This document shows, piece by piece, positions 1 through 64,000 of a stretch of DNA of 64,000 nucleotides. The stretch is from contig NZ_RCST01000001.1 in NCBI RefSeq assembly GCF_013141865.1, positions 2,542,001 through 2,606,000 on the forward strand, read 5' to 3'. Both the position numbers and the translations under genes were made by a program. The stretch comes from Methylomonas sp. ZR1. Lineage in GTDB: Bacteria > Pseudomonadota > Gammaproteobacteria > Methylococcales > Methylomonadaceae. Position 1 is the stretch's first letter. Each line of letters starts with the position of its first letter. The notes below the pieces were generated by a model that made no database searches, was not told the origin of the DNA, and saw only the letters and a program-made list of their open reading frames with translations.

Positions 1-542
1 GCCTGTGTTGCAGTGGTTTGCGGCACGGGCAAACTAATCGATACCAGCGCCGTCACGTCATTGGGTTTATCGGCAAGCCTGGACGTGGCCATCAAAGCGC
101 CCATGCCGTAGCCGACAATTGCGATATGTTTCGCACCGTTTTTCAGCAGATGCTCCACAGCCGCATCAATCCGTCCACGTGCTTCTTCGAACAGCGGGTA
201 ATAGTCTTCAGCCTGCGCGCCGCTTTCCCTGATAGGCATTTGTAAGGCAAGCGTCGCCCAATTATGCATCGGTAACGTGGTTCGCAAGCGATGAATCAAG
301 GGCTTGGCATCGGGATGTTCGCCCATATCGTGCAGTACGATTGCCACCTGGCTGCTGTCGGTCTTTTCGGCTTCCGTGAAGAGCGCCAGAAAGGTTTTGT
401 CGGCGGATTTCAACCAAGTCGCCTGCCCCATGGACAATTGTTGCTGAATAGCCGCAGCAAAGTCCTGCTCTCTGCGGCTATCGGTCGCAAACACCGATGT
501 CGAAACTAGCAATAATGCCGCAAATAACGACGCATTGCGCAT
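1..542 (-). CDS. DUF3530-family alpha/beta-hydrolase-like protein (3' end cut by window edge)
   Basis: Reading the minus strand from an ATG at 542 gives an open frame of 180 codons that runs off the left edge without a stop. Residues 1-19 look like a cleavable signal peptide ending in VFA, so the product is probably periplasmic. An alpha/beta-hydrolase-like pattern follows: IVLHDMGEHPDA at about 68-79, then IAIVGYGMGALMA at about 140-152. At the position of the nucleophile elbow (GxSxG) the sequence is GYGMG, so the serine is missing. That agrees with what I recall of DUF3530 proteins (GHGxG-like), so a hydrolase activity cannot be assumed. It lies 8 bases downstream of the AI-2E permease gene and may be co-transcribed with it. 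Family assignment is fairly secure; function unknown. Confidence 0.72.
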   Translation of the reverse strand, partial: MRNASLFAALLLVSTSVFATDSRREQDFAAAIQQQLSMGQATWLKSADKTFLALFTEAEKTDSSQVAIVLHDMGEHPDAKPLIHRLRTTLPMHNWATLALQMPIRESGAQAEDYYPLFEEARGRIDAAVEHLLKNGAKHIAIVGYGMGALMATSRLADKPNDVTALVSISLPVPQTTATQ

Positions 543-550
543 AGTGAACA

Positions 551-1633
551 CTAACCTTTGCTGTAAAAACCGCTAAAGGTATAACGCTCATGGATATGCC
601 GCAACAGCACCATAATCACCGACGCCACCGGCAAGGCCAACAAGACGCCTAAAAACCCGAACAGCTGACCACCCGCCAGTACAGCAAACATCACTGCTAC
701 GGGATGTAAACCGATTTTGTTTCCGACCAACCACGGCGTCAACAGCATGCCTTCCATACTCTGACCCACCGCAAAAACGATCAACACCGGCAATAAATGC
801 ATCGCATCCTGAAATTGCAGCAAGGCCGCGATGCAGGCAAAGACGATACCGGTTATAGCGCCCATATACGGCACGAAACTGACCAAGCCGGCCAGCATGC
901 CGATCACCAAGGCCAGTTCCAGATCCACCAACCATAAGCCGACGCTATAAATCACGCCCAGCGCCAGCATCACGTAAAACTGGCCGCGCATGAACGCACC
1001 CAACACCACGTCGGCCTCGCCGGCCAATTTGGCGACAGTGCCGGCAACGCGGCGTGGAAATAAATCGTGGATTCGCGCCACTAAGTCGTCCCAATCGCGC
1101 AGTAAATAGAAGGTAATCACCGGAATCAACACCAGATTCATCACCCAACCAACGATCACCGCACCGGAATGGGAGACAGATTGAATCAGGTTCTCGGCAA
1201 CGCCGTCGCCGTCTTGCCAATGACTCTTGATCAGATTAATCAATTGATCTTCGCGCAACGGTCTAATCGTGCGTCCCAGATATTTTTGCAAAACCGGCAC
1301 GACCGATTTGTTTATCCAGTTTAAATAAGACGGCAGTTTGTCGATGAATTCGCTGATTTGATATTCCAGGGCAGGAATGATGACGATCAGCAGCGCCGCT
1401 ATTGAAAAAATGATGCCGGAAAACACCACCATGACTGCCAGCGTCCGATTTAAACGCCAACCACGGAATTGCAAAGTTTCCAGCCTATCCACAACAGGAT
1501 CACCTAGGTAAGCGAGAATGGCCGCAAACGCAAAAGGCATCAGCACCGGCGCCAACACATACAATAGGCCGCCGAAAGCCAGTATAAAGGCCAGTACAAA
1601 CCATTTTTGCGAATCGTTCATCTCTACCATCAT
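551..1633 (-). CDS. AI-2E family transporter (PerM/YdiK-like membrane protein)
   Basis: The 360-residue product is very hydrophobic, with about eight predicted membrane segments. Examples are residues 14-43 near the N-terminus, a central pair around 70-90, and a dense C-terminal block from about 205 to 350. The FVPYMGAITGI and LPVASVIMVLL stretches near the C-terminus fit the AI-2E transporter family (PF01594). Members have been linked to quorum-signal or ion export, but most are uncharacterised, so no substrate can be named. The first codons carry two ATGs before MNDSQK; the start at 1633 is kept, and the one at MNDSQK is an alternative. It lies 6 bases downstream of the DedA gene, so the two are probably one transcript. 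Confidence 0.82.
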   Translation of the reverse strand: MMVEMNDSQKWFVLAFILAFGGLLYVLAPVLMPFAFAAILAYLGDPVVDRLETLQFRGWRLNRTLAVMVVFSGIIFSIAALLIVIIPALEYQISEFIDKLPSYLNWINKSVVPVLQKYLGRTIRPLREDQLINLIKSHWQDGDGVAENLIQSVSHSGAVIVGWVMNLVLIPVITFYLLRDWDDLVARIHDLFPRRVAGTVAKLAGEADVVLGAFMRGQFYVMLALGVIYSVGLWLVDLELALVIGMLAGLVSFVPYMGAITGIVFACIAALLQFQDAMHLLPVLIVFAVGQSMEGMLLTPWLVGNKIGLHPVAVMFAVLAGGQLFGFLGVLLALPVASVIMVLLRHIHERYTFSGFYSKG

Positions 1634-1639
1634 GCGACC

Positions 1640-2275
1640 TTATTGCTTGGCTTGTTTACGGGCTTTCCAAACTTCCAGGACTATCGGCAAGATCGAAATC
1701 AACACGATGCCTAACACCACTAACTCGAAGTTTTTCTTCACCAGCGGAATATTGCCGAAGAAATAGCCGGCAAACACGCAAATCAACACCCACGCCACTC
1801 CGCCGATAATGTTATACAAAATGAAAGTGCTGTAAGGCATTTTCCCTATCCCGGCCACGAACGGCGCAAAGGTGCGCACGATAGGCACAAAGCGCGCTAA
1901 TACAATAGTTTTGCCGCCGTAGGTATCGTAGAACGCCTGGGCGCGGTCAAGATGTTCGCGGTTTACCCAACTGAGCGAATAGGCGCGTTGACCAATACTG
2001 CGACCTATCCAATAGTTGACGGTATCGCCCAGCACCGCCGCAGCTCCCAAGACGCCGAGCAATATCGGCAGATTGAAAGCATCCATCGCCACGAAGGCAC
2101 CGGCGGCAAATAACAGGGAGTCACCGGGCAAAAACGGCATCACTACAAAACCGGTCTCGACAAAAATCACCAAAAACAAAATGGCATAGGTCAGCGTGCC
2201 ATAGTCGCTGATGATGTTGGCTAAATGTTTATCGATGTGCAGCAGAATGTCGGTCAAATAGTGTAGCCAGTCCAT
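1640..2275 (-). CDS. DedA family membrane protein
   Basis: This 211-residue integral membrane protein belongs to the DedA/SNARE-associated family (PF09335), whose members support lipid-carrier and phospholipid flipping and envelope homeostasis. The family signature is visible: an acidic/glycine loop FLPGDSLLFAAGAFVA at about 67-82, and the basic helix VLARFVPIVRTFAPFVAGI at about 125-143, which carries the conserved arginines. A re-entrant region and C-terminal membrane segments follow. Length is normal for the family. It heads a likely operon with the AI-2E permease and the DUF3530 gene, an envelope-related set. Confidence 0.88.
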   Translation of the reverse strand: MDWLHYLTDILLHIDKHLANIISDYGTLTYAILFLVIFVETGFVVMPFLPGDSLLFAAGAFVAMDAFNLPILLGVLGAAAVLGDTVNYWIGRSIGQRAYSLSWVNREHLDRAQAFYDTYGGKTIVLARFVPIVRTFAPFVAGIGKMPYSTFILYNIIGGVAWVLICVFAGYFFGNIPLVKKNFELVVLGIVLISILPIVLEVWKARKQAKQ

Positions 2276-2342
2276 GTTTTACTCGTTTGGTTGAAAAATC
2301 TCGGTCAATAATATCTGCTACTAATGACAACTTTTCGGCGCG

Positions 2343-2663
2343 CTAGAAGAAATAAGCCGCTACTGCCCCGCTTATTAGAGCAAGTGCCGCCGCCAGCAAC
2401 CATACCCACAGTTTAGGCTTACCGGATTTTTGCTCGTAAGGCACGCCTTCGATGCGAGCATTCACTGCTTTCAATTTACCGCCGGTGTCACGGGCGACTT
2501 CATAAAACAACACATCGCCGCGCACCGGACGGCGAGCCATGCCTTTTAAAGAGGAAATATGTACAAAAATATCTTTGTCGCCGTTATCCGGCTGAATAAA
2601 GCCAAAACCTCTATCGTCTTTCCAGGTTTTTAAAACACCTTTCAGGATGGTCGTATCCGCCAT
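2343..2663 (-). CDS. cold-shock domain protein with C-terminal membrane segment
   Basis: Residues 5-70 form a cold-shock domain: GVLKTWKDDRGFGFIQPD holds the RNP1-type motif and KDIFVHISSL the RNP2-type motif, both expected to bind single-stranded nucleic acid. After a short basic linker, residues 84-106 (KLWVWLLAAALALISGAVAA) form one membrane helix. This looks like a shortened version of the known fusion between a cold-shock domain and a DUF1294 membrane domain, with only one helix left. The protein would place an RNA/DNA-binding domain at the inner face of the membrane. Start is an ATG followed by a cold-shock-like N-terminus, and the upstream region is AT-rich. Function beyond nucleic-acid binding is unknown. 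Confidence 0.85.
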   Translation of the reverse strand: MADTTILKGVLKTWKDDRGFGFIQPDNGDKDIFVHISSLKGMARRPVRGDVLFYEVARDTGGKLKAVNARIEGVPYEQKSGKPKLWVWLLAAALALISGAVAAYFF

Positions 2664-3018
2664 CTTTTCACCTCTAGTTAATTATTATTTTTGTGTATTT
2701 TGTCTGAAAAATCCCGAAAACATAAAACCCGGCCTGGGCGCTTTTGATCGATTACGCCGCCTGACTTTGCGATTCCCGGTAAACCTGGCATCCGCTACTA
2801 CGATGCGTTAGCTGTTTTACCAGCCAACGTGCCTGGCAAACGGCAGACGGTATTGCCGGTTCTGTTTGGATGGTTAATTTGCGAAGAAGACGACGACCAC
2901 ACCCGGCGTCGATATTCATAAAAGCACTGACAAATCGGCTAACGAAATCTTTCACCGCTAACCGATCAATGGGAGACAAGGCGACGTTTCCAGCTATCGC
3001 GCAAAACGCCGCCTTTGA
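2664..3018. other. intergenic region, no convincing gene
   Basis: About 355 bases separate two minus-strand genes. The part next to the cold-shock gene is AT-rich and probably carries its promoter. A 75-codon minus-strand frame at 2752-2979 exists, but its composition is unlike a folded protein, it resembles no family I know, and it has no clear ribosome-binding site. I do not call it a gene. Confidence 0.4.
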
Positions 3019-3381
3019 TTAAAATTTCTTGTCAATCAAAACCTTATCATCGATAACCAGCTTCGACACGCCTCCCAATGCCAAATGCAGGGTACAGGAT
3101 GCGGTTTTGAAGTTAGAGTCTTTCTCGCCTACCCATTCCATCGTGACATAGGTCGTTTTATCGGTATCGGTTTTGGACGGGAAATACACTTGGGTACCGG
3201 TTTTGTTTTCGATCAATTTCGGACATTTTTGGTTAGCCATTTCCTGCATGGCTACCAACGTGCGGATTTGCGCAGCGGCCTCTTTTTCCTCGTTGGATTG
3301 ATCCTTGCTGACACCCACCAAGATAAAACCGGCTACAAACACCCCCACCACAGCGATCATCAATTTCTGTGTTTCACCCAT
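3019..3381 (-). CDS. hypothetical membrane-anchored protein, 120 aa
   Basis: I do not recognise this protein. Residues 7-24 (LMIAVVGVFVAGFILVGV) form one N-terminal membrane helix or uncleaved signal anchor. A polar segment with an acidic/coiled stretch (DQSNEEKEAAAQIRTLVAM) follows, then a small probably beta-rich domain to the end. Two cysteines, near residues 54 and 96, could form a disulfide if the domain lies outside the cytoplasm. The start is an ATG with an AGAGGAG-type ribosome-binding site just upstream (near 3390), which supports a real gene. It is an isolated single gene between a cold-shock gene and an NTF2-like protein gene. Confidence 0.7.
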   Translation of the reverse strand: MGETQKLMIAVVGVFVAGFILVGVSKDQSNEEKEAAAQIRTLVAMQEMANQKCPKLIENKTGTQVYFPSKTDTDKTTYVTMEWVGEKDSNFKTASCTLHLALGGVSKLVIDDKVLIDKKF

Positions 3382-3486
3382 TGTTGCTCTCCTCTGTTTT
3401 GTAGTTATTTTTTCGGCGAATCCGAATTGTTACCCTTCGGATTCTATGCCAATCGACCGGTATCGGCAATGCGCCTGACAAAAGCC

Positions 3487-3894
3487 TTACTGCGGATCCA
3501 CCTGCGCAATCCAATCGCCTAAATTATAGTAGTTGGTGATGCGCGCGACTTTACCGTCGCGAATATCGAAAAACGCGCCGGCCGGCAAACGATAAGTTTG
3601 GCCGTTGGCTTCCGGCAGACCTTCGTCGGTATTCAGATATTCGCCCAATACCACAAACTCCGCTGCGCCGCGGGTGCCGTCCTCGTTAGCCATGATCACC
3701 ATATCCACCAACTGTTCTTTGTAGTGGTGATTCATTTTTTTCATGAACTCAGCGAAAGCAGCCTTGCCTTGCTCGCGGTCGCCCTGGTTGATGTCATGTA
3801 CCACTTCGTCGGTCAACAAGCTCAGAAAGGTATCCATGTCGCCGCTGTTGAATGCTTGATAGTACTGTTCGATAAGTTTTTTTGCTTGTTGCAT
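3487..3894 (-). CDS. NTF2-like / ketosteroid-isomerase-related protein
   Basis: From an ATG at 3894 the product is 135 residues. It shows the SnoaL/NTF2-like cone fold: an N-terminal helix with YYQAFNSGDMDTFLSLL at about 11-27, then a DEVVHDINQG strand, and a C-terminal sheet ending FFDIRDGKVARITNYY. It resembles the ketosteroid isomerase-related subgroup, whose members are mostly of unknown substrate. A longer frame would need a TTG at 3927, which falls inside the cobO terminator hairpin, so the ATG is preferred. No partner gene suggests a pathway. Confidence 0.78.
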   Translation of the reverse strand: MQQAKKLIEQYYQAFNSGDMDTFLSLLTDEVVHDINQGDREQGKAAFAEFMKKMNHHYKEQLVDMVIMANEDGTRGAAEFVVLGEYLNTDEGLPEANGQTYRLPAGAFFDIRDGKVARITNYYNLGDWIAQVDPQ

Positions 3895-3915
3895 AGTGGT
3901 ATTGGTGCCTGGATT

Positions 3916-3949
3916 AAAAACCGGCAATTCTGCCAGAAGCCCGGTTTTT
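3916..3949 (-). terminator. intrinsic terminator downstream of cobO
   Basis: On the minus strand the arms AAAAACCGGGC and GCCGGTTTTT pair around a loop of about 13 bases, and a T-run follows. The hairpin lies just after the cobO stop codon at 3957. The arms are A/T-flanked on both sides, so it could work in either direction. Confidence 0.7.
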
Positions 3950-3956
3950 TTTCAGC

Positions 3957-4493
3957 TTAAAATTCCACGCCCTGCTCGGCTTTGATGCCTGCGGCAAAAG
4001 CGTGTTTGATTCGGGTCATCTCGGTGACCGTGTCGGCAGCCTCAATGACTTCCGGCGCCGCATTGCGGCCGGTCATCACCAAGTGTAGCCAGGTGGGTTT
4101 ATCGTTTTTGATGAAATCGGCGATTTCCTGGCCGCTGATCCAGCCGTAGCCACAGCAATAATTGATTTCGTCCAGTATCACCAGATCGAATTCTTCGGAG
4201 AGGATTTTTTGTTTGGCAAACTCCCAAATCTCCCGGCTGGTTTTAATATCTTGCTCCGGATTCTTGGTATCCCAGGTAAAACCATCGCCCAAGGCATGCC
4301 ACTCGATCTCTTCGAATCGCGTCGCCGCCCGTTGCTCGCCGGTTTGCCACTGGCCTTTGATGAATTGAATCACGCAGACCTTCATGCCCCACCCGGCGGC
4401 GCGGAATACCATGCCAAACGCACTTGAGGACTTACCTTTACCTTCGCCGGTGTGTACCAGTACAACGCCGTGCCTTCTATCTCTGGTTTTCAT
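3957..4493 (-). CDS. cobO: cob(I)yrinic acid a,c-diamide adenosyltransferase
   Basis: This 178-residue enzyme of the CobA/CobO/BtuR family transfers the adenosyl group of ATP to cobalt(I) corrinoids, giving adenosylated cobalamin precursors. The modified P-loop GEGKGKSSSAFG sits at about residues 16-27, near the N-terminus as usual. Downstream are FIKGQWQTGE (about 44-53) and LVILDEINYCCGYGWI (about 104-119), typical of the family. The C-terminal TEMTRIKHAFAAGIKAEQGVEF is the classical end of CobO. Length is normal. No other corrinoid gene is adjacent; a CbiX-like chelatase lies 32 kb away. No cobalamin riboswitch could be recognised upstream. Confidence 0.95.
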   Translation of the reverse strand: MKTRDRRHGVVLVHTGEGKGKSSSAFGMVFRAAGWGMKVCVIQFIKGQWQTGEQRAATRFEEIEWHALGDGFTWDTKNPEQDIKTSREIWEFAKQKILSEEFDLVILDEINYCCGYGWISGQEIADFIKNDKPTWLHLVMTGRNAAPEVIEAADTVTEMTRIKHAFAAGIKAEQGVEF

Positions 4494-4588
4494 TAATTAT
4501 GCTTCTCTGGCCGATTTAGCAGCCGCTTGTTCAAGTTGACCGCGCATTGTAACAACTTAATAACAGCCAAGAGACAGAAGCAGGACTG

Positions 4589-4650
4589 CGGCACGGCTAG
4601 CGGTCAGGCGAAGGGCAAAAGCTTCAGTGACGAATACTTTTGCCGTGCCG
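4589..4650. repeat. nested inverted repeats between a VPLPA-CTERM gene and cobO
   Basis: Outer arms CGGCACGGC (4589-4597) and GCCGTGCCG (4642-4650) are perfectly complementary over 9 bases. Inside them GGCAAAAG (4614-4621) pairs with CTTTTGCC (4637-4644), and the inner right arm overlaps the outer one, so the two helices compete. The element sits 22 bases past the stop of the minus-strand VPLPA-CTERM gene and about 100 bases ahead of cobO. It may be a 3' end structure of the former or part of the cobO leader. Confidence 0.45.
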
Positions 4651-4671
4651 GCTTAGCAATGGCGTGTCGAT

Positions 4672-5502
4672 CTAGCCCAGGCCCGACTTGCGCCGTACGG
4701 AATAGCCCAACGTATACAATCCGGCAACAAAAGTCCAAAACGCGGCAGGTAACGGCACGGGGGCGTAGCTAAAACCACTGCCGCTCAGCAACTGATAACG
4801 GCTATCGGCAATACCGAGATACACCAAACCGGTGTTCCCGAAATTGGCCGAGGACTCGGTCAGGGTTGGTTTGAAATAGCTGCTAGCACCCGCTCCGACT
4901 TCCAGAAAAGCATCCAGTGAAATCAAGGTATTGACCGGCACCGAAAATGTCGCCACGCCGGTACACGACGCCAGCCATGAACAACTGAAGCTGCGCGGTG
5001 TATAACCATTTTCCGTGAAAGAAATACTGTCACCCGTACTTAGTTGCACAGCACCGCTGGCGGCCGCGGTGCCGGACAGTGCTCCCGACACCAAATAAGT
5101 CAAAGTCAGATCGATATTTCGACCGCTGGGACCCGCCAACTTGAAGTTATCGGCAAATGACACTTTGCTGCTGGCACTGGCGACATTCGCGGCATAGGCT
5201 GTCGCACTGGCACTGGCACTGGCTTTCATTACGCCGGGAGTGACAAAACCGCCGGCGGCGGAGCGGTACGTCTCAACGTAACTACCCGGCCCGCCCGCAT
5301 TGGGTACTTGATACAACGCATCGACCGCAGACGATGAAGGGCTATTGATGTTGTTTAACACCTTGGAATCCGCATCGTAGGACTGACTGCCATAAGCGGC
5401 GTTCGCGCTGGCGATCACGGTCAAGGATGTGGTGTACGCAGCTGCTGTTGGTGCATAAGCCAACACTGCACAAAGCGCCAGCAAAGACGAGAAGCGATTC
5501 AT
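4672..5502 (-). CDS. exported protein with VPLPA-CTERM sorting signal
   Basis: The 276-residue product has an N-terminal signal peptide (about 1-22, ending AAA) and a Ser/Ala/Gly-rich body with no recognisable enzymatic motif. The C-terminus is the tripartite sorting signal of the PEP-CTERM class: PVPLPAAFWTFVAGLYTLGY followed by RRKS. Such proteins are predicted to be handled by an exosortase and delivered to the surface or exopolysaccharide matrix. No exosortase is in the window. Two cysteines lie close together (SCSWLASC) in the second half. The neighbouring minus-strand gene upstream carries the same signal, so the two may be related or co-expressed. Function is unknown. Confidence 0.85.
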   Translation of the reverse strand: MNRFSSLLALCAVLAYAPTAAAYTTSLTVIASANAAYGSQSYDADSKVLNNINSPSSSAVDALYQVPNAGGPGSYVETYRSAAGGFVTPGVMKASASASATAYAANVASASSKVSFADNFKLAGPSGRNIDLTLTYLVSGALSGTAAASGAVQLSTGDSISFTENGYTPRSFSCSWLASCTGVATFSVPVNTLISLDAFLEVGAGASSYFKPTLTESSANFGNTGLVYLGIADSRYQLLSGSGFSYAPVPLPAAFWTFVAGLYTLGYSVRRKSGLG

Positions 5503-5614
5503 AAAAGTCCTCTAATTGATTAACGTTGTTAAGAATGGTGGGTATCACAACTACCGGCCAGGCTCAAAACGTGTGCCGGTGCGCTTAAACGCTACTTGGG
5601 AAGTCAGAAAAGTT

Positions 5615-6400
5615 TCAGATACCGGCAGCAGCGGCCCATTGCCGACGCATCGCTCCGATTAGCGCCAATAATACCGATCCGAATAGCCAAGCCGTGGCTG
5701 GCAACGGCACTTGAGAAATCCCTGAAACGTTTGCGTAAGCATGAGTGGTAACCTTGAAGGATACCCGCCCTGTACTCGTGGTAGGCAGCGTGACCGATAA
5801 AGTGCCAGCGGCCTGGTTCGGCAAACTACCGACGAAACTGGCATTAAGGAACAGATCCTTACGGCTGGACAAAGATCGGTTGGGATCACCGAAATCGTTT
5901 ACCACCAGTAACACCCAGGCCGCCGCCACATCATTGGTCCCGCTGCCAGGCACCAAACCGATATTGATGCTGTAGTCGACCGAGAAGGTTGTCGCACCGG
6001 CTCCTGAACCGGTAAAGCTGCCGGTGCGATAACTCTCGGTGGTCACTGCATCGCCGAATGCTGGATCTGTATCCTGGGAATAGCTGTGCAAAATATTTGA
6101 ATCGACATCGGCTTTCGAGGTAAGCGAGCGAATCCCGCTCCCCGTTTGTAAGCTGACCAACGGCGTCACCCAATCTGATGAATAGGTGCCTTCCCCGTAA
6201 GGCGTGTCCATCCGCGTATCCACGCGCGAAGATTTATCGTACCAAGCAATTCCGGCATTGGTGCTGGTTCCCGAAGTCACTCTCAAGGTATTCCAGTCAA
6301 CGCTAACCTCGGCAGTTGCGTTCGCACTCGCGACGGCACTTGTATTGAAGACCAGCAGATAGAGGATGGACAGGGTTAGTAATGCAGTTTTGAATTTCAT
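5615..6400 (-). CDS. exported protein with VPLPA-CTERM sorting signal
   Basis: The 261-residue product starts with a signal peptide (about 1-26) and ends with VPLPATAWLFGSVLLALIGA followed by MRRQ, a near-perfect VPLPA-CTERM motif, transmembrane helix and basic tail. The mature part is rich in Ser, Thr, Gly and Asp and is probably beta-structured; I see no catalytic motif. It lies 112 bases upstream of a second VPLPA-CTERM gene in the same direction. Both are likely exosortase substrates with an extracellular or envelope role. The start codon follows a GGAAAT-type purine stretch, a weak ribosome-binding site. Confidence 0.85.
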   Translation of the reverse strand: MKFKTALLTLSILYLLVFNTSAVASANATAEVSVDWNTLRVTSGTSTNAGIAWYDKSSRVDTRMDTPYGEGTYSSDWVTPLVSLQTGSGIRSLTSKADVDSNILHSYSQDTDPAFGDAVTTESYRTGSFTGSGAGATTFSVDYSINIGLVPGSGTNDVAAAWVLLVVNDFGDPNRSLSSRKDLFLNASFVGSLPNQAAGTLSVTLPTTSTGRVSFKVTTHAYANVSGISQVPLPATAWLFGSVLLALIGAMRRQWAAAAGI

Positions 6401-6486
6401 AATATTTCCTTTGGAAATGCGAAGCTTGGCTTCACCGGTCAGTTCGAATTTCTAAACGAACTGAAATCGGTAGCATAAATAAAGGG

Positions 6487-6816
6487 CTACTCACTTGGAC
6501 CAATGGCCAGATAACTGCAAACTACATCGACATCGGTTTCCAAACCGGTTTCGGTATTGGCTGCCGAAATGGCTATCAGGTCTCGGCCACCAGCCGCACC
6601 ACCCGGAACGTACTCGATAGACCAAGGAACAAACGTAGTACCGGCGTTTGGCATACCTTCGGCGGAATAGATACTAACGGTTACATCAGGTCTGGCCGAA
6701 AAAGGTGGCACACTGGCCCAAAGCAATCGGGTATGCGCGCCGCCCTCGCCTGGTGTCATGTTTTCCGTGCCGCTGACGATTTGGGTGTTATTGATATTCA
6801 GAACTTGCTGGGTCAT
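6487..6816 (-). CDS. hypothetical protein, 109 aa, beta-rich
   Basis: I do not recognise this protein with confidence. It has no signal peptide or membrane segment. The pattern from about residue 30 (RLLWASVPPFSARPDVTVSI) to the end (DVDVVCSYLAIG) alternates like a small beta-sandwich, and the closing VxVxxSYLAIG loosely resembles H-type lectin or phage-tail carbohydrate-binding domains. That comparison is only impressionistic. It has its own ATG, lies between a VPLPA-CTERM gene and a divergent sugar kinase, and may be transcribed with the VPLPA pair downstream. Confidence 0.65.
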   Translation of the reverse strand: MTQQVLNINNTQIVSGTENMTPGEGGAHTRLLWASVPPFSARPDVTVSIYSAEGMPNAGTTFVPWSIEYVPGGAAGGRDLIAISAANTETGLETDVDVVCSYLAIGPSE

Positions 6817-6949
6817 GGCTAATACTCCATCTTTTTGGTATTTAATTAAGTAACCATATAGATACCATTTAGATTTTTTGCGTCAATCGTAAATTATTGG
6901 TTTTATTTCGGTACTATTTCACAGACTTTTTTCCTAAAACGGAGATGTC

Positions 6950-7894
6950 GTGTCCATCCTAGTATTAGCCAGCTATGTCCATGCTCATTGCCTGAACGTT
7001 GAGCACTTGCCTTGTTCGGGCGAATCCTTGCAAGCAACCGGCATGATCGAGGAACACGGCGGCAAAGGCTTGAATGTTGGCATAGCCGCGCATAGGCTTG
7101 GCGCTGAGGTGGCAATGCTATTGCCGCTGGGAATGGACTCGGCGGCGGATGAAGTAATTGAGCTCATCAAGAACGCGGGCATGAACAGCCGCTGGCTGCT
7201 GAAAACAGGACCGCAATCCGGTTTTGGCGTGGGCTTCATTAGCCCGACCAGCGAGAACTTCCTCGCAGTCTATCCGGGCGCCAACACGCTGCTGAAAGAG
7301 GAACACGTCGAACAAGCCCTGGTCTCCCTGCCCCATCTAAATCTGATTTACGCCCAATTCGAAATCCCGGAAGCACCGATCCACAGAGCCTTCCAGATCG
7401 CTGGTCAGCTTGGTATCCGCACTATGCTGAACCCCTCGCCCTGGCGGCAACCTGATCCCGGCTTGTTAAAGCTGACCGATATTTTGGTGGTAAACGAAAC
7501 CGAAGCCGCTGCATTATTCGGCCTAAGCAACAATGTGATCAGCCTGGCACAGTGGCTGAGTAACTTATGCAAGTGGACGCAACAAATTGCCTGGTCCGGG
7601 GAACTACTGGTGGTCACACTGGGTGAGGCGGGATGCGTGGCGTTGACGAAAGGCGTGGTTCTTCACCAACCGGCTTGGCCAATAGCTGCACTGGACGCCA
7701 CCGGTGCCGGCGACGCATTCAGCGCCGGCCTGGCAACTGCCTTACTGAATAGTCTGAGTTTAACCGAGGCTTTGAGACTAGCCTGTGCCTGCGGTGCCTG
7801 GGTTGCCAAGCATCATGGCGTATTGAGGTGCTTGCCGACGCCAGCCGAGATCGACCACTTTATGAAAACCAATCCAATACCAAAATTAGTCTAG
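6950..7894 (+). CDS. PfkB-family (ribokinase-like) sugar kinase
   Basis: The 314-residue protein is a ribokinase-superfamily kinase that would phosphorylate a sugar or nucleoside. Near the N-terminus GGKGLNVGIAAHRLGAEVAM (about 38-57) is the first PfkB signature. The second, DATGAGDAFSAGLATALL near residue 250, holds the catalytic aspartate and the anion hole. The start is a GTG preceded by GGAG five bases upstream; no better ATG is in frame. The gene converges on a GntR/UTRA regulator, and the two stop codons share the palindrome CTAG at 7891-7894. A SemiSWEET sugar transporter gene is also close, which hints at a small sugar-use region. The substrate cannot be named. Confidence 0.88.
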   Translation: MSILVLASYVHAHCLNVEHLPCSGESLQATGMIEEHGGKGLNVGIAAHRLGAEVAMLLPLGMDSAADEVIELIKNAGMNSRWLLKTGPQSGFGVGFISPTSENFLAVYPGANTLLKEEHVEQALVSLPHLNLIYAQFEIPEAPIHRAFQIAGQLGIRTMLNPSPWRQPDPGLLKLTDILVVNETEAAALFGLSNNVISLAQWLSNLCKWTQQIAWSGELLVVTLGEAGCVALTKGVVLHQPAWPIAALDATGAGDAFSAGLATALLNSLSLTEALRLACACGAWVAKHHGVLRCLPTPAEIDHFMKTNPIPKLV

Positions 7895-8709
7895 TTCGGC
7901 CGGATCTTTAGATTGACCCGGTAGGTATAGGCGTCGCCGCGAAACGTGCCTTCGACATACTCCACAATCTGCCCGTTGTCGGCGTAGGTCTTGCGCTTCA
8001 ACAACAAGCAGGGACCCGGCTGGTCAAACCCGAATACGCCGGCTTCCACGTCATCGCTGAGCACCGCTTCGATGGATTGTTCGGCGTGCACCAAGCCCAA
8101 GCCGCATTGGAGCTCAAGGTATTGATAGGCGGAGCCTTCGCCGTTCCAATCAGCCAAAGCCGGCGCTACCGTTAGATCGTACCAAGCCACTTCGCGCGAT
8201 AGCGGCATACCGTCTCCCAAGCGCACCCTTACCAAACGTAGAAATCGCGTAGACGCCGGACGATTAAAAATAGACGCGATAGTTCTATCGACGACAATCT
8301 TGTGCTCGAGAATTTGCGTAGACGGGGTAACTCCCAACTCGCGCATTTCCTCGGTAAAACCTTTCAGTTTACCCATCTCCGGATTAATCCGCGAAGGTGG
8401 CGCCTTAACCGTGACGCCGGCGCGACCATGAGTGGCAATACAATCCTGAGCCCGCAATTCTTCATAACAACGCCGCACCGTGGTGCGACTAAGATCCAAC
8501 GCTTCCGCCAAAGCTCGCTCGGATGGCAGACTAAAACCATCTCCGAGCTCGCCGGACTGGATCATATCGTTGATGCGTCTTTGCAGTTGCTTGTAGACAG
8601 GCTCGGAAATGCCGGTATTCGGGCGAATTTTCTCAATGAAAGCACTGCTGTCATTGGCGGCGAAACTATCGGCTTTTATTTCGATATGGCTGGAAGCACT
8701 GGAAGACAT
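7891..8709 (-). CDS. GntR family regulator with UTRA effector domain (HutC/FarR type)
   Basis: The 272-residue protein has an N-terminal extension, a GntR winged helix-turn-helix at about 35-105 (SLPSERALAEALDLSRTTVR is the recognition region), and a UTRA ligand-binding domain from about 115 to the end, closing YVEGTFRGDAYTYRVNL. HutC-type regulators usually respond to sugars, amino acids or related small molecules. The gene overlaps the 3' end of the convergent PfkB kinase by four bases, so kinase and regulator may belong to one function, but they are not in one transcript. The start is an ATG at 8709 in a region with several purine stretches. Confidence 0.9.
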   Translation of the reverse strand: MSSSASSHIEIKADSFAANDSSAFIEKIRPNTGISEPVYKQLQRRINDMIQSGELGDGFSLPSERALAEALDLSRTTVRRCYEELRAQDCIATHGRAGVTVKAPPSRINPEMGKLKGFTEEMRELGVTPSTQILEHKIVVDRTIASIFNRPASTRFLRLVRVRLGDGMPLSREVAWYDLTVAPALADWNGEGSAYQYLELQCGLGLVHAEQSIEAVLSDDVEAGVFGFDQPGPCLLLKRKTYADNGQIVEYVEGTFRGDAYTYRVNLKIRPN

Positions 8710-8728
8710 TGTGGTTGACCCGGCATAT

Positions 8729-8995
8729 TCATTTACGCAGCAGATTGTGGATCTTAAAGCCCAAGATAGCCGCTGCCAGCAAAAAGGTAATAGCGTTAGC
8801 TACTATGATAGCTATGTTCACCAAATAGATACCATAAATCAACCACAGCAACACCCCCAAGGTAAACATGCTGTACATGCCTAGCGACAAGGATTCGGTG
8901 TCGCGGGTTTTGAAGGTCTTAATTGCTTGAGGCAGAAAAGAAGCGGTGGTCAAAGTCGCCGCCAGATAACCGATTAGCTCGGGAATTAGGTTCAT
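8729..8995 (-). CDS. SemiSWEET-type sugar transporter (PQ-loop protein)
   Basis: From ATG 8995 the product is 88 residues with three membrane helices, the size of bacterial SemiSWEETs, which work as dimers to move sugars down a gradient. The signature FLPQAIKTFKTRDTESLS holds the PQ motif and the conserved basic/acidic loop after helix 1. A longer reading needs a TTG at 9031 and would overlap the upstream small membrane gene, so the ATG is chosen. It lies 10 bases downstream of that small gene and probably forms a string with ftsK. The sugar transported is unknown. Confidence 0.88.
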   Translation of the reverse strand: MNLIPELIGYLAATLTTASFLPQAIKTFKTRDTESLSLGMYSMFTLGVLLWLIYGIYLVNIAIIVANAITFLLAAAILGFKIHNLLRK

Positions 8996-9005
8996 GTCAG
9001 AAAAA

Positions 9006-9200
9006 TCAAGCCGAGAAATGTTGCCAGCCAAAATAGCTTAAAGCGACCAGCAATAATTGCGCGAAAGCCAACAGCCAGAAATAACCCACAAACATCATGA
9101 TCTTAACCGGCGTTTCCTGGCTTTGTTTAGAGCTGACTAACCAGCCGCCGATGCCGGAAACGGCAGCGACGACCAGCAAGCCTATAATGATAATACTCAT
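9006..9200 (-). CDS. small two-helix membrane protein, 64 aa
   Basis: I do not recognise this protein. Nearly all of it is membrane: residues 2-21 (SIIIIGLLVVAAVSGIGG) and about 34-56 (MMFVGYFWLLAFAQLLLVAL), joined by a short polar loop (SSKQSQETPVK). It sits between ftsK (5-base gap) and the SemiSWEET gene (10-base gap), which makes it very likely to be translated from the same message. No catalytic residue stands out. Confidence 0.68.
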   Translation of the reverse strand: MSIIIIGLLVVAAVSGIGGWLVSSKQSQETPVKIMMFVGYFWLLAFAQLLLVALSYFGWQHFSA

Positions 9201-9205
9201 TGCAA

Positions 9206-11512
9206 TCAGCGCGGCGGGGGTGCCAATACCTCACGGGAGCCGTTGGTTTCCGGCATGCTGACCACGCCGGCGTTTTCCATGTCTTCGATGATGCGCGCCG
9301 CGCGGTTGTAACCGATTTTGAAACGGCGCTGCACGCTGGAGATAGACGCTTTGCGCGATTCGGTAACGAACGCCACCGCTTCATCGTAAAGCGCATCGGA
9401 TTCGCTGTCTTCGCTGTCCAAACCGGCCACTTCGCCGCTATCGGTGCGCTCTTGAGTGATTTCGTCCAAATAATTGGTCGGACCGGTTTTTTTCAGGAAC
9501 TCCACCACCCGATGTACCTCGTGGTCATCCACAAACGCACCATGGGCGCGCAACGGGATACTAGTGCCGGACGGCAGGAACAGCATGTCGCCGTTACCCA
9601 GCAAGGCTTCCGCACCGCCTTGGTCAATAATGGTCCGGGAATCGATGCGCGACGATACCTGGAAAGAAATTCGGGTCGGCACATTGGCTTTGATCAAACC
9701 GGTCAACACATCCACTGATGGACGCTGGGTTGCCAACACCAAATGAATACCAGCGGCTCGTGCCTTTTGCGCCAAACGGGCGATCAGTTCCTCGACCTTT
9801 TTACCGACCACCATCATCATGTCGGCCAACTCGTCGATGACGATGACGATGCTGGGTAGTGTGTCCAGCAAAGGATAGTCTTCCAATGCCACCGGCGTTT
9901 CCGGCCGGAATAGCGGGTCGCGAATCGGCTGACCGGCCGCTTCCGCTTCCCTGACCGCCTGGTTATAACCGGCCAGATTTCGCACACCCAATTTGGACAT
10001 CAATTTGTAACGACGCTCCATTTCCGCCACCGCCCAACGCAAGGCGTTTTGCGCGTCCTTCATGTCGGTAACGACCGGCGTCAGCAAATGCGGGATGCCT
10101 TCGTACACCGACAATTCCAGCATCTTCGGGTCTATCATGATCATTCGCACATCTTCCGGCTTGGCTTTGTACAGCAAACTCAGAATCATGGTGTTGATCG
10201 CTACCGATTTACCGGAACCCGTGGTGCCGGCCACCAGCGCATGCGGCATTTTGCCCAGATCGGCCACCACTGGCGTGCCTGAAATGTCCTTACCCATCGC
10301 GATGCTGAGCTTGGATTTAGCCCGCTCAAACTCATCCGATACCAGTAAGTCGCGTAGCGAAACCATTTCCCGCTCTTGATTCGGAATCTCCAAACCAATC
10401 ACCGATTTACCTTCGATAATCTCGACGATACGCACGCTGGTTACTGACAAACCGCGCGCCAAGTCTTTGGCCAGGCTGCTGATGCGGCTGACTTTCACAC
10501 CGGCCGCCAAGCGTAATTCGAACCGGGTAATCACCGGTCCAGGCAATACCGCTTCCACTTCGGCGGCGATACCGTAATCCTGCAATACATCCTCGACTTG
10601 GCGGGAAATTTCTTCCAGCTCGGTTTTGGAATAGCGCTTCACCTTGATTTCACGCTTGTCCAGCAAAGACAAGGTTGGCAAGGCGTTGATGTAGGCGCCG
10701 GGCTCCATATCGTCCACGGGTTTGCTGTCTTTTCTACGCAAGGGTCTAACCGCGACAGCGGCAGAAGGTTGCGCGGCTTCTAGCACTTGAATTTGCGACT
10801 TTTTCGCGCGCTCTTCGGTTTTAACTTCGGATTGCTGATTACGCGGTTTTTTGGTTTCTTTTACAGGTTCGAGTCGCGCGGGTCTATCCGCGCGATAACG
10901 CTCGGGCACCTCAACTGCCTGCCGGCCCACAACCGAACAGGCCGTCATCGCGCATTTGCCGATAAACGCCATCATCGTCAGCCAGGACAAGCCGGTAAAC
11001 AAGGTCACGCCGGTCATGAAAATGGCCAGTAACAACAGGGTAGAACCGGAATTGCCTAACAGATGCACCAAGGCGTCGCCAATTTCCCGCCCCAGAATAC
11101 CCCCCGGGCTCTCCGGCAAATCCATCTTGGTACGCAGAAAATGCAGGTGCAAAAACAGAATCGCCGAGCCGGACACTGTAGTAGCCAGAAAACCGGCCGA
11201 GCGCGACGCCAGCGCCCACTGCCCACCGGTCTGGCGGGAACCTTGAAACAGGATGTAGCCATACCAGAAAATCATCACCGGAATCAGGTAGGCCATCAAG
11301 CCCAGAAAACTCAGTACAAAATCCGCCAGCCAGGCACCAAACAAACCGCAGGCGTTACTGATGGATTGATACGATGTGCTATGACTCCAACCCGGATCGT
11401 TGGAATTAAAAGTGACCAGGGCAATTAAAAAAAACAACGCACAACTCGAAAATCCCAGTAATGCGATTTCGCGATAGCCTCGCGAGGCTCTTTCTTCCAC
11501 AACAGCAACCAT
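9206..11512 (-). CDS. ftsK: DNA translocase FtsK
   Basis: The 768-residue FtsK anchors at the division septum and pumps DNA to help segregate chromosome ends and activate XerCD at dif. The N-terminal part has four membrane segments (about 20-45, 65-95, 110-130, 160-185). A short charged linker of roughly 90 residues follows, much shorter than in E. coli. The motor has a Walker A motif GTTGSGKS at about residue 432 and a Walker B stretch [12 protein letters not shown] at about 557. The C-terminal gamma winged helix ([20 protein letters not shown]) would read KOPS sites. It is divergent from trxB, the same neighbourhood as in many gammaproteobacteria. Confidence 0.97.
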
Positions 11513-11643
11513 AGTTGTCGGCTCACAATAAAAGCGTCACAAAACATGATTATAGATGATGTAAATCGATTTCACATTAGCTTTACCGGCCACGCCATTA
11601 AAAACCAGTTGGTAAATCGGTTTTATCGCGGGGGGAATGCCCT

Positions 11644-11649
11644 TATAAT
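11644..11649 (+). promoter_or_regulatory. candidate -10 element for trxB
   Basis: A perfect TATAAT lies 34 bases upstream of the trxB start. Seventeen bases further upstream is TTTTAT, a weak -35. The -10 match is strong, but the promoter as a whole is only inferred. A GGAG ribosome-binding site sits about 10 bases before the ATG. Confidence 0.4.
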
Positions 11650-11662
11650 TTTGCTACCCTAA

Positions 11663-12640
<978 letters not shown>

Positions 12641-12650
12641 GTCTATCCGC

Positions 12651-12678
12651 TATTGGGGCGGTTAAAACCGCCCCAATA
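12651..12678. terminator. bidirectional hairpin between trxB and the ICMT-like gene
   Basis: TATTGGGGCGGTT pairs perfectly with AACCGCCCCAATA around a two-base loop, 11 bases after the trxB stop and 6 bases before the convergent gene's stop. There is no long T-run, so termination efficiency is uncertain, but the position and stability suit a shared terminator. Confidence 0.6.
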
Positions 12679-12683
12679 CGCTT

Positions 12684-13256
12684 TCAATATATCCAAGGCA
12701 ACAGCCGCCAGGTCGATAAGCAAAAATCGGCATAAACCACACCGAACTCAGCCAGCAGCATCCGCTCTTCAATCTCGATTCTGCGAATAAACGCCCAAAC
12801 CGTCGGCCCTAGCAACATCGCCAACGCCAGAACATCGCCCATCGCCACTCCGGCGGCAAACAAGGCTATCAACAAGCCGGTGTAGGCCGGATGCCGTAAC
12901 CAGCGGTAAGGCCCTTCTTTGATTAATCTGTGTTCTTGCTGTATCAGCACGTTAGTTGTGAAAAATCGGCCCAATTTCATCACCGCCACGTAACGCAAAT
13001 AAAGCCCCGAAGCAAACAACAGCATGGCCAACACTTGCCTAGGCAGATAATCAATCCTTATAGGCGCCAACGCCAGATTTTTAAACCACAATGCCAGCGC
13101 CAGACTTGCCAAAATACTGATCCACAAAATGCGCTGCGAACGCCGCTCCGTATTCACGACCGGCCCGGCTTGCAGCGCAGTACGGCGGGCCAAAGCAATT
13201 TCCGCCGCTATCCAAACCAGGCAAAGCACTAGCCACAAAATCCGTACCGATGTCAT
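12684..13256 (-). CDS. isoprenylcysteine carboxyl methyltransferase-like membrane protein
   Basis: From ATG 13256, preceded by GGAGGG at a good distance, the product is 190 residues with about five membrane helices. The C-terminal half has the ICMT/PEMT-type motif: LIKEGPYRWLRHPAYTGLLI, then EERMLLAEFG and YADF. In this family these residues bind S-adenosylmethionine. Bacterial homologues lack prenylated protein substrates and their targets are generally unknown. A longer frame to 13358 exists, but the ATG with the strong ribosome-binding site is better. It is divergent from the ABC exporter, with starts 88 bases apart. Confidence 0.85.
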   Translation of the reverse strand: MTSVRILWLVLCLVWIAAEIALARRTALQAGPVVNTERRSQRILWISILASLALALWFKNLALAPIRIDYLPRQVLAMLLFASGLYLRYVAVMKLGRFFTTNVLIQQEHRLIKEGPYRWLRHPAYTGLLIALFAAGVAMGDVLALAMLLGPTVWAFIRRIEIEERMLLAEFGVVYADFCLSTWRLLPWIY

Positions 13257-13344
13257 TAATCGCCCTCCGGCGCAGTGTGCGTGAAATGACGGGTATGCCA
13301 GGATCCCCGCGCCTCGTGTAACATACCGCAATTTGCCGGCTGTT

Positions 13345-14043
13345 ATGAAAAAGATCATCGAACTGAAACAGGTTTATAAGGACTATCCGCAAGCCGGCAC
13401 GCTGCAAACTGTCTTGCATGACATCAATCTGGATATTTACCCCGGCGAATTTGTTGCCATCGTCGGCCCGTCCGGCAACGGCAAATCCACCCTGCTCAAT
13501 CTGCTGACCGGCATCGACCATCCCAGCCAAGGCCAAATCAGCGTCAACGGCACCGAGCTGCAAACACTCAGTAACGAAAAACTCAGCATCTGGCGCGGCG
13601 CCAATGTCGGCATCGTGTTTCAATTCTTCCAGTTATTGCCTACCTTGAATCTGCTGCAAAACATCGTGCTGCCGATGGACTTTCTCGGCTCGTTAAACAA
13701 GCAACAGCGCCTTGACCGGGCCATGTATTTGCTGGAACTGGTCGGACTGGCCGATGCGGCGGAGCGCCTGCCCAGTCAGGTGTCCGGCGGCCAACAACAA
13801 CGGGCGGCAATCGCCCGCGCACTGGCCAACGACCCGCCGCTGATCGTCGCCGACGAACCCACCGGCAATCTGGATGCGGCCACCGCCGATTCGGTGTTCG
13901 ATTTGTTCACCCATCTGCGCGACCAAGGCAAAACCCTGGTGATGGTTACCCACAACGAAACCCTGGCCGACGCCGCCAGCCGCAAACTGGAAATCCGCTC
14001 CGGACGAATCCACGCCGACAGCCAACCGGTAGGCAGCAGGTGA
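13345..14043 (+). CDS. ABC exporter ATP-binding protein (MacB/LolD type)
   Basis: The 232-residue ATPase carries Walker A GPSGNGKST at about 42-50, the signature VSGGQQQRAAIARAL near 145 and Walker B LIVADEPTGNLD near 168, with the H-loop VTHNETLAD. It belongs to the MacB/LolD/FtsE group, which pairs with FtsX-domain permeases. The next gene, overlapping by four bases (GTGA), is such a permease, so the two form one mechanotransmission-type transporter. There is no HlyD-like adaptor gene nearby. Substrate unknown; lipoprotein, lipid or antimicrobial export are the usual roles. Confidence 0.92.
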   Translation: MKKIIELKQVYKDYPQAGTLQTVLHDINLDIYPGEFVAIVGPSGNGKSTLLNLLTGIDHPSQGQISVNGTELQTLSNEKLSIWRGANVGIVFQFFQLLPTLNLLQNIVLPMDFLGSLNKQQRLDRAMYLLELVGLADAAERLPSQVSGGQQQRAAIARALANDPPLIVADEPTGNLDAATADSVFDLFTHLRDQGKTLVMVTHNETLADAASRKLEIRSGRIHADSQPVGSR

Positions 14044-16451
14044 ATACGCTGTGGCATAAAGTCTGGGCCGACTTATGGCTGACTAAAAGCCGCACTGCCT
14101 TGGCGATTATCAGCATCGCCGTCGGCGTCTGCTGTGTCGGCACATTGTTCGGCATGATCGATTTACTGCTGAGCAAAATGGATGCCGCGCATCGGCAATC
14201 GCAACCGTCACACATCAATCTGATTTTGCGCAATGATGCCGATATCAGTTTGTTAGAGCAAATCAAAGCCATACCCGGCGTAGCCGGCGTCGATACGCTG
14301 ACGCCGCTGAGCGTGCATTTCCGCCAACCTGGCGAGACCGACTGGCAATTGGGAACTCTGATCATCCGGACCGACTATGGCAAGCAACATTTCGACAAAA
14401 CCGCATTACAATCCGGCGATTGGCCGGGCGTTAATCAAGTAGCGATAGAAAACCTGTCCGCCCTGTCCAGCGGCATGCAAAGCGGCGACGTCGAATTCGA
14501 AACCGCCCAAGGCCCGCAGACCTTGCCTATCGGCGGTATCGTCCGCCATCCCTTCGTTAAACCGCCCAAATTCGGCGGCCAAATACATTTTTTTGCCGGC
14601 ACCGCGCAAGCCACCCAATTCGGCATTCCGGCACACAGTTTCCGGCAGTTGCTGGTGCAAATCGCCGAACCTTACAGCAGCGAATCCGCCCGCAGCGTTG
14701 CCGGGCAAATTCGCAGCCTGCTGAGCGCGCAGCATATCGGCGTCAACGTCACCTTGTTGCAAGACCCGGAACAACATTGGGGCCGGCCGTTTTTAGCCGG
14801 GATCAACGGTGTACTGCAAATCATGGCCTTGGTCTCGTTAGCCCTGGCTAGCGTATTAATTTTAAACACAGTATCGGCCCATATTACCCAGGAAACCGAC
14901 CAGATCGGCGTCATGAAAGCGCTGGGCGCCAAGACCGTAACGATTGCAAAACTGTATCTGCTGGAAATCCTGTTTTTATCGTTGGCGGCGATAGTTTTCG
15001 CCGCACCACCCGCTCTAGCTGCCGCTTATTTCAGTGCCTGCCGACTGCTGGCTTTATTCAATATCGATTGCGGCGCATTTGCCATTTCCGTGCCAGCCAT
15101 TAATTACATGCTACTCGGCGGCCTGCTGGCGCCCTTGCTGGCGGGTTTGCCGCCGATTCTGCATGGTGCGGCGCTGACGGTGCGTGCGGCAATCGCCAGT
15201 TACGGCGTGGGCGCCGATTTTGGCTACAACCGTTTCGATCTGCTAATAGAAAAGTTCGGCGCGCGCTTTCTGCCGACTTTATCCGCCGCAGCCTTAGGGA
15301 ATTTGTTCCGCCGTAAAGCCAGGCTGGTCTTGACGCAAAGCGTATTGATCTGCGCCGGCGTGATGTTTTTAGTGCTAACCAGCTTGATCGCCTCGCTGAA
15401 TTTAACACTGGACCGAGAAATGGCCCGCAGCCGTTATGCCGTGCGGCTGGGTTTTACCGTCGACCAACCCGAGCAAAAAGTACGTGACATCGCGGCAGCG
15501 GTAGCCGGCACGGAAAAAATTGAATGCTGGCAACGATCCAGCATACAAATTGCCAAAAACGGCCTAGCTTTGCCGCAAAAAGGCAGCCTGGGCCTGCAGA
15601 TGCTGGCCTTGCCAGAAAACTCAAGCATGTATCAACCGCTGATCGAATCCGGACGCTGGTTGCAAGCCAGCGACGCTGGTCAGCGCGTGCTAGTGCTGAG
15701 TGCGGATACGGCCGCGCTCAACGGTATCCAAGCCGGCGACATGCTGGACGTCGCGCTAGGCGCCGATCACCAAAAATGGCAAGTGATAGGTATCTATCGT
15801 TGGTTGGCCGGCAATAGCTATGCGGTGGAACCGGTCTATGCACCGTTGGAAACTCTACGGCAGATCACTCAAAACCTGGAAATGGCGTCGTTTGCACTGC
15901 TGGATGCGCCGGTCGCCGACCTACATCAGGAGGCCGACTACCTACGCAACTTGCAACAACAGTTTCAGGACCATGATGTACAACTGGATGTTTACACCAC
16001 GCTTGCCAAACTGGAACAACGCCAGTTTACCCGCAACCAGTTCAAATCAGTGCTCAACACCCTGCTGGGCCTGGCCTGCATGATTGCAGCGGTCGGCGGT
16101 ATCGGTTTATCAGGCACATTAGCCATTAGCGTATTGCAGCGCATTCGCGAAATTGGCGTGTTGCGCGCCATCGGCGCCCCGTCCAAAAAAATATTCCGCA
16201 TGTTTTTACTGGAAGGCCTGCTGCATGGCGGCATGGCTTGGTTACTGAGTATTCCTTTGGCTTATTTGGCCGCCGAGCCGCTAGCCAAACAACTCGGACA
16301 GACTATGCTTGGCATACGGCTGGATTTCCGTTTCGACTGGTGGGCTGTTCTGTACTGGCTGATGATCATGTTAATCGTGGCCTGGATAGCCGCCTTCTGG
16401 CCGGCGCGCAAGGCAACCCGCCTGAACATTAGAGAATGTTTGGGACATTGA
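14040..16451 (+). CDS. ABC exporter permease with two FtsX domains
   Basis: The 803-residue product starts with GTG inside the ATPase gene's stop (GTGA) and so is translationally coupled to it. Helix 1 (residues about 14-34) is followed by a large periplasmic MacB_PCD-type domain to about 255. A first FtsX membrane block lies at about 260-420, a second periplasmic domain at about 450-650, and a second FtsX block from about 670 to the end (IREIGVLRAIGAPSKKIFRM). The layout resembles LolCDE-independent two-domain permeases of the DUF214/FtsX family. The start of the next gene, for a periplasmic-sensor kinase, follows by 26 bases in the same direction. Confidence 0.9.
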   Translation: MNTLWHKVWADLWLTKSRTALAIISIAVGVCCVGTLFGMIDLLLSKMDAAHRQSQPSHINLILRNDADISLLEQIKAIPGVAGVDTLTPLSVHFRQPGETDWQLGTLIIRTDYGKQHFDKTALQSGDWPGVNQVAIENLSALSSGMQSGDVEFETAQGPQTLPIGGIVRHPFVKPPKFGGQIHFFAGTAQATQFGIPAHSFRQLLVQIAEPYSSESARSVAGQIRSLLSAQHIGVNVTLLQDPEQHWGRPFLAGINGVLQIMALVSLALASVLILNTVSAHITQETDQIGVMKALGAKTVTIAKLYLLEILFLSLAAIVFAAPPALAAAYFSACRLLALFNIDCGAFAISVPAINYMLLGGLLAPLLAGLPPILHGAALTVRAAIASYGVGADFGYNRFDLLIEKFGARFLPTLSAAALGNLFRRKARLVLTQSVLICAGVMFLVLTSLIASLNLTLDREMARSRYAVRLGFTVDQPEQKVRDIAAAVAGTEKIECWQRSSIQIAKNGLALPQKGSLGLQMLALPENSSMYQPLIESGRWLQASDAGQRVLVLSADTAALNGIQAGDMLDVALGADHQKWQVIGIYRWLAGNSYAVEPVYAPLETLRQITQNLEMASFALLDAPVADLHQEADYLRNLQQQFQDHDVQLDVYTTLAKLEQRQFTRNQFKSVLNTLLGLACMIAAVGGIGLSGTLAISVLQRIREIGVLRAIGAPSKKIFRMFLLEGLLHGGMAWLLSIPLAYLAAEPLAKQLGQTMLGIRLDFRFDWWAVLYWLMIMLIVAWIAAFWPARKATRLNIRECLGH

Positions 16452-16477
16452 ACAGCTGAGTATTGGGTTTTACCTAA

Positions 16478-18685
16478 ATGAGCCGTGGCCATTTATTAAT
16501 GATTACAAACGCTTTGCTTAACCGGATTAAATTTCTGTTACTGGGCTGTTGCGTGCTGGTCAGCTTTTCAGCGCTGGCCGACGCACCAGTGCGGATCGGT
16601 GTATTAGCCTATCGGCCCAAGCCGCAAACCCTGGAACAATGGCAAGCACTGAGTAAAGTCTTGCACCAGGCTATACCGGAGCGCGAATTCATCGTCGAAG
16701 CTTTGAACTACGACGAACTGGAGGCCGGTGTGGACAGTAGCCAATTGGACTTTGTGCTGACCAATCCCGGCCACTATGTCCATATCAGCTATCAACACGG
16801 CTTTTCAGCACCGCTGGCCACATTGCTCAGACACGAGGACGGCGGCTCTCAGGATAAGTTCGGCGGCGTCATCTTTGCGAAAGCCGAGCGTTTGGATATC
16901 AACGCACTCGGCGACCTGCGCGGCAAAAAAATCGCCGCTACCAGTCAAGACTCCCTGGGCGGCTTTCAAATGCAAGCCTACGAAGCCGCCCAAGCCGGCA
17001 TAGACATAGTCAAGGCATCCCAATTGGTCATCACAGGTATGCCGCACGATGCGGTAACGGAAGCGGTATTGTCCGGGCACGCCGATATAGGCTTTGTCCG
17101 CACCGGAGTTCTGGAGGATTTGGCCAAAAATGGCAAGCTCGATCTGCGGCAAATCAAAATTCTCAACGTCCAACCCTCTAGTGAATTCAAGCTGCTATCG
17201 ACTGCGCTTTATCCCGAGTGGCCGTTTTTAGCCATGCCCAACGTAGACCGCGCGCTGGCCAAAAAAGTCGCCGGCTGTTTGCTGCTGATGAGCCCCGACC
17301 TCATTCCGGGGATTGAAGGCTTTACCATCCCGGCCGATTACAATTCGGTGGAACAACTACTGCGGAACGTGCGCGCCAAGCCGTTCGACGCCGTTCCGTC
17401 ATTCACGTTGACGGATATTTGGCAACGCTACCCGACACCGATACTGGCACTCAGCGCCGGTGTCATGCTGGTAGTGTTACTCAGCTTGAGTTTGTTCTGG
17501 GTAAACCGTTATCTCGCTGCGGAACGGCGCCGAGTCCGCGAACAGAATATTCGGCTGGCGGATAGCGAATATCGCTGGAAATTTGCTCTGGAAGGCGCCG
17601 ACGAAGGGGTATGGGATTGGGACATCATCAGCGGCGAGGTGTTTTTCTCGCCGCGCTGGAAATCGATGGTGGGTTATCAACCGGAAGAATTCGCCAATAA
17701 CTTCGATGCCTGGCGCGACAGCCTGCATCCGGACGATACCGACCGGGTGCTACAAACCCTGTCCGACTACTTCGACGGCAAGAATAAATTGTATTGGGTG
17801 GAGTTTCGCATGCGCTGCAAGGATGGACGCTATAAGTGGATACTCGCCAAGGGCATGGTGGTGGCGCACACACCGGAAGGCAAACCGCAACGGATGTTGG
17901 GTACGCATGTCGATATCGATAAGCATAAACAGATAGAACAAGAATTAAGGCAAAGCCACGACGCCTTGTTGCGTTCCAATGTCGATCTGGAACAGTTCGC
18001 TTACAGCGTCTCCCACGACATGCGACAGCCTTTGCGCATGGTCTCCGGCCATTTGCAATTTTTGGAACGCAATCTCAGGGAGTCACTGGATGAAGACGCG
18101 CGGCAAAATCTGAATTTTGCGCTGGAGGGTGCCAAACGGATGGATGCGATGATCGTCTCGCTGTTGGAGTATTCGCGCGTCGGCCGCAAGACTCAACAAA
18201 AATCCTGGATTGCCAGCGACGCGGTCCGCGACGAAGTGTTGCAATTCGTCGAACCCTTGGCAACACAATGCCAAGCCAACATCCGTTGCCAAGGCGACTG
18301 GCCTATCCTGTATGCCAGCCGCGACGAGCTCAGCCGCCTACTGCAAAACCTGTTGGTTAACGCCCTGCACTACCGGCAAGAATACCAAGCTCCCATTATC
18401 GATGTTAACTCCGAGGTCATTGACGGCTGTTGGCGGCTCAGTGTGCGCGACAACGGCATCGGTATAGACCCCCGACAATTTGATAGGCTGTTTCAGTTCT
18501 TTAGCCGCCTGCAAGCCCGCACGCGCTTCGAAGGCACCGGTATGGGCCTGGCTTTGTGCCGGCGCATAATAGAACATCACAACGGCAAAATATGGGTGGA
18601 TTCCGCCGGCGAAGGCCTGGGCTCCTGTTTTACGTTTGAAATTCCCTTGGGCTATACCCCCGCAACCGACAGCCAGCCGACATGA
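16478..18685 (+). CDS. sensor histidine kinase with periplasmic PhnD-like domain and PAS domain
   Basis: The 735-residue kinase has a signal/anchor segment at about 15-35 and a periplasmic phosphonate-type substrate-binding domain (PhnD/SBP-like) at about 38-300. A membrane helix lies at 321-343, a PAS domain at about 365-480 (WDWDIISGEVFFSPRW), and a HisKA domain with the phospho-acceptor in SVSHDMRQPLRM (H near 512). The HATPase domain at about 610-725 holds NALHYRQ, DNGIGID and GTGMGLALC. The input domain suggests direct sensing of a small periplasmic ligand. The kinase core is of the type paired with Rcp1-like receivers. MITNALL at 16499 is an alternative start. The stop overlaps the next kinase gene by four bases. 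Confidence 0.9.
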   Translation: MSRGHLLMITNALLNRIKFLLLGCCVLVSFSALADAPVRIGVLAYRPKPQTLEQWQALSKVLHQAIPEREFIVEALNYDELEAGVDSSQLDFVLTNPGHYVHISYQHGFSAPLATLLRHEDGGSQDKFGGVIFAKAERLDINALGDLRGKKIAATSQDSLGGFQMQAYEAAQAGIDIVKASQLVITGMPHDAVTEAVLSGHADIGFVRTGVLEDLAKNGKLDLRQIKILNVQPSSEFKLLSTALYPEWPFLAMPNVDRALAKKVAGCLLLMSPDLIPGIEGFTIPADYNSVEQLLRNVRAKPFDAVPSFTLTDIWQRYPTPILALSAGVMLVVLLSLSLFWVNRYLAAERRRVREQNIRLADSEYRWKFALEGADEGVWDWDIISGEVFFSPRWKSMVGYQPEEFANNFDAWRDSLHPDDTDRVLQTLSDYFDGKNKLYWVEFRMRCKDGRYKWILAKGMVVAHTPEGKPQRMLGTHVDIDKHKQIEQELRQSHDALLRSNVDLEQFAYSVSHDMRQPLRMVSGHLQFLERNLRESLDEDARQNLNFALEGAKRMDAMIVSLLEYSRVGRKTQQKSWIASDAVRDEVLQFVEPLATQCQANIRCQGDWPILYASRDELSRLLQNLLVNALHYRQEYQAPIIDVNSEVIDGCWRLSVRDNGIGIDPRQFDRLFQFFSRLQARTRFEGTGMGLALCRRIIEHHNGKIWVDSAGEGLGSCFTFEIPLGYTPATDSQPT

Positions 18686-20868
18686 ATAAGCACCCTGAAA
18701 CTTCGGTCGGCGCCCAGCCACGCTCAAGCCTGAGCAAACCGCGGTATTACAGCCACTGGCTGACGGTGGCAGTCCTGCTGATTACATTACTCACCAGCTA
18801 CCAGGCTTGGCGGATTGCGGTTGAAGACTTGGCACACGAACGCCAGCTCTATTTCGATTTCCGCGTCCGGCAATTGGTGCAAAGTATTGAGCAACGATTA
18901 CAAACTTACGAGCAAATGTTATATGGCGCCCGGGGTTTGTTTGCCGCATCAGGATTGGTAGAACGCAGCGAATATAGGGAATATGTCTCCGCACTGAACC
19001 TTGACCAACGCTTTCCCGGCATCCAGGGCGTGGGCTTTTCGCTGTGGATACCGAAAACCGAGAAAGACCGGCATGTTGCCCAGATGCGCAAACAAGGCTT
19101 TGCCGATTACGACATCCATCCCGTTGGCGAGCGGGATTTTTACACATCGATAATTTATCTGGAACCATTTTTAGGTCGCAATCTACGCGCATTCAGTTTC
19201 GACATGTTCTCTGAGCCAACACGAAACCGCGCGATGAGCTATGCCCGCGACAACAACAGCCTGGGCATCAGCGGCAAAGTGATCTTATTGCAGGAAACCG
19301 AACAAGACGTGCAAGCCGGCTTTTTAATGTACCTGCCAGTGTATAAAAAGGACGTGCCGCACGACACGCTGGAGCAACGCCGCGCCGATCTGCTGGGTTG
19401 GGTTTACGCACCATTCCGCACCAAGGACTTAATGGCCGGAATTGGCGGCGAACTAGAAAGCGATTTGGGATTGGAAATATTCGACGGAGAAACATTAAAC
19501 GAAGAAAGCCGCATGTACGGCTCCGCACCGCCGGCAAACATTCAACCACTATTGACTTCCAAACAACAGATTGTATTGGCTTGCCACCCATGGACCTTAT
19601 TGATTCATGCCGAACCGAATTTCCAAGCGCGGGTCGATCAAGACAAGCCATTCATTATCGCCGGCAACAGCGTAAGCCTGAGCCTGCTATTAAGTCTGTT
19701 GACTTGGCAATTGGTGAATAGCCGCAGCCGAGCAATGGCCCTGGCAGAAAACATGACCGCCGAATTGCGCGAGAGCGAAAGCCGGTTCCGCGCCATGGCG
19801 GACTCGGCGCCGGTGATGATTTGGCTCTCGGACACCACCCAGCGTTATTATTGGTTTAACAAAGTCTGGTTAGACTTTACCGGGCGCAGTATCGAACAAG
19901 AACAAGGTAATGGTTGGTCAGAAACAGTGCATCCGGATGAACTGGCGTTTTGTCTAAACCACTACACGCAACACTTTGAAAAACACCTGCCGTTCAGCAT
20001 GGAATATCGGATGAAACGCTACGATGGTGAATATCGCTGGTTGCTCGACACCGGCATTCCCCGTTACGACGACCACGGCGAATTCGTCGGTTATATCGGC
20101 TCGTGCATCGACATTACCGAACGCAGACAAATCAGCATGGCGCTGGAAACCAGCAACGCCGATCTGAGCCGTTTCGCGGAAATTTCCGCCCATCATTTGA
20201 TGGAGCCGACTCGCCGCTTCGGCAGTTTTACGCAACGCTTACGCAACTCATTGAAGGCGTATCCTGAAGCCTTAGGCGACGAAGACATTAATAGCAGCCT
20301 GGATTATCTGGAACACGACGCCCAGCGTTTAATCGGTCTGGTACGTGACATTCAACTGTATGTGACGGCCGATCAAGCCCGCGACAAAATGACCCATGTG
20401 GACGCCAAAGCCGCTGCCGAAGCAGCTATCCAGGCATTAGCGGACAAGATAGCAACTGCCGGCGCCAGTGTCAGCGTCGGTGAATTACCGCATGCCTTTA
20501 TCGATCTCCCCCGCATGACCGAACTTTTTAGATTGCTTTTGGACAATGCCGTCAAGCACGGCAGGCCAGCCCATCCTGAACACCCCTTACACATCGAAAT
20601 TGGCGGCGTATCCGATCTGGACGTAAATCGTTATTATGTGCGCGATAACGGCGACGGAATCGATGCGGAATACCGGCAACGGGTCTTTGAAATTTTTGAG
20701 CGCCTGCATTATCGCGACAACGAGGCCGGCACCGGGATCGGTTTGTCGATAGCCCGCCGTATCGTCAGTAGCTGTCGCGGCAAAATTTGGATAGAAAGTA
20801 CGGCGCAGAACGGTACGGCAGTGGTGTTCGAGCTACCCAATATCGCAGGAAATAAGCATGACGGATAA
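18682..20868 (+). CDS. CHASE-PAS histidine kinase
   Basis: The 728-residue protein starts in the ATGA overlap with the preceding kinase. A helix at about 28-48 precedes an extracytoplasmic CHASE domain (about 60-300; VGFSLWIPKTEKDRHVAQMR and GRNLRAFSFDMFSEP are typical), then a second helix at about 323-345, a PAS domain at about 365-485 and a HisKA-like helix at 490-560. The expected phospho-acceptor is in SAHHLMEPTRRF (H near 502), which departs from the canonical SHDLRxP. The ATPase domain (610-720) keeps DNAVKHG, DNGDGID and GTGIGLSIA. CHASE domains bind diverse small ligands, not inferable here. Confidence 0.88.
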   Translation: MNKHPETSVGAQPRSSLSKPRYYSHWLTVAVLLITLLTSYQAWRIAVEDLAHERQLYFDFRVRQLVQSIEQRLQTYEQMLYGARGLFAASGLVERSEYREYVSALNLDQRFPGIQGVGFSLWIPKTEKDRHVAQMRKQGFADYDIHPVGERDFYTSIIYLEPFLGRNLRAFSFDMFSEPTRNRAMSYARDNNSLGISGKVILLQETEQDVQAGFLMYLPVYKKDVPHDTLEQRRADLLGWVYAPFRTKDLMAGIGGELESDLGLEIFDGETLNEESRMYGSAPPANIQPLLTSKQQIVLACHPWTLLIHAEPNFQARVDQDKPFIIAGNSVSLSLLLSLLTWQLVNSRSRAMALAENMTAELRESESRFRAMADSAPVMIWLSDTTQRYYWFNKVWLDFTGRSIEQEQGNGWSETVHPDELAFCLNHYTQHFEKHLPFSMEYRMKRYDGEYRWLLDTGIPRYDDHGEFVGYIGSCIDITERRQISMALETSNADLSRFAEISAHHLMEPTRRFGSFTQRLRNSLKAYPEALGDEDINSSLDYLEHDAQRLIGLVRDIQLYVTADQARDKMTHVDAKAAAEAAIQALADKIATAGASVSVGELPHAFIDLPRMTELFRLLLDNAVKHGRPAHPEHPLHIEIGGVSDLDVNRYYVRDNGDGIDAEYRQRVFEIFERLHYRDNEAGTGIGLSIARRIVSSCRGKIWIESTAQNGTAVVFELPNIAGNKHDG

Positions 20869-21307
20869 ATCAACGCCGCTGTTCGATGTGTTGCTGGTGG
20901 AAGACGAACCCGCCGACGCCCATCTGGTGAAAATGAGTTTCAAGGAAAACCGGGTGCGTTGCAATCTGCATCATGTCTGGGACGGTGTCGAAGCGCTGGC
21001 GTTTTTGCGGCGGCAAGGTGCCGACTATACCGATGTGCCGCGCCCGGATTTGATCTTGCTGGATCTGAATATGCCGCGTATGAACGGCCGCGAGTTTCTG
21101 GCTAAAATCAAGTCGGAACCGGACTTCTCCAGCATCCCGGCTATTGTCCTGACCACATCCGATATTGAGCGCGACGTAGTGGCAACCTACCAACTCGGCG
21201 CCAGCAGTTACATCACCAAGCCGGTGGATGTCGAACAATTTATCGCGGCGGTTCGGCAAATCGAAGGCTATTGGTTCAATGTCGTGCGCTTACCCAGCAA
21301 GCAATAA
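20858..21307 (+). CDS. single-domain response regulator (Rcp1-like)
   Basis: The 149-residue receiver has acidic residues E15-D16, the phospho-acceptor in LILLDLNMPRMNG (D69), the TTSD switch near 100 and the lysine in YITKPVD near 120. The extended loop between strand 2 and helix 2 (RRQGADYTDVPRP) is typical of Rcp1-type receivers that work with phytochrome-like kinases. It has no DNA-binding or enzymatic domain. It overlaps the CHASE kinase gene by 11 bases and is followed after two bases by the GGDEF gene, so phosphorylation is probably relayed within this set. Confidence 0.92.
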   Translation: MTDKSTPLFDVLLVEDEPADAHLVKMSFKENRVRCNLHHVWDGVEALAFLRRQGADYTDVPRPDLILLDLNMPRMNGREFLAKIKSEPDFSSIPAIVLTTSDIERDVVATYQLGASSYITKPVDVEQFIAAVRQIEGYWFNVVRLPSKQ

Positions 21308-21309
21308 CT

Positions 21310-22974
21310 ATGACTGAAGCGACAAATTGCTGCGTTTTATTAATTGAAGACGAACCGGGCGATGCCAGCCTGGTTCGGCAATATTTGCGTGCCTCGCCTA
21401 ATCTGCGTTTTGAGTTGATCTGGCGCGAAAATTTGGCGGATGGCGAACAAATCATTGCCCAACAAAAGATCGATGTGGTGCTGGTGGATTTGAGCCTACC
21501 GGATTCGCGCGGCCTGGATACCGTCAGACGCATCCGCAAAGCGACCCGAGTGCTGCCGATTATCGTGCTGACCGGGCACGACGATACCGAGTTTTCTCTG
21601 AAGGCTCTAGACTGCGGCGCGCAGGATTATCTGCTCAAGACCAGCATAGACACCGACAGTTTAGTCAGGGCAATACGCTACGCATTGACGCGGATAAGCT
21701 TGGAAAAACGGCTTCACGAGTCCGAACAACGGATGGGCATGGCCTTACAGAGCGCCAGCCTGGGCTTATGGGATTGGCATATTCCCAGCGGGAAAGTGAT
21801 TTTTAACGACCTATGGGCCTCGATGCTGGGGTACACGCTTGACGAAGTCGGATCCGATATAGACATATGGAAACGCTTGGTGCATCCGGATGACTGGCCG
21901 TTAATCACAGCCTCTCTGGAGCCGCATTTGCGCGGCGAAACCGACCTTTACTCTGTTGAACATCGTTTACTTCACAAGGATGGTCATTGGGTTTGGGTAC
22001 ACGATACCGGCCGCGTGCTGGAGTGGGATTTTCATGGTCAACCAATTCGCGCGGTGGGTATCCATCAGGATATCAGCTTACGCAAGGCGTCGGAGTTGCG
22101 CGACCACTTGCTGATATCAGCCCTGGAAACGGTGGAACACGGTGTCGTGATCACCGACATCAATGCCAATATCGAATGGGCCAATAAAGCTTTTGAAACC
22201 CTGACCGGGTTTAGCCGCCACGAAGCTATCGGTATGCGGCCCAACGAACTGGTCAAATCCGGCAAGCAAGACCCGGCCTTTTATCACAATTTATGGGACA
22301 CCATACTGTCCGGAAACACCTGGCGCGGCGAAATCGTCAACCGGCGTAAAAATGGCGAACTGTATGACGAAGAACTGGTGATTTCCCCCGTCAAGGATCA
22401 GCAAGGCTGCATACGCCATTTCGTCGGCGTTAAGCAGGATGTCAGCGAACGTAAACGGATGCAAACCGAACTGTGGGAATTGGCAACGACCGACGGATTG
22501 ACCGGTTTTTTAAATCGCCGGCACTTTATGGCCCGTCTGGAAAACGAATTTGCTAGGGTAAAGCGCAATAATCACCGGGTAGCGGTATTAATGCTGGACC
22601 TGGATCATTTCAAGCAGATTAACGACGGTTACGGACACCCCACCGGCGACGCGATGTTGCAGCACTTTGCCGGCATTATGCGCGCGGAATTGCGCCAGAT
22701 TGATGTGGTGGGCCGGATTGGCGGCGAGGAGTTCGCGATATTCATGCCTGAGACCGATGCCGAACCCGCCATGATCATTGCCGAACGCTTACGTAAGGAG
22801 CTGGCCGATACACCGCTGATGATAGATAAGCATGTGATTCCAATAACCGTCAGCATCGGGATTGCCTTAATGCATGCCGATAGCGGTACGGCGGATTGCG
22901 TCTTGACCAAGGCCGATAAAGCGTTATACACCTCTAAGGAAAATGGCCGGAACTGCGTGCGCGTCTGGCTTTAG
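21310..22974 (+). CDS. response regulator diguanylate cyclase (REC-PAS-PAS-GGDEF)
   Basis: From ATG 21310, two bases after the upstream stop, the product is 554 residues. It has a receiver (D60 in VVLVDLSLPDS), a PAS_3 domain at about 135-255 (LGLWDWHIPSGKVIFNDLWA), a second PAS at about 260-385, and a GGDEF domain from about 390. The active site reads GGEEF near 470-474, a functional variant, and RQID exactly five residues upstream fits the RxxD inhibitory site. It should make c-di-GMP from two GTP, with product inhibition. It is the likely output of the upstream kinases. A TTG start at 21271 would overlap the receiver gene and is less likely. Confidence 0.93.
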   Translation: MTEATNCCVLLIEDEPGDASLVRQYLRASPNLRFELIWRENLADGEQIIAQQKIDVVLVDLSLPDSRGLDTVRRIRKATRVLPIIVLTGHDDTEFSLKALDCGAQDYLLKTSIDTDSLVRAIRYALTRISLEKRLHESEQRMGMALQSASLGLWDWHIPSGKVIFNDLWASMLGYTLDEVGSDIDIWKRLVHPDDWPLITASLEPHLRGETDLYSVEHRLLHKDGHWVWVHDTGRVLEWDFHGQPIRAVGIHQDISLRKASELRDHLLISALETVEHGVVITDINANIEWANKAFETLTGFSRHEAIGMRPNELVKSGKQDPAFYHNLWDTILSGNTWRGEIVNRRKNGELYDEELVISPVKDQQGCIRHFVGVKQDVSERKRMQTELWELATTDGLTGFLNRRHFMARLENEFARVKRNNHRVAVLMLDLDHFKQINDGYGHPTGDAMLQHFAGIMRAELRQIDVVGRIGGEEFAIFMPETDAEPAMIIAERLRKELADTPLMIDKHVIPITVSIGIALMHADSGTADCVLTKADKALYTSKENGRNCVRVWL

Positions 22975-23003
22975 CGGTCTAATACCCAAACGGCATGGCG
23001 CCT

Positions 23004-23417
23004 TTAAAGCGTGATGGGATAGAACACATTGGAAAAATCGACATAAATTTCCACGCTAGCGCCGCGGCGCCGATCCTGAATGCGTTTCTCGATAATCTCA
23101 CTCGGCACCGGCAGCCCATTGCGGCGCCGGTCATTTTTGACGTCGCGCTGTTTGTAAACTCGCACCAAAACCTCGCAGCCGTTAAACAACAGGCCGTTCA
23201 GATTCTTAATAGCGCGAATGCCGGCTTCATCGGAATTCACCGACACCAGGCCGTGATGCTCCAGCTGATTGCTGCGCTTGTCCCGAATCACCATCACGTC
23301 GACGGTTATCACGTGCTTGGCCTGTTCTATTAAATCTTCACTGACCGCCATCGCCACGTAAGAATACAACTCGTTGGGCCGGGTCGATGCCGGGATATTC
23401 CGAAAAAAAAGCAGCAT
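23004..23417 (-). CDS. RRM-domain RNA-binding protein
   Basis: The 137-residue protein has a single RNA recognition motif. LLFFRNIPAST at residues 2-12 is the RNP2-like strand, HHGLVSVNSDEAGIRAIKNL around 54-73 includes the RNP1-like strand and second helix, and LLFNGCEVLVRVY (about 76-88) gives the last strand. The loop with aromatic RNP1 residues is weaker than in eukaryotic RRMs. A basic C-terminal tail (NDRRRNG, EKRIQDRRRG) follows. Bacterial RRM proteins are known but few have assigned targets. It is a single gene between the diguanylate cyclase and the carotenoid operon. Confidence 0.75.
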   Translation of the reverse strand: MLLFFRNIPASTRPNELYSYVAMAVSEDLIEQAKHVITVDVMVIRDKRSNQLEHHGLVSVNSDEAGIRAIKNLNGLLFNGCEVLVRVYKQRDVKNDRRRNGLPVPSEIIEKRIQDRRRGASVEIYVDFSNVFYPITL

Positions 23418-23585
23418 AAAATCTAGCTAACAGTAGGCATACGAAATAAGCCAAAGGCGCGTGAACACTGCACTCCGGCGCGAATGGGTTTATGCCGGGC
23501 TAACCCCAAGCCATGCAAACGCCGCTTAAGTGTAGGCTTAAATTTAACCGGCTTATGCAAATCCGAATTTTTTGTCTGCCTGGGG

Positions 23586-25085
23586 CTAAGCCTGCCCCAA
23601 GTCCGCCAAAATCTTATCCCGCACCAACTGTCCGGACAAGGTCACCATCGGCATGCCGCCGCCCGGATTGACGCTGCCGCCGACGAAATACAGATTGCTT
23701 AATTGCTTGCTGCGTTGCGGGGCCTTGAAGCCCAGGTTTTTCCAGCGGTCCGCCACCACGCCGTAAATCGAGCCCAGATTGGAATAATATTTGGCCTGAA
23801 TATCCAGAGGCGTCCAGTATTCTTCGGTGACGATGTGTTGGCGCAAATCGGTCAAACCCATGCGCTCCAGTTTGGCTAAAACGCGCTCGCGTAGCGCCCA
23901 ATAATCGTCGGCAGTCAACGGTTTGTCCGGATTGATGTGCGGGATGTGCGGCAGGATTTTGATGATCTCGCAACCGTCCGGCGCCTGGCTCGGATCGGTT
24001 TTGCACGGCGCGACCAGGTAAATAGTCGGATCGTCGGATAATTTGCCGCTGTGAAACACCGCATCGAAATGCTCGCGCGGATGATCGGAATAAAAGAAAT
24101 TGTGGTGAGCCAATTGCGGATACAGCCGGTTCACACCCAAATGCAACACCAAGCCGGAACAGGTCGGCTCGAAGCGCTGCATTTTTTTCAGTTCCGCCGG
24201 TGAGTTATGCAGCAATTTGTCCATCGCCGGAATCACTTCCATATTCGATACCACGATGTCCGCCGCCAATACCTCGCCGTCTTGCAGTTTGATGCCGGTG
24301 GCTTTGCCGGCTTGGTATTGAATTTCCTCAACTTCGCTGTTCAAACGAATGGATACGCCCAATTCGATAGCAAGTTTTTCCAGCGCTTGCGCCAAACCGT
24401 ACATGCCGCCCTTGACATACCACAAGCCGTATTCGTATTGAATGTAAGGCATCAGATTCATCAAAGCCGGCGAATCGTAGGGCGACGAGCCGACGTATTT
24501 GATGAAGTAGTTGAGGATATCGACCAGTTTGGGATGGGAAATAAAGCGCTTGACGCCCTGGTCCATCGACCGAAACACGTCGAAATTCAAGGCGCGGATG
24601 GGGCCGTAAAACTTCAGCAATTCCCAGAAGGTATCCAAGCCCTTGGCGAAATAACCGGCTTCGGTTTCCGTGCCTAGTTTTTTGGAATAGGCCATAAAGT
24701 TGGCAAATTCGGCGGCGGTATTCGGCCCCAGTTTGTCCAGCTCGCGGCGCTGGTTCTGTTCGTCTTCGCATAAATCGATGGTGGTGCCGTCTTCAAAGAA
24801 ATTGCGCCAATGCGGCTCGACTTTTTCGATGCCGACATAATCGGCCATGTTTTTACCGACTTTGGTAAACAGTGCTTCGAAGATATGCGGCATGGTCAGG
24901 ATCGACGGTCCCAAATCGAAAGTGAAGCCGTCTTTGGTCATGATGTTCAGCTTGCCACCGACCTTGTCGTTCTTTTCAACCAACTCCACCGCGAAACCTT
25001 CGCTAGCCAGCGAAATAGCCGCCGACAAACCGCCCAGACCGGCGCCGATGACGACGACACGTTTATTGTTATTGTTTTGCTTCAT
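23586..25085 (-). CDS. crtNb: C30 carotenoid oxidase/desaturase (CrtNb/CrtP-like)
   Basis: From ATG 25085 the product is 499 residues, a CrtI/CrtN-family flavoprotein. The FAD motif VVVIGAGLGGLSAAISLASE is at about 9-28, and the C-terminal FAD signature YFVGGSVNPGGGMPMVTLSG near 470-489. In Methylomonas the third gene of this cluster (crtNb, also called crtN2) is reported to oxidise terminal methyl groups of the C30 carotenoid to aldehydes. That role is transferred here from order and family. The ATG overlaps the ald stop by one base (TGATG), so translation is coupled. Without a tree the two CrtN-like genes could be swapped in role. Confidence 0.85.
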   Translation of the reverse strand: MKQNNNNKRVVVIGAGLGGLSAAISLASEGFAVELVEKNDKVGGKLNIMTKDGFTFDLGPSILTMPHIFEALFTKVGKNMADYVGIEKVEPHWRNFFEDGTTIDLCEDEQNQRRELDKLGPNTAAEFANFMAYSKKLGTETEAGYFAKGLDTFWELLKFYGPIRALNFDVFRSMDQGVKRFISHPKLVDILNYFIKYVGSSPYDSPALMNLMPYIQYEYGLWYVKGGMYGLAQALEKLAIELGVSIRLNSEVEEIQYQAGKATGIKLQDGEVLAADIVVSNMEVIPAMDKLLHNSPAELKKMQRFEPTCSGLVLHLGVNRLYPQLAHHNFFYSDHPREHFDAVFHSGKLSDDPTIYLVAPCKTDPSQAPDGCEIIKILPHIPHINPDKPLTADDYWALRERVLAKLERMGLTDLRQHIVTEEYWTPLDIQAKYYSNLGSIYGVVADRWKNLGFKAPQRSKQLSNLYFVGGSVNPGGGMPMVTLSGQLVRDKILADLGQA

Positions 25086-26668
25086 CAGTAGTCCCGTTTC
25101 CATGACAACAGTAATTTAAGATTTTGCCAGCGCTGGGTTAAATCGAACGCTGAATATTCCCGAAAAGCTTGTAGCGCCGGCCAGTTGCGCTTGATGCGTT
25201 GCAACAGCGAACCTTCGCCGTAGACAAAGTCCATATAGCCTTTGAAGTCTTGGTAGCGTTGCTCGGAGTACGGAAACCAGTTAGGTTCCTTGGGTAAATG
25301 GCTGCGGCTGGTCATGCCGGCCACCGGATAGGTAAAACTGCGCAAACCTTCCGCGCCGTGATAACGGCCAAAGCCGCTTTTTTTCACGCCGCCGAACGGC
25401 AAGCCGGGATGGCCGATGTTCTTGATCACGTCGTTGACTGCCCAGTTACCTACTTCGAGTTGGCCGGCGACCCGCTCGGCTTTAGCAATATCCTGGCTCC
25501 AGATGCTGGCATTCAAGCCAAATTCGCTGTCGTTCGCCAGACGGATGGCTTCGGCTTCATCGGCAAAGGCCATCACCGGCAACAGCGGCCCAAAGCTTTC
25601 CTCGCGCATTACCCGCATGCCGTGATGGACATTCCATAGCACGACGGGTTTAAGGTAATTACCCTGCCGTTCCAGCGGCCCGGAGGCTTGCGCGCCTTGG
25701 GCAATGGCATCCTGGTAATGCGCCTCGACAACTGCAATTTGCCTTTCGCTGGTCATTGCACCCAAGTCGCCGTGCGGGCCGTGCCCGACCTGCAATTGCG
25801 AAACGCCCTGTTGCAACAAGCTTAAAAACTCATCGTGACAGTCCTGCTGAACATACAAACGCTCGACCGACACGCAGACCTGGCCGCTATTGCAAAACGC
25901 GCCGTACAAAGCCGCATCGGCCGCGCGTTGCAATGCCGCATCGTTGAATACCAGCATCGGGTCTTTGCCGCCCAACTCCAGCAACACCGGGATGGGGTGT
26001 TGCGCGGCGCGCTGCATGACGGCTTTACCGCTGTTCAGACCACCGGTGAAAAATACCAAATCCGGGCGGGCGTCGATCAGCCGCGCCCCCGTTTCGCCGT
26101 CGCCAACCAACCATTGCACCAAACTATCAGGTAAATCCAATTGCTTGAATAAATCGAAAACCAACTGGCCGACCTGCAAACTTAATTCGGACGGTTTCAA
26201 GATCACCGCATTGCCGGCAAACAAAGCCGTCAGCATTGGCCCGACCGACAGTTGAAACGGATAATTCCACGGCGAAATCACCGCAACCACACCGTAGGGC
26301 CGCCGCTCGATGCCGGCAGTGGCGCCGGGAAAAGCGAAGGGTGACGTGGGAATGCCTTGATAGCCCAGGATATTGGCGGCGTACTTTTGGTAATAGCGGG
26401 CCAAATCCAAAACCGGGTAAATCTCGCCCAGCAGGGCTTCGGTGCGGACTTTACCGGTAGTCAGACTGATTTGCTCGCAAATCGAGTCCAATTCGGCCAT
26501 CAATAAAGGCACCAGCTTGGCTAGAATTTTCGCCCTTTCGGCTACCGGCCGCTTGCCCCAGATTTGCGCCGCTGCACGCGCAGCCAGCATCTGCTGCTGA
26601 ATCGCCTGTAAATCGCTAACCGGAAAATCGCCCAGCACGCGGCCATCGACCGGCGATACGGCCTGCAT
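25085..26668 (-). CDS. ald: aldehyde dehydrogenase of the C30 carotenoid pathway
   Basis: From ATG 26668 (GGTGG five bases upstream; a GTG at 26677 is possible) the product is 527 residues of the NAD(P)-dependent aldehyde dehydrogenase superfamily. Visible motifs are ISPWNYPFQLSVGPMLTAL, LELGGKDPMLVF with the catalytic glutamate, and FCNSGQVCVSVERLYV with the nucleophilic cysteine. In Methylomonas the equivalent Ald turns the 4,4'-diapolycopene dialdehyde made by CrtNb into carboxylic acids; here that is inferred from position between two crtN-type genes. The C-terminus has an extra ~50 residues with a hydrophobic patch. Confidence 0.9.
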   Translation of the reverse strand: MQAVSPVDGRVLGDFPVSDLQAIQQQMLAARAAAQIWGKRPVAERAKILAKLVPLLMAELDSICEQISLTTGKVRTEALLGEIYPVLDLARYYQKYAANILGYQGIPTSPFAFPGATAGIERRPYGVVAVISPWNYPFQLSVGPMLTALFAGNAVILKPSELSLQVGQLVFDLFKQLDLPDSLVQWLVGDGETGARLIDARPDLVFFTGGLNSGKAVMQRAAQHPIPVLLELGGKDPMLVFNDAALQRAADAALYGAFCNSGQVCVSVERLYVQQDCHDEFLSLLQQGVSQLQVGHGPHGDLGAMTSERQIAVVEAHYQDAIAQGAQASGPLERQGNYLKPVVLWNVHHGMRVMREESFGPLLPVMAFADEAEAIRLANDSEFGLNASIWSQDIAKAERVAGQLEVGNWAVNDVIKNIGHPGLPFGGVKKSGFGRYHGAEGLRSFTYPVAGMTSRSHLPKEPNWFPYSEQRYQDFKGYMDFVYGEGSLLQRIKRNWPALQAFREYSAFDLTQRWQNLKLLLSWKRDY

Positions 26669-26680
26669 AGTCGCCACCGC

Positions 26681-28216
26681 TTAGGCCTTGGCTTTTTTCA
26701 GCCAGGTACTTTGTTGAATTTCCTTGAAATGCACCCGGTGCTTGCGGGAAATCAGATTCGAGGAAATCCGCGCCGACTCGTATATGGTCGGCAAGCCGCT
26801 ACCGGGATGGGTGCCGCCGCCGACCAGATAGCAGTTGTCCAGCTCTTCGAAGCGGTTATGCGGCCGCCAGTACAGCATCTGGCTGAACTTGTGCGACAGG
26901 CTGAAGGTCGCGCCTTTATAAACGTGTTCGTCGCTTTCCCAGGTGCCGGGAGTGATGATTTTTTCGCATTCGATATGCTCACGAAGATCACTCAAACCCA
27001 GCCGCGCACCCAGCGTATCCAGCACTTGCTCACGCACAGCGGCGCAATGAGTTTGCCAATCAACGCCACTGTCGTTATTCGGCATCGGCACCAGCACGTA
27101 TAGCGCCGACTTGCCGGCCGGCGCCAGGCTGGCATCGCTGACCGAGGCGTTTTGCACGTAAAACGAAAAGTCCTCGGTCAAAGTTTTATTGCTGAAAATA
27201 TTACGGATATTGGTACGGTAATCCTTGGCAAATACGATGGTGTGGTGCGGCAAATCGTATTGTTTATCCAGGCCCAAATAGAGCATGAAGGTCGAGCAGG
27301 AATACTCGCACTTTTGTAATTCTTGATGGTCGTATTTGCGCAAGGTGCCGGGCTCCAGCAAATGCGTCATGGCGTGGGCAAAATCGGCGTTGACGATCAC
27401 TTCGTCGCCGCGCACTTCCTCGCCGTTTTGCAATCTCACACCCTTGGTCGCGCCGTCTTCGACGATCAACGAAGCGACTTCGGCGTTGAGATGAATCTCG
27501 CCGCCGGACTCGGTCACCACTTGCGCCATCGCCGTCGCAATCTTATTTAAACCGCCGGCCACGTGGTAAATGCCATATTCATGCTCAAGGTACGGCAACA
27601 TGGTAAACAGTGCCGGACACTCCCAGGGCGACATGCCCAGATACTTGGATTGAAAGCAAAACGCCAGGCGCATTTTTTCCTTATCAAAATATTGGCCCAG
27701 GTTGTTGAACACACTTTTCGGAAACGCCAGCCAGGGCAAGGCCTTGATCAAATCCAGCGAGAAGAACGAAGACCAATTCGAGTAATCTCGGGTAATGCAC
27801 GGGTACAAACGATTGAAGCGGCTGCGTTCGTTGTCCATGAAGCGCTCGTAGCCGGCGCTGCCTTCGTCGAAAACTCGCTCCAACTCGGCACGCATATTTT
27901 CCCGGTCGGAAAACACATTAATCTCGCGATCGTCATATAGCAAACGATACATCGGACTCAGCGGCATGAACTGCATGTAGTCTTCGCTGCGCCGGCCGCA
28001 CAACTCAAACATTTCGTCCAAAACACCCTTCATCAATAAAAAAGTCGGACCGGTATCGAAGGTAAACCCGTCCATCGTAATGGCCCGATTGCGGCCACCA
28101 ACATGGGGATGTTTATCGAATATGGACACTTTAAAGCCGCGATGGCTGAGTAACATGCCGGCGCACAAGCCGCCGGGGCCGGCGCCAACGATGATGATAT
28201 GTTTTGAATCTGCCAT
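26681..28216 (-). CDS. crtN: diapophytoene (dehydrosqualene) desaturase CrtN
   Basis: From ATG 28216 the product is 511 residues. HIIIVGAGPGGLCAGMLL near the N-terminus binds FAD, and CYLVGGGTHPGSGLPTIYES near the C-terminus closes the fold. The enzyme introduces double bonds into the C30 diapophytoene chain to give diapolycopene, the chromophore of pink-orange Methylomonas. A GTG at 28324 would add 36 residues that look non-native and is rejected. It leads the crtN-ald-crtNb operon, ending 12 bases before the ald start. The gene for the C30 synthase (crtM/sqs) is not in the window. Confidence 0.88.
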   Translation of the reverse strand: MADSKHIIIVGAGPGGLCAGMLLSHRGFKVSIFDKHPHVGGRNRAITMDGFTFDTGPTFLLMKGVLDEMFELCGRRSEDYMQFMPLSPMYRLLYDDREINVFSDRENMRAELERVFDEGSAGYERFMDNERSRFNRLYPCITRDYSNWSSFFSLDLIKALPWLAFPKSVFNNLGQYFDKEKMRLAFCFQSKYLGMSPWECPALFTMLPYLEHEYGIYHVAGGLNKIATAMAQVVTESGGEIHLNAEVASLIVEDGATKGVRLQNGEEVRGDEVIVNADFAHAMTHLLEPGTLRKYDHQELQKCEYSCSTFMLYLGLDKQYDLPHHTIVFAKDYRTNIRNIFSNKTLTEDFSFYVQNASVSDASLAPAGKSALYVLVPMPNNDSGVDWQTHCAAVREQVLDTLGARLGLSDLREHIECEKIITPGTWESDEHVYKGATFSLSHKFSQMLYWRPHNRFEELDNCYLVGGGTHPGSGLPTIYESARISSNLISRKHRVHFKEIQQSTWLKKAKA

Positions 28217-28533
28217 GATATGAGATGAGCGGTGCTTGCCGAGTCGTTTTATAAAAGCGCTAATGTAACAGCAAAATGTCAAAAAGCGACCTATTCGCCA
28301 ACACCAAAGTAAAACCAAGCGCACTAGCAGACGCTACGCGAGCCCGGCAAACCCGATTTTATCTAAGGTTGTAGCCACCGAGAAATCAACGGCGATTCAA
28401 TGGATAGCCTTTACGAATCGGCGCTTATTGATTTGAGCAGTAGGGGACTATAAGGATTGTTCTCGCGGCTAAAAGTGCATCGATTGGCAGAAGTTTTGCG
28501 CGATATTCCTGCGAGCGCGGCATAATAGGCACT

Positions 28534-29379
28534 ATGAAAACACCGAAAAGACTTGAACCCCTAATCGATAGCGGCTTGATCGACGAGGTCATAGGCTCGC
28601 TGAAGAGCGGCAAGGAAGCCGCCGTGTATGTGGTGCGTTGCGGCTCGGAAATCTGCTGCGCCAAAGTTTACAAGGAGGCCGACCAGCGCAGCTTTAAAAA
28701 AAGTGTGCTTTACCAGGAAGGCCGCAAAGTGCGCAATAGCCGCCGCGCCAGAGCCATGGAAAAAGGCAGTAGCTATGGCCGTAAAGAACAGGAATCGGCT
28801 TGGCAAAACGCCGAGGTGACGGCTTTATACCGCTTGGCGGATGCCGGCGTGCGAGTACCTAAACCCTATAACTTTATTGACGGCGTGCTACTGATGGAAT
28901 TGGTCGCCGATGCCGACGGCCACCCGGCACCTAGGCTGAACGATCTGGAAATGCCGGCAGAGCTGGCCCGCGAATACCATGCGTTTCTGATCGGCCAGAT
29001 CGTGCGCATGCTCTGCGATGGTCTGGTGCATGGCGATTTGTCGGAATACAACGTGCTGGTCGGCAGCGACGGGCCGGTGATTATCGATTTACCGCAAGCG
29101 GTGGACGCGGCCGGCAATAACAATGCCCGCGCAATGCTGGAGCGCGACGTCGCCAATATGGCCGCCTACTTCGGCCAGTTCGCACCGGAATTGTTGACGA
29201 CACACTTTGGTAAGGAAATGTGGAAGCTGTATCAAAGCGGCGATTTGCATCCGGAAACCCAGCTGACCGGACATTTCGCAGACAGTAATAAACCAGCCGA
29301 TCTACGTAGTGTGATCCGCGAAATAGACGCCGCGCGCGAAGACAACGAAGCCAAGCAGCGTTTTCTCCAAACTCCATAG
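28534..29379 (+). CDS. RIO-family protein serine kinase
   Basis: The 281-residue protein is a RIO1-like kinase. LKSGKEAAVYVV replaces the usual P-loop near 23-34, the ATP lysine is in CCAKVYKE near 44, the catalytic loop is HGDLSEYNVLV near 165-175, and the metal-binding segment VIIDLPQAVDA follows. In archaea and eukaryotes RIO kinases act in ribosome maturation; the bacterial ones (for example PA4780-type) are poorly understood. The gene stands alone, with a clean terminator after it. The start is ATG 28534, in an AT-rich leader of about 200 bases. Confidence 0.92.
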   Translation: MKTPKRLEPLIDSGLIDEVIGSLKSGKEAAVYVVRCGSEICCAKVYKEADQRSFKKSVLYQEGRKVRNSRRARAMEKGSSYGRKEQESAWQNAEVTALYRLADAGVRVPKPYNFIDGVLLMELVADADGHPAPRLNDLEMPAELAREYHAFLIGQIVRMLCDGLVHGDLSEYNVLVGSDGPVIIDLPQAVDAAGNNNARAMLERDVANMAAYFGQFAPELLTTHFGKEMWKLYQSGDLHPETQLTGHFADSNKPADLRSVIREIDAAREDNEAKQRFLQTP

Positions 29380-29397
29380 CCCTGATCCCTAAAAAAG

Positions 29398-29423
29398 AAA
29401 AAGCCGGTGTTACCCGGCTTTTT
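29398..29423 (+). terminator. intrinsic terminator of the RIO kinase gene
   Basis: AAAAAGCCGG and CCGGCTTTTT form a ten-base stem with a short loop, 19 bases after the stop codon and ending in a T-run. The A-rich left arm means it could also stop the convergent small gene's transcript on the minus strand. Confidence 0.85.
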
Positions 29424-29448
29424 CTTACTGCTTGGCACCGCTGGCCTA

Positions 29449-29619
29449 TCAGGCATAGGTGTCGATTTTGCTGCCTATTCTTGCATCATTATCGCCATCT
29501 GTGTCTTTCACAACCGCTTGCACGGGCGGCGTTGCTGCTTGCTGATTGGCTGCCGGCTGTTTCGCTTGGTTGGTGATAGGGAAATACGGTGTTGAACCTA
29601 CTCCCGATACGGATGACAT
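29449..29619 (-). CDS. small acidic protein, 56 aa, with DxDGDND motif
   Basis: The minus strand has an ATG at 29619 preceded by a strong AGAGGAG ribosome-binding site and a frame of 56 codons. The protein begins MSSVSGVGSTPYF, has a Gln/Ala/Pro-rich middle, and ends KDTDGDNDARIGSKIDTYA. The DTDGDND stretch looks like a calcium-binding or dockerin-like loop. I recall similar short proteins with N-terminal Ser/Gly and C-terminal DGDND in other proteobacteria but cannot name a family. It lies between a RIO kinase terminator and the molybdenum hydroxylase genes; its own promoter is not obvious. Confidence 0.6.
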   Translation of the reverse strand: MSSVSGVGSTPYFPITNQAKQPAANQQAATPPVQAVVKDTDGDNDARIGSKIDTYA

Positions 29620-29746
29620 GATTTATCTCCTCTGGATTGAATAGTACCCGCCATGTTTCGGCCGGCATCCATTTATCGACCGGTTTTACCAAAGCTTTAA
29701 ACGGGTGCGGCAAGCTAATTCAGCTCACCGCCATGCCCATAAATTC

Positions 29747-32104
29747 TCAGTCTTTCAGCAGCTGATCGCCTATCGGTAACTGCCTAATCCGCTGCCCGGT
29801 GGCGGCAAAAATAGCATTGCACAACGCCGGCGCAATCGGCGGCACGCCCGGTTCGCCCACCCCGCCCAATGGGGTATCAAATTCCGCGGGTGGCAGCAGA
29901 TGTACTTTGATTTCGCGCGGTGCATCGTCGATGCGCGTGAGTTGATACGCATGAAAATTATCTTGCTGCACGGCGCCGTTTTTAAAGCTGATTTCACCAA
30001 GCGTTGCCAAGCTGACACCCATAATGCAAGCCCCCTCGATCTGCGCACGAATCCGCTCGGGATTGACTTGCGGCCCACAATCCACCGCCACATCGACCCT
30101 AGGAATGCTTAATTTGCCGGCTTCATCCACTACCACTTCCACAACGACAGCCACATAAGTCACAAAGCTGTAATGTGCAGCCAACCCCAAGCCTTGGCCT
30201 TTGGGCAACTGCCGGCCCCAGCCGGCTTCGCGAGTCACCGTTTCGATCACGCGGCGCAGACGGCCGGTATCGACCGGATAAAGCGCGGGCGATTCGCCGT
30301 GATTCCAGGTGTCATTTAGACTGGTCGGATCGATACGCCGCGCCGGACCGATTAAATCCAGCAGAAAATCCCGATGATCGCGTCCCGCTGCCGCCGCCAT
30401 TTCCGCCACAAAGGACTGCACGGCAAACGCATGCGGAATATTGGACACCGAGCGAAACCAGCCGATACGGGTATGCGCCGCTGCCGGTGGGTTTTCGATG
30501 CGCAGATTATCGATTGCAAACGGCACATTGATCACCCCCATCCCCAACTCCACCGGCATTTGTTGCTTGCTGTCCGGTCCGAATGTGGAGGAAATGCTCG
30601 GCGCCGCCGTTTTATGCAGCCAGGCTACCGGCTTGCCCTGCGCATCCAAGCCTGCTTCCAAGCGCTCCAAAGACACGGTGTGGAAATAGGAATGATGCAG
30701 ATCGTCCTCGCGGGTCCAGGTCACTTTCACCGGTTTGCCTTGCATCGCTTGCGATAACAAGGCCGCTTCGATAACGTAGTCGGGTTTGGATTTACGCCCG
30801 AAACCGCCGCCCAATAAAGTTACGTTGACGGTCACTTTGTCTTCCGGCAATTTCAGCCATTTGGCTACTTTATCCCGAGTCAACTGCGGCGCCTGGGTGC
30901 AGGTCCAAATTTCGCAATTTCCCTTGACGATGCGGGCCGTCGCTGCCGGCGGCTCCATCGGCGCTTGGGCCAGATGGGGCAAATAATATTCTGCTTCCAG
31001 GCGCTTGACGGCACCTTGCAATGCGGCATCGACATCGCCTTGTTGGCGCACCACTTTGCCTGGCTGACGGACGGCGGCTTCCAGTTCGGCTTTGTAGACT
31101 AGTGAATCGTAGGAGGCATGCTCCCCGTTGTTCCACTCGATTTTTAAGGCGTTGCGCCCCTGGATAGCCGCCCAGGTATTACTGGCAATCACCGCGACGC
31201 CACCCAAGGGATTAAATTCGGCCGGCAGCGGACTGCTGGGCAGTTCAACGACCTTTACCACACCCGGCACCTTCAGTGCGGCGCTGGCATCAAATTTTAA
31301 AACTGTGCCGCCCAATACCGGTGGCCGCGCCACGACGGCGTAGAGCAGGCCTTTCAGCTGGGTGTCTATGCCATACATGGCGCGTCCGGACACAATATCC
31401 CGGCCATCGTAAATGCCTTGCCGGCCTTTACCGATGTAACGAAATTCCGCCGAATTCTTCAAACGCAAGCTATCGCGGTCTGGCACCGGCAATTTCGCCG
31501 CTGCTTTGGCCAATTCGCCGTAGCCCAAGGCTTTGCCGCTGGGGATGTGCAGTATCCGGTGCTGCTCGGCGCGGACTTCTGTTACCGGCACGCGCCAACG
31601 CCCTGCCGCCGCAGCTTCCAGCATTTGTCTGGCAGCCGCGCCGACTCGGCGCATCGGCATGAAAAAGTGGCGCATGCTACGGGAACCGTCGGTGTCTTGA
31701 TTGCCAAAGCGCTTTTCGTCACCGGGCGCCTGCACGACATGCACCCTGGACCAATCGGCTTCCAGCTCGTCAGCCACCACCATCGGCAAGCTGGTGCGTA
31801 TGCCCTGCCCCATCTCGGAACGGTGGCAGATGATGCTTACCGCACCGTCGGCGGCGATAGCCACGAACACCAAAGGATTATCGACCCAACCGTGCGGCAT
31901 TGCGTCGGCCCCGAACTTGCCGGCGGCTGCCGGTGCGGCGGCTTCGTCCGCTCTGAGCAAAGTAGGCAGACCGACGGCCAACACGAAGCCGCTTAAAGCA
32001 AACTGCTTGATAAAGGTCCGGCGACTGACGTTGTCGATCAAATAACCGTCGTCGACCGCGTTCTGATCGGTATCGGCTTGCAGAAATTCGATGGAGTTTT
32101 TCAT
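29747..32104 (-). CDS. molybdenum hydroxylase large subunit (IorB-like, xanthine dehydrogenase family)
   Basis: From ATG 32104 the product is 785 residues. Residues 27-50 hold a twin-arginine signal ([14 protein letters not shown]), so it is probably exported folded with its cofactor. The body has two aldehyde-oxidase/xanthine-dehydrogenase-like molybdopterin-binding domains; [19 protein letters not shown] and the C-terminal [19 protein letters not shown] are typical, the latter carrying the catalytic glutamate. It matches isoquinoline 1-oxidoreductase beta-type subunits; the true substrate could be an aldehyde or heterocycle. The ATG lies within the TGA of the upstream iron-sulfur subunit (ATGA). 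No maturation factor (XdhC) or cytochrome gene is adjacent. Confidence 0.88.
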
Positions 32105-32568
32105 GATTGCACCTCCGGCAAACCGGCAGCCTGCTTGATCGCGGCGCGAATCCGCGGATAAGTGCCGCAACGGCATAGATTGCCGCTCATGGCTTTATCG
32201 ATGTCGGCATCGCTGGGTTGCGGATGATTTTTGAGCAAAGCCGTAGCCGCCATCACTTGCCCGGCCTGGCAGTAGCCGCATTGCGGCACGCCCAAATTCA
32301 ACCAAGCGTCCTGAACTTTTTTACCGGTCTGATCCTGTTCTATCGCTTCGATAGTGACAATTTTTTTGCCCACCGCAGCCGAAATAGGCGTGACACAAGC
32401 GCGCGTTGGCTCACCGTCGATATGCACCGTACAGGCGCCGCACACTGCCATGCCACAACCGTACTTGGTGCCGGTCAACCCTAATTGGTCGCGCAGCGCC
32501 CAAAGCAGTGGTGTGTCAGCGGGCAGATTTATCTTGCGGCTTTTACCGTTGATATTGAGCGTTGTCAT
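32101..32568 (-). CDS. (2Fe-2S) small subunit of the molybdenum hydroxylase (IorA-like)
   Basis: From ATG 32568 the product is 155 residues with two [2Fe-2S] clusters. The N-terminal plant-ferredoxin cluster has [15 protein letters not shown] plus a later Cys; the C-terminal four-helix cluster has CGYCQAGQ and [10 protein letters not shown]. It passes electrons from the Mo centre in the partner subunit. Its stop overlaps the large subunit start by four bases. An N-terminal extension to 32613 lacks a good start. Export is presumably by hitch-hiking on the TAT signal of the partner. Confidence 0.92.
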
Positions 32569-33042
32569 GAGTTTTCTCGCTTCGGTCGGCGGTTGATAAC
32601 GGCGCCGGCACATCCATCAGCAATATCGGCGCGATAGTTCGCAGCATGGTACACGGGCGGGATTGGGCAGTAAAGGCACTTGGCGTTGGAACAAACTAAA
32701 ACGTTGGTACATGGCGTTTTAGTCATTTGGGGATAAAGAAACTACCAGGAATGATACTGATGACGGGCCTCTAGCTATCTCCCGACCTAGAGGCTTACGT
32801 CACCAGCACCACCCATGATTTGCACCAATCTTCGACAAGCTTGCGATACAAGAAGTCAGAAAATTAGCTTTTACTACATATGGAAAATATGAGGCTGCCG
32901 ACTATCTTGTCTGATTGCTCTCACGGAAAAAATAAATTTTTCACTGCCAGCAACCTCATAAGCTCAGGTTACCGCGGGTAATTTCATAGTCAAGGTGACT
33001 TGGAAACAGAATTTATCGAAGGTAAAAATATTAGCGCTACTT
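32569..33042. other. intergenic region with one inverted repeat
   Basis: About 470 bases without a convincing gene. At 32767-32794 GCCTCTAG and CTAGAGGC are perfectly complementary around a 12-base loop; no T-run follows, so this is not a clear terminator. A hairpin with a similar core (GCCTCTA) recurs at 34311-34339. The part next to 32568 should carry the promoter of the molybdenum hydroxylase genes, which I cannot define. Confidence 0.4.
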
Positions 33043-33077
33043 GAAAAAACTCTTGTTTTACCGTCTTCAATAACAAG
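33043..33077 (-). terminator. probable terminator of ppgK
   Basis: On the minus strand CTTGTT and AACAAG pair around about 14 bases, followed by AGTTTTTTC, 26 bases past the ppgK stop. The stem is short and AT-rich, so confidence is moderate. Confidence 0.45.
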
Positions 33078-33102
33078 GTTTTCTGTCCTGAAGCGCCATC
33101 GC

Positions 33103-33846
33103 TCAGGTAACTTTCGATTTAGCAAATAAAGCCGCGCCGACAATACCGGCCTGGTTTAAAAATGCCGCCGGCTTCACCGGCGTTTTTATGCCTATCTGCT
33201 CTTTGAATTTATCGAATTTTTTACTCGCGCCGCCGCCCAAAATAATCAAATCGGGCCAGAACAGTTTTTCCATCGTATTCAAATAAATGCTGAAGCGATT
33301 GCCCCAAGCTTTCCAACCCAAATCTTGCAGTTTACGGGCAGCATCGGATGCGTAACGCTCGGCCTCCAGCCCATTTTCCAGATACACGTGACCCAGTTCC
33401 GTATTGGGTAGCAGATGTCCATCGGTAAACAGCGCGGTTCCCAAACCGGTGCCGATAGTGATCAACAGAACCACGCCTTTTTGGTCGGCACCCTCGCCGA
33501 AATGCATTTCCGCAATACCTGCCGCGTCCGCATCGTTTAAGTTGTGACACTCGCAGTTAGTGGCTTCTGAAAACAATTTATCGATATTGGTGCCGATAAA
33601 GGCCTTGGAGATATTCGCCGCCGTGCGCACCACGCCCTGTTGAATCGCGGCCGGAAAACCGCAGCCAATGGGCCCGGTCCAGCCAAAATGCAATACCAAC
33701 TGCGCCAGCACTGCGGCTACTGCCTCCGGGGTTGCCGGCTGCGGCGTATCGATCCGGTGCCGCTCGGAGACCAGTTCGCCCGTCAAGGTATCGACAATCG
33801 CACCTTTGATACCCGAACCGCCAATATCCACACCAAGAATTTGCAT
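33103..33846 (-). CDS. ppgK: polyphosphate glucokinase
   Basis: From ATG 33846 the product is 247 residues of the ROK family. [19 protein letters not shown] at the N-terminus is the phosphate-binding loop; [17 protein letters not shown] near 101-117 holds the catalytic aspartate; [16 protein letters not shown] and [10 protein letters not shown] follow. This matches PpgK, which uses inorganic polyphosphate (and often ATP) to make glucose 6-phosphate, and members are known in methanotrophs. A GTG/TTG extension to 33882 is not needed. The gene is alone, with a short AT-rich leader. Confidence 0.9.
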
Positions 33847-34072
33847 AAAATATCCTGAAAGTTTGCCATGCAGATTGGACATTCTAGGCGAAGAGCAGCT
33901 AAGAGCTTAGAAAATTTTCCGTCAAAATGATCGGCAAACACAGGTTGCCGCTATCGATTTCCGGTGTTGAGTAATTGATGAATCAGGTAACCGTGGTCAA
34001 TTATTAGCCAATTTACGAGCGCCTGCTTAAATACAGCAACTTGCGCTGACTTTTACCAGCCTACCAACAAGC

Positions 34073-34095
34073 TTATCCACAGTTTTTGTGGAAAA
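34073..34095. promoter_or_regulatory. inverted pair of DnaA-box sequences
   Basis: TTATCCACA (34073-34081) is a perfect DnaA box. Five bases later TGTGGAAAA (34087-34095) is, on the other strand, TTTTCCACA, which also fits the consensus TTWTNCACA. They form a near-palindrome. No dnaA, dnaN, gidA or other origin gene is nearby, so this could be a DnaA-titration or regulatory site and is not proof of an origin. Confidence 0.45.
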
Positions 34096-34214
34096 CCCCG
34101 ATCAGCGCCGACAACACTAACACGCAAAAGCTGTTGCCAAAGCAATTACCGAATTATGTACCCGGATTTCTGTTATAAATGCCGCACAACAATAAAGATA
34201 ACCAGGAGTACAAA

Positions 34215-34289
34215 ATGATTACAGTGACAATTTACCTTTTAACCATGTTTTTTGCCGGTTACGCGATTTACCACGTGCGGAGCAAATAG
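34215..34289 (+). CDS. 24-residue single-helix membrane protein
   Basis: An ATG at 34215 preceded by CCAGGAGTACAAA, a strong ribosome-binding site at good spacing, opens a 24-codon frame. The product MITVTIYLLTMFFAGYAIYH plus VRSK is one short membrane helix with a basic tail facing the cytoplasm. Such miniproteins are common in bacteria and often modulate a larger membrane complex; there is no hint which. It would be too short for automatic gene finders. A terminator for the opposite strand begins 14 bases after its stop. Confidence 0.5.
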   Translation: MITVTIYLLTMFFAGYAIYHVRSK

Positions 34290-34302
34290 TCCGCCATGTA
34301 AA

Positions 34303-34339
34303 TAAAAAAAAGCCTCTACCGAATACCACGATAGAGGCT
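34303..34339 (-). terminator. intrinsic terminator on the minus strand
   Basis: On the minus strand AGCCTCTA and TAGAGGCT pair perfectly around a 13-base loop, and eight T's follow. It implies a minus-strand transcript that ends near 34303. The only upstream minus-strand frame is the doubtful 67-codon one at 34361-34564. Confidence 0.75.
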
Positions 34340-34360
34340 ATAGAGTGTGCAGTGCCGGAG

Positions 34361-34564
34361 TCACTGCTTACGAGGGAGGTCACACATAAAACATAAAGCA
34401 CTAGCGAGTCCAACAAAAATCAAAGCTCTGAAAATTCGCAGCAGCGAACGACAGCGTAGATATAACCAACTCATCCATCGAAAAGTTCCAAATACCCAAA
34501 GTAAACTGAGGATAGGTAATACTGTTTTTCCTAAGCTTACCTGAAGCGTTTGTCTGCTCTGCAT
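34361..34564 (-). CDS. possible small membrane protein, 67 aa
   Basis: From ATG 34564 the minus strand encodes 67 residues with two hydrophobic stretches, SLGKTVLPILSLLWVFGTF and IFRALIFVGLASALCFMC, linked by an arginine-rich loop. It ends 22 bases before a strong minus-strand terminator, which argues that something on this strand is transcribed. The ribosome-binding site is weak and I know no homologue. It may be a real membrane peptide or a non-coding transcript that happens to be open. Confidence 0.3.
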   Translation of the reverse strand: MQSRQTLQVSLGKTVLPILSLLWVFGTFRWMSWLYLRCRSLLRIFRALIFVGLASALCFMCDLPRKQ

Positions 34565-34799
34565 CAAGCGTTTGCAGTGGCTCTAAACTACGGCTTCACT
34601 ATAATCCCCTGTCGAAAATTTACAATTAGCCATTTAAGTTATTCATAATTCCCTTTTCATAAACAATAAAACGGGAACTATCGCTGGAATAGCCTATCAA
34701 CATCGTTTTTGTCCCTGCCGCCCAGAAAGCGGGAATGTGACGAGATCACCCTACCTTTTTTAGCATTCGCCCCCTTGCTTCCGCCACATCCGCTGGTAG

Positions 34800-34931
34800 A
34801 TTGCGGAGTGCTAAATTTGTTGATTCCTGACACACGTTCCGTCCTCAGAGGGGTGCTTGATAGCCCGTAATCCCCTTCGATACGAGTTTCTCGCCGACTG
34901 CGCGAGTCCCGCATCGCGAGGGGACTTTTTT
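34800..34931 (+). ncRNA. candidate structured RNA ending in a terminator
   Basis: No protein gene covers this stretch convincingly. It is GC-richer than its surroundings and holds repeated complementary words: CGAG/CTCG at 34883-34893, CTCGC/GCGAG at 34890-34906, and the terminator stem below, which shares bases with the latter. The set can fold in mutually exclusive ways, as leader RNAs and small RNAs do. The 5' end given is arbitrary. I could not match a known RNA family. Confidence 0.25.
34905..34931 (+). terminator. intrinsic terminator upstream of the DUF393 gene
   Basis: AGTCCC (34905-34910) pairs with GGGACT (34921-34926) around a ten-base loop and a run of six T's follows. No plus-strand gene ends here, so it terminates either a small RNA or acts as an attenuator about 130 bases ahead of the DUF393 gene. 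Confidence 0.6.
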
Positions 34932-35064
34932 GCGTAAGCGAATGTAAACTGCGCAAACATTGTGAAATTGCAACGTAATCCAATACAGACTTGCACTATG
35001 TTGAATCCTGCTGCCAGCCTGATTATGACAAGCCTGCTAGCGCAAAACTTCCCGGAACAATCCT

Positions 35065-35481
35065 ATGAATAACGAACACGTGTTCACGCTACTTTACGAC
35101 GGTCACTGCCCTATTTGCCGGAGGGAAGTGACTTGGTTGCAGTCGCGAAACAAGCAAAACAAGCTGGGTTTGCAAGATATTCATGCCGAGGGGTTTAATC
35201 CGGCGCACTATGGCAAATCGCTGGACGAATTGATGGCGGAAATCCATGGCGTGGATGCCGATGGCCGCTTAATCAAGGGCATGCCGGTATTTTACGCTGC
35301 ATACAGCGCTGTCGGCTTGGGATGGCTGATGGCTCCCACCCGCTGGCCTCTGCTAAAACCGCTATTTGACCGTCTGTATGCATGGTTTGCCCGGCACCGT
35401 TTACGCTTAGGTACTTTGTTTGGCGCCAAACCCTGCCAAGATGCCAGTTGCAGCATTCGCTCCGGCCATGGAAAAACATGA
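35065..35481 (+). CDS. DUF393 (DCC family) thiol-disulfide oxidoreductase-like protein
   Basis: The 138-residue protein opens with LLYDGHCPICRREVTWL at about 9-25. The DGxCPxC motif gives the DCC family its name and carries a CxxC that looks like a thioredoxin active site. Later the conserved GMPVFYAAYSAVGLGWL (residue ~71 on) and a positively charged C-terminal region with two cysteines (PCQDASC) follow. Family activity is not firmly established. It is 24 bases upstream of a SOUL lipoprotein gene and probably in one operon with it and the CbiX gene. Confidence 0.88.
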   Translation: MNNEHVFTLLYDGHCPICRREVTWLQSRNKQNKLGLQDIHAEGFNPAHYGKSLDELMAEIHGVDADGRLIKGMPVFYAAYSAVGLGWLMAPTRWPLLKPLFDRLYAWFARHRLRLGTLFGAKPCQDASCSIRSGHGKT

Positions 35482-35505
35482 CCCTATCTGACGAGACTCG
35501 TTTAT

Positions 35506-36123
35506 ATGAAAAACCCCTTAGCACTACTCGGCAGCCTGATTTTGACTGGATGTACGGTGATGGGCATTAGAAGCAGCGCGGAACCGCAATACCAATTGCT
35601 CTCGGAACAGGGAGACGTGCAAATCAGGCAATATCCATCCTTGCTGATTGCCGAAACCGTGATCGACGCCGATTACGCGCAAGCCGGCAATATCGGTTTC
35701 AATCGCTTGGCCGGCTATACTTTTGGTGGGAATCAGCAAAAGCAACAGATGGCCATGACCGCCCCGGTGTTTCGGGAAAATGCCGGCGAACACATCCCTA
35801 TGACCGCGCCAGTGTTACAGCAGGCAGTCGATAATAAATGGACTATGGCTTTTGTGATGCCGGCCGGCTATAGCCTCGAAACCTTACCAACGCCAATCGA
35901 TCCCCAAGTGACTATCAAAGCTTTACCCGCGAAAAAAGTCGCGGTGTTGCGCTATTCCGGCAGTGTGATTTTGGAAAAAATCAATGAAAAAAGCCGCCTC
36001 TTGATGGCTTGGATCGAACAACAACAGCTCACTGCCCTATCTGCCGCGCGTTCGGCGGCCTATGATCCGCCTTGGACTTTACCTGCCTTACGCCGCACTG
36101 AAATTCATATCGACATCGAATAA
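35506..36123 (+). CDS. SOUL-family heme-binding-like lipoprotein
   Basis: The 205-residue protein has a lipoprotein signal peptide with lipobox LTGC near residues 13-16, so it should be tethered to a membrane facing the periplasm. The rest is a SOUL domain: VQIRQYPSLLIAETVIDADY, then GFNRLAGYTFGGNQQKQQMAMTAPV and the IPMTAPV repeat, both family hallmarks. SOUL proteins bind heme or other tetrapyrroles in eukaryotes; bacterial function is not proven. The neighbour downstream is a CbiX-like chelatase, which makes a tetrapyrrole link attractive. Confidence 0.9.
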   Translation: MKNPLALLGSLILTGCTVMGIRSSAEPQYQLLSEQGDVQIRQYPSLLIAETVIDADYAQAGNIGFNRLAGYTFGGNQQKQQMAMTAPVFRENAGEHIPMTAPVLQQAVDNKWTMAFVMPAGYSLETLPTPIDPQVTIKALPAKKVAVLRYSGSVILEKINEKSRLLMAWIEQQQLTALSAARSAAYDPPWTLPALRRTEIHIDIE

Positions 36124-36132
36124 GGCTGTCCG

Positions 36133-36498
36133 GTGACACATTTACTAGTGGTAGCGCACGGCAGCCGCCGGGAGGATTCCAATGTTCAGATTCGCGAGCT
36201 GATAGAACAACTGCGGCTTGCGCCTACCCGCTTCACCGCAATAGACTGTGCTTTTCTAGAAATCGCCGAACCCACTATTGCCCAAGGCTTACACCAACAA
36301 ATAGCCAATGGCGCAGGGCAGATTGTCGTGATGCCGTATTTCCTGTCGGCGGGACGCCACGTGAGCATCGATATTCCCGAACAAGTGCAAAGAATTCGCG
36401 ATATGCATCCACAAATCGACATACGCATCGCCAATCATTTGGGCGCAGCGGAGAAAATCCGCGGGATAGCGATCGATCTGGCCAGTTTGGCAATTTGA
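36133..36498 (+). CDS. CbiX/SirB-like sirohydrochlorin chelatase (short form)
   Basis: The 121-residue protein starts with GTG at 36133, nine bases after the SOUL gene. LLVVAHGSRREDSNVQIREL at 4-23 and VVMPYFLSAGRHVSIDIPEQ near 69-88 are the two CbiX motifs; the histidines in AHGS and GRHV are metal and proton handling residues. Single-domain CbiX (CbiXS) forms homodimers that insert cobalt, iron or nickel into sirohydrochlorin. Which metal cannot be told. Alternative starts would lose the motif, so GTG is needed. Confidence 0.88.
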   Translation: MTHLLVVAHGSRREDSNVQIRELIEQLRLAPTRFTAIDCAFLEIAEPTIAQGLHQQIANGAGQIVVMPYFLSAGRHVSIDIPEQVQRIRDMHPQIDIRIANHLGAAEKIRGIAIDLASLAI

Positions 36499-36707
36499 AC
36501 ACGGCTTTTGTGCATCAATTTCGCCGCAACGAACAAGCGTCAGATCAAGCTAACACGGGTTTCCTAACCTTAAACCAGTAACCGTGATAGACTGCAGGCT
36601 GAAAGTTCAACTTCAATATGTAATTCCCTTAGTCCCCGGGCGGACATCGCGTCAGCATTACTGCCGCACATAGATTTCTCCCCTTATTTTCCCCTTTGAG
36701 ATCCTTA

Positions 36708-37847
36708 ATGCCATTTTCCAATCTCGGTTTATCCGAGGCTTTAATTAAAGCAATTGCCGATTCCGGCTACACCACCCCTACCCCTATTCAAAGCAAAGCC
36801 ATACCCGCCGTATTAACCGGCCGCGATTTACTCGCCGCCGCGCAAACCGGCACAGGCAAAACTGCCGGTTTTACTTTGCCGATCCTGCACCGGTTGGCGC
36901 AAACCAGCCATGGCCGCAACCGCCCAGTCCGTGCGCTGATACTGACGCCGACCCGCGAACTCGCCGCACAAGTGGGCGAATCCGTTACTAAATACGGCGC
37001 GCATCAGCAACCGCGTTTAAAGTCGGAAGTAGTATTCGGCGGCGTGAAGATCAATCCGCAAATGATGCGTTTACGTGGCGGCGTGGACATCTTGACCGCA
37101 ACGCCGGGTCGGCTATTGGACTTGGTCAGTCAAAACGCCGTCAAACTGGATAAGGTGGAAATGCTGGTACTGGACGAAGCCGACCGCATGCTGGACATGG
37201 GCTTTATCAAAGACATCCGCAAAATCCTGGCTATGCTGCCTAAGAAGCGCCAAAACCTGTTGTTTTCCGCAACTTTTTCCGCTGACATTCGCAAGTTGAC
37301 CGGCGACTTACTGGTCAACCCGGTCAAAATCGAAGTCGCTGTGGAAAACGCCGCTGCCGAGACCATTGAGCAGCGGGTTTATACGGTGAGTAAAACCGCC
37401 AAAACTGCTTTGTTAACCCATCTGGTCAAAAGCAAAGACTGGCAACAAGTATTGGTGTTTACCAGCACCAAGCACGGCGCGAACAAACTCACCGAAAAAC
37501 TGAACACCGCCAATATCAAGGCCGCCGCGATACACGGTAACAAAAGTCAGGGCGCCAGAACCAGCGCTTTAGCCGGTTTCAAAGCCGGTGATATTCGCGT
37601 TTTGGTAGCTACCGACGTGGCAGCGCGCGGCATCGACATTGCCCAATTGCCGCATGTGGTTAATTTCGAGTTACCGCGTTCTTCGGCCGATTATGTGCAC
37701 CGCATCGGTAGAACCGGCCGAGCTGGACAAAACGGTCAGGCAGTTTCGCTGGTATCGCAAGACGAATATCAGGCCTTGCGCCTGGTGGAAAAACTGATAG
37801 GCCTGCAAATTCCCCGCGAGCAGGTAGACGGCTTCGCGGCCGCTTAA
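36708..37847 (+). CDS. rhlE: DEAD-box RNA helicase, RhlE type, short form
   Basis: From ATG 36708 the product is 379 residues, both helicase domains with all motifs: Q motif [11 protein letters not shown], motif I AQTGTGKT, Ia [56 protein letters not shown] and [12 protein letters not shown]. The basic C-terminal extension of many RhlE proteins is absent. It remodels RNA structure, typically in ribosome assembly or mRNA decay. The 3' region holds two stable hairpins. Confidence 0.93.
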
Positions 37848-37906
37848 GTTATGTCAATCCCCGCTCGCCAGCCTGTCATGTGGTTGAGCGTGCAAAAACC
37901 TAGGAT

Positions 37907-37950
37907 GCCTCGCTGTTCCGTCAGTCACTTTATCGACAGAACGGCGAGGC
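37907..37950. repeat. long imperfect inverted repeat downstream of rhlE
   Basis: GCCTCGCTGTTCCGTC and GACAGAACGGCGAGGC pair over 16 positions with one C-A mismatch and one G-T wobble, around an 11-base loop. No T-run follows on either side, so it is not a standard terminator. It may be a processing or stability structure in the rhlE 3' region or an RNA element of its own. Confidence 0.5.
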
Positions 37951-38058
37951 AGATTGGACCATATTTCATCGCAGTAAAATCTTACCCGCACTTGCCTGTC
38001 GGCTTTTCGCTGGTAGATTCTCCCTCGCAGTGGATTAGTTTCAATATTTCCTAGTTAA

Positions 38059-38122
38059 TGCTCCCGCTAGCTCGATCAAAGCAATACAGCGCATCGTTGC
38101 TGAGCCGGCGGGAGCACTTTTT
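38059..38122 (+). terminator. long nested hairpin with T-run (terminator or small RNA end)
   Basis: Outer arms TGCTCCCGC (38059-38067) and GCGGGAGCA (38108-38116) pair perfectly. Inside, GCTC pairs with GAGC and AGCAA with TTGCT, giving one extended rod. CTTTTT follows at once. It lies about 210 bases past rhlE and 33 bases ahead of a small plus-strand ORF. Confidence 0.55.
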
Positions 38123-38154
38123 ATCCCTAATCAATGCACCACCAGAGGTTTATT

Positions 38155-38265
38155 ATGCCGTTCGCTCACCAACCACCGCCCCCCCGTCCCGGCTGGAATT
38201 ATCAAAGCTATTTTTTAAATCAGTTGAACAAGCAAAAGCAGGCTAAGGAAGCCACACCCGGTTAA
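38155..38265 (+). CDS. 36-residue proline-rich small protein
   Basis: ATG 38155 has an AGAGG ribosome-binding site about seven bases upstream and opens a 36-codon frame. The product starts MPFAHQPPPPRPGWNYQSYF and ends in a Lys/Gln/Ala-rich helix-like tail. The proline stretch followed by an aromatic segment looks like a designed binding peptide and not random sequence. I know no family. The preceding hairpin may terminate or regulate the transcript. Confidence 0.4.
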   Translation: MPFAHQPPPPRPGWNYQSYFLNQLNKQKQAKEATPG

Positions 38266-38394
38266 TAGCGGTTTAAAATTTTACCGCGTGCGGGTCAAAG
38301 GCTTTTGGCCCCTGGCAAACTTGCCGCGAAAACTTAATGGAAAATTGCCGCCGGTCATGGTCAGCCTTCTTCAAGTGATAACACGCCATGCAGG

Positions 38395-39570
38395 TTACAG
38401 GTATTTGAGCCAACGCCAATCAGGCTTGTGGGCTTTTAGGGCTTCAAAACTTCGGCAAACCGGATACAGCGTTAGCACCACTAACACCCAAATGCCATAA
38501 ACCACCGGCAAACCATAGCCGTAGTCTTGCGGCAGCTCCGGCACCCAAATACCGCCACCGATTATTGCTGATACAGGTCCGTCTGTGACCGCCGCCACCA
38601 ATACTGCCAGACCATGAATCAGGTACAAGTGCAGCAGATAAAATAACAACGGATTCCTGCCGAATACCTGCAAAACAACGAAGCGTTCCGCGGACTTGCC
38701 CTCAGCCATCCCCAAAATCAGCAGCGCGGGTCCCAAAGTCATTAACAGATACAATAAGGAAGGAGGGTATTTATGACAGTTGATAAACGACAATACGCTA
38801 AATACGGGGTCCGGATAGCTTTGCCATGGTTTGGGGTCACCGTAAACATTGCTGAAACGCAAAACCAAAAACACCCATAGCAGGGTTAGACCTAAAGTAA
38901 ACAGCCGGCGCCGTGTGCGCCAGGCATTGTCAATCAATAAGTTTCCAAAACCGAAGCCAACCGCCATCACCCCTATCCACGGAATCAATGGATAGTAAGG
39001 ATTCAATAGCCAGCCGTCACCGAACGGCACATCGTCACCGGTATGCAGCACGGCCCATAAGGGACCAAAACCACCCAAATCAGCTGGCTTGACTGCATCG
39101 AAGGCATTATGCCCGACGATCATGGCTGCACCGAAGGCTACACACCAAGCCAGCGGCAACTTCACCAGCCCGGCCAAGGCGATCATCGACCAAGCAATTG
39201 CCCATAACACACCGCCGTCAATATGCCGCAGATCGGCGCGAAAATTCCACGACCAGGCTTCCACGGTGCAGGTTAAAACCAACAGCAATAGGCCACGTTC
39301 CAGCAAAAACCGGCTCAGCGGCGCATCCGCTCCCCGGCGACTCTGCCACAGATACGCGCTGGTGCCGGCCAAAAACACGAACACCGGCGCGCAGAAATGC
39401 GTGATCCAACGGGTCAGAAACAAGGCCACTGAGGTCTTATCCAGATCGGTGGGACTAAAACGGCTGTCGCTGAAAAAATCGCGAGTATGATCCAACGTCA
39501 TCAATACCATGACCAAGCCGCGCAAAATGTCGATAGACGCCAAGCGTCTTGAAGATGAATTGCTACCCAA
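38395..39570 (-). CDS. DUF1624 / acyltransferase-like polytopic membrane protein
   Basis: The 391-residue protein has about ten membrane helices. The N-terminal RLASIDILRGLVMVLMTLDHTRDF is the classical DUF1624 (YeiB/heparan-glucosaminide acetyltransferase-like) opening, with the conserved D and H. Later NPLLFYLLHLYLIHGLAVLV matches the family's second signature. Such proteins may transfer acyl groups across the membrane to envelope sugars, unproven here. The start is TTG at 39570 with GGGGG about ten bases upstream; the family opening begins just after, so the start is credible. It is divergent from rof. Confidence 0.85.
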   Translation of the reverse strand: MGSNSSSRRLASIDILRGLVMVLMTLDHTRDFFSDSRFSPTDLDKTSVALFLTRWITHFCAPVFVFLAGTSAYLWQSRRGADAPLSRFLLERGLLLLVLTCTVEAWSWNFRADLRHIDGGVLWAIAWSMIALAGLVKLPLAWCVAFGAAMIVGHNAFDAVKPADLGGFGPLWAVLHTGDDVPFGDGWLLNPYYPLIPWIGVMAVGFGFGNLLIDNAWRTRRRLFTLGLTLLWVFLVLRFSNVYGDPKPWQSYPDPVFSVLSFINCHKYPPSLLYLLMTLGPALLILGMAEGKSAERFVVLQVFGRNPLLFYLLHLYLIHGLAVLVAAVTDGPVSAIIGGGIWVPELPQDYGYGLPVVYGIWVLVVLTLYPVCRSFEALKAHKPDWRWLKYL

Positions 39571-39649
39571 AATAATTTGCCCCCAGATGATTGGCTATGG
39601 AAGACACCGAGGGTAAGATCGATGAACAAAAAACTCAAGGGGAGATGCC

Positions 39650-39898
39650 ATGAGCGAATCACGAATCGCTTGCGATTTACACGACTATATCGAAATTGCC
39701 TGTCTATACGGCTATCGGGTTAGATTGACATTAAAGGATCAAAGAATCGTCGAGGGCCGGGCACTGAATGTAGTGACTGAAGAAAGACGCGAATTTCTAT
39801 TGGTAGAAGATAGCCCTGCCGGGAAAATCGCGCTGGATCAACTGGCAAAACTGCAAGTAATCACACCGAACGCGCGATTTACCGAGGTAATTTTCTAA
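39650..39898 (+). CDS. rof: Rho-binding antiterminator (Rof/YaeO family)
   Basis: The 82-residue protein shows the Rof pattern: CDLHDYIEIACLYGYRVRLT at 8-27, LKDQRIVEGRALNV, and a closing strand LDQLAKLQVI. Rof binds the RNA site of Rho and inhibits Rho-dependent termination. A GGGGAG ribosome-binding site precedes the ATG by five bases. It is a monocistronic-looking gene 60 bases before fsa, possibly co-transcribed. Match by pattern is good; direct Rho binding is inferred from the family. Confidence 0.85.
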   Translation: MSESRIACDLHDYIEIACLYGYRVRLTLKDQRIVEGRALNVVTEERREFLLVEDSPAGKIALDQLAKLQVITPNARFTEVIF

Positions 39899-39958
39899 AG
39901 ATAAGCAACAGCACTGGTTATACTGGCCGCTTTTATCCGTAAAACCACACGCCGTTCC

Positions 39959-40633
39959 ATGTTAGAAATTTATTTAGACAGCGCCGATGTCGCCAGCATC
40001 AAAAACCTTTGCCCAGCTTTGCCCTTGGCGGGCGTTACCACCAATCCGTCGATTATGGCGGCGAACGGTATAGGCCTACAGGAATTGCTGCCCGCACTGA
40101 CAGACATCATGGGCCCACAAACGCGGTTTCATGTGCAAGTGCTTAGTACCTCGGTTGACGGTATCATTGCGGAAGCGCATAAACTTCATGAATTGCCGTT
40201 CGACATTATCGTCAAAATACCCGCGCATACCGCTGGTTTGAGTGCTATCAAACAGCTGAAAAAAGCTAATATCCCGCTATTAGCCACTGCGATTTACAAC
40301 GTGCAGCAAGGGATGCTTGCTGCGCTGCATGGCGCGGATTACTTGGCGCCTTATCTCAACCGCATCGACAATCAAGGCTTTGACGGCATTGCTGTCGTCA
40401 GCGATTTGCAGGCTTTAATAGACCGCTACCAATTGCCCAGCAAACTTTTGGTTGCCAGCTTCAAAAACGTCAATCAGGTTTTGCAGGTGTTAAAACTTGG
40501 CGTTGGCGCAGTGACCTTACCGCTGGACATTGCCCAGCAAATCTTGACCACTCCCGCTACCGACACCGCCGTTGAGAAATTCAGCCACGACTGGCAATCG
40601 GCATTTGCCGATAAACTGTCTTTTGAAAGCTAA
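39959..40633 (+). CDS. fsa: fructose-6-phosphate aldolase / small transaldolase
   Basis: The 224-residue protein is a TalC/FSA-type class I aldolase. MLEIYLDSADVASIKNL opens the barrel, GVTTNPSIM is strongly conserved, and FDIIVKIPAHTAGLSAI carries the Schiff-base lysine near 85. LLATAIYNVQQGMLAALHGA and YLAPYLNRIDN follow. The family cleaves fructose 6-phosphate or acts as transaldolase; the Tyr/Phe position that separates them cannot be fixed by eye. In a methanotroph this would support ribulose-monophosphate sugar rearrangement. Confidence 0.88.
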   Translation: MLEIYLDSADVASIKNLCPALPLAGVTTNPSIMAANGIGLQELLPALTDIMGPQTRFHVQVLSTSVDGIIAEAHKLHELPFDIIVKIPAHTAGLSAIKQLKKANIPLLATAIYNVQQGMLAALHGADYLAPYLNRIDNQGFDGIAVVSDLQALIDRYQLPSKLLVASFKNVNQVLQVLKLGVGAVTLPLDIAQQILTTPATDTAVEKFSHDWQSAFADKLSFES

Positions 40634-40839
40634 AGTACGGGGGAGGAGGTGTAGGGAACTCTGAAAACAACCCCGCCCTTCTCCTAATACCGCACATTAC
40701 AAAGCTTTGGCAAGCTTTTCGCGTCAATTGTTGTCATAACAGGGTACAATTAGACTAACATTATATTGATTAGCTTTGCGGCTAGACTTAAGCGCAAAGC
40801 ACACAATAAACACCCAATTCGAACCCTATTCGTGTAACC

Positions 40840-42612
40840 ATGACAACTCAATCGCACGCCCTGAAAAATTCGCGCCATAGGTATGCCAGGTTAGCGTTGG
40901 CGGCCTGTATTTATTATGCAGGAACGGAGCAGGCATGGAGCGCAGATATGCCGGCTACAGTGCCGGAAACCAGTCTGCCTTCGATAAACAGCGTTCCTGA
41001 AGTCGTTAATCCTATCCCTGCCGACAACCCGATTGGCGCCATTCTGCTTAGCAAACGACATCCGCTGTTGTTACGCGCCGACTTTAGCCGCGTTAGCGAA
41101 CTTGTTAGCCAAATCTACCTGAGTACTCAATTTCAACCGATCTGGTTTACGGCAAATCGCTCGGAAAAAAACCTGAACGATTTGTTGAGCGTATTAAACA
41201 ATGCATCCAATGATGCGTTGAATCCTGCCAATTATGATGTTGACCGCCTGAAACAGCTTATCAATGAGCCAAATCCGGATAGTGCGGCCGTTGCGGGATA
41301 CGATGTGGCTTTGACCGTATCTTTGGCGCGTTATTTACACGATTTGCGGCACGGCCAAGTGGATCCGCGCGATGTTGAGTATCCGGTACACATCGCCCCC
41401 AAACCTGCTTTGGACCTGGCTGGCTTGTTGAAACAACACTTGGCAGCACAAACATTGACCGAGGTAGTCGGTCAGTTTGAGCCTAAAACCAAGCAATACC
41501 AACAACTCAAACAAATTTTCACCCACTTGCAGCAGTTGGGAAATCAAACGGGGGCTCAGGAATTCAAGCCCGGCAAAATGCTACGTCCCGGCGATAAACA
41601 TCCACATATCGTGCATTTGCGCCAACGGCTACGGGACATGGCCTTACTGGACAATAATAATGCCGCCGACAGTAAAACTTACGACAACGATTTGGTTGCC
41701 GCCGTCAAAAAGGTTCAGCAACAACAAGGTTTAACGGCCGATGGCGTGATTGGCTCGGCCACTGCGGCATTATTCAATCAATCTTCGAGCGAAAAAATCG
41801 CCCAGATCGCGCTGGCTATGGAGCGCGCACGCTGGATTCCGGACACCACCGATGGGCCGATGATTGTGGTTAATATCCCGGCATTTGAGTTATGGGCGTT
41901 CAATTCAATTGACGACCCCAACCCGCTGAACATGAAAGTGGTAGTAGGGAAATCCCCGAGCAACCAAACGCCGGTACTTTGGGAAGAAATGAAATATTTG
42001 GAGTTTATGCCTTACTGGAACATTCCAAAAACTATTTATGAAAAAGAAATTCTGCCAAAAGCCGCCAATAACCAAGGCTATTTAGCCAGCCAGGAAATAG
42101 AACTGGTAAGACACCAAAACAGTGAGGAGAAAGGTGGTGGCAGTTATTTGCGAGCTCGTCAGCGGCCTGGCAAGAAAAATCCGTTAGGACGGGTTAAGTT
42201 CGTGTTTCCCAATACCGCCGATGTGTATTTACACGACACCCCAGGCCATGCTGCATTTAACCGCCCTCGTCGGGATTTAAGCCATGGTTGTGTGCGGGTA
42301 TCGGCGCCGGAACAATTAGCCGAATTCGTCTTGGGTGATCAGGCCGGCTGGGACAAAGAATCCATCAAGCAAGCAATGTCGGCCCCTAAAACCCGCCACG
42401 TGACGCTAAAACGTGCCGTACCGGTACTGTTTTATTACGGCACGACATTTGTCGACCATCAAAACCAGTTACGTTTCTACCCGGACGTTTACGGCCAGGA
42501 CGAACAACTGAAAAAGGCCTTGGACAAAATCCATGCTCCGACAACGGCTAGTTCGACAGCGAATAATCAATTAGTGATGAACAAAAGCACGGACGTCGGC
42601 ACTAATCCATAA
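40840..42612 (+). CDS. ldtD: L,D-transpeptidase (YcbB/LdtD type)
   Basis: The 590-residue enzyme makes 3-3 cross-links in peptidoglycan or links lipoproteins to it. An N-terminal signal/anchor (about 13-35) is followed by a scaffold domain, a PG_binding_1 domain at about 255-310 (LRQRLRDMALLD ... VKKVQQQQGLTADGVIGSATAALF), and a YkuD catalytic domain at about 340-520. The active site reads HGCVRV, with the histidine near 481 and cysteine near 483. The C-terminal tail is Thr/Asn-rich. The gene converges on a DUF882 peptidase gene; in E. coli the two relatives (ycbB, ycbK) are also neighbours, but in tandem. Confidence 0.92.
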   Translation: MTTQSHALKNSRHRYARLALAACIYYAGTEQAWSADMPATVPETSLPSINSVPEVVNPIPADNPIGAILLSKRHPLLLRADFSRVSELVSQIYLSTQFQPIWFTANRSEKNLNDLLSVLNNASNDALNPANYDVDRLKQLINEPNPDSAAVAGYDVALTVSLARYLHDLRHGQVDPRDVEYPVHIAPKPALDLAGLLKQHLAAQTLTEVVGQFEPKTKQYQQLKQIFTHLQQLGNQTGAQEFKPGKMLRPGDKHPHIVHLRQRLRDMALLDNNNAADSKTYDNDLVAAVKKVQQQQGLTADGVIGSATAALFNQSSSEKIAQIALAMERARWIPDTTDGPMIVVNIPAFELWAFNSIDDPNPLNMKVVVGKSPSNQTPVLWEEMKYLEFMPYWNIPKTIYEKEILPKAANNQGYLASQEIELVRHQNSEEKGGGSYLRARQRPGKKNPLGRVKFVFPNTADVYLHDTPGHAAFNRPRRDLSHGCVRVSAPEQLAEFVLGDQAGWDKESIKQAMSAPKTRHVTLKRAVPVLFYYGTTFVDHQNQLRFYPDVYGQDEQLKKALDKIHAPTTASSTANNQLVMNKSTDVGTNP

Positions 42613-42633
42613 ACCGGAAAATCGAGCAGACAT

Positions 42634-42663
42634 AAAAAAAGCGCCGCAAATGACGCTTTTTTT
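42634..42663. terminator. bidirectional terminator between ldtD and the DUF882 gene
   Basis: AAAAAAAGCG and CGCTTTTTTT pair over ten bases around a ten-base loop. Both flanks are A/T runs of the right polarity, so it serves both converging genes. Confidence 0.85.
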
Positions 42664-42677
42664 ATGAGCGAACGACT

Positions 42678-43655
42678 CTATAACTTCCAGGTTCTGAAGG
42701 TTCCCGTGTCCAGATGGATAAAGTTTGACTCAGGGTAATATCCAACGCCGCCACGGTGCATAGCCAGTGCCGCGCCATGAATACGCCGAAGGTCAAAGCG
42801 CTCGATACGAATATCCACTGCCCGCCCCTGCATGTGGAAGCTATTGTTCGCAACACCGGAATTCTCGGCATGCAGTTTAGCGTTGGTCAATGGCGAACGA
42901 TAACCGCAAATAACATCAAAAGGTTGATTTAAACCCAAAATTTGTTTCAAATCGTGTAACTGATCCAGTAACTCCGGATCAATAGGATGCACATCGTCGG
43001 TACGATAATCGCGCAACAAAAAACTGATTTCATCCAGGGCATCGCTAAGGTAACGACCTCTTTCAAAATACGTCAGGCTCAATTTGTCCCCAGTATGCGG
43101 ATTTTGAAAAGCCAAGGCCCGGTGAGTTGCAAAACGCCCGTGATCCGCTAAAAACAACGAATCTTGGCTAGGCTCCATGAATGATTCTCTTGGTGCCGGC
43201 TGAATAATAGAATGCACTCTACCGCCCTGATTACCATGTCGATTGGCATGGTAGGAAGCCGTGTTTACGTGTTGTTTTTTGCCTGTATAAATATCTCGTA
43301 CACGAGACTCATGTAGGGAGTGGCGTTCTGCATGGGCTGTATGCAGCTGTCCATGCTGGCCGGCTACAGGCCTAAGGTTATTGCCGCCAGCGCTTTTGCT
43401 TAGTTTGGCAGGTTGACGAACAGCCTTAGTCGCTTGAATGGCTCCATGTTTAGGCAAGCGCACTGCACTCCTTGCCGACTTCTCCAGTCGATGGTTTTTA
43501 TCCGCTTTTACCGCTACGCTTTTCGCAGCATGAACGACGCCGGGCATCGCAATAGATAAAACCGCACCAACAGCCAGACGCCCAAAGAAGCTGCGTCGAG
43601 ACAGCTCTACGTCGTCTTGCTTATTGTCTTGATTTTCTAAATTATGTCTCAGCAT
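42678..43655 (-). CDS. DUF882 (YcbK/MepK-like) M15 murein peptidase with TAT signal
   Basis: The 325-residue protein has a twin-arginine signal (SRRSFFGRLAVGAVLSIAMP at about 19-38), then a long basic His/Gln-rich linker to about 150 and a DUF882 peptidase domain to the end. The zinc ligands are in NSFHMQGRAVDIRI and FIHLDTG, the M15-type HxxxxxxD...HxD pattern. E. coli MepK cuts 3-3 cross-links made by L,D-transpeptidases, so this pairs logically with the convergent ldtD. The linker of about 110 residues is unusual in length and composition and may bind the envelope. AGGAG lies seven bases before ATG. Confidence 0.88.
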   Translation of the reverse strand: MLRHNLENQDNKQDDVELSRRSFFGRLAVGAVLSIAMPGVVHAAKSVAVKADKNHRLEKSARSAVRLPKHGAIQATKAVRQPAKLSKSAGGNNLRPVAGQHGQLHTAHAERHSLHESRVRDIYTGKKQHVNTASYHANRHGNQGGRVHSIIQPAPRESFMEPSQDSLFLADHGRFATHRALAFQNPHTGDKLSLTYFERGRYLSDALDEISFLLRDYRTDDVHPIDPELLDQLHDLKQILGLNQPFDVICGYRSPLTNAKLHAENSGVANNSFHMQGRAVDIRIERFDLRRIHGAALAMHRGGVGYYPESNFIHLDTGTFRTWKL

Positions 43656-43801
43656 CCATAATCTCCTGATTCAACATCATTCGGATAGTGATGATTCCGA
43701 AGGCTAATGCCTAACGGGCTTTTGCAATTATAGCACTCTGTCACATTTCAAATTCGCTTTTGCCGACATTTTGCCGCAAGGATTGCTTACAAAGGAGACA
43801 C

Positions 43802-43903
43802 GTGCAAACGTTCAATCAGCATCAAATTGCCACTCAATACCGCTTGAAACCTCGCTTTCTCTGCTTACTATTCGCGCTGATAGCATTTTACCGACCGCTG
43901 TAA
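43802..43903 (+). CDS. possible 33-residue membrane peptide
   Basis: A GTG at 43802 follows AAAGGAGACAC, an excellent ribosome-binding site, and opens 33 codons. The sequence is polar and basic first (QTFNQHQIATQYRLKPR), then a hydrophobic helix (FLCLLFALIAFY) ending RPL. This charge pattern fits a small inner-membrane peptide. Only the ribosome-binding site and topology support it. It lies in a 560-base gap between the DUF882 gene and a small unknown gene; I see nothing else in that gap. Confidence 0.35.
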   Translation: MQTFNQHQIATQYRLKPRFLCLLFALIAFYRPL

Positions 43904-44217
43904 AAGCAACAGCAACAGCCTGACAAACGCGAACAATTTAACCCCTTTGATATGCCAATACAGTCAAGCCGCATCATATTGAAATACTCAATTCCTGCCC
44001 GTAAGGTAGCGTAAAAGCTGACTTGAAAATTAAGCCACCAAAACTTGCGGGGGACAAACTACCCCGTAAAACGAAAGCGCCAGCGTTGTGAATAGGCCTG
44101 TTTTCTTGCCATTTTTTTGATAAAAACACAAAATAATTTTAACTACGAACCGCTTATCACAGAAGCTTTTTGCTAGAAAGCTTATGGTATCTCGACTGCA
44201 AATCATTGGAGAACAAC

Positions 44218-44439
44218 ATGGAAAAACTAATTAAACCCCAAAATCAACTGACACTGTCTCAACAGCTCTGTCATTCCTTTTTTTCCCAAAAAGGCTACGA
44301 TCCTTTTATAAACTTTCATTCGCACGATGGCAGCGCAATGTACGACTCTTACTTACATCATCAAAGGAGTTTTGCATCCGGGATAACAGGACAAAACTGC
44401 CAAATCAGTTTTGTAAGCAAATTCACCAAATTGGAGTAA
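44218..44439 (+). CDS. hypothetical protein, 73 aa
   Basis: From ATG 44218, with GGAG six bases upstream, the product is 73 residues. It has no signal peptide or membrane segment. Its N-terminus is Lys/Gln-rich (MEKLIKPQNQLTLSQQL), the middle has SFFSQKGYDPFINFHSHDG, and two cysteines occur. I do not recognise it. The longer frame from 44170 has no support. Its neighbours give no clue. Confidence 0.55.
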   Translation: MEKLIKPQNQLTLSQQLCHSFFSQKGYDPFINFHSHDGSAMYDSYLHHQRSFASGITGQNCQISFVSKFTKLE

Positions 44440-44507
44440 TACACAACGGCGAACATAAAAGCCGCAACCGATTACTCAAACTAGTGAAGCGTCGCGGTTA
44501 AATAATC

Positions 44508-44579
44508 GGCCTGTGCCAACAGCAGTAGACTTAGCAATCTCGCACCTAACCCATATCAGTCAATAGCTTGGCACAAGCC
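44508..44579. repeat. inverted repeat with 12-base arms
   Basis: GGCCTGTGCCAA (44508-44519) and TTGGCACAAGCC (44568-44579) are complementary at 11 of 12 positions, with 48 bases between. It lies in the 280-base gap upstream of the DUF3422 gene. Arms of this length may be a regulator's binding site or an RNA stem; no T-run follows. Confidence 0.4.
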
Positions 44580-44721
44580 GCTTTATCAACACATTAGGAT
44601 ATGAGCATCAACAAGTTCTGATGCAGTTTTTATAGCCCATTGCCCTCATTCGCTTAGGCAGTAGCAACCTAGCCCTCTCTACGTTATATTCATCGGTAAA
44701 AGCGATAGACGCTAACCTTTG

Positions 44722-46044
44722 ATGCTACCCAATTTACTTGTGACTACTCTATTTCAAATCCCGGAAAATCATCCTCAACGGTTTATATTACATAACGAAG
44801 TTCATGCCAGGGCCTCGTCTATTCTCAGCTTGCCGGTCAGGGCCAGTTACTTGGCTCTGGCGTTATCAAGCGATGAAAAAATGCAGGAACGTCGGCATTT
44901 GAAAGCACTTTGCGAACGGTTTGGAACTGTACCACCCGACCTAGATGCAGACCACTTTAGCGCCAGCTTCGATGCGTTCCAGATGAGTTGGGAGCAACAC
45001 GGCGAATTCAGTACCTATAGTTTTTATGCCTACGACATAGACACAGAGCCGTTTGCAGCTCCTGCTTTAAAAAAAGTCCCGGTCGATTGGTTATCGCAGA
45101 TCAGCGGAAAAGTGATTGTTGCCGCACACGCCAGCATCGTTTCCGCCGAGGAGGTTAATTATCAGGATGAAATGGATTTATCCCCGTTAACCGCCTACTT
45201 TGCCGGCAACCCAATCGTTGGTTCAAAAGTAACTGGCGGCGCGGCAGCCGTATTTACCGATTTCCGGATTCATGTTGATGGCTTTAGCCGTTTCTTAGTG
45301 GTTAATCAAAACTTGAGAACCGCGCAGGCCGGACGCTTATTGCATCGTTTGTTCGATATTGAAGTTTACCGAGTGATGGCGCTGTTGGCGTTTCCTATCG
45401 CGCGCAAACTGTATCCGGAATTAAAAAAGGCTGATCGGCAGCTGTATACCATTACTAATTCGATGACCCAGACGGATAACGATGACGCCAAACTGCTGGA
45501 TGAGCTAACGGCGTTGGCGGCTGAGGTGGAGAACCATATTTCCACACATCAATTTCGCTTTGCCGCAGCCAGCGCTTACTACCAATTGGTCGGCCAACGC
45601 CTGGAAGACTTGCGCGAAGTGCGGATTCAGGGCATTCAAACCTTGGGCGAATTCATGAAACGGCGTATGGAACCGGCGATGCATACCTGCAATTCCGTAT
45701 CCCACCGCTTCACCCTGGTTTCCGAGCGCGTCAGCAATGCCAGCCAGTTGTTACGCACCAAAGTCGACATCATTATCGAGCGGCAAAACCAAGGCCTGTT
45801 ATCCTCCATGGCCCTGCGTGCAAAAATGCAGTTGCGCATGCAACAAATGGTGGAAGGCATTTCGATGGTAGCTATCACCTATTATGCAGCGAGCCTAATC
45901 GGCAAAATCGCCGAAGCATTGCACAGTTTAGGATGGCATGTAGACGCCGAGCTAGTGGAAGGCGCATCGATTCCGTTTATTTTGGTCATCATCGGCATAA
46001 GTACTAAGCGAATTCACAAGATCATCGCCAGTACGACGGAATGA
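44722..46044 (+). CDS. DUF3422 family protein, C-terminal membrane anchor
   Basis: The 440-residue protein belongs to DUF3422. The opening FILHNEVHARASSILSLPVRASYLAL is the family hallmark, with the conserved NEVHAR. The middle (residue ~180-340) is helical, and the C-terminal part has two membrane segments (MVAITYYAASLIGKIAEAL and PFILVIIGISTKRIH). These proteins are common in proteobacteria but without known function. ATG 44722 is one codon after a TTG that also fits; no clear ribosome-binding site. Confidence 0.88.
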   Translation: MLPNLLVTTLFQIPENHPQRFILHNEVHARASSILSLPVRASYLALALSSDEKMQERRHLKALCERFGTVPPDLDADHFSASFDAFQMSWEQHGEFSTYSFYAYDIDTEPFAAPALKKVPVDWLSQISGKVIVAAHASIVSAEEVNYQDEMDLSPLTAYFAGNPIVGSKVTGGAAAVFTDFRIHVDGFSRFLVVNQNLRTAQAGRLLHRLFDIEVYRVMALLAFPIARKLYPELKKADRQLYTITNSMTQTDNDDAKLLDELTALAAEVENHISTHQFRFAAASAYYQLVGQRLEDLREVRIQGIQTLGEFMKRRMEPAMHTCNSVSHRFTLVSERVSNASQLLRTKVDIIIERQNQGLLSSMALRAKMQLRMQQMVEGISMVAITYYAASLIGKIAEALHSLGWHVDAELVEGASIPFILVIIGISTKRIHKIIASTTE

Positions 46045-46286
46045 ATACCATCCCATCATGGTGCGCGCCGTAAACCAGCCAAATATTGAACAGAACAAAG
46101 ATGACATTTATTTATCAAAATCATGCCATTAGATTGCTTTAAGAAAAGACAAGCTAAGCCCGACGGAACAATTCTCAGATTACCCTAACAATCCCCTCCA
46201 AATCTTCGTGGTTTTTTGTGAGTGAAGCTTCGGCTACAATCGCCGGGCTTTCTTTAAACCGTGATTACAATTCGAGGAATCTATCA

Positions 46287-46457
46287 ATGGCAGAGTATAG
46301 AAAATACAAATGTAAAACCTGCGGCCACGTTTACGACGAGCAGTTAGGCGATCCCCGCAACGGCGTGGCCCCCGGCACTCGTTGGGAAGATGTTCCAGAA
46401 GATTGGGGCTGCCCTAAATGCGGGGCAGTAAAATCTATGTTTACTCTGGTACGTTAA
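46287..46457 (+). CDS. rubA: rubredoxin
   Basis: From ATG 46287, with GAGG nine bases upstream, the product is 56 residues. It holds the two metal knuckles, [12 protein letters not shown] and [11 protein letters not shown], each CxxC, and the conserved W-E-D-V-P segment. One Fe(Cys)4 centre carries single electrons to oxidases or hydroxylases such as alkane-type monooxygenases, or to detoxification reductases; the partner is not in the window. It has its own terminator and so is a single-gene unit. Confidence 0.95.
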
Positions 46458-46478
46458 CAAGCGTCTAACGCAGTAAAT

Positions 46479-46505
46479 AAAAAGGGCGCAATTTGCGCCC
46501 TTTTT
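46479..46505. terminator. bidirectional terminator between rubA and proS
   Basis: AAAAAGGGCGCA and TGCGCCCTTTTT pair perfectly over 12 bases with a three-base loop. It lies 21 bases after rubA and 23 bases before the proS stop, which converges on it. Confidence 0.9.
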
Positions 46506-46527
46506 CGTTTGATTAATCCGACGAAAG

Positions 46528-48237
46528 TTATGCGAGTTTGTTCTTAATAAAGTCGACGAGTTTATCAAATTCAACATTCTGGCTTTCTTTGTCCATGCGA
46601 CCTTGATATTCGACGGTACCGCTATCCAGGCCACGGTCGCCTATTACGATCCGGTGCGGAATGCCGATCAGTTCCATATCCGAGAACATGAATCCGGCTC
46701 GAACCTTTCTATCGTCCAGCAACACTTCGATGCCGGCATCCGTTAAATCTTTATAGATTTTCTCGACCGTATCAATCAAACGATCAGACTTATGCATATT
46801 CATTGGGCAAATAGCGACTTGAAATGGCGCCAGCTCATTGGGCCAGATAATGCCGCGGTCATCGTGGCCTTGTTCGATGGCCGCCGCAACCACCCGCGAG
46901 ATACCAATCCCATAGCAGCCCATGATCATGATCTGGTTTTTACCGGCTTCGTTAATGATGGAGGCGTTCATCGCTTCGCTGTATTTTGTGCCGAGCTGAA
47001 AAATGTGGCCCACTTCTATGCCTCGGGCAATGGTAATTTGCCCTTTGCCGTCCGGGCTGGGATCACCTTCTACTACCATCCGCAAGTCTGCAATGTGCTC
47101 AGGTAAGGCCAGGTCGCGCTGCCAGTTGACGCCTTGATAATGTTTGCCATCCTGATTCGCGCCGCACACAAAGTCGGACATCACAGTTACGCTGCGATCA
47201 GCGATTATCTTTATGCTCAGGCCGATAGGACCTATCGAGCCGGGTTTGCAGTGACAAGCGCCGAGAATCTCTTCATCGCTGGCAAATTGTAATGGCGACA
47301 GGACGCCGTCGATTTTTTCGGCTTTAATCGGGTTTAATTCGTGATCACCCCGCAGCAGCAAGGCAACCAAGCTGGCGTCCTCACCTCTGACAATCAAGGT
47401 TTTCAGGCACTGCTTGGCATCGACCTTAAAAAATCGGCTGACGTCTTCGATGCTATGCTGATTTGGCGTATCAACCAAAACCATAGTTTGAGTCGGCTCG
47501 GCGCGTATCCCTTCAGGCATTAGAGCTTCAGCTTTTTCGACATTCGCGGCGTAATCGCTAGCGGTGGAAAAAGCTATCGCATCTTCGCCGGATTCGGCAA
47601 GTACGTGAAATTCATGGGAAACCGCGCCGCCAATTGAGCCGGAATCGGCTATCACGGCCCGGAATTTCAAACCAAAGCGGTTAAAAATATTGGTGTAGGC
47701 TTGATACATTACGTTGTAAGTCGCCTGTAACGATTCCTGATCGAGATGGAATGAGTAAGCATCTTTCATGATAAATTCGCGTGAACGCATCACACCAAAA
47801 CGCGGACGAATTTCATCGCGGAATTTACTCTGAATTTGATAATAAGTGATAGGCAGCTGTTTGTAGCTTTTCAACTCATGACGAGCGAGGTCAGTAATAA
47901 TTTCTTCGTGCGTCGGACCCAGACAAAATTCGCGGTCGTGGCGATCTTTCAGCCGTGCTAATTCCGGCCCGTATTTCTCCCAACGTCCGGTTTCCTGCCA
48001 TAGCTCTGCAGGCTGCAAAGCCGGCATCAGTACTTCCAGACCGCCCGCTTTATTCATTTCCGCACGTACAATGTGTTCAACTTTACGCAATACCCGCAAA
48101 CCCAGTGGCAGCCAGGTGTAGATGCCCGCGGCAAGTTTGCGAATCAAGCCGGCGCGTATCATGAGTTTGTGGCTGGCTATTTCGGCGTCGGCCGGTATTT
48201 CTTTGACGGTACTAAGAGGAAATTGGGAAGTGCGCAT
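46528..48237 (-). CDS. proS: prolyl-tRNA synthetase
   Basis: The 569-residue class II enzyme charges tRNA-Pro. The N-terminal [20 protein letters not shown] and [20 protein letters not shown] belong to the catalytic core (motifs 1 and 2), followed by an editing insertion domain (about 225-405; YaeG/YbaK-like) and [17 protein letters not shown] (motif 3 region). The C-terminal anticodon-binding domain holds [20 protein letters not shown]. This is the bacterial-type ProRS with cis editing. It is divergent from the gacA-like gene. Confidence 0.97.
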
Positions 48238-48400
48238 ATTGGCCCTGAAGTTGTTTTATCAAAACCGCTATTTTAACGGCTAAACGCCAAAACCACGAAT
48301 CAACGACGCTATTTGGGTCTATCCTACTCACTTTTAGCATTGCTGTTGTTGATGAAATTTGGGAAACTTGACCTGATATAAGCCCCAGAAAAAGGAAGTT

Positions 48401-49039
48401 ATGATTAAAGTATTGCTGGTTGATGATCATGAGCTTGTCAGAAGCGGCATAGAAGCTTTGTTGGCAGCTGAAAAGGATATTGAGGTGGTCGCCGTCTGTA
48501 ATTGTGGCGAGGAGGCTTTGCGGATTGTCGAACAAGAGCCGCCCGATGTCATTTTGATGGACATTAATATGCCCGGCATAGGCGGGTTTGAAGCGTGCCG
48601 GCGCATACTGCAATCGCAGCCATCGATTAAAATCATCGCCTTGTCGGTGCATAACGACGGCCCCATACCGCAACAACTGCTGAAATTGGGTGTGGTCGGC
48701 TTTGTATCCAAGGCTTCGCCGGTCAGCGAAATGGTGGCGGCAATTAAATCGGTAATTTCCGGTAAGCGCTATTTGTGCCAGGATGTGGCCAGTAACTTGG
48801 CTTTTCAGTTTTTGCCAGGCGCGGATGTCTCGCCTTTTTTACAGCTTTCCCAGCGTGAGGCTGAAGTAGTACGTCTGATTTTGCGCGGCAGGAGCATTCA
48901 GGAAATGTCGGAGGCTTTGCAACTGAGCGACAAGACTATCAATACCTACCGCTATCGCTTGTATCGCAAATTGAATATAAAAAACGATGTGGAGTTAACC
49001 AGATTGGCAGTCAAATTTAATTATCTTGATGCCCTTTAA
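48401..49039 (+). CDS. response regulator, UvrY/GacA type
   Basis: The 212-residue NarL-family regulator has a receiver (acidic pair near 8-9, phospho-acceptor in VILMDINMPG near 54, lysine in FVSKASPV near 105) and a LuxR-type helix-turn-helix. The latter reads LSQREAEVVRLILRGRSIQE and TINTYRYRLYRKLNIKNDVE, characteristic of UvrY/SirA/GacA. GacA normally answers BarA and switches on Csr small RNAs that control secondary metabolism and attachment. No sensor kinase partner is adjacent. AAGGAAG lies before the ATG. Confidence 0.92.
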   Translation: MIKVLLVDDHELVRSGIEALLAAEKDIEVVAVCNCGEEALRIVEQEPPDVILMDINMPGIGGFEACRRILQSQPSIKIIALSVHNDGPIPQQLLKLGVVGFVSKASPVSEMVAAIKSVISGKRYLCQDVASNLAFQFLPGADVSPFLQLSQREAEVVRLILRGRSIQEMSEALQLSDKTINTYRYRLYRKLNIKNDVELTRLAVKFNYLDAL

Positions 49040-49044
49040 AAAAC

Positions 49045-49075
49045 AGGGATGCGGGGTTGTTTGCCACACATCCCT
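49045..49075 (-). terminator. probable terminator of the mtdB pair
   Basis: AGGGATG and CATCCCT pair over seven bases with a 17-base loop. On the minus strand, where the mtdB genes end 8 bases earlier, a run of six T's follows at about 49037-49042. The gacA-like gene converges from the other side. Confidence 0.55.
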
Positions 49076-49082
49076 AGAGTAG

Positions 49083-49988
49083 TCAGACCAAGGTGCGGGC
49101 TTTGGTAAAGGCTTCCCGAAAATCCAGAAAGACCGGTTTTTCCGCTTCCAGCATCATTTTCAACAATTCATGTTGCAACTGATATTTGACATTACCTATC
49201 GCCAGCGCACCGACACCGACCGCATTTATCGCTTGATTCGCCAAGTTTAATGGTGCCGATAAATCATTTAACTCTATGCCTTCTATACCGGATGGCGGTA
49301 CGGCATTGACATCACCGGCTACTTTCAACTGCTTGGCTTGCGCCAGAACGGCCGCATTGATAACTCGAATACCGGCCTTTGCCGTGCAGAATACTAAGTC
49401 TGCATCGGCTATTAACGCGGCTTTTTCTTCGTCATTGCGGGCAACTCCGCCACTCATGGTGGCACCAAAACGCCGGTTGTATTGTTTGGCCGCGTCTTTT
49501 GCGGAATCTATTGATAGATGATCCACCAAGATTGTTTCCGCGCCTTGCAACGAGGCTATCACGCCAGTGGCGATGCCGACCGGGCCGGTGCCGCCGAACA
49601 CTACCGCCTTACTGCCCTTCAATTCTTTACCATGATGTTGTTTAAGCGCCTTTTCCACGCACGCCACCAAAGCTGCTGCGGTGGTGCAAGCGCCGCTCGG
49701 ATCGGCAAATACTGAAACCTCAAACGGCGGCACCATGGCCGGCTTGGTGGCTTGCAACATATCGATAGCCATGCCCATATCCCTGCCGCCGATAAAGATC
49801 GCGGTTTTCTTACTGGCCGACGGACTACGCGAAAAAATCGCATCTTGGGTCAAATTGTGAATAGTCTCCAATTTAACGTTGGAATACGGCATCAGCACAT
49901 CAAAGCCTGCGTCGAGTGCCATGTTAATGTCAAACGGACTGTTGTTTGGCATCGGGTCGAACATGTGAAGTATGCTGCGTTTTGCCAT
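49083..49988 (-). CDS. mtdB: NAD(P)-dependent methylene-tetrahydromethanopterin dehydrogenase (downstream copy)
   Basis: The 301-residue enzyme oxidises methylene-H4MPT to methenyl-H4MPT in formaldehyde oxidation. SPFDINMALDAGFDVLMPY, TQDAIFSRSP, MVPPFEVSVFADPSG and AGDVNAVPPSGIEGI match MtdB. The nucleotide-binding GGTGPVG (about 132-138) is followed after the second strand by LVDHLS. The acidic residue there resembles NAD-preferring folds and differs from the GRxLDKA loop in the upstream copy. It lies 47 bases behind that copy on the same strand. Start is ATG 49988. Confidence 0.9.
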   Translation of the reverse strand: MAKRSILHMFDPMPNNSPFDINMALDAGFDVLMPYSNVKLETIHNLTQDAIFSRSPSASKKTAIFIGGRDMGMAIDMLQATKPAMVPPFEVSVFADPSGACTTAAALVACVEKALKQHHGKELKGSKAVVFGGTGPVGIATGVIASLQGAETILVDHLSIDSAKDAAKQYNRRFGATMSGGVARNDEEKAALIADADLVFCTAKAGIRVINAAVLAQAKQLKVAGDVNAVPPSGIEGIELNDLSAPLNLANQAINAVGVGALAIGNVKYQLQHELLKMMLEAEKPVFLDFREAFTKARTLV

Positions 49989-50035
49989 TTTTACCTTACC
50001 CTCTGTGATAGGCAGACTTTGGGGAGCTTAGCTAA

Positions 50036-50944
50036 TTACTTAGACGATTTGATGAATTCGCGAGCGACTTCGAAAGCGTGTTCGAAATGTAAGAATAGCG
50101 GTTGATCGCTTTCCAGCATTCTTTTCAGCAAACGGCTTTGCGCTTGGTATTTGATGTTGCCTATCGCCAGAGCGCCTATGCCTACCGCGCCACTGGTGGA
50201 TCCGGCTAACGGTTTGCCGTTATCGAACGCATCCACACCGGCAATACCGGCTGGCGGTACCGCGTTTACATCGGCGGCTACTTTCAATTGCGCAGCTTGG
50301 GAGATTAATTCTGTGCTGAGCAATTCAATGCCGGCCGCACCCGTTGCAAAAACCACATCGGCGGTTTTCATGTATTCGGTCTTATCGGCGTCGGCGCCTG
50401 CCAGCACTGTAATTTTGCCATCGCCAAATTCTTCGCTGCATAGCTCTGCGGTGCGCTCGGCTTTATCGAGTTGCCTACCGATGATTCGGACTTTAGCGCC
50501 CGCTTGAGCGGCAATCACCGCAGCCGCTTGACCGACCGGACCAGTACCGCCCAAGGCGATCACGTTTTTACCTTCCAGCGTGGTGTCGAATTTTTCAGCC
50601 AGTTCTTTTTCAACTGCTGCGACCATGCCGGCTGCCGTGGTGAATGCGCCGCTAGGATCGGCGAATACTGATACTTCGAAAGGCGGGACCATGGAATTCT
50701 TGGCCATTTTCAACATATCCATTGCTTGCTTGGTCTCCCGGCCACCGATAAAAATAGCGGTGCGCAACAGGCCTTTCGGACTGCGCGAAAAAATAGCATC
50801 TTGGACCAAGCCCCTGACTTCGCTGGGTTCAACGTTGATGTAGGGGATTGCTGAAATCCAGCCGGCGTCCATCGCCATATTGACGTCGAACGGGCTTAAG
50901 TTCTTGGCTGTAGTCAGCATGTGCAGGATAAAGGGTTTTTCCAT
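50036..50944 (-). CDS. mtdB: methylene-tetrahydromethanopterin dehydrogenase (upstream copy, MtdA-like coenzyme loop)
   Basis: The 302-residue paralogue shares the MtdB body (SPFDVNMAMDAGWISAIPYI, VQDAIFSRSPK, MVPPFEVSVFADPSGAFTTA, ADVNAVPPAGIAGV). After the GGTGPVG turn the second strand ends in IIGRQLDKAERTAEL. A GRxLDKA segment is what I recall for MtdA, which is specific for NADP; MtdB proteins lack it. The copy therefore is predicted to prefer NADP. It is the first gene of the pair. The start is ATG 50944 with a short leader. Confidence 0.88.
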   Translation of the reverse strand: MEKPFILHMLTTAKNLSPFDVNMAMDAGWISAIPYINVEPSEVRGLVQDAIFSRSPKGLLRTAIFIGGRETKQAMDMLKMAKNSMVPPFEVSVFADPSGAFTTAAGMVAAVEKELAEKFDTTLEGKNVIALGGTGPVGQAAAVIAAQAGAKVRIIGRQLDKAERTAELCSEEFGDGKITVLAGADADKTEYMKTADVVFATGAAGIELLSTELISQAAQLKVAADVNAVPPAGIAGVDAFDNGKPLAGSTSGAVGIGALAIGNIKYQAQSRLLKRMLESDQPLFLHFEHAFEVAREFIKSSK

Positions 50945-51030
50945 GATGGCCTCTTATAATTTGATTAGCCGGTAAGTATAAAAGAAAAGGCAAGACGATA
51001 ACAATTTTAGGCTAAATGCCGAATTGCGCA

Positions 51031-51825
51031 TTATTTTAAGCGCGCCGGCACATGCGGCTCGATAGCGTGGTACATCAATTGATGCATCTTAGGGTTGCCA
51101 ACAATGATGTTGCCGGACTGTAAGTATTTGTCGTTAAAGGAAAAATCTGTGGCGACACCACCAGCTTCCTGCACCAGCAACACGCCAGCGGCAATATCCC
51201 ATTCCTTCACGCCGATTTCCCAGTACGCATCCAGACGACCGCAGGCCACATAAGCCATGTCCAGTGCGGCGGCTCCGGCGCGGCGGATACCTGCTGAGTC
51301 GGCACAAACGGCTTTAAACATGCCCAAATAGGGTTCGATGTTTTCCATGGTTTTAAATGGAAAACCCGTGCCAATCAGGGCGCCGCGCATACTGCTTTGT
51401 TTGGTGACCCGGATTTTGCGATTGTTCAACATAGCGCCGCCGCCGCGTTCGGCAGTGAAGAGTTCGTCGCGGCTAGGGTCGTAAATCACACCCAACTCTA
51501 GTTTATTTTTGTTTTTTAGCGCTATAGACACGGCATATTGTGGAAAGCCGTGTAAAAAATTAGTGGTGCCATCCAAAGGGTCAATTATCCAGGTGTAGTC
51601 GTTACCTTTGTGTTCGCCGCTTTCTTCGGCCAGAATGCCATGCTCGGGAAACGCGGCGCGAATGACTTTGATAATTTCCTGCTCGGCGGCCCGGTCAACC
51701 TCGGAGGCGTAGTCATTACGGCTTTTTTGATCGATAGTGAGTTTCTCGATATTTTGTGAAGAGCGTTGGATTAGGTCGCCGGCGTTCCGCGCTGCGCGGA
51801 CGGCAATATTAAGCATCGGATGCAT
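51031..51825 (-). CDS. suhB: inositol-1-monophosphatase / Nus-associated SuhB
   Basis: The 264-residue protein matches SuhB from the first residues (MHPMLNIAVRAARNAGDL), which fixes the start. The phosphatase motifs EESGEHKG, WIIDPLDGTTNFLHGFPQYA and VKEWDIAAGVLLVQEAGG bind magnesium and substrate. SuhB also works with Nus factors in rRNA antitermination in gammaproteobacteria. It is divergent from trmJ, as in E. coli, where suhB and trmJ are neighbours. Confidence 0.95.
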   Translation of the reverse strand: MHPMLNIAVRAARNAGDLIQRSSQNIEKLTIDQKSRNDYASEVDRAAEQEIIKVIRAAFPEHGILAEESGEHKGNDYTWIIDPLDGTTNFLHGFPQYAVSIALKNKNKLELGVIYDPSRDELFTAERGGGAMLNNRKIRVTKQSSMRGALIGTGFPFKTMENIEPYLGMFKAVCADSAGIRRAGAAALDMAYVACGRLDAYWEIGVKEWDIAAGVLLVQEAGGVATDFSFNDKYLQSGNIIVGNPKMHQLMYHAIEPHVPARLK

Positions 51826-51915
51826 AGATCGAATTGAAAATGAGCAGTTAGAAAACTCGGATAGGATAGCAAATTTTGCTAGAATCGCTGCTTTTTTAGC
51901 CGCAGAGGCCGGGCA

Positions 51916-52641
51916 TTGCTATCACATTTTAAAGTGGTTTTAGTGGAGACTTCCCATCCCGGCAACATCGGTGCGGTGGCTAGAGCCATGAAAAATATGC
52001 AGATGGACCAACTGCGCTTGGTGTCTCCAAAAAGCTTTCCGCATGCCGATGCCACGGCCAGAGCGTCCGGGGCCGACGATGTGCTTAGATCTGCAACTGT
52101 CTTCGGTTCTTTACAAGATGCTATTGCCGATTGCCAGGTAGTATTGGGCTCCAGCGCACGCGATAGAACCATCAGCTGGCCAAGCTTGACTGCCAGGCAA
52201 ACCGCCGAAAAATGGGTAGGCGCATCACCGGAGCAAAATATCGCCTTGGTGTTCGGCCGGGAAAATTCCGGCTTAAAAAACCATGAATTGGACTTATGTC
52301 ATTATTTGTTGCGAATTCCGTGCAACACAGAATATAGCTCGCTGAACTTGGCGGCGGCAGTGCAAGTTGTGTGCTACGAGCTATTCGTCGCATCCGGCCA
52401 GGAAATGGTCAGCAATGTGGGCGATATGGGTGAAGAACCTCTGGCGACAGCCGAACAGATGGAAGCCTTTTATGTGCATCTCCATCAGACCATGGCGGAT
52501 ATTGGTTTTCTGCACCCGGAGCGTTCTAAATCAATCATGCGTCGCTTGCGGCGCATCTTTAATCGGACCCAGCTTGATACCAAGGAGCTGGATATCCTGA
52601 GGGGCATACTGCGCTTCTCACAAAATCACAACGCCAAATAA
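51916..52641 (+). CDS. trmJ: tRNA (cytidine/uridine-2'-O-)-methyltransferase TrmJ
   Basis: The 241-residue SPOUT enzyme methylates the ribose of tRNA position 32. [16 protein letters not shown] (about 13-28), [15 protein letters not shown] (about 102-116) and the C-terminal [20 protein letters not shown] give the trefoil-knot cofactor site. The start is TTG 51916, seven bases after GAGG; the conserved [13 protein letters not shown] begins right after, so no other start fits. It is followed four bases later by cysE, then the isc genes, an order seen in related gammaproteobacteria. Confidence 0.94.
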
Positions 52642-52645
52642 ACCC

Positions 52646-53398
52646 ATGCTGGCCAGACTCAAAGAAGATATTAACTGCGTATTTGCCCGGGACCCGGCCG
52701 CGCAGTCGGCTTTTGAAGTGATAACCACCTACCCCGGCTTTCACGCCGTACTGATTCACCGTTGCAGCCACTGGTTATGGTTGCGTGGCTTTAGGTGGGC
52801 CGGTCGTTATGTATCGTTCTTGGGCCGGTGGCTAACCGGTATCGAAATTCATCCCGGCGCGCAAATCGGCCGGCGGTTCTTTATCGACCATGGCATGGGG
52901 GTGGTGATCGGTGAAACTGCCGTGATTGGGGACGATTGCACGCTATACCATGGCGTGACCTTGGGTGGCACCAGTTGGAACAAGGGTAAGCGCCACCCGA
53001 CCCTGGGCAATGGCGTGGTAATAGGGGCTGGGGCCAAGGTGCTGGGACCGATTGAGGTCGGCGATGGGGCGAGAGTCGGTTCGAATTCGGTAGTAGTAAA
53101 ATCGGTGCCAATGGGGGTGACGGTAGTTGGGATTCCCGCACATATCGTCGACCCCAAAGCCAAACAAGAAAAAGCCCGGCGCGATGCAATGGCACAGAAA
53201 ATGGGTTTCGACGCATACGGCGCCACGGGTGATATGCCGGATCCTATCGCTAACGCTATCAATCTGATGCTTGACCATATCCATCAACTCGATAAACAAA
53301 TAGCCGATATGCAACAGGTATTGAACGATGCCGGCATTAATTGCCATCGCCAGGCCATGTCGGCTTTGGATGATTGTGAAATTAAGGATAAGCAATAA
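52646..53398 (+). CDS. cysE: serine O-acetyltransferase
   Basis: The 250-residue CysE makes O-acetylserine from serine and acetyl-CoA, the first step of cysteine synthesis. The N-terminal helical part is short, and then hexapeptide repeats form a left-handed beta-helix: [40 protein letters not shown], and the catalytic loop [19 protein letters not shown]. This is the short CysE form (about 250 residues) often found next to isc genes. The C-terminal tail has a helix beyond the core. It sits four bases after trmJ. Confidence 0.95.
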
Positions 53399-53622
53399 CG
53401 CTGTCAGGTATTTTCTGATACTGAATGCTCGAACGCTGGTCATCGGCGTGATTCAAACTGAGTAGCGTATGCTTTAAGCTTCTTGCAGAGTCGCGAGATT
53501 TCAACCCCGCAAATTCCCAACGAGTTCAAGCTGTAAAACGCTTGATCTGTCCTCAGAATTGAAAAATATGTGTTACAGCTTGTCTGTGTTTAATACCTCA
53601 AGAACCACTTACGATTGAATAC

Positions 53623-53651
53623 TTGACCAAATTACTGGGTTTATTTATAGT
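53623..53651 (+). promoter_or_regulatory. isc promoter overlapped by an IscR-like operator
   Basis: TTGACC (53623-53628), a 17-base spacer and TATAGT (53646-53651) make a strong sigma-70 promoter 36 bases before iscR. Bases 53619-53643 match 19 of 25 positions of my recollection of the E. coli type-1 IscR site, with a perfect first nine bases. Autorepression by cluster-loaded IscR is the expected control. AAGGGG lies six bases before the iscR ATG. Confidence 0.65.
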
Positions 53652-53686
53652 CAGCATTATTTTCATTAGTTTGTAAGGGGTTTGAA

Positions 53687-54172
53687 ATGCGGCTTACCAC
53701 AAAAGGGCGTTACGCGGTCACCGCGATGCTGGATTTGGCTTTTCACAGTCAAGCCAACCCGGTGACTTTGACTGACATTGCGACTCGACAAACCATCTCC
53801 TTGTCTTATCTTGAACAATTGTTTGCTCGTTTACGCAAGGCCGGCATGGTGAAAGGTGTTAGAGGGCCCGGCGGCGGGTACACACTTAGTCGCAGTGCCC
53901 GGGAAATTAATATTGCCGACATTATCGAAGCAGTCGACGAACCTGTTGATTCGACCAAATGCGGTGGTAAAGCCAATTGCCACAACGATGAACCTTGCCT
54001 GACCCACGATTTATGGATGGGCTTGAGCGAGCAAATTCGCGCTTACTTAAAAGAAATCAGTCTTGGGCAGTTGCTAGAGCGCGATTTTGTCAGTGACGTG
54101 GCAAAAAGACAGAGCAAACAAGTCGAGCATGTCATCGAAATGCAACCTCGGCAGGAAAAACGCATCGCGTAA
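53687..54172 (+). CDS. iscR: Fe-S cluster-sensing regulator IscR
   Basis: The 161-residue Rrf2-family regulator has a winged helix-turn-helix ([40 protein letters not shown]) and the cluster-ligand set [13 protein letters not shown] near 92-104, the expected C-x5-C-x5-C. With a [2Fe-2S] cluster it represses the isc operon; apo-IscR controls other promoters. The C-terminus is longer than the core by a basic tail. Its stop overlaps the iscS start (TAATG). Confidence 0.95.
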
Positions 54173-55275
54173 TGATCTATCTGGATCATAACGCCACCAC
54201 CCGTTGTGACGAGCGAGTGGTGGAAGCGATGTTGCCCTATTTGCATGGCATGTACGGCAATCCATCCAGTTTGTATAAGCTTGGCCGCATAGCCCGCAGC
54301 GCTATCGACACCGCCAGGGAACAAATCTCCGGGCTGATAGATGCACCAGGAGCGCAGATTGTATTTACCAGCGGCGGCACTGAAGCAAATGCGTTGGCAC
54401 TAGCCAACGCCCGTGAACGCGGGCTGGCAATTTCTGCAATCGAACACCCCTCCATTTTCGAAAACGCCGCATACTTCCGGCAGTGTTTTCGCAACTTGCA
54501 AACGCTTGAGGTGGATGGCGATGGAACAATTCCCTTACTCGCTCTGGACAAAGTAAATTGGCAAGCCGGCGACATGGCGTCGGTGATGTTGGCGAATAAT
54601 GAAACCGGCGTTGTTCAAGACCTTGCAGCCATCGCCGAACGTTTAGCTGAACGCGGAGTCAACCTGCATACCGATGCCGTCCAGGCCTTGGGTAAAATCT
54701 CATTTTCGTTCAAAAAGCTGGGCGTTAAATTGATGAGTTTATCCAGCCACAAAATATACGGGCCAAAAGGTTGCGGGGCATTGGTCGTTGCAGAAGATTT
54801 TGTTTTAAAGCCCTGGCTGCGCGGCGGCGACCAGGAGCATGGCTGGCGGGCTGGTACGGAAAACGTGGCGGCGATAGTGGGTTTTGGTAAAGCAGCCGAG
54901 TTGGCTAAGACAGAAACAGACGCAAGACAAGCTCGCATGCTGGCGCTGAGAAAGCGTTTGGAGCAAGCTCTAGACACCATTCCGGGCTTGGTGATCTTTG
55001 CCGAACACGCCCCAAGATTGCCGAATACCGTGCAGTTTGGTATCCCCGGCATTAGCGGCGAAATGTTGTTAATGCAGTTGGATCAGCGCAATATCGCGGT
55101 TTCCAGTGGCTCCGCCTGCTCGGCGTCGTCCGGCGAAATCAGCCCGGTGTTGACGGCTATGGGAGTGGAAGCCTCCTTGGCTAAATCGGCTATCCGCGTC
55201 AGTTTGGGTAAAGACAACCAAGAAACCGAAATCGATCAATTCGTCGATGTGTTAAAAACATTGATAGCAAATTAA
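54172..55275 (+). CDS. iscS: cysteine desulfurase (short IscS/NifS type)
   Basis: The 367-residue PLP enzyme releases sulfur from cysteine for Fe-S assembly. [20 protein letters not shown] opens the fold; HTDAVQALGKI and SSHKIYGPKGCGAL carry the PLP-binding aspartate and lysine (K near 194). The sulfur-accepting cysteine is in SSGSACSASSGE near 313. It is about 40 residues shorter than E. coli IscS and resembles the NifS-like group with a short loop. It is coupled to iscR by one shared base (TAATG). No iscU follows, so its acceptor scaffold is elsewhere or it feeds another pathway. Confidence 0.92.
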   Translation: MIYLDHNATTRCDERVVEAMLPYLHGMYGNPSSLYKLGRIARSAIDTAREQISGLIDAPGAQIVFTSGGTEANALALANARERGLAISAIEHPSIFENAAYFRQCFRNLQTLEVDGDGTIPLLALDKVNWQAGDMASVMLANNETGVVQDLAAIAERLAERGVNLHTDAVQALGKISFSFKKLGVKLMSLSSHKIYGPKGCGALVVAEDFVLKPWLRGGDQEHGWRAGTENVAAIVGFGKAAELAKTETDARQARMLALRKRLEQALDTIPGLVIFAEHAPRLPNTVQFGIPGISGEMLLMQLDQRNIAVSSGSACSASSGEISPVLTAMGVEASLAKSAIRVSLGKDNQETEIDQFVDVLKTLIAN

Positions 55276-55290
55276 TTAGGAGAATGAGCA

Positions 55291-55614
55291 ATGGCTATTA
55301 CCGTCACCGAAAGTGCCGCCCGGCAAATCCAAAAACAGTTACAAAAGCGCGGCACAGGCTTAGGCTTGAGATTGGGCGTGAAAACATCCGGATGCTCAGG
55401 GTACGCCTACGTGTTGGATTATGCCGATCAGGCCGAAGCTGATGAGGTGGTATTCGATCAACACGATGTAAAAGTACTGGTTAAACAGGCTGATCTGGAT
55501 AAATTGAGCGGCATTGAGCTGGATTATGCGAAGGAAGGTTTTAACGAGGCCTTTAAATTCAACAACCCCAATGTAAAAGGCACCTGCGGTTGCGGGGAGA
55601 GTTTTTCGGTTTAG
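55291..55614 (+). CDS. iscA: A-type Fe-S carrier IscA
   Basis: The 107-residue protein shows the three canonical cysteines at 35 (TSGCSGYAY) and 99/101 ([11 protein letters not shown]). It carries Fe-S clusters or iron to target proteins. AGGAG precedes its ATG. It is the last gene of the short isc operon; hscBA and fdx are absent downstream. Confidence 0.95.
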
Positions 55615-55623
55615 CGGATAAAA

Positions 55624-55656
55624 ACGCCGGCTTTGCAATCTCAATAAAGCCGGCGT
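55624..55656 (-). terminator. terminator of the HvfA-like gene
   Basis: ACGCCGGCTTT and AAAGCCGGCGT pair over 11 bases with an 11-base loop. On the minus strand a T-rich tail follows, downstream of the HvfA-like gene. On the plus strand it lies just after iscA and may also stop that transcript. Confidence 0.75.
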
Positions 55657-55665
55657 CATCGGCGC

Positions 55666-56010
55666 TTACTTCATATTAGCGCCGCAATTTCCTTCCATTT
55701 TTTTACCGTCAGCGGCTTTGTCGGCGGCTGGAGCGGCCGGTTTGTTACCAGCACACTTGCCTTCGGTAGCGGCTTTGCTATCAGTGCTTTTTTTCATCAT
55801 GGACGCACCGCATTTCCCTTCTCCGCAAGAACCGTCTTTCATTTTATCGGCACCCGCTTCAGGTTTCGCTTCGGCAGTCAGCATATAGCCTGAGCTCAAC
55901 TCAGACAAAGCAAACGGGTTGCTGTCAGCTTGAGCAAAATTGCCCGCCAGCGTTGGCAGCAGAGATGCGCCGATTGCAATGGCGAACGGGGTTTTGTTGA
56001 TTTTCTTCAT
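55666..56010 (-). CDS. HvfA-like Cys-rich RiPP-type precursor (oxazolone/thioamide metallophore family)
   Basis: The 114-residue protein has a signal peptide (about 1-29) followed by NPFALSELSSGYMLTAEAKP, the leader-like LSSGYM block, and a low-complexity tail with four cysteines: DGSCGEGKCG (C62, C67), TEGKCAG (C86) and MEGNCGA (C109). The EGKCG repeat after an LSSGYM element is, as I recall, the mark of HvfA precursors, whose cysteines are changed to oxazolone/thioamide groups by HvfB (DUF692) and HvfC and which bind copper. No hvfB/hvfC lies in this window, so this is an orphan copy here. AGGAG precedes ATG 56010. It is divergent from def. Confidence 0.75.
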   Translation of the reverse strand: MKKINKTPFAIAIGASLLPTLAGNFAQADSNPFALSELSSGYMLTAEAKPEAGADKMKDGSCGEGKCGASMMKKSTDSKAATEGKCAGNKPAAPAADKAADGKKMEGNCGANMK

Positions 56011-56208
56011 ACTATCTCCTGTGGAAAAAACGAATTGTTCTAATAATCGGTTTGCAACCGGAGCCCTGCATTTCCGGCAACTGGCCTGTTGTTAATATCA
56101 CAAAAAAGCCTTGTAAAGTAAAGGCAGGAAGATTACGCCAATCGGCAGTATACTCTCGCCCGAAACGACTTATTTCCGCAACCCGCCTATACGCTATCCG
56201 GCACAACC

Positions 56209-56736
56209 ATGACTTCGAAAACACCGATTGCCCAACTGGGAGCCGAGGTATTGCGGCAGCAGGCGCAGCTTGTTGACGACTTTGCCTGCCCGGAGTTCCA
56301 TAAACTGATTGAAACCCTGCATGAGACTATGCTGGAGGCTAATGGTGTCGGCATAGCCGCCCCGCAATTGGGTGCTTCCCGGCAAATTATGATCATCGCT
56401 TCCCGGCCGACAGCCCGTTATCCCCATGCTCCGGAAATGCCGCCGATTCTGATGGTCAATCCAAGTTTTAAGATTGTCGATAACTCATTGCATAAAGACT
56501 GGGAAGGCTGTTTAAGCGTGCCGGGTATCCGGGCGCTAGTGCCGCGTTACCGGGCTATCGAAGTGCAATATCAAGATCAGCAAGGTGAAACCTACCGCTT
56601 AGCCTTGCAGGATTTTCCAGCCCGCGTCTTCCAACACGAGTTCGATCATCTGTTGGGATTGGTCTATCTGGATAGGGTGGAAAATAACCAAGATATTATT
56701 GCCGAGACCGAATTTTTCAAACGCATCGCCGCATAG
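56209..56736 (+). CDS. def: peptide deformylase
   Basis: The 175-residue metalloenzyme removes the formyl group from nascent N-termini. Motif 1 GVGIAAPQLG (about 47-56), motif 2 EGCLSVPG near 102 and motif 3 QHEFDHLLG near 144 bind the metal and carry the catalytic glutamate. The gene is not beside fmt, so it is probably a second deformylase. It lies 11 bases before the metallohydrolase gene and so may be co-expressed with the quinoprotein relay. Confidence 0.95.
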   Translation: MTSKTPIAQLGAEVLRQQAQLVDDFACPEFHKLIETLHETMLEANGVGIAAPQLGASRQIMIIASRPTARYPHAPEMPPILMVNPSFKIVDNSLHKDWEGCLSVPGIRALVPRYRAIEVQYQDQQGETYRLALQDFPARVFQHEFDHLLGLVYLDRVENNQDIIAETEFFKRIAA

Positions 56737-56747
56737 GAGCCAACTGA

Positions 56748-57662
56748 ATGAAGTTTGTGTTGTTGTTAATGGGCCTATTAACCAGTTACAGCAGTATGGC
56801 TGCGCCGCCGTTGTCTTTCAGCCAAGTGGCGCCGGGCATCTATCTGCATACCTCAGCGCATCATTGGCCGGATCGAGATAATCACGGCGAGATTGCCAAT
56901 ATCGGCTTTATTGTTGGTGAGCGCTGCGTAGCGGTGATCGATAGCGGCGGCAGTCCACAGCAGGGTGCCGCGTTGCGAAATACCATCAAGCAAGTGACCA
57001 CCAAACCGGTTTGCTATGTGATCAACACCCATGTGCATCCCGACCATATCTACGGCAATATCGCTTTCAAGGAACCGGGCGTGCAGTTTGTCGGCCACCA
57101 TAAGCTGGCGCGGGCCATGGCCACGCGCGGCGACCATTATCTCGGTCGCGCGGCGGAATTGCTGGATATTCAAGTTAATCACGACAACATTATTCCGCCC
57201 GATATAGAGGTGAATGACAGCATGACCCTGAACATCGGTAATCGTGAACTGCTGCTGACCGCCCATCCCAGTGCGCATACCGATAACGATTTAAGCGTCT
57301 ACGACAAGACCACCGATACTATGTGGCTAGCGGATCTGTTGTTTTTAGAGCATATCCCGGTGATAGACGGCAGCATCAAAGGCTGGTTGTCTGAGATTGA
57401 GTGCTTGGAGAAAAATCACTATAAATTAGTGGTGCCCGGCCACGGGCATTTGGTGAAAGATTGGCCGGCTAGTCTACAGCCGCAAAAAGCCTATTTGAAC
57501 AGTCTAGCTACCGAAGTAAGGGCTATGATCAAACAGGGCAAAACCCTCGAGCAGGCTGTGAATACCGTCGGCCTGCCTGCTAAAAAAAATTGGCAGCTAT
57601 TTGAACAATTCCACCGCAAAAACGTGACCATCGCGTTTGCCGAGCTGGAATGGGAAGATTAA
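56748..57662 (+). CDS. quinoprotein relay system zinc metallohydrolase 2 (SoxH-like)
   Basis: The 304-residue protein has a signal peptide (about 1-18) and a metallo-beta-lactamase fold. The zinc motif THVHPDH is at about 94-100 (H95, H97, D99, H100), with AHPSAHTDNDLSVY and VVPGHGHLVKDW giving the other ligands. It fits the SoxH-related metallohydrolase found beside PQQ-dependent dehydrogenase accessory genes. It precedes the SoxYZ-like carrier gene by 18 bases. Its substrate is not known. Confidence 0.85.
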   Translation: MKFVLLLMGLLTSYSSMAAPPLSFSQVAPGIYLHTSAHHWPDRDNHGEIANIGFIVGERCVAVIDSGGSPQQGAALRNTIKQVTTKPVCYVINTHVHPDHIYGNIAFKEPGVQFVGHHKLARAMATRGDHYLGRAAELLDIQVNHDNIIPPDIEVNDSMTLNIGNRELLLTAHPSAHTDNDLSVYDKTTDTMWLADLLFLEHIPVIDGSIKGWLSEIECLEKNHYKLVVPGHGHLVKDWPASLQPQKAYLNSLATEVRAMIKQGKTLEQAVNTVGLPAKKNWQLFEQFHRKNVTIAFAELEWED

Positions 57663-57680
57663 ACAAAGGAGATTAAAAGC

Positions 57681-58514
57681 ATGCACAAACCTTATAACGC
57701 TATTTTTCTGCTGGCTTTAATGATTTTGCCGGCCATCGCGATTGCCGAAGGTGACGACATTACTTGGAACACGGTTTTGAGAAGCCAGTTTTTCGCCGGT
57801 AAAAATATCGACGAAGCCAATGCGGTTATCGAATTGGATGCTCCTTACCGGGCGGAAGATCCGGCGATTGTGCCGGTTAAAGTCACCAGCAAATTTGCGC
57901 AAAGCAAAGATAAATACATCAAAAAAATCTGGCTGTTCGTCGATAAAAACCCGTTCCCATTTGTCGGTGAGTTCGAGTTCTTTCCGGAGAGCGGTAAAGC
58001 CGATTTGGCTTTGCGAGTGCGCGTCAATACCTATAGCGACATTCGCGCGGTTGCCGAAACCAATGACGGCAAGTTCAGCATGACCAAAAAATTTGTCAAA
58101 GCCAGCGGCGGCTGCTCTGCACCGATCGGCGCTGATCTGGATGAAGCCATGAAGCGGCTGGGCAAAGTTAAGTTTCGGCTTGACGACGGCATTCAAAGCG
58201 GCCAACCGGCCTTGACGCAATTGATGATCAGCCACCCCAACCTCACGGGCATGCAGATGGATCAAATGACCCGATTCATCCGAAAATCGCACTTTATCGA
58301 TCAACTAAAAGTGACTTTTAACGACAAGCCCGTGCTTAACGCCAAAATCGATATTGCGATCAGCGCCGATCCTAATTTCCGCTTCTACTTTGTGCCGGAT
58401 AAAGCCGGCGAGTTAAAAGCCGAATTTACCGATGTATCCTGTGAATCGCCCACCAGCCGAAACGTTTGCAATAAAGGCGGTAGCTACTCGCAAAGTTACA
58501 CGGTAAGCCCTTAA
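57681..58514 (+). CDS. quinoprotein dehydrogenase-associated SoxYZ-like carrier
   Basis: The 277-residue protein has a signal peptide (about 1-22), a SoxY-like domain to about 147 and a SoxZ-like domain from about 160. The SoxY cysteine sits in ASGGCSAP (C145), inside the fused chain, whereas in stand-alone SoxY it is at the C-terminus. Such fusions are found next to PQQ alcohol dehydrogenases, in the relay that joins them to other redox carriers. The dehydrogenase is not in the window. Two more cysteine positions near the C-terminus could form a disulfide. The stop overlaps the next start (TAATG). Confidence 0.87.
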   Translation: MHKPYNAIFLLALMILPAIAIAEGDDITWNTVLRSQFFAGKNIDEANAVIELDAPYRAEDPAIVPVKVTSKFAQSKDKYIKKIWLFVDKNPFPFVGEFEFFPESGKADLALRVRVNTYSDIRAVAETNDGKFSMTKKFVKASGGCSAPIGADLDEAMKRLGKVKFRLDDGIQSGQPALTQLMISHPNLTGMQMDQMTRFIRKSHFIDQLKVTFNDKPVLNAKIDIAISADPNFRFYFVPDKAGELKAEFTDVSCESPTSRNVCNKGGSYSQSYTVSP

Positions 58515-58852
58515 TGACCCGTTCGCCAATCAGAGGCATTTTGTTGGGATTGGGCATGCTGGTATTTGCCGGCGATGCGCTTGCGCTGCGCTGCGGACAT
58601 AAACTGGTCCAGGTGGGTGATTATAAAGCCGAAGTCTTGGACAAATGCGGGGAACCGGATTCGGTCGAACAGCGCAGAGCAATCCGCGGCAGCCGCTTAC
58701 GGCATCCCTACGGCGCGTTGGAGATAGATCAATTCGAAGAGGTGCTGATCGAAGAATGGATTTACAACTTCGGGCCACGCAAGTTTCAGCAGCTGCTTGA
58801 GTTTGAAGATGGGGAGTTGAAAAAAATCAGCAATTTGAGTTACGGATACTAA
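58514..58852 (+). CDS. DUF2845 domain protein, exported
   Basis: The 112-residue protein has a signal peptide (about 1-24) and a DUF2845 core: LRCGHKLVQVGDYKAEVLDKCG holds two conserved cysteines that may pair. The end EWIYNFGPRKFQQLLEFEDG is a second conserved block. Function is unknown. It starts in the last base of the SoxYZ-like gene and is the last gene of this operon, so it is likely to be a periplasmic helper of the same system. Confidence 0.82.
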   Translation: MTRSPIRGILLGLGMLVFAGDALALRCGHKLVQVGDYKAEVLDKCGEPDSVEQRRAIRGSRLRHPYGALEIDQFEEVLIEEWIYNFGPRKFQQLLEFEDGELKKISNLSYGY

Positions 58853-58882
58853 ATCGCAAGGTTTTCAACCCTGACCTAAACC

Positions 58883-58909
58883 AAAAAAGCCCCCGCCGAG
58901 AAGGCGGGG
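58883..58909 (-). terminator. terminator of the EAL gene
   Basis: CCCCGCC and GGCGGGG pair over seven bases around a GAGAA loop. On the minus strand it is followed by six T's, 78 bases after the EAL gene stop. Confidence 0.8.
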
Positions 58910-58986
58910 TTAGCAGGATTGCCACAGGAGAGCACATCTCACCGAGTTTTCGGTAAACCATCAAACTATCTTGCAGTCGTTACACA

Positions 58987-59889
58987 CTACATACCGTGCT
59001 GAGCCGGGACGCTGAAACTGCCGAAATGCATCGGCGCACCGGGCATTAACAGATTCTCTTGCACCGCCAGCCTGGGTTTTTGCCAATACCCAGCCGCCGC
59101 CGGCCTTCCCAGGAAATAACCTTGCAGTAATTTGCCGCCGGCATCCAACGCAATATCCAGCTGTACTTCGTTTTCGATGCCCTCAATGATCGCTTGCGCG
59201 CCCAAGGCCTGGATGATTTCGATTAATTTGGGCAGCACCCGGCGGATCTTGGCATCGGTTTGCGCTTGATGGATGATGCTTAAATCCAGTTTCACAAAGC
59301 TGGGCGATAAGCGCCACAACCGGTCCAAATTGGAATGCCGGCTGCCGAAGTTATCGATAGCCACCTGGAAGCCGCGGTCGCGGTAATTGTCCACCGCTTC
59401 CAGCAACTGTTGATCGGCTTCCACCGCGTTTTCCATGATCTCCAGCACCACCCTTGTAGTCGGCACCGAATGCAGATGCAGAATGTGTTCGAATACCTTG
59501 CCGTGCGTATTCACGCTGACCAGCAATTTGGGATGTACGTTTAAAAACAGCAAGCCCTTGTCCGCCGGCAGATTCAGATAATTCAGCATATGCAGGGTTC
59601 TAGCCACCCTATCCAGCTTCACCAATTTGCCCTGATTGTCCGCCCAACTGAACGCAAAATCCGGGCCCACGGCTTCCAAGCCGGTGGAGGTGCGCAGCAA
59701 GGCTTCGTAGCCAAGCAATCCCTGGGATTTGCCGGCATCGAATATCGGTTGAAACTCGCTGCGCAATTTCAGGCCTATGAATCGGCTCAGCACTTCCTGT
59801 TGCTCGATTTCCAGTTTGAATTCGTCCAGATCCAGATACAAGGCCCGTTCCAGATCGTCACGGAGCAATTCGATGGTATTTTCCACCAT
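58987..59889 (-). CDS. EAL-domain protein with altered active site
   Basis: The 300-residue protein is one EAL domain preceded by a short acidic helix. The EAL signature is YEALLR (E62), N117 in FLNVHP, E150 in VLEIMEN, D179 then N180 in VAIDNFGS, K200 in FVKLD, E236 in IIEGIEN and Q256 in LLQGY. Active phosphodiesterases have two aspartates (DDFG) at 179-180; here the second is asparagine. That change may weaken or abolish c-di-GMP cleavage, leaving a binding role. The gene is 28 bases downstream of the sulfate-binding protein gene and probably in its operon. Confidence 0.9.
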   Translation of the reverse strand: MVENTIELLRDDLERALYLDLDEFKLEIEQQEVLSRFIGLKLRSEFQPIFDAGKSQGLLGYEALLRTSTGLEAVGPDFAFSWADNQGKLVKLDRVARTLHMLNYLNLPADKGLLFLNVHPKLLVSVNTHGKVFEHILHLHSVPTTRVVLEIMENAVEADQQLLEAVDNYRDRGFQVAIDNFGSRHSNLDRLWRLSPSFVKLDLSIIHQAQTDAKIRRVLPKLIEIIQALGAQAIIEGIENEVQLDIALDAGGKLLQGYFLGRPAAAGYWQKPRLAVQENLLMPGAPMHFGSFSVPAQHGM

Positions 59890-59917
59890 GGCTACACCCT
59901 CCTCTGCCTAAGCGTTC

Positions 59918-60916
59918 TTAGCGCCCGTAAATTTTGTCAAACACGCCGTTATCGTCGAAGTGTTCTTTTTGAATCAAGCCCCAGCCACCCAATTGGCCTA
60001 CGCTGACCAGTTCCATGGTCGGGAATTGTTTGGCGTATTTAGCTGCGATGTCTTTGTCGGTGGGCCGGTAGAAGTTTTTGGCGATAATCTCTTGGGCTTC
60101 TTTGGTGTAGAGATATTTCAGGTATTCGATCGCCAGATCCTGGTTACCATTCTTTTTTGCGACCGTTTCGATCACCGCGACCGGCGGTTCGGCCAGGATG
60201 CTGAACGGCGGGGTAACGACTTCGAATTTATCGGCGCCGAATTCTTTGAGCACCAAATACGCTTCGTTTTCCCAGGTGATCAACACGTCGCCGATTTCGC
60301 GTTCGGCAAAAGTAGTGGTGGAGCCGCGCGCACCGGAGTCGAGTACCGGCACGTTTTTAAACAGCTTCTCCACAAAAGCCTTGGCGGCGTCCTTGCTGCC
60401 GTTTTTCTTTTCCGCAAAGGCCCAGGCTGCCAAGTAGTTATAGCGGGCACCGCCGGAGGTTTTCGGGTTGGGGGTAACGACGGAGACGCCGTCCTTGATT
60501 AAATCGTCCCAGTTTTTAATGGCTTTGGGGTTGCCCTTGCGCACCAGAAATACGATAGTCGAGGTGTACGGCAGGCTGTTGTTGGGCAGTTTGCCTTGCC
60601 AGTCTTTGGGTAACAGATTGGCTTTCTCGTGAATTTGATCGATGTCGCCGGACAGAGCCAAGGTCACCACGTCGGCTTCCAGGCCGTCGATCACGGCGCG
60701 GGTTTGCTTGCCGCCGCCGCCGTGTGATTGCTGGATACTAACGTCTTCGCCGGTTTTGGTTTTCCAATATTGGGTAAACAGTTGGTTATATTCTTTATAC
60801 AACTCGCGGGTCGGGTCGTAGGAGACGTTCAGCAGGGTGCGTTCGGCCAGCGCATTGCCGCTGAGGGCCAGGGCGATGCCGAAGAGTAAGGGCTTGAAGG
60901 TATGGGTGAATCTCAT
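59918..60916 (-). CDS. sbp: sulfate-binding periplasmic protein
   Basis: From ATG 60916, with AGGAG six bases upstream, the product is 332 residues. It has a signal peptide (about 1-24) and the sulfate/thiosulfate-binding fold: [59 protein letters not shown] and the [13 protein letters not shown] stretch. It delivers sulfate to the CysTWA importer, whose genes are not here. A longer frame to 60994 has no ribosome-binding site. Its leader holds an inverted repeat, a possible regulator site. Confidence 0.93.
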
Positions 60917-61029
60917 GGGTGCTCCTGAAAAAAAGTTATCGATCTGCTTGCGGCAAGCTGAATGTTGGTTGGCCACGGGGCTTATGCTACGCAAAGCCGA
61001 TAACCAACAAAAACGATATAATTAGAATT

Positions 61030-61052
61030 AAATATCTTATATTGCGATATTT
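61030..61052. promoter_or_regulatory. AT-rich inverted repeat upstream of sbp
   Basis: AAATATC (61030-61036) and GATATTT (61046-61052) pair perfectly with nine bases between, about 114 bases before the sbp start. The surrounding DNA is AT-rich and could hold the sbp promoter. A regulator such as CysB might bind here, but no consensus is matched. Confidence 0.35.
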
Positions 61053-61170
61053 GATTCCGGATACAGGCAACCCTGACGCATGGCCAGGTTCAACGTAAAC
61101 CAAGGTTTTCAGGAAAATTCCGGCAAAGCGGCGAGTAAGGCGTTCGCCGGCTTTGGTGCCATACCAGAAC

Positions 61171-61200
61171 AAAAAGCAGCGGGAAGCCCAAGCCTCCCGC
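61171..61200 (-). terminator. terminator of the PEP-CTERM-type gene
   Basis: On the minus strand GCGGGA and TCCCGC pair around a ten-base loop and TGCTTTTTG follows, 13 bases after the stop codon of the gene upstream on that strand. Confidence 0.65.
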
Positions 61201-61212
61201 CGATGAGCAAGG

Positions 61213-61941
61213 TCAAACCACAGCTATCTTACGCCGCCCTACCTTCGCCAATCCGGCCAGTACACTGCCGAATAACCAAACGGCGCCGGGAACCGGCACT
61301 TGCGAGACGGTGATGGTATTGCCCGCCAGAGAAAAATTCAGGGTATCGGAGCTCAAGGTAAGCCGATAGTCGCCGTGATCGCGGGCGGGAAGCCCGGTCG
61401 GTAAGGTCAAGTTGTCGTTAGTATTGATACCGGCGACGGCTTCACTGGTCGATAAGGTGTAATCGGCCACCAGGTATAAATAATTACCGGCTTGCAAGGT
61501 GACGTTAAACGCCGGATCACGTAAGAAAAGCGAACCATCCGCCGAACCGTCGGTATTTGTCAAAATCGGCTGATTGCTGCTATCAGGGCAGTGATTGCCA
61601 TCGGAATCGTCGCAACGCGCCAACATGTCGCCGGCATCCAGCAAGCCGTCATCCCGGTAGATATAAGTATCCGGATCCAGAAAAGTAATTTCACCGTCGT
61701 TGTTCAGGTCGACTTCCTGATAACCGGCGGTGGATGTTTGCTTTTGCGTAGCCTCATAAGCCAACACATCAACTTTGAATGTACCGCCGCTAAGCATATT
61801 GATTTTCCAAGTGTCGTAAGTAGTACCGCCGCTTACTTTATAAATGGTGCCTGACACTTGCAGTGTATTTGCTTGGGCCTCGGCAAAGAGCGCACACCCC
61901 GCCAATCCGGCGACACCGATTGATTTTATTAGTTTATTCAC
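61213..61941 (-). CDS. exported protein with PEP-CTERM-type sorting signal and EF-hand-like loop
   Basis: The 242-residue protein has a signal peptide (about 1-24) and ends VPVPGAVWLFGSVLAGLA plus KVGRRK, a variant of the VPxP-CTERM motif with helix and basic tail. Near residues 78-90 DLNNDGEITFLD matches a calcium-binding EF-hand/dockerin loop (DxNxDGxxxxxD). A short Cys pair lies around 109-118 (CDDSDGNHC). It would be exported and anchored or released by an exosortase system not in this window. It stands alone. Function is unknown. Confidence 0.83.
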   Translation of the reverse strand: MNKLIKSIGVAGLAGCALFAEAQANTLQVSGTIYKVSGGTTYDTWKINMLSGGTFKVDVLAYEATQKQTSTAGYQEVDLNNDGEITFLDPDTYIYRDDGLLDAGDMLARCDDSDGNHCPDSSNQPILTNTDGSADGSLFLRDPAFNVTLQAGNYLYLVADYTLSTSEAVAGINTNDNLTLPTGLPARDHGDYRLTLSSDTLNFSLAGNTITVSQVPVPGAVWLFGSVLAGLAKVGRRKIAVV

Positions 61942-62467
61942 GATTACAACCTTTATGTTGATTGAAGTTAGAGCGCGTAGGGATCTTGATTTTAGGAACC
62001 TCTAAAAATTCGCCGTTCCCACGTCTTTGAAAGCAGGTAGGCCGCGGCGTACTTAGTTTGCTAAGTCGCCTATAGAAACGAGTATGAATTATTGGAAGTC
62101 CTTCATGGTGTTAGCCGTTTCCACGCCTATGGCTAAGCACGGCGATCCCTATACAATATTCAGACCACAAAACATTTTTGTTTAAATACAGAAAGATACG
62201 TAGATGACCAGTATTAATGTGCGGTGAATTTTCCGTGAAATAACTTACGCACAAAGTTATTTGCCACAATTTATGCCCTTTGGGTATCTGCATAGGCATG
62301 ACGGATTTTTTGGTTTAGCTGAAGCCACTTATTAACAAGGCCCACAAATATCGTCGCTCCGGCCAACGCGGGAATAGCGGAACCCGGTATTTTAAGGGTC
62401 TACTGAATAAGGCAAAGAGAGGGCGCGCAGCCGCTGATGAAAACTGCTTGGGCAGAGGTTCATTCAA
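61942..62467. other. intergenic region, no gene seen
   Basis: About 525 bases lie between two minus-strand exported-protein genes. A 62-codon minus-strand frame at 62111-62299 lacks a ribosome-binding site and has no recognisable pattern, so I do not call it. AT-rich stretches near 61990 and 62170 could hold promoters. The ends do not match an insertion sequence I can name. Confidence 0.4.
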
Positions 62468-63970
62468 TCAGAAAACTTCGGTATTACATCGTTTCCCGCG
62501 CACCAGCCAGCCAAACCCGCCGAGTACGGAAAGAAACAGGGAAAGCGCCCCCGGCAAAGGCACCGGTGCCGATTGCAGCGGGCTCATATGCCAGGCCAAC
62601 GCATAATCCCAGCTGAACGGACTGGCTTCGCCGGATTTGACCCGCAATTCGTAGTCATGACCGGTGACCAATCTAAGCCACAGGTTCTCGCTGTTGTCGG
62701 CGCTGCTCGCCGAGAAAGCGGCGATGTTTTGCGCCGTGGCGTCGAATAACTCCAGATTCAGATCGTATAAAGTGGTTGTTAGATTCAGATCGTTCGATAC
62801 CCCAAGGTTCCAAACCAAAGACGCCTGCAAATTCAAAGCCGTCGCGGCGGCGAATTTGTATGTCGCCAAACTATTACTAGCCAAGCCGCCGAACGCCGTA
62901 TCGACATCGAATCCGGCCAAGCCGATGCCGTTTGCCGCACCGCCATCTTCCAGGCTATCTTGTTCGCCACCGGCGATGATTTGGTAACTATGCAAAATAT
63001 TCAGTTGGCCGGCACCGAATCTATCATCCAGGCCGTTCAGTGTTTGATGCCCGCTGCGGCGATAGTCGACGATGTTGTCCGTGGTTGAAGTATTCTGCGT
63101 CGCTCTGTCGGCACCCGCCAGCAACGCAGCTTTAACGGTTTCGGCGCGTTCAGCGTTGTAAACGGTTCCCACGCCCTCAATATTAATCGATCCCTGCGAT
63201 AAATTAGCCCCACCCTTGTGGCCGGTCTCAACTAATAACGCGGCAGCAGCGGCTACTATGGGTGTGGCTCCGCTAGTGGTAGTTTGCGGCGCCACTAAAT
63301 CGGGGCGCGTCCGCCCCGATATATATAACGAGTCAACCGCATCGGATCCTCTATCCTGCCTACCGTCCGTGCGCCCTACCGCAATTGCATTGTAAGCGCT
63401 GCCCAACAGCGGCGAGTCGCTGAGGCCATTGTGCATACCAACCACCTGGATGAATTGGTTGCGCTGCACCTGTCGATCAACCAAACGCAGAATCATCGCC
63501 GTTTCCGGCACGGTGTCGCCTTTGCCGACCCAGCTGTGGTTAGCAATCCGACTGGCGTTGAAGGGAGCCAAGGCCGTTGGACTAATCAGACTATCGATCC
63601 AGGCGTTGGCATCATAACTGGCGATGTTGCCGATGCCGTTGGCAATGGAATCCTTACCGTAAAATCTGGCACCGACGCTGTCAGCATGTCCCGATGGTGC
63701 GGTACTGGCTTTTTTTCCCGGAAAACTGAATGTCTTACCGGCGAATTGGGTGTTACGAATATTCGGCGCATAGATGGGGTAATCCGAGTGATCCCGCGAT
63801 TCGACTAATGATGCTTCGGCGTGAACCACATTGACACCAGCGCCGGTCGGCGTGTTTGCACCTAATTGCGTGAGCAAGGCTTGATAGCCGATGTCGGCTT
63901 TGTAATCAGCGGCGACAGCGGATGCGAAAAACAACATCGGAAACAGATAAAACCCAGGCTTTTTAGTCAT
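62468..63970 (-). CDS. subtilase-like (S8) exported peptidase with PEP-CTERM-type signal
   Basis: From ATG 63970, with AAGGG eight bases upstream, the product is 500 residues. A signal peptide (about 1-20) precedes a subtilisin-type domain. The histidine is likely in PSGHADSVGARFYG near 93, and the serine in TTSGATPIVAAAAALL near 234. The usual catalytic aspartate site reads GAGVNVVHAEAS, with no D-T/S-G; a Glu of the AEAS segment may take its place. The C-terminus PVPLPGALSLFLSVLGGFGW followed by LVRGKR is a PEP-CTERM-class signal. So it would be a surface or matrix protease, possibly of altered activity. No partner gene is in the window. Confidence 0.8.
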   Translation of the reverse strand: MTKKPGFYLFPMLFFASAVAADYKADIGYQALLTQLGANTPTGAGVNVVHAEASLVESRDHSDYPIYAPNIRNTQFAGKTFSFPGKKASTAPSGHADSVGARFYGKDSIANGIGNIASYDANAWIDSLISPTALAPFNASRIANHSWVGKGDTVPETAMILRLVDRQVQRNQFIQVVGMHNGLSDSPLLGSAYNAIAVGRTDGRQDRGSDAVDSLYISGRTRPDLVAPQTTTSGATPIVAAAAALLVETGHKGGANLSQGSINIEGVGTVYNAERAETVKAALLAGADRATQNTSTTDNIVDYRRSGHQTLNGLDDRFGAGQLNILHSYQIIAGGEQDSLEDGGAANGIGLAGFDVDTAFGGLASNSLATYKFAAATALNLQASLVWNLGVSNDLNLTTTLYDLNLELFDATAQNIAAFSASSADNSENLWLRLVTGHDYELRVKSGEASPFSWDYALAWHMSPLQSAPVPLPGALSLFLSVLGGFGWLVRGKRCNTEVF

Positions 63971-64000
63971 TGTTATCACCCTTTTAATCGCTTGAACTGC

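Follow-up and report, generated by a model that had tools for sequence, protein, structure and literature searches.

RiPP precursors are usually sought next to enzyme genes, and the particulate methane monooxygenase of methanotrophs needs copper. In the methanotroph Methylomonas sp. ZR1, the window (the whole stretch of 64,000 nucleotides analyzed here) harbors a small cysteine-rich gene of the hvfA type that an original prediction had singled out as an orphan precursor, with hvfB and hvfC absent from its surroundings. The locus raises the question of whether the gene product is modified by enzymes encoded elsewhere in the genome, is exported without any modification, or works together with its neighbors. 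We use hvfA2 as a label for this orphan gene and HvfA2 for its product.

The Orphan Gene and Its Product

ORF listing and translation place the gene on the minus strand and confirm a real reading frame for a product of 114 aa with four Cys (Table 1). The LSSGYM block and EGKC/EGNC units of the original prediction are present; the protein start has, by eye, a typical signal-peptide-like look that is conserved across alignments, with cleavage placed (again by eye) between AQA and D. The LSSGYM block is followed by DGSCGEGKCG, EGKCAGNK and EGNCGA, i.e., by repeats of the Lys-Cys-Gly motif type, and all four Cys have Gly or Ala directly after them. Within core unit 1, only residue 61 varies among 16 aligned sequences, and both of its Cys are found in 36/36 genus sequences.

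The assignment to HvfA-type precursors held at the level of the domain but not of the equivalog: HvfA2 contains EGKCG-like units and matches NCBIfam NF050137 (HvfA-family KCGExKCG domain; 22.8 bits versus a cut-off of 19.5), but scores below the cut-off of NF050188, the HvfA equivalog (34.8 versus 95 bits), for which reason we keep HvfA2 apart from HvfA proper. A Pfam search yielded no match and hence no DUF2282 (Bufferin Buf1) domain. The closest named genome for hvfA2 is that of Methylomonas sp. LW13 (98% identity).

Table 1. Features in and around hvfA2 (window positions).
Feature	Position	Strand	Remark
hvfA2, orphan hvfA-type gene	55666..56010	-	114 aa, 4 Cys
Probable Sec signal peptide, residues 1-28, MKKINKTPFAIAIGASLLPTLAGNFAQA	55927..56010	-	cleavage guessed by eye
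NPFALSELSSGYM box, residues 31-43	55882..55920	-	same type as in hvf operon precursor
Core unit 1, KMKDGSCGEGKCG, residues 56-68, Cys 62 and 67	55807..55845	-	
Core unit 2, EGKCAGNK, residues 83-90, Cys 86	55741..55764	-	module of sister-genus cis precursors
Core unit 3, MEGNCGANMK, residues 105-114	55669..55698	-	its Cys in 22/36 genus sequences
Ribosome-binding site AGGAG	56016..56020	-	by eye; conserved among relatives
Promoter-like element TTTACT-N17-GATATT, GGCTTTTTTG before second hexamer	56094..56122	-	83 nt before ATG
12-bp hairpin then T run, probable terminator	55623..55657	-	between convergent hvfA2 and iscA
IscA-type protein, convergent neighbor	55291..55614	+	
Peptide deformylase (def), divergent neighbor	56209..56736	+	

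Upstream of hvfA2, TTTAC[AT] or a near form, a spacing of exactly 17 bases and GATA[TG]T were found at 32/36 loci of the genus; one of the remaining four is cut by a contig end and three differ. With up to 3 mismatches allowed, the ZR1 element is the single match in its genome, and it lies below the threshold of a generic sigma-70 scan, which returned nothing at this position. One scan listed the upstream element as a terminator/attenuator hairpin; we rejected this reading, since other species preserve the 17-base spacing but not the hairpin. Downstream, the hairpin between hvfA2 and iscA has a z-score of -4.04, with 0/200 shuffles equally stable; it is absent from the generic terminator scan, as its loop exceeds the limit of that scan.

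Conservation and Neighborhood in the Genus

Sorted by context (all 37 genus genomes give matches), hvfA2 was present in 35/37 genomes at 36 loci, two of these in G009 (81% complete, 6% contaminated). Only G027 and G031 (each 78% complete) lack it, and all 31 genomes with completeness of 90% or more and contamination of 5% or less have it. The operon precursor occurs in 36/37 genomes and a third precursor class, accompanied by a separate hvfBC, in 12; HvfB is matched in 34/35 of the hvfA2-bearing genomes. Median pairwise dN/dS of hvfA2 is 0.097 (181/630 pairs passing a dS filter of 0.1–1.5), with 0.105 for the leader (210 pairs) and 0.180 for the core (238 pairs); three Cys columns are present in 36/36 sequences and the fourth in the 22 with that segment. 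Thus, hvfA2 evolves under purifying selection. These data bear on the notion of hvfA2 as a functionless paralogue, either decaying or redundant, of hvfA1, the precursor gene of the hvf operon. It could draw on the C-terminal truncation by an in-frame stop in G011 and on the C-terminal Cys missing in 14/36 sequences, yet the low dN/dS, the occurrence in 31/31 genomes of high completeness and low contamination and the invariant promoter-like spacing at 32/36 loci leave it with next to no credibility.

The box pattern of the NPFALSELSSGYM type was found in 36/36 orphans and 35/36 operon precursors, versus 0/12 third-class precursors. Likewise, average identity over the first 48 residues is 54% between HvfA2 and its genome's operon precursor (n = 35 pairs), against 31% for the third class (n = 12). 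Upstream of the precursor genes, we found no element common to hvfA2 and hvfA1, and the three precursor classes of the genus differ in this region (25/36 operon loci aligned); since the promoter-like element is absent from the hvf operon, co-regulation of hvfA2 and hvfA1 is unsupported. Third-class loci (L047–L057, L089) share a conserved upstream TTTGTAAGGAAT...CTCCGACTGA element, which we take to resemble an ECF sigma-factor promoter, with TGTAACAAAA in 2/12.

The gene had also been described as lying beside isc and quinoprotein-relay genes, which is correct as a description. Farther neighbors are iscR (by eye), a cysteine desulfurase gene, and genes for quinoprotein relay system zinc metallohydrolase 2 (TIGR04559, 415.5 versus 280 bits) and a SoxYZ protein. 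The isc cluster (window 53687-55614) has the order iscR, cysteine desulfurase, IscA; by eye, there is no iscU between the desulfurase and IscA genes and no hscBA/fdx directly after them. A function of HvfA2 with these neighbors, in Fe-S assembly or a PQQ/quinoprotein relay, might be proposed on the grounds that the def-hvfA2 neighborhood is fixed in the genus (def adjoins hvfA2 at 34/36 loci, the other two ending at contig edges). However, the genes stand in opposite orientation, being convergent or divergent, and hvfA2 has its own terminator-like hairpin. IscA adjoins hvfA2 at 31/36 loci and lies beyond a contig edge in 2, but was not found in the 1.5–2.3 kb fetched around hvfA2 in G017, G030 and G034. 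Stand-alone relatives in other genera (named here by group labels, g1–g29) have other neighbors: mgtE in 16/16 g17 loci read of that type, 14 with mraZ on the other flank; ppk2 at 3/6 g15 loci; and, in g23, ppk2 and/or slp beside four and recQ beside three. On these grounds the neighborhood looks incidental, and because the neighbors change between genera we rejected the isc/PQQ link as the main reading; a functional tie of this kind seems extremely unlikely.

Enzyme Pairs Encoded Elsewhere in the Genome

Profile searches with PF05114 and PF09836 identified two MNIO genes on the chromosome, each adjoining a DUF2063 match. The genome-wide check with HvfA and DUF692 models that accompanied the original prediction accordingly left the prediction unrefuted, with an HvfA-domain match and two MNIO/DUF2063 pairs. 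The term orphan, in turn, applies to the neighborhood and not to the genome: the pair of MNIO and PME1 (DUF2063) is absent from hvfA2's own cluster but present in the genome, where an intact hvf operon (C1:3847680-3850494; hvfA1, a DedA-type gene, hvfB, hvfC) with a precursor of the same leader type lies 1.25 Mb from hvfA2 on the same chromosome. Its HvfB scores 435.9 bits (NCBIfam cut-off 360) and its HvfC 312.1 (cut-off 142). At the thresholds applied, neither NCBIfam nor Pfam assigned the hvfA1 product (193 aa, 8 Cys) to a family; it is the only other match to HvfA2 in the genome at E ≤ 1, with 46% identity. Other hvf operons are described with a DoxX gene at the place that, in many but not all genomes of the genus, is taken by a DedA/VTT-domain gene between hvfA1 and hvfB (e.g., L005:6292-6879).

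The second pair belongs to a bufferin-type operon (C1:3038980; L006:4669-7332) with genes for a DUF2282 precursor (Pfam 88.4 of 22.4), BufB (388.7 of 310), an HvfC-like partner (46.5 of 142) and a DoxX-like protein (by eye). On the equivalog model of MbnB, the methanobactin enzyme, both MNIOs of the genome stay far below the cut-off of 325 (48.0 and 67.6); they are covered by the HvfB and BufB models. As the BufBC pair exists in the genome, HvfA2 might be modified by it, or by both MNIO pairs. We consider this very unlikely, given that the DUF2282 precursor lacks the NPF..GYM box (by eye) and that 13 hvfA2-bearing genomes of the genus, some of them incomplete, show a single HvfB match at E ≤ 1e-20 (two in the ZR1 genome).

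Separate and Joined Modules across the Family

Within the genus, orphans and operon precursors are distinguished by two modules: the CAGxK unit occurs in 36/36 orphans and 0/36 operon precursors, the MMKG unit in 0/36 and 36/36, respectively. In the family (237 genomes), HvfB was matched in 222 genomes and the HvfA2 profile, which also takes in operon precursors, in 225. The DNA pattern EGxCA[..]NK or close variants were found in 99/237 genomes, with the reversed control pattern matching twice. Among the 79 rows outside the genus, strict CAGNK was located at most 610 bp from hvfB in 26 genomes (g8, g10, g11, g20, g24; cis) and away from the matched hvfB in 31 (g15 6, g17 14, g23 7, g29 4; trans), the count leaving out nine strict CAGNK rows with hvfB unplaced or absent in the genome and 13 variant rows (CAANK, CARNK), two of which have an in-frame stop and probably arose by chance. 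None of these 57 genomes carries strict CAGNK in both cis and trans, and hvfB did not appear in the flanks read around any of the 31 trans genes, which reached at most about 4 kb in either direction and in some cases stopped at a contig end. In draft genomes, location on another contig is weak evidence of distance; same-contig cases are the ZR1 genome, G131, G136, G139, G145 and G236. Three sponge-symbiont genomes of g23 combine the CAANK variant in cis with CAGNK in trans.

All 12 strict-CAGNK cis precursors that were read have the MMKG unit in the same ORF. Of 13 more operon loci in other genera, nine join MMKG to a CAGxK-type unit within a single ORF; the other four have two tandem precursors (1), no MMKG (2) or no CAGxK (1). 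With both modules joined in these operon precursors, HvfA2 therefore resembles the front part of such a precursor. The CAGxK unit is missing in 10/46 stand-alone precursors of other genera. Six genomes have strict CAGNK but no HvfB match at E ≤ 1e-20 (G024, 83% complete; G051, 98%; G093, 79%; G151, 90%; G196, 91%; G235, 94%), perhaps owing to assembly gaps. In an HvfB tree of 74 rows, with trans and cis labels assigned by genus and deep forks open, four changes between the two states were counted (3–4 over bootstrap trees); a single origin is compatible with this tree.

hvfBC Loci Lacking an Adjacent Precursor

A Methyloprofundus-type genus (g17) often has hvfBC genes apart from any recognizable precursor, five such loci showing no EGKC-type motif in 4.2–4.4 kb. 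Of 12 g17 genomes searched, ten encode one MNIO and two encode two, and all 12 give two to four HvfA-profile matches each (E ≤ 0.01). Nine have no HvfA-like match within 40 kb of the MNIO gene on the same contig, often since the contigs differ. In G145 (2 contigs, 100% complete), the single MNIO gene lies at C1:3581176 and the four HvfA-like genes at C1:3492071, 2228444, 1233991 and 4016276, the nearest at a distance of 88 kb. Exceptions are 3/12 genomes, G147 and G153 with a match 400–650 bp from the MNIO gene and G139 with one beside its second MNIO gene. For the g17 hvfBC, one may consider action in trans, a cis substrate that escapes profile and motif search, or no substrate at all; as hvfBC is conserved there, trans action is the more likely.

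Among the unlinked precursors of g17 are some of the MMKG type and some resembling lipoproteins. Short EGKCG-type precursors in which, by eye, the signal peptide terminates in a sequence similar to a lipobox (LTAGC, LVTGC or LATGC) are encoded at L302, L303, L304 and L313 (genomes G149, G155 and G145), with no hvfBC in the stretches fetched around them; judged by their sequence, they are possibly membrane-anchored lipoproteins of the captophorin type. At L273 (G150), hvfBC follows genes for a DoxX-like membrane protein and putative sigma/anti-sigma factors (by eye), without an adjoining precursor.

Discussion

HvfA2 is probably a second, separately promoted substrate of HvfBC, which would act on it in trans before its export as a copper-binding peptide. 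This reading is built on the hvfA2 gene and its conservation, the intact HvfBC genes, the leader match, the core module and the precursor-less hvfBC loci of relatives; what we infer are transcription as a single gene, trans modification, thiooxazole chemistry, copper as the metal and a buffering role. HvfA2 would then be the second precursor of a captophorin/oxazolin-type RiPP, transcribed alone from its own promoter. The HvfB/HvfC pair encoded 1.25 Mb away would recognize the HvfA2 signal peptide and NPFALSELSSGYM region in the cytosol, and HvfB may oxidize some or all Cys in their CG/CA contexts to 5-thiooxazoles. After export and trimming via the Sec system, the mature peptide might buffer or supply periplasmic copper by binding Cu(I), beside the larger 8-Cys hvfA1 product. 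The copper role is taken over from the family. The original idea of a metallophore or metal-storage candidate in a methanotroph is plausible for an EGKCG-type precursor-like protein, while in the accessible text of PMC13097082 the products of HvfBC (and FonBC) are given as 5-thiooxazoles, in place of the oxazolone/thioamide chemistry it invoked.

Trans modification followed by export is the best reading because of the published need for a signal sequence, the Cys-Gly/Ala contexts and the leader likeness. According to the accessible part of PMC13419390, HvfBC modifies HvfA poorly once the signal sequence is removed, and a signal peptide acting as leader is cited there for bufferins. For FonBC, the available text of PMC13097082 describes a preference for a small residue after Cys, with Gly or Ala accepted and many variants tolerated before Cys, a minimal substrate of two repeats, and copper bound to a peptide of the FonBC/HvfBC type. 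Ser and Asn, which precede Cys in the SCG and NCG contexts of HvfA2, are not among the FonBC variants described in that text. We also count against the HvfBC-substrate reading the equivalog score below cut-off, the CAGNK-bearing genomes without HvfB match, the three g23 genomes with CAANK in cis and CAGNK in trans, the stand-alone precursors without CAGxK, the g17 cis exceptions, the lack of a promoter-like element common to hvfA2 and the hvf operon, and the presence of only 3–4 Cys, few for a storage protein.

The low number of Cys, together with the lack of an adjoining enzyme gene, would also suit an HvfA2 that is exported but never modified, a metallothionein-like periplasmic HvfA descendant holding metal on free thiols; in line with this, the accessible text of PMC12452194 states that modification may be confined to part of the precursors, with a different purpose possible for the unmodified ones. 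We regard it as unlikely, though the least so of the alternatives, because purifying selection maintains a leader and core contexts that resemble HvfBC substrates, hvfBC persists in genomes without an adjoining precursor, and the CAGNK module also sits in cis precursors. As to expression, four of the ten genes with the highest transcript levels in Methylomonas DH-1 encode hypothetical proteins, which the text leaves unnamed (PMC6373157, accessible portion).

Among known systems, HvfA/oxazolin (hvfABC operon, Buf_EGKCG/oxazolin family) is like HvfA2 in the Sec-type start, the EGKCG-like units, the NF050137 match and the presence of HvfB/HvfC in the genome; unlike it, HvfA2 is encoded 1.25 Mb from hvfBC behind its own promoter-like element, scores below the equivalog cut-off and has only one true CGEGKCG pair plus the CAGNK unit. 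Prochlorosin precursor genes are scattered. There, one promiscuous enzyme, ProcM, is thought to serve several precursors (PMC10783134, in the text available), as proposed here for HvfBC, but the chemistry is another and the product is a lanthipeptide, not a metal-binding peptide. Captophorins such as fontiphorin FonA, 5-thiooxazole metallophores, share with HvfA2 a Cys followed by Gly/Ala, short units and an enzyme pair of MNIO and PME1; in the accessible text of PMC13097082, however, FonA-type precursors lie in enzyme clusters, and modification of HvfA2 is a prediction. Closest in arrangement are the stand-alone bufferin-like precursors of PMC12452194, whose genes are likewise unlinked to an MNIO gene and for which the available text proposes both modification by enzymes encoded elsewhere and no modification. 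Unlike the genes treated in that text, hvfA2 has conserved orthologues at one fixed position throughout its genus, and its module occurs inside the cis precursor of sister genera. Trans modification has thus already been proposed in print as a possibility, and what looks new is the methanotroph case together with the natural tests it offers; our search of the open literature, a scope that leaves most subscription papers outside, found among the matches listed no paper on an unlinked hvfA-type precursor in methanotrophs.

Taken together, the split arrangement recurs in related methanotrophs, and this suggests that one HvfBC enzyme pair can serve scattered precursor genes. Going further, HvfBC of gammaproteobacterial methanotrophs may be a hub for 2–4 precursors, some or all unlinked and separately promoted, that would provide distinct, independently regulated copper-binding pools and include lipoprotein-like forms in Methyloprofundus-type genomes, with the CAGNK and MMKG modules either split or fused; we give this wider notion an even chance of being right. 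Genomes with one MNIO and no adjoining precursor make the modification of stand-alone precursors, as raised in the accessible text of PMC12452194, a directly testable question. Should scattered precursors indeed be modified by a single HvfBC pair, some of the products would escape genome mining, and methanotrophs would hold several separately regulated copper-binding peptides.
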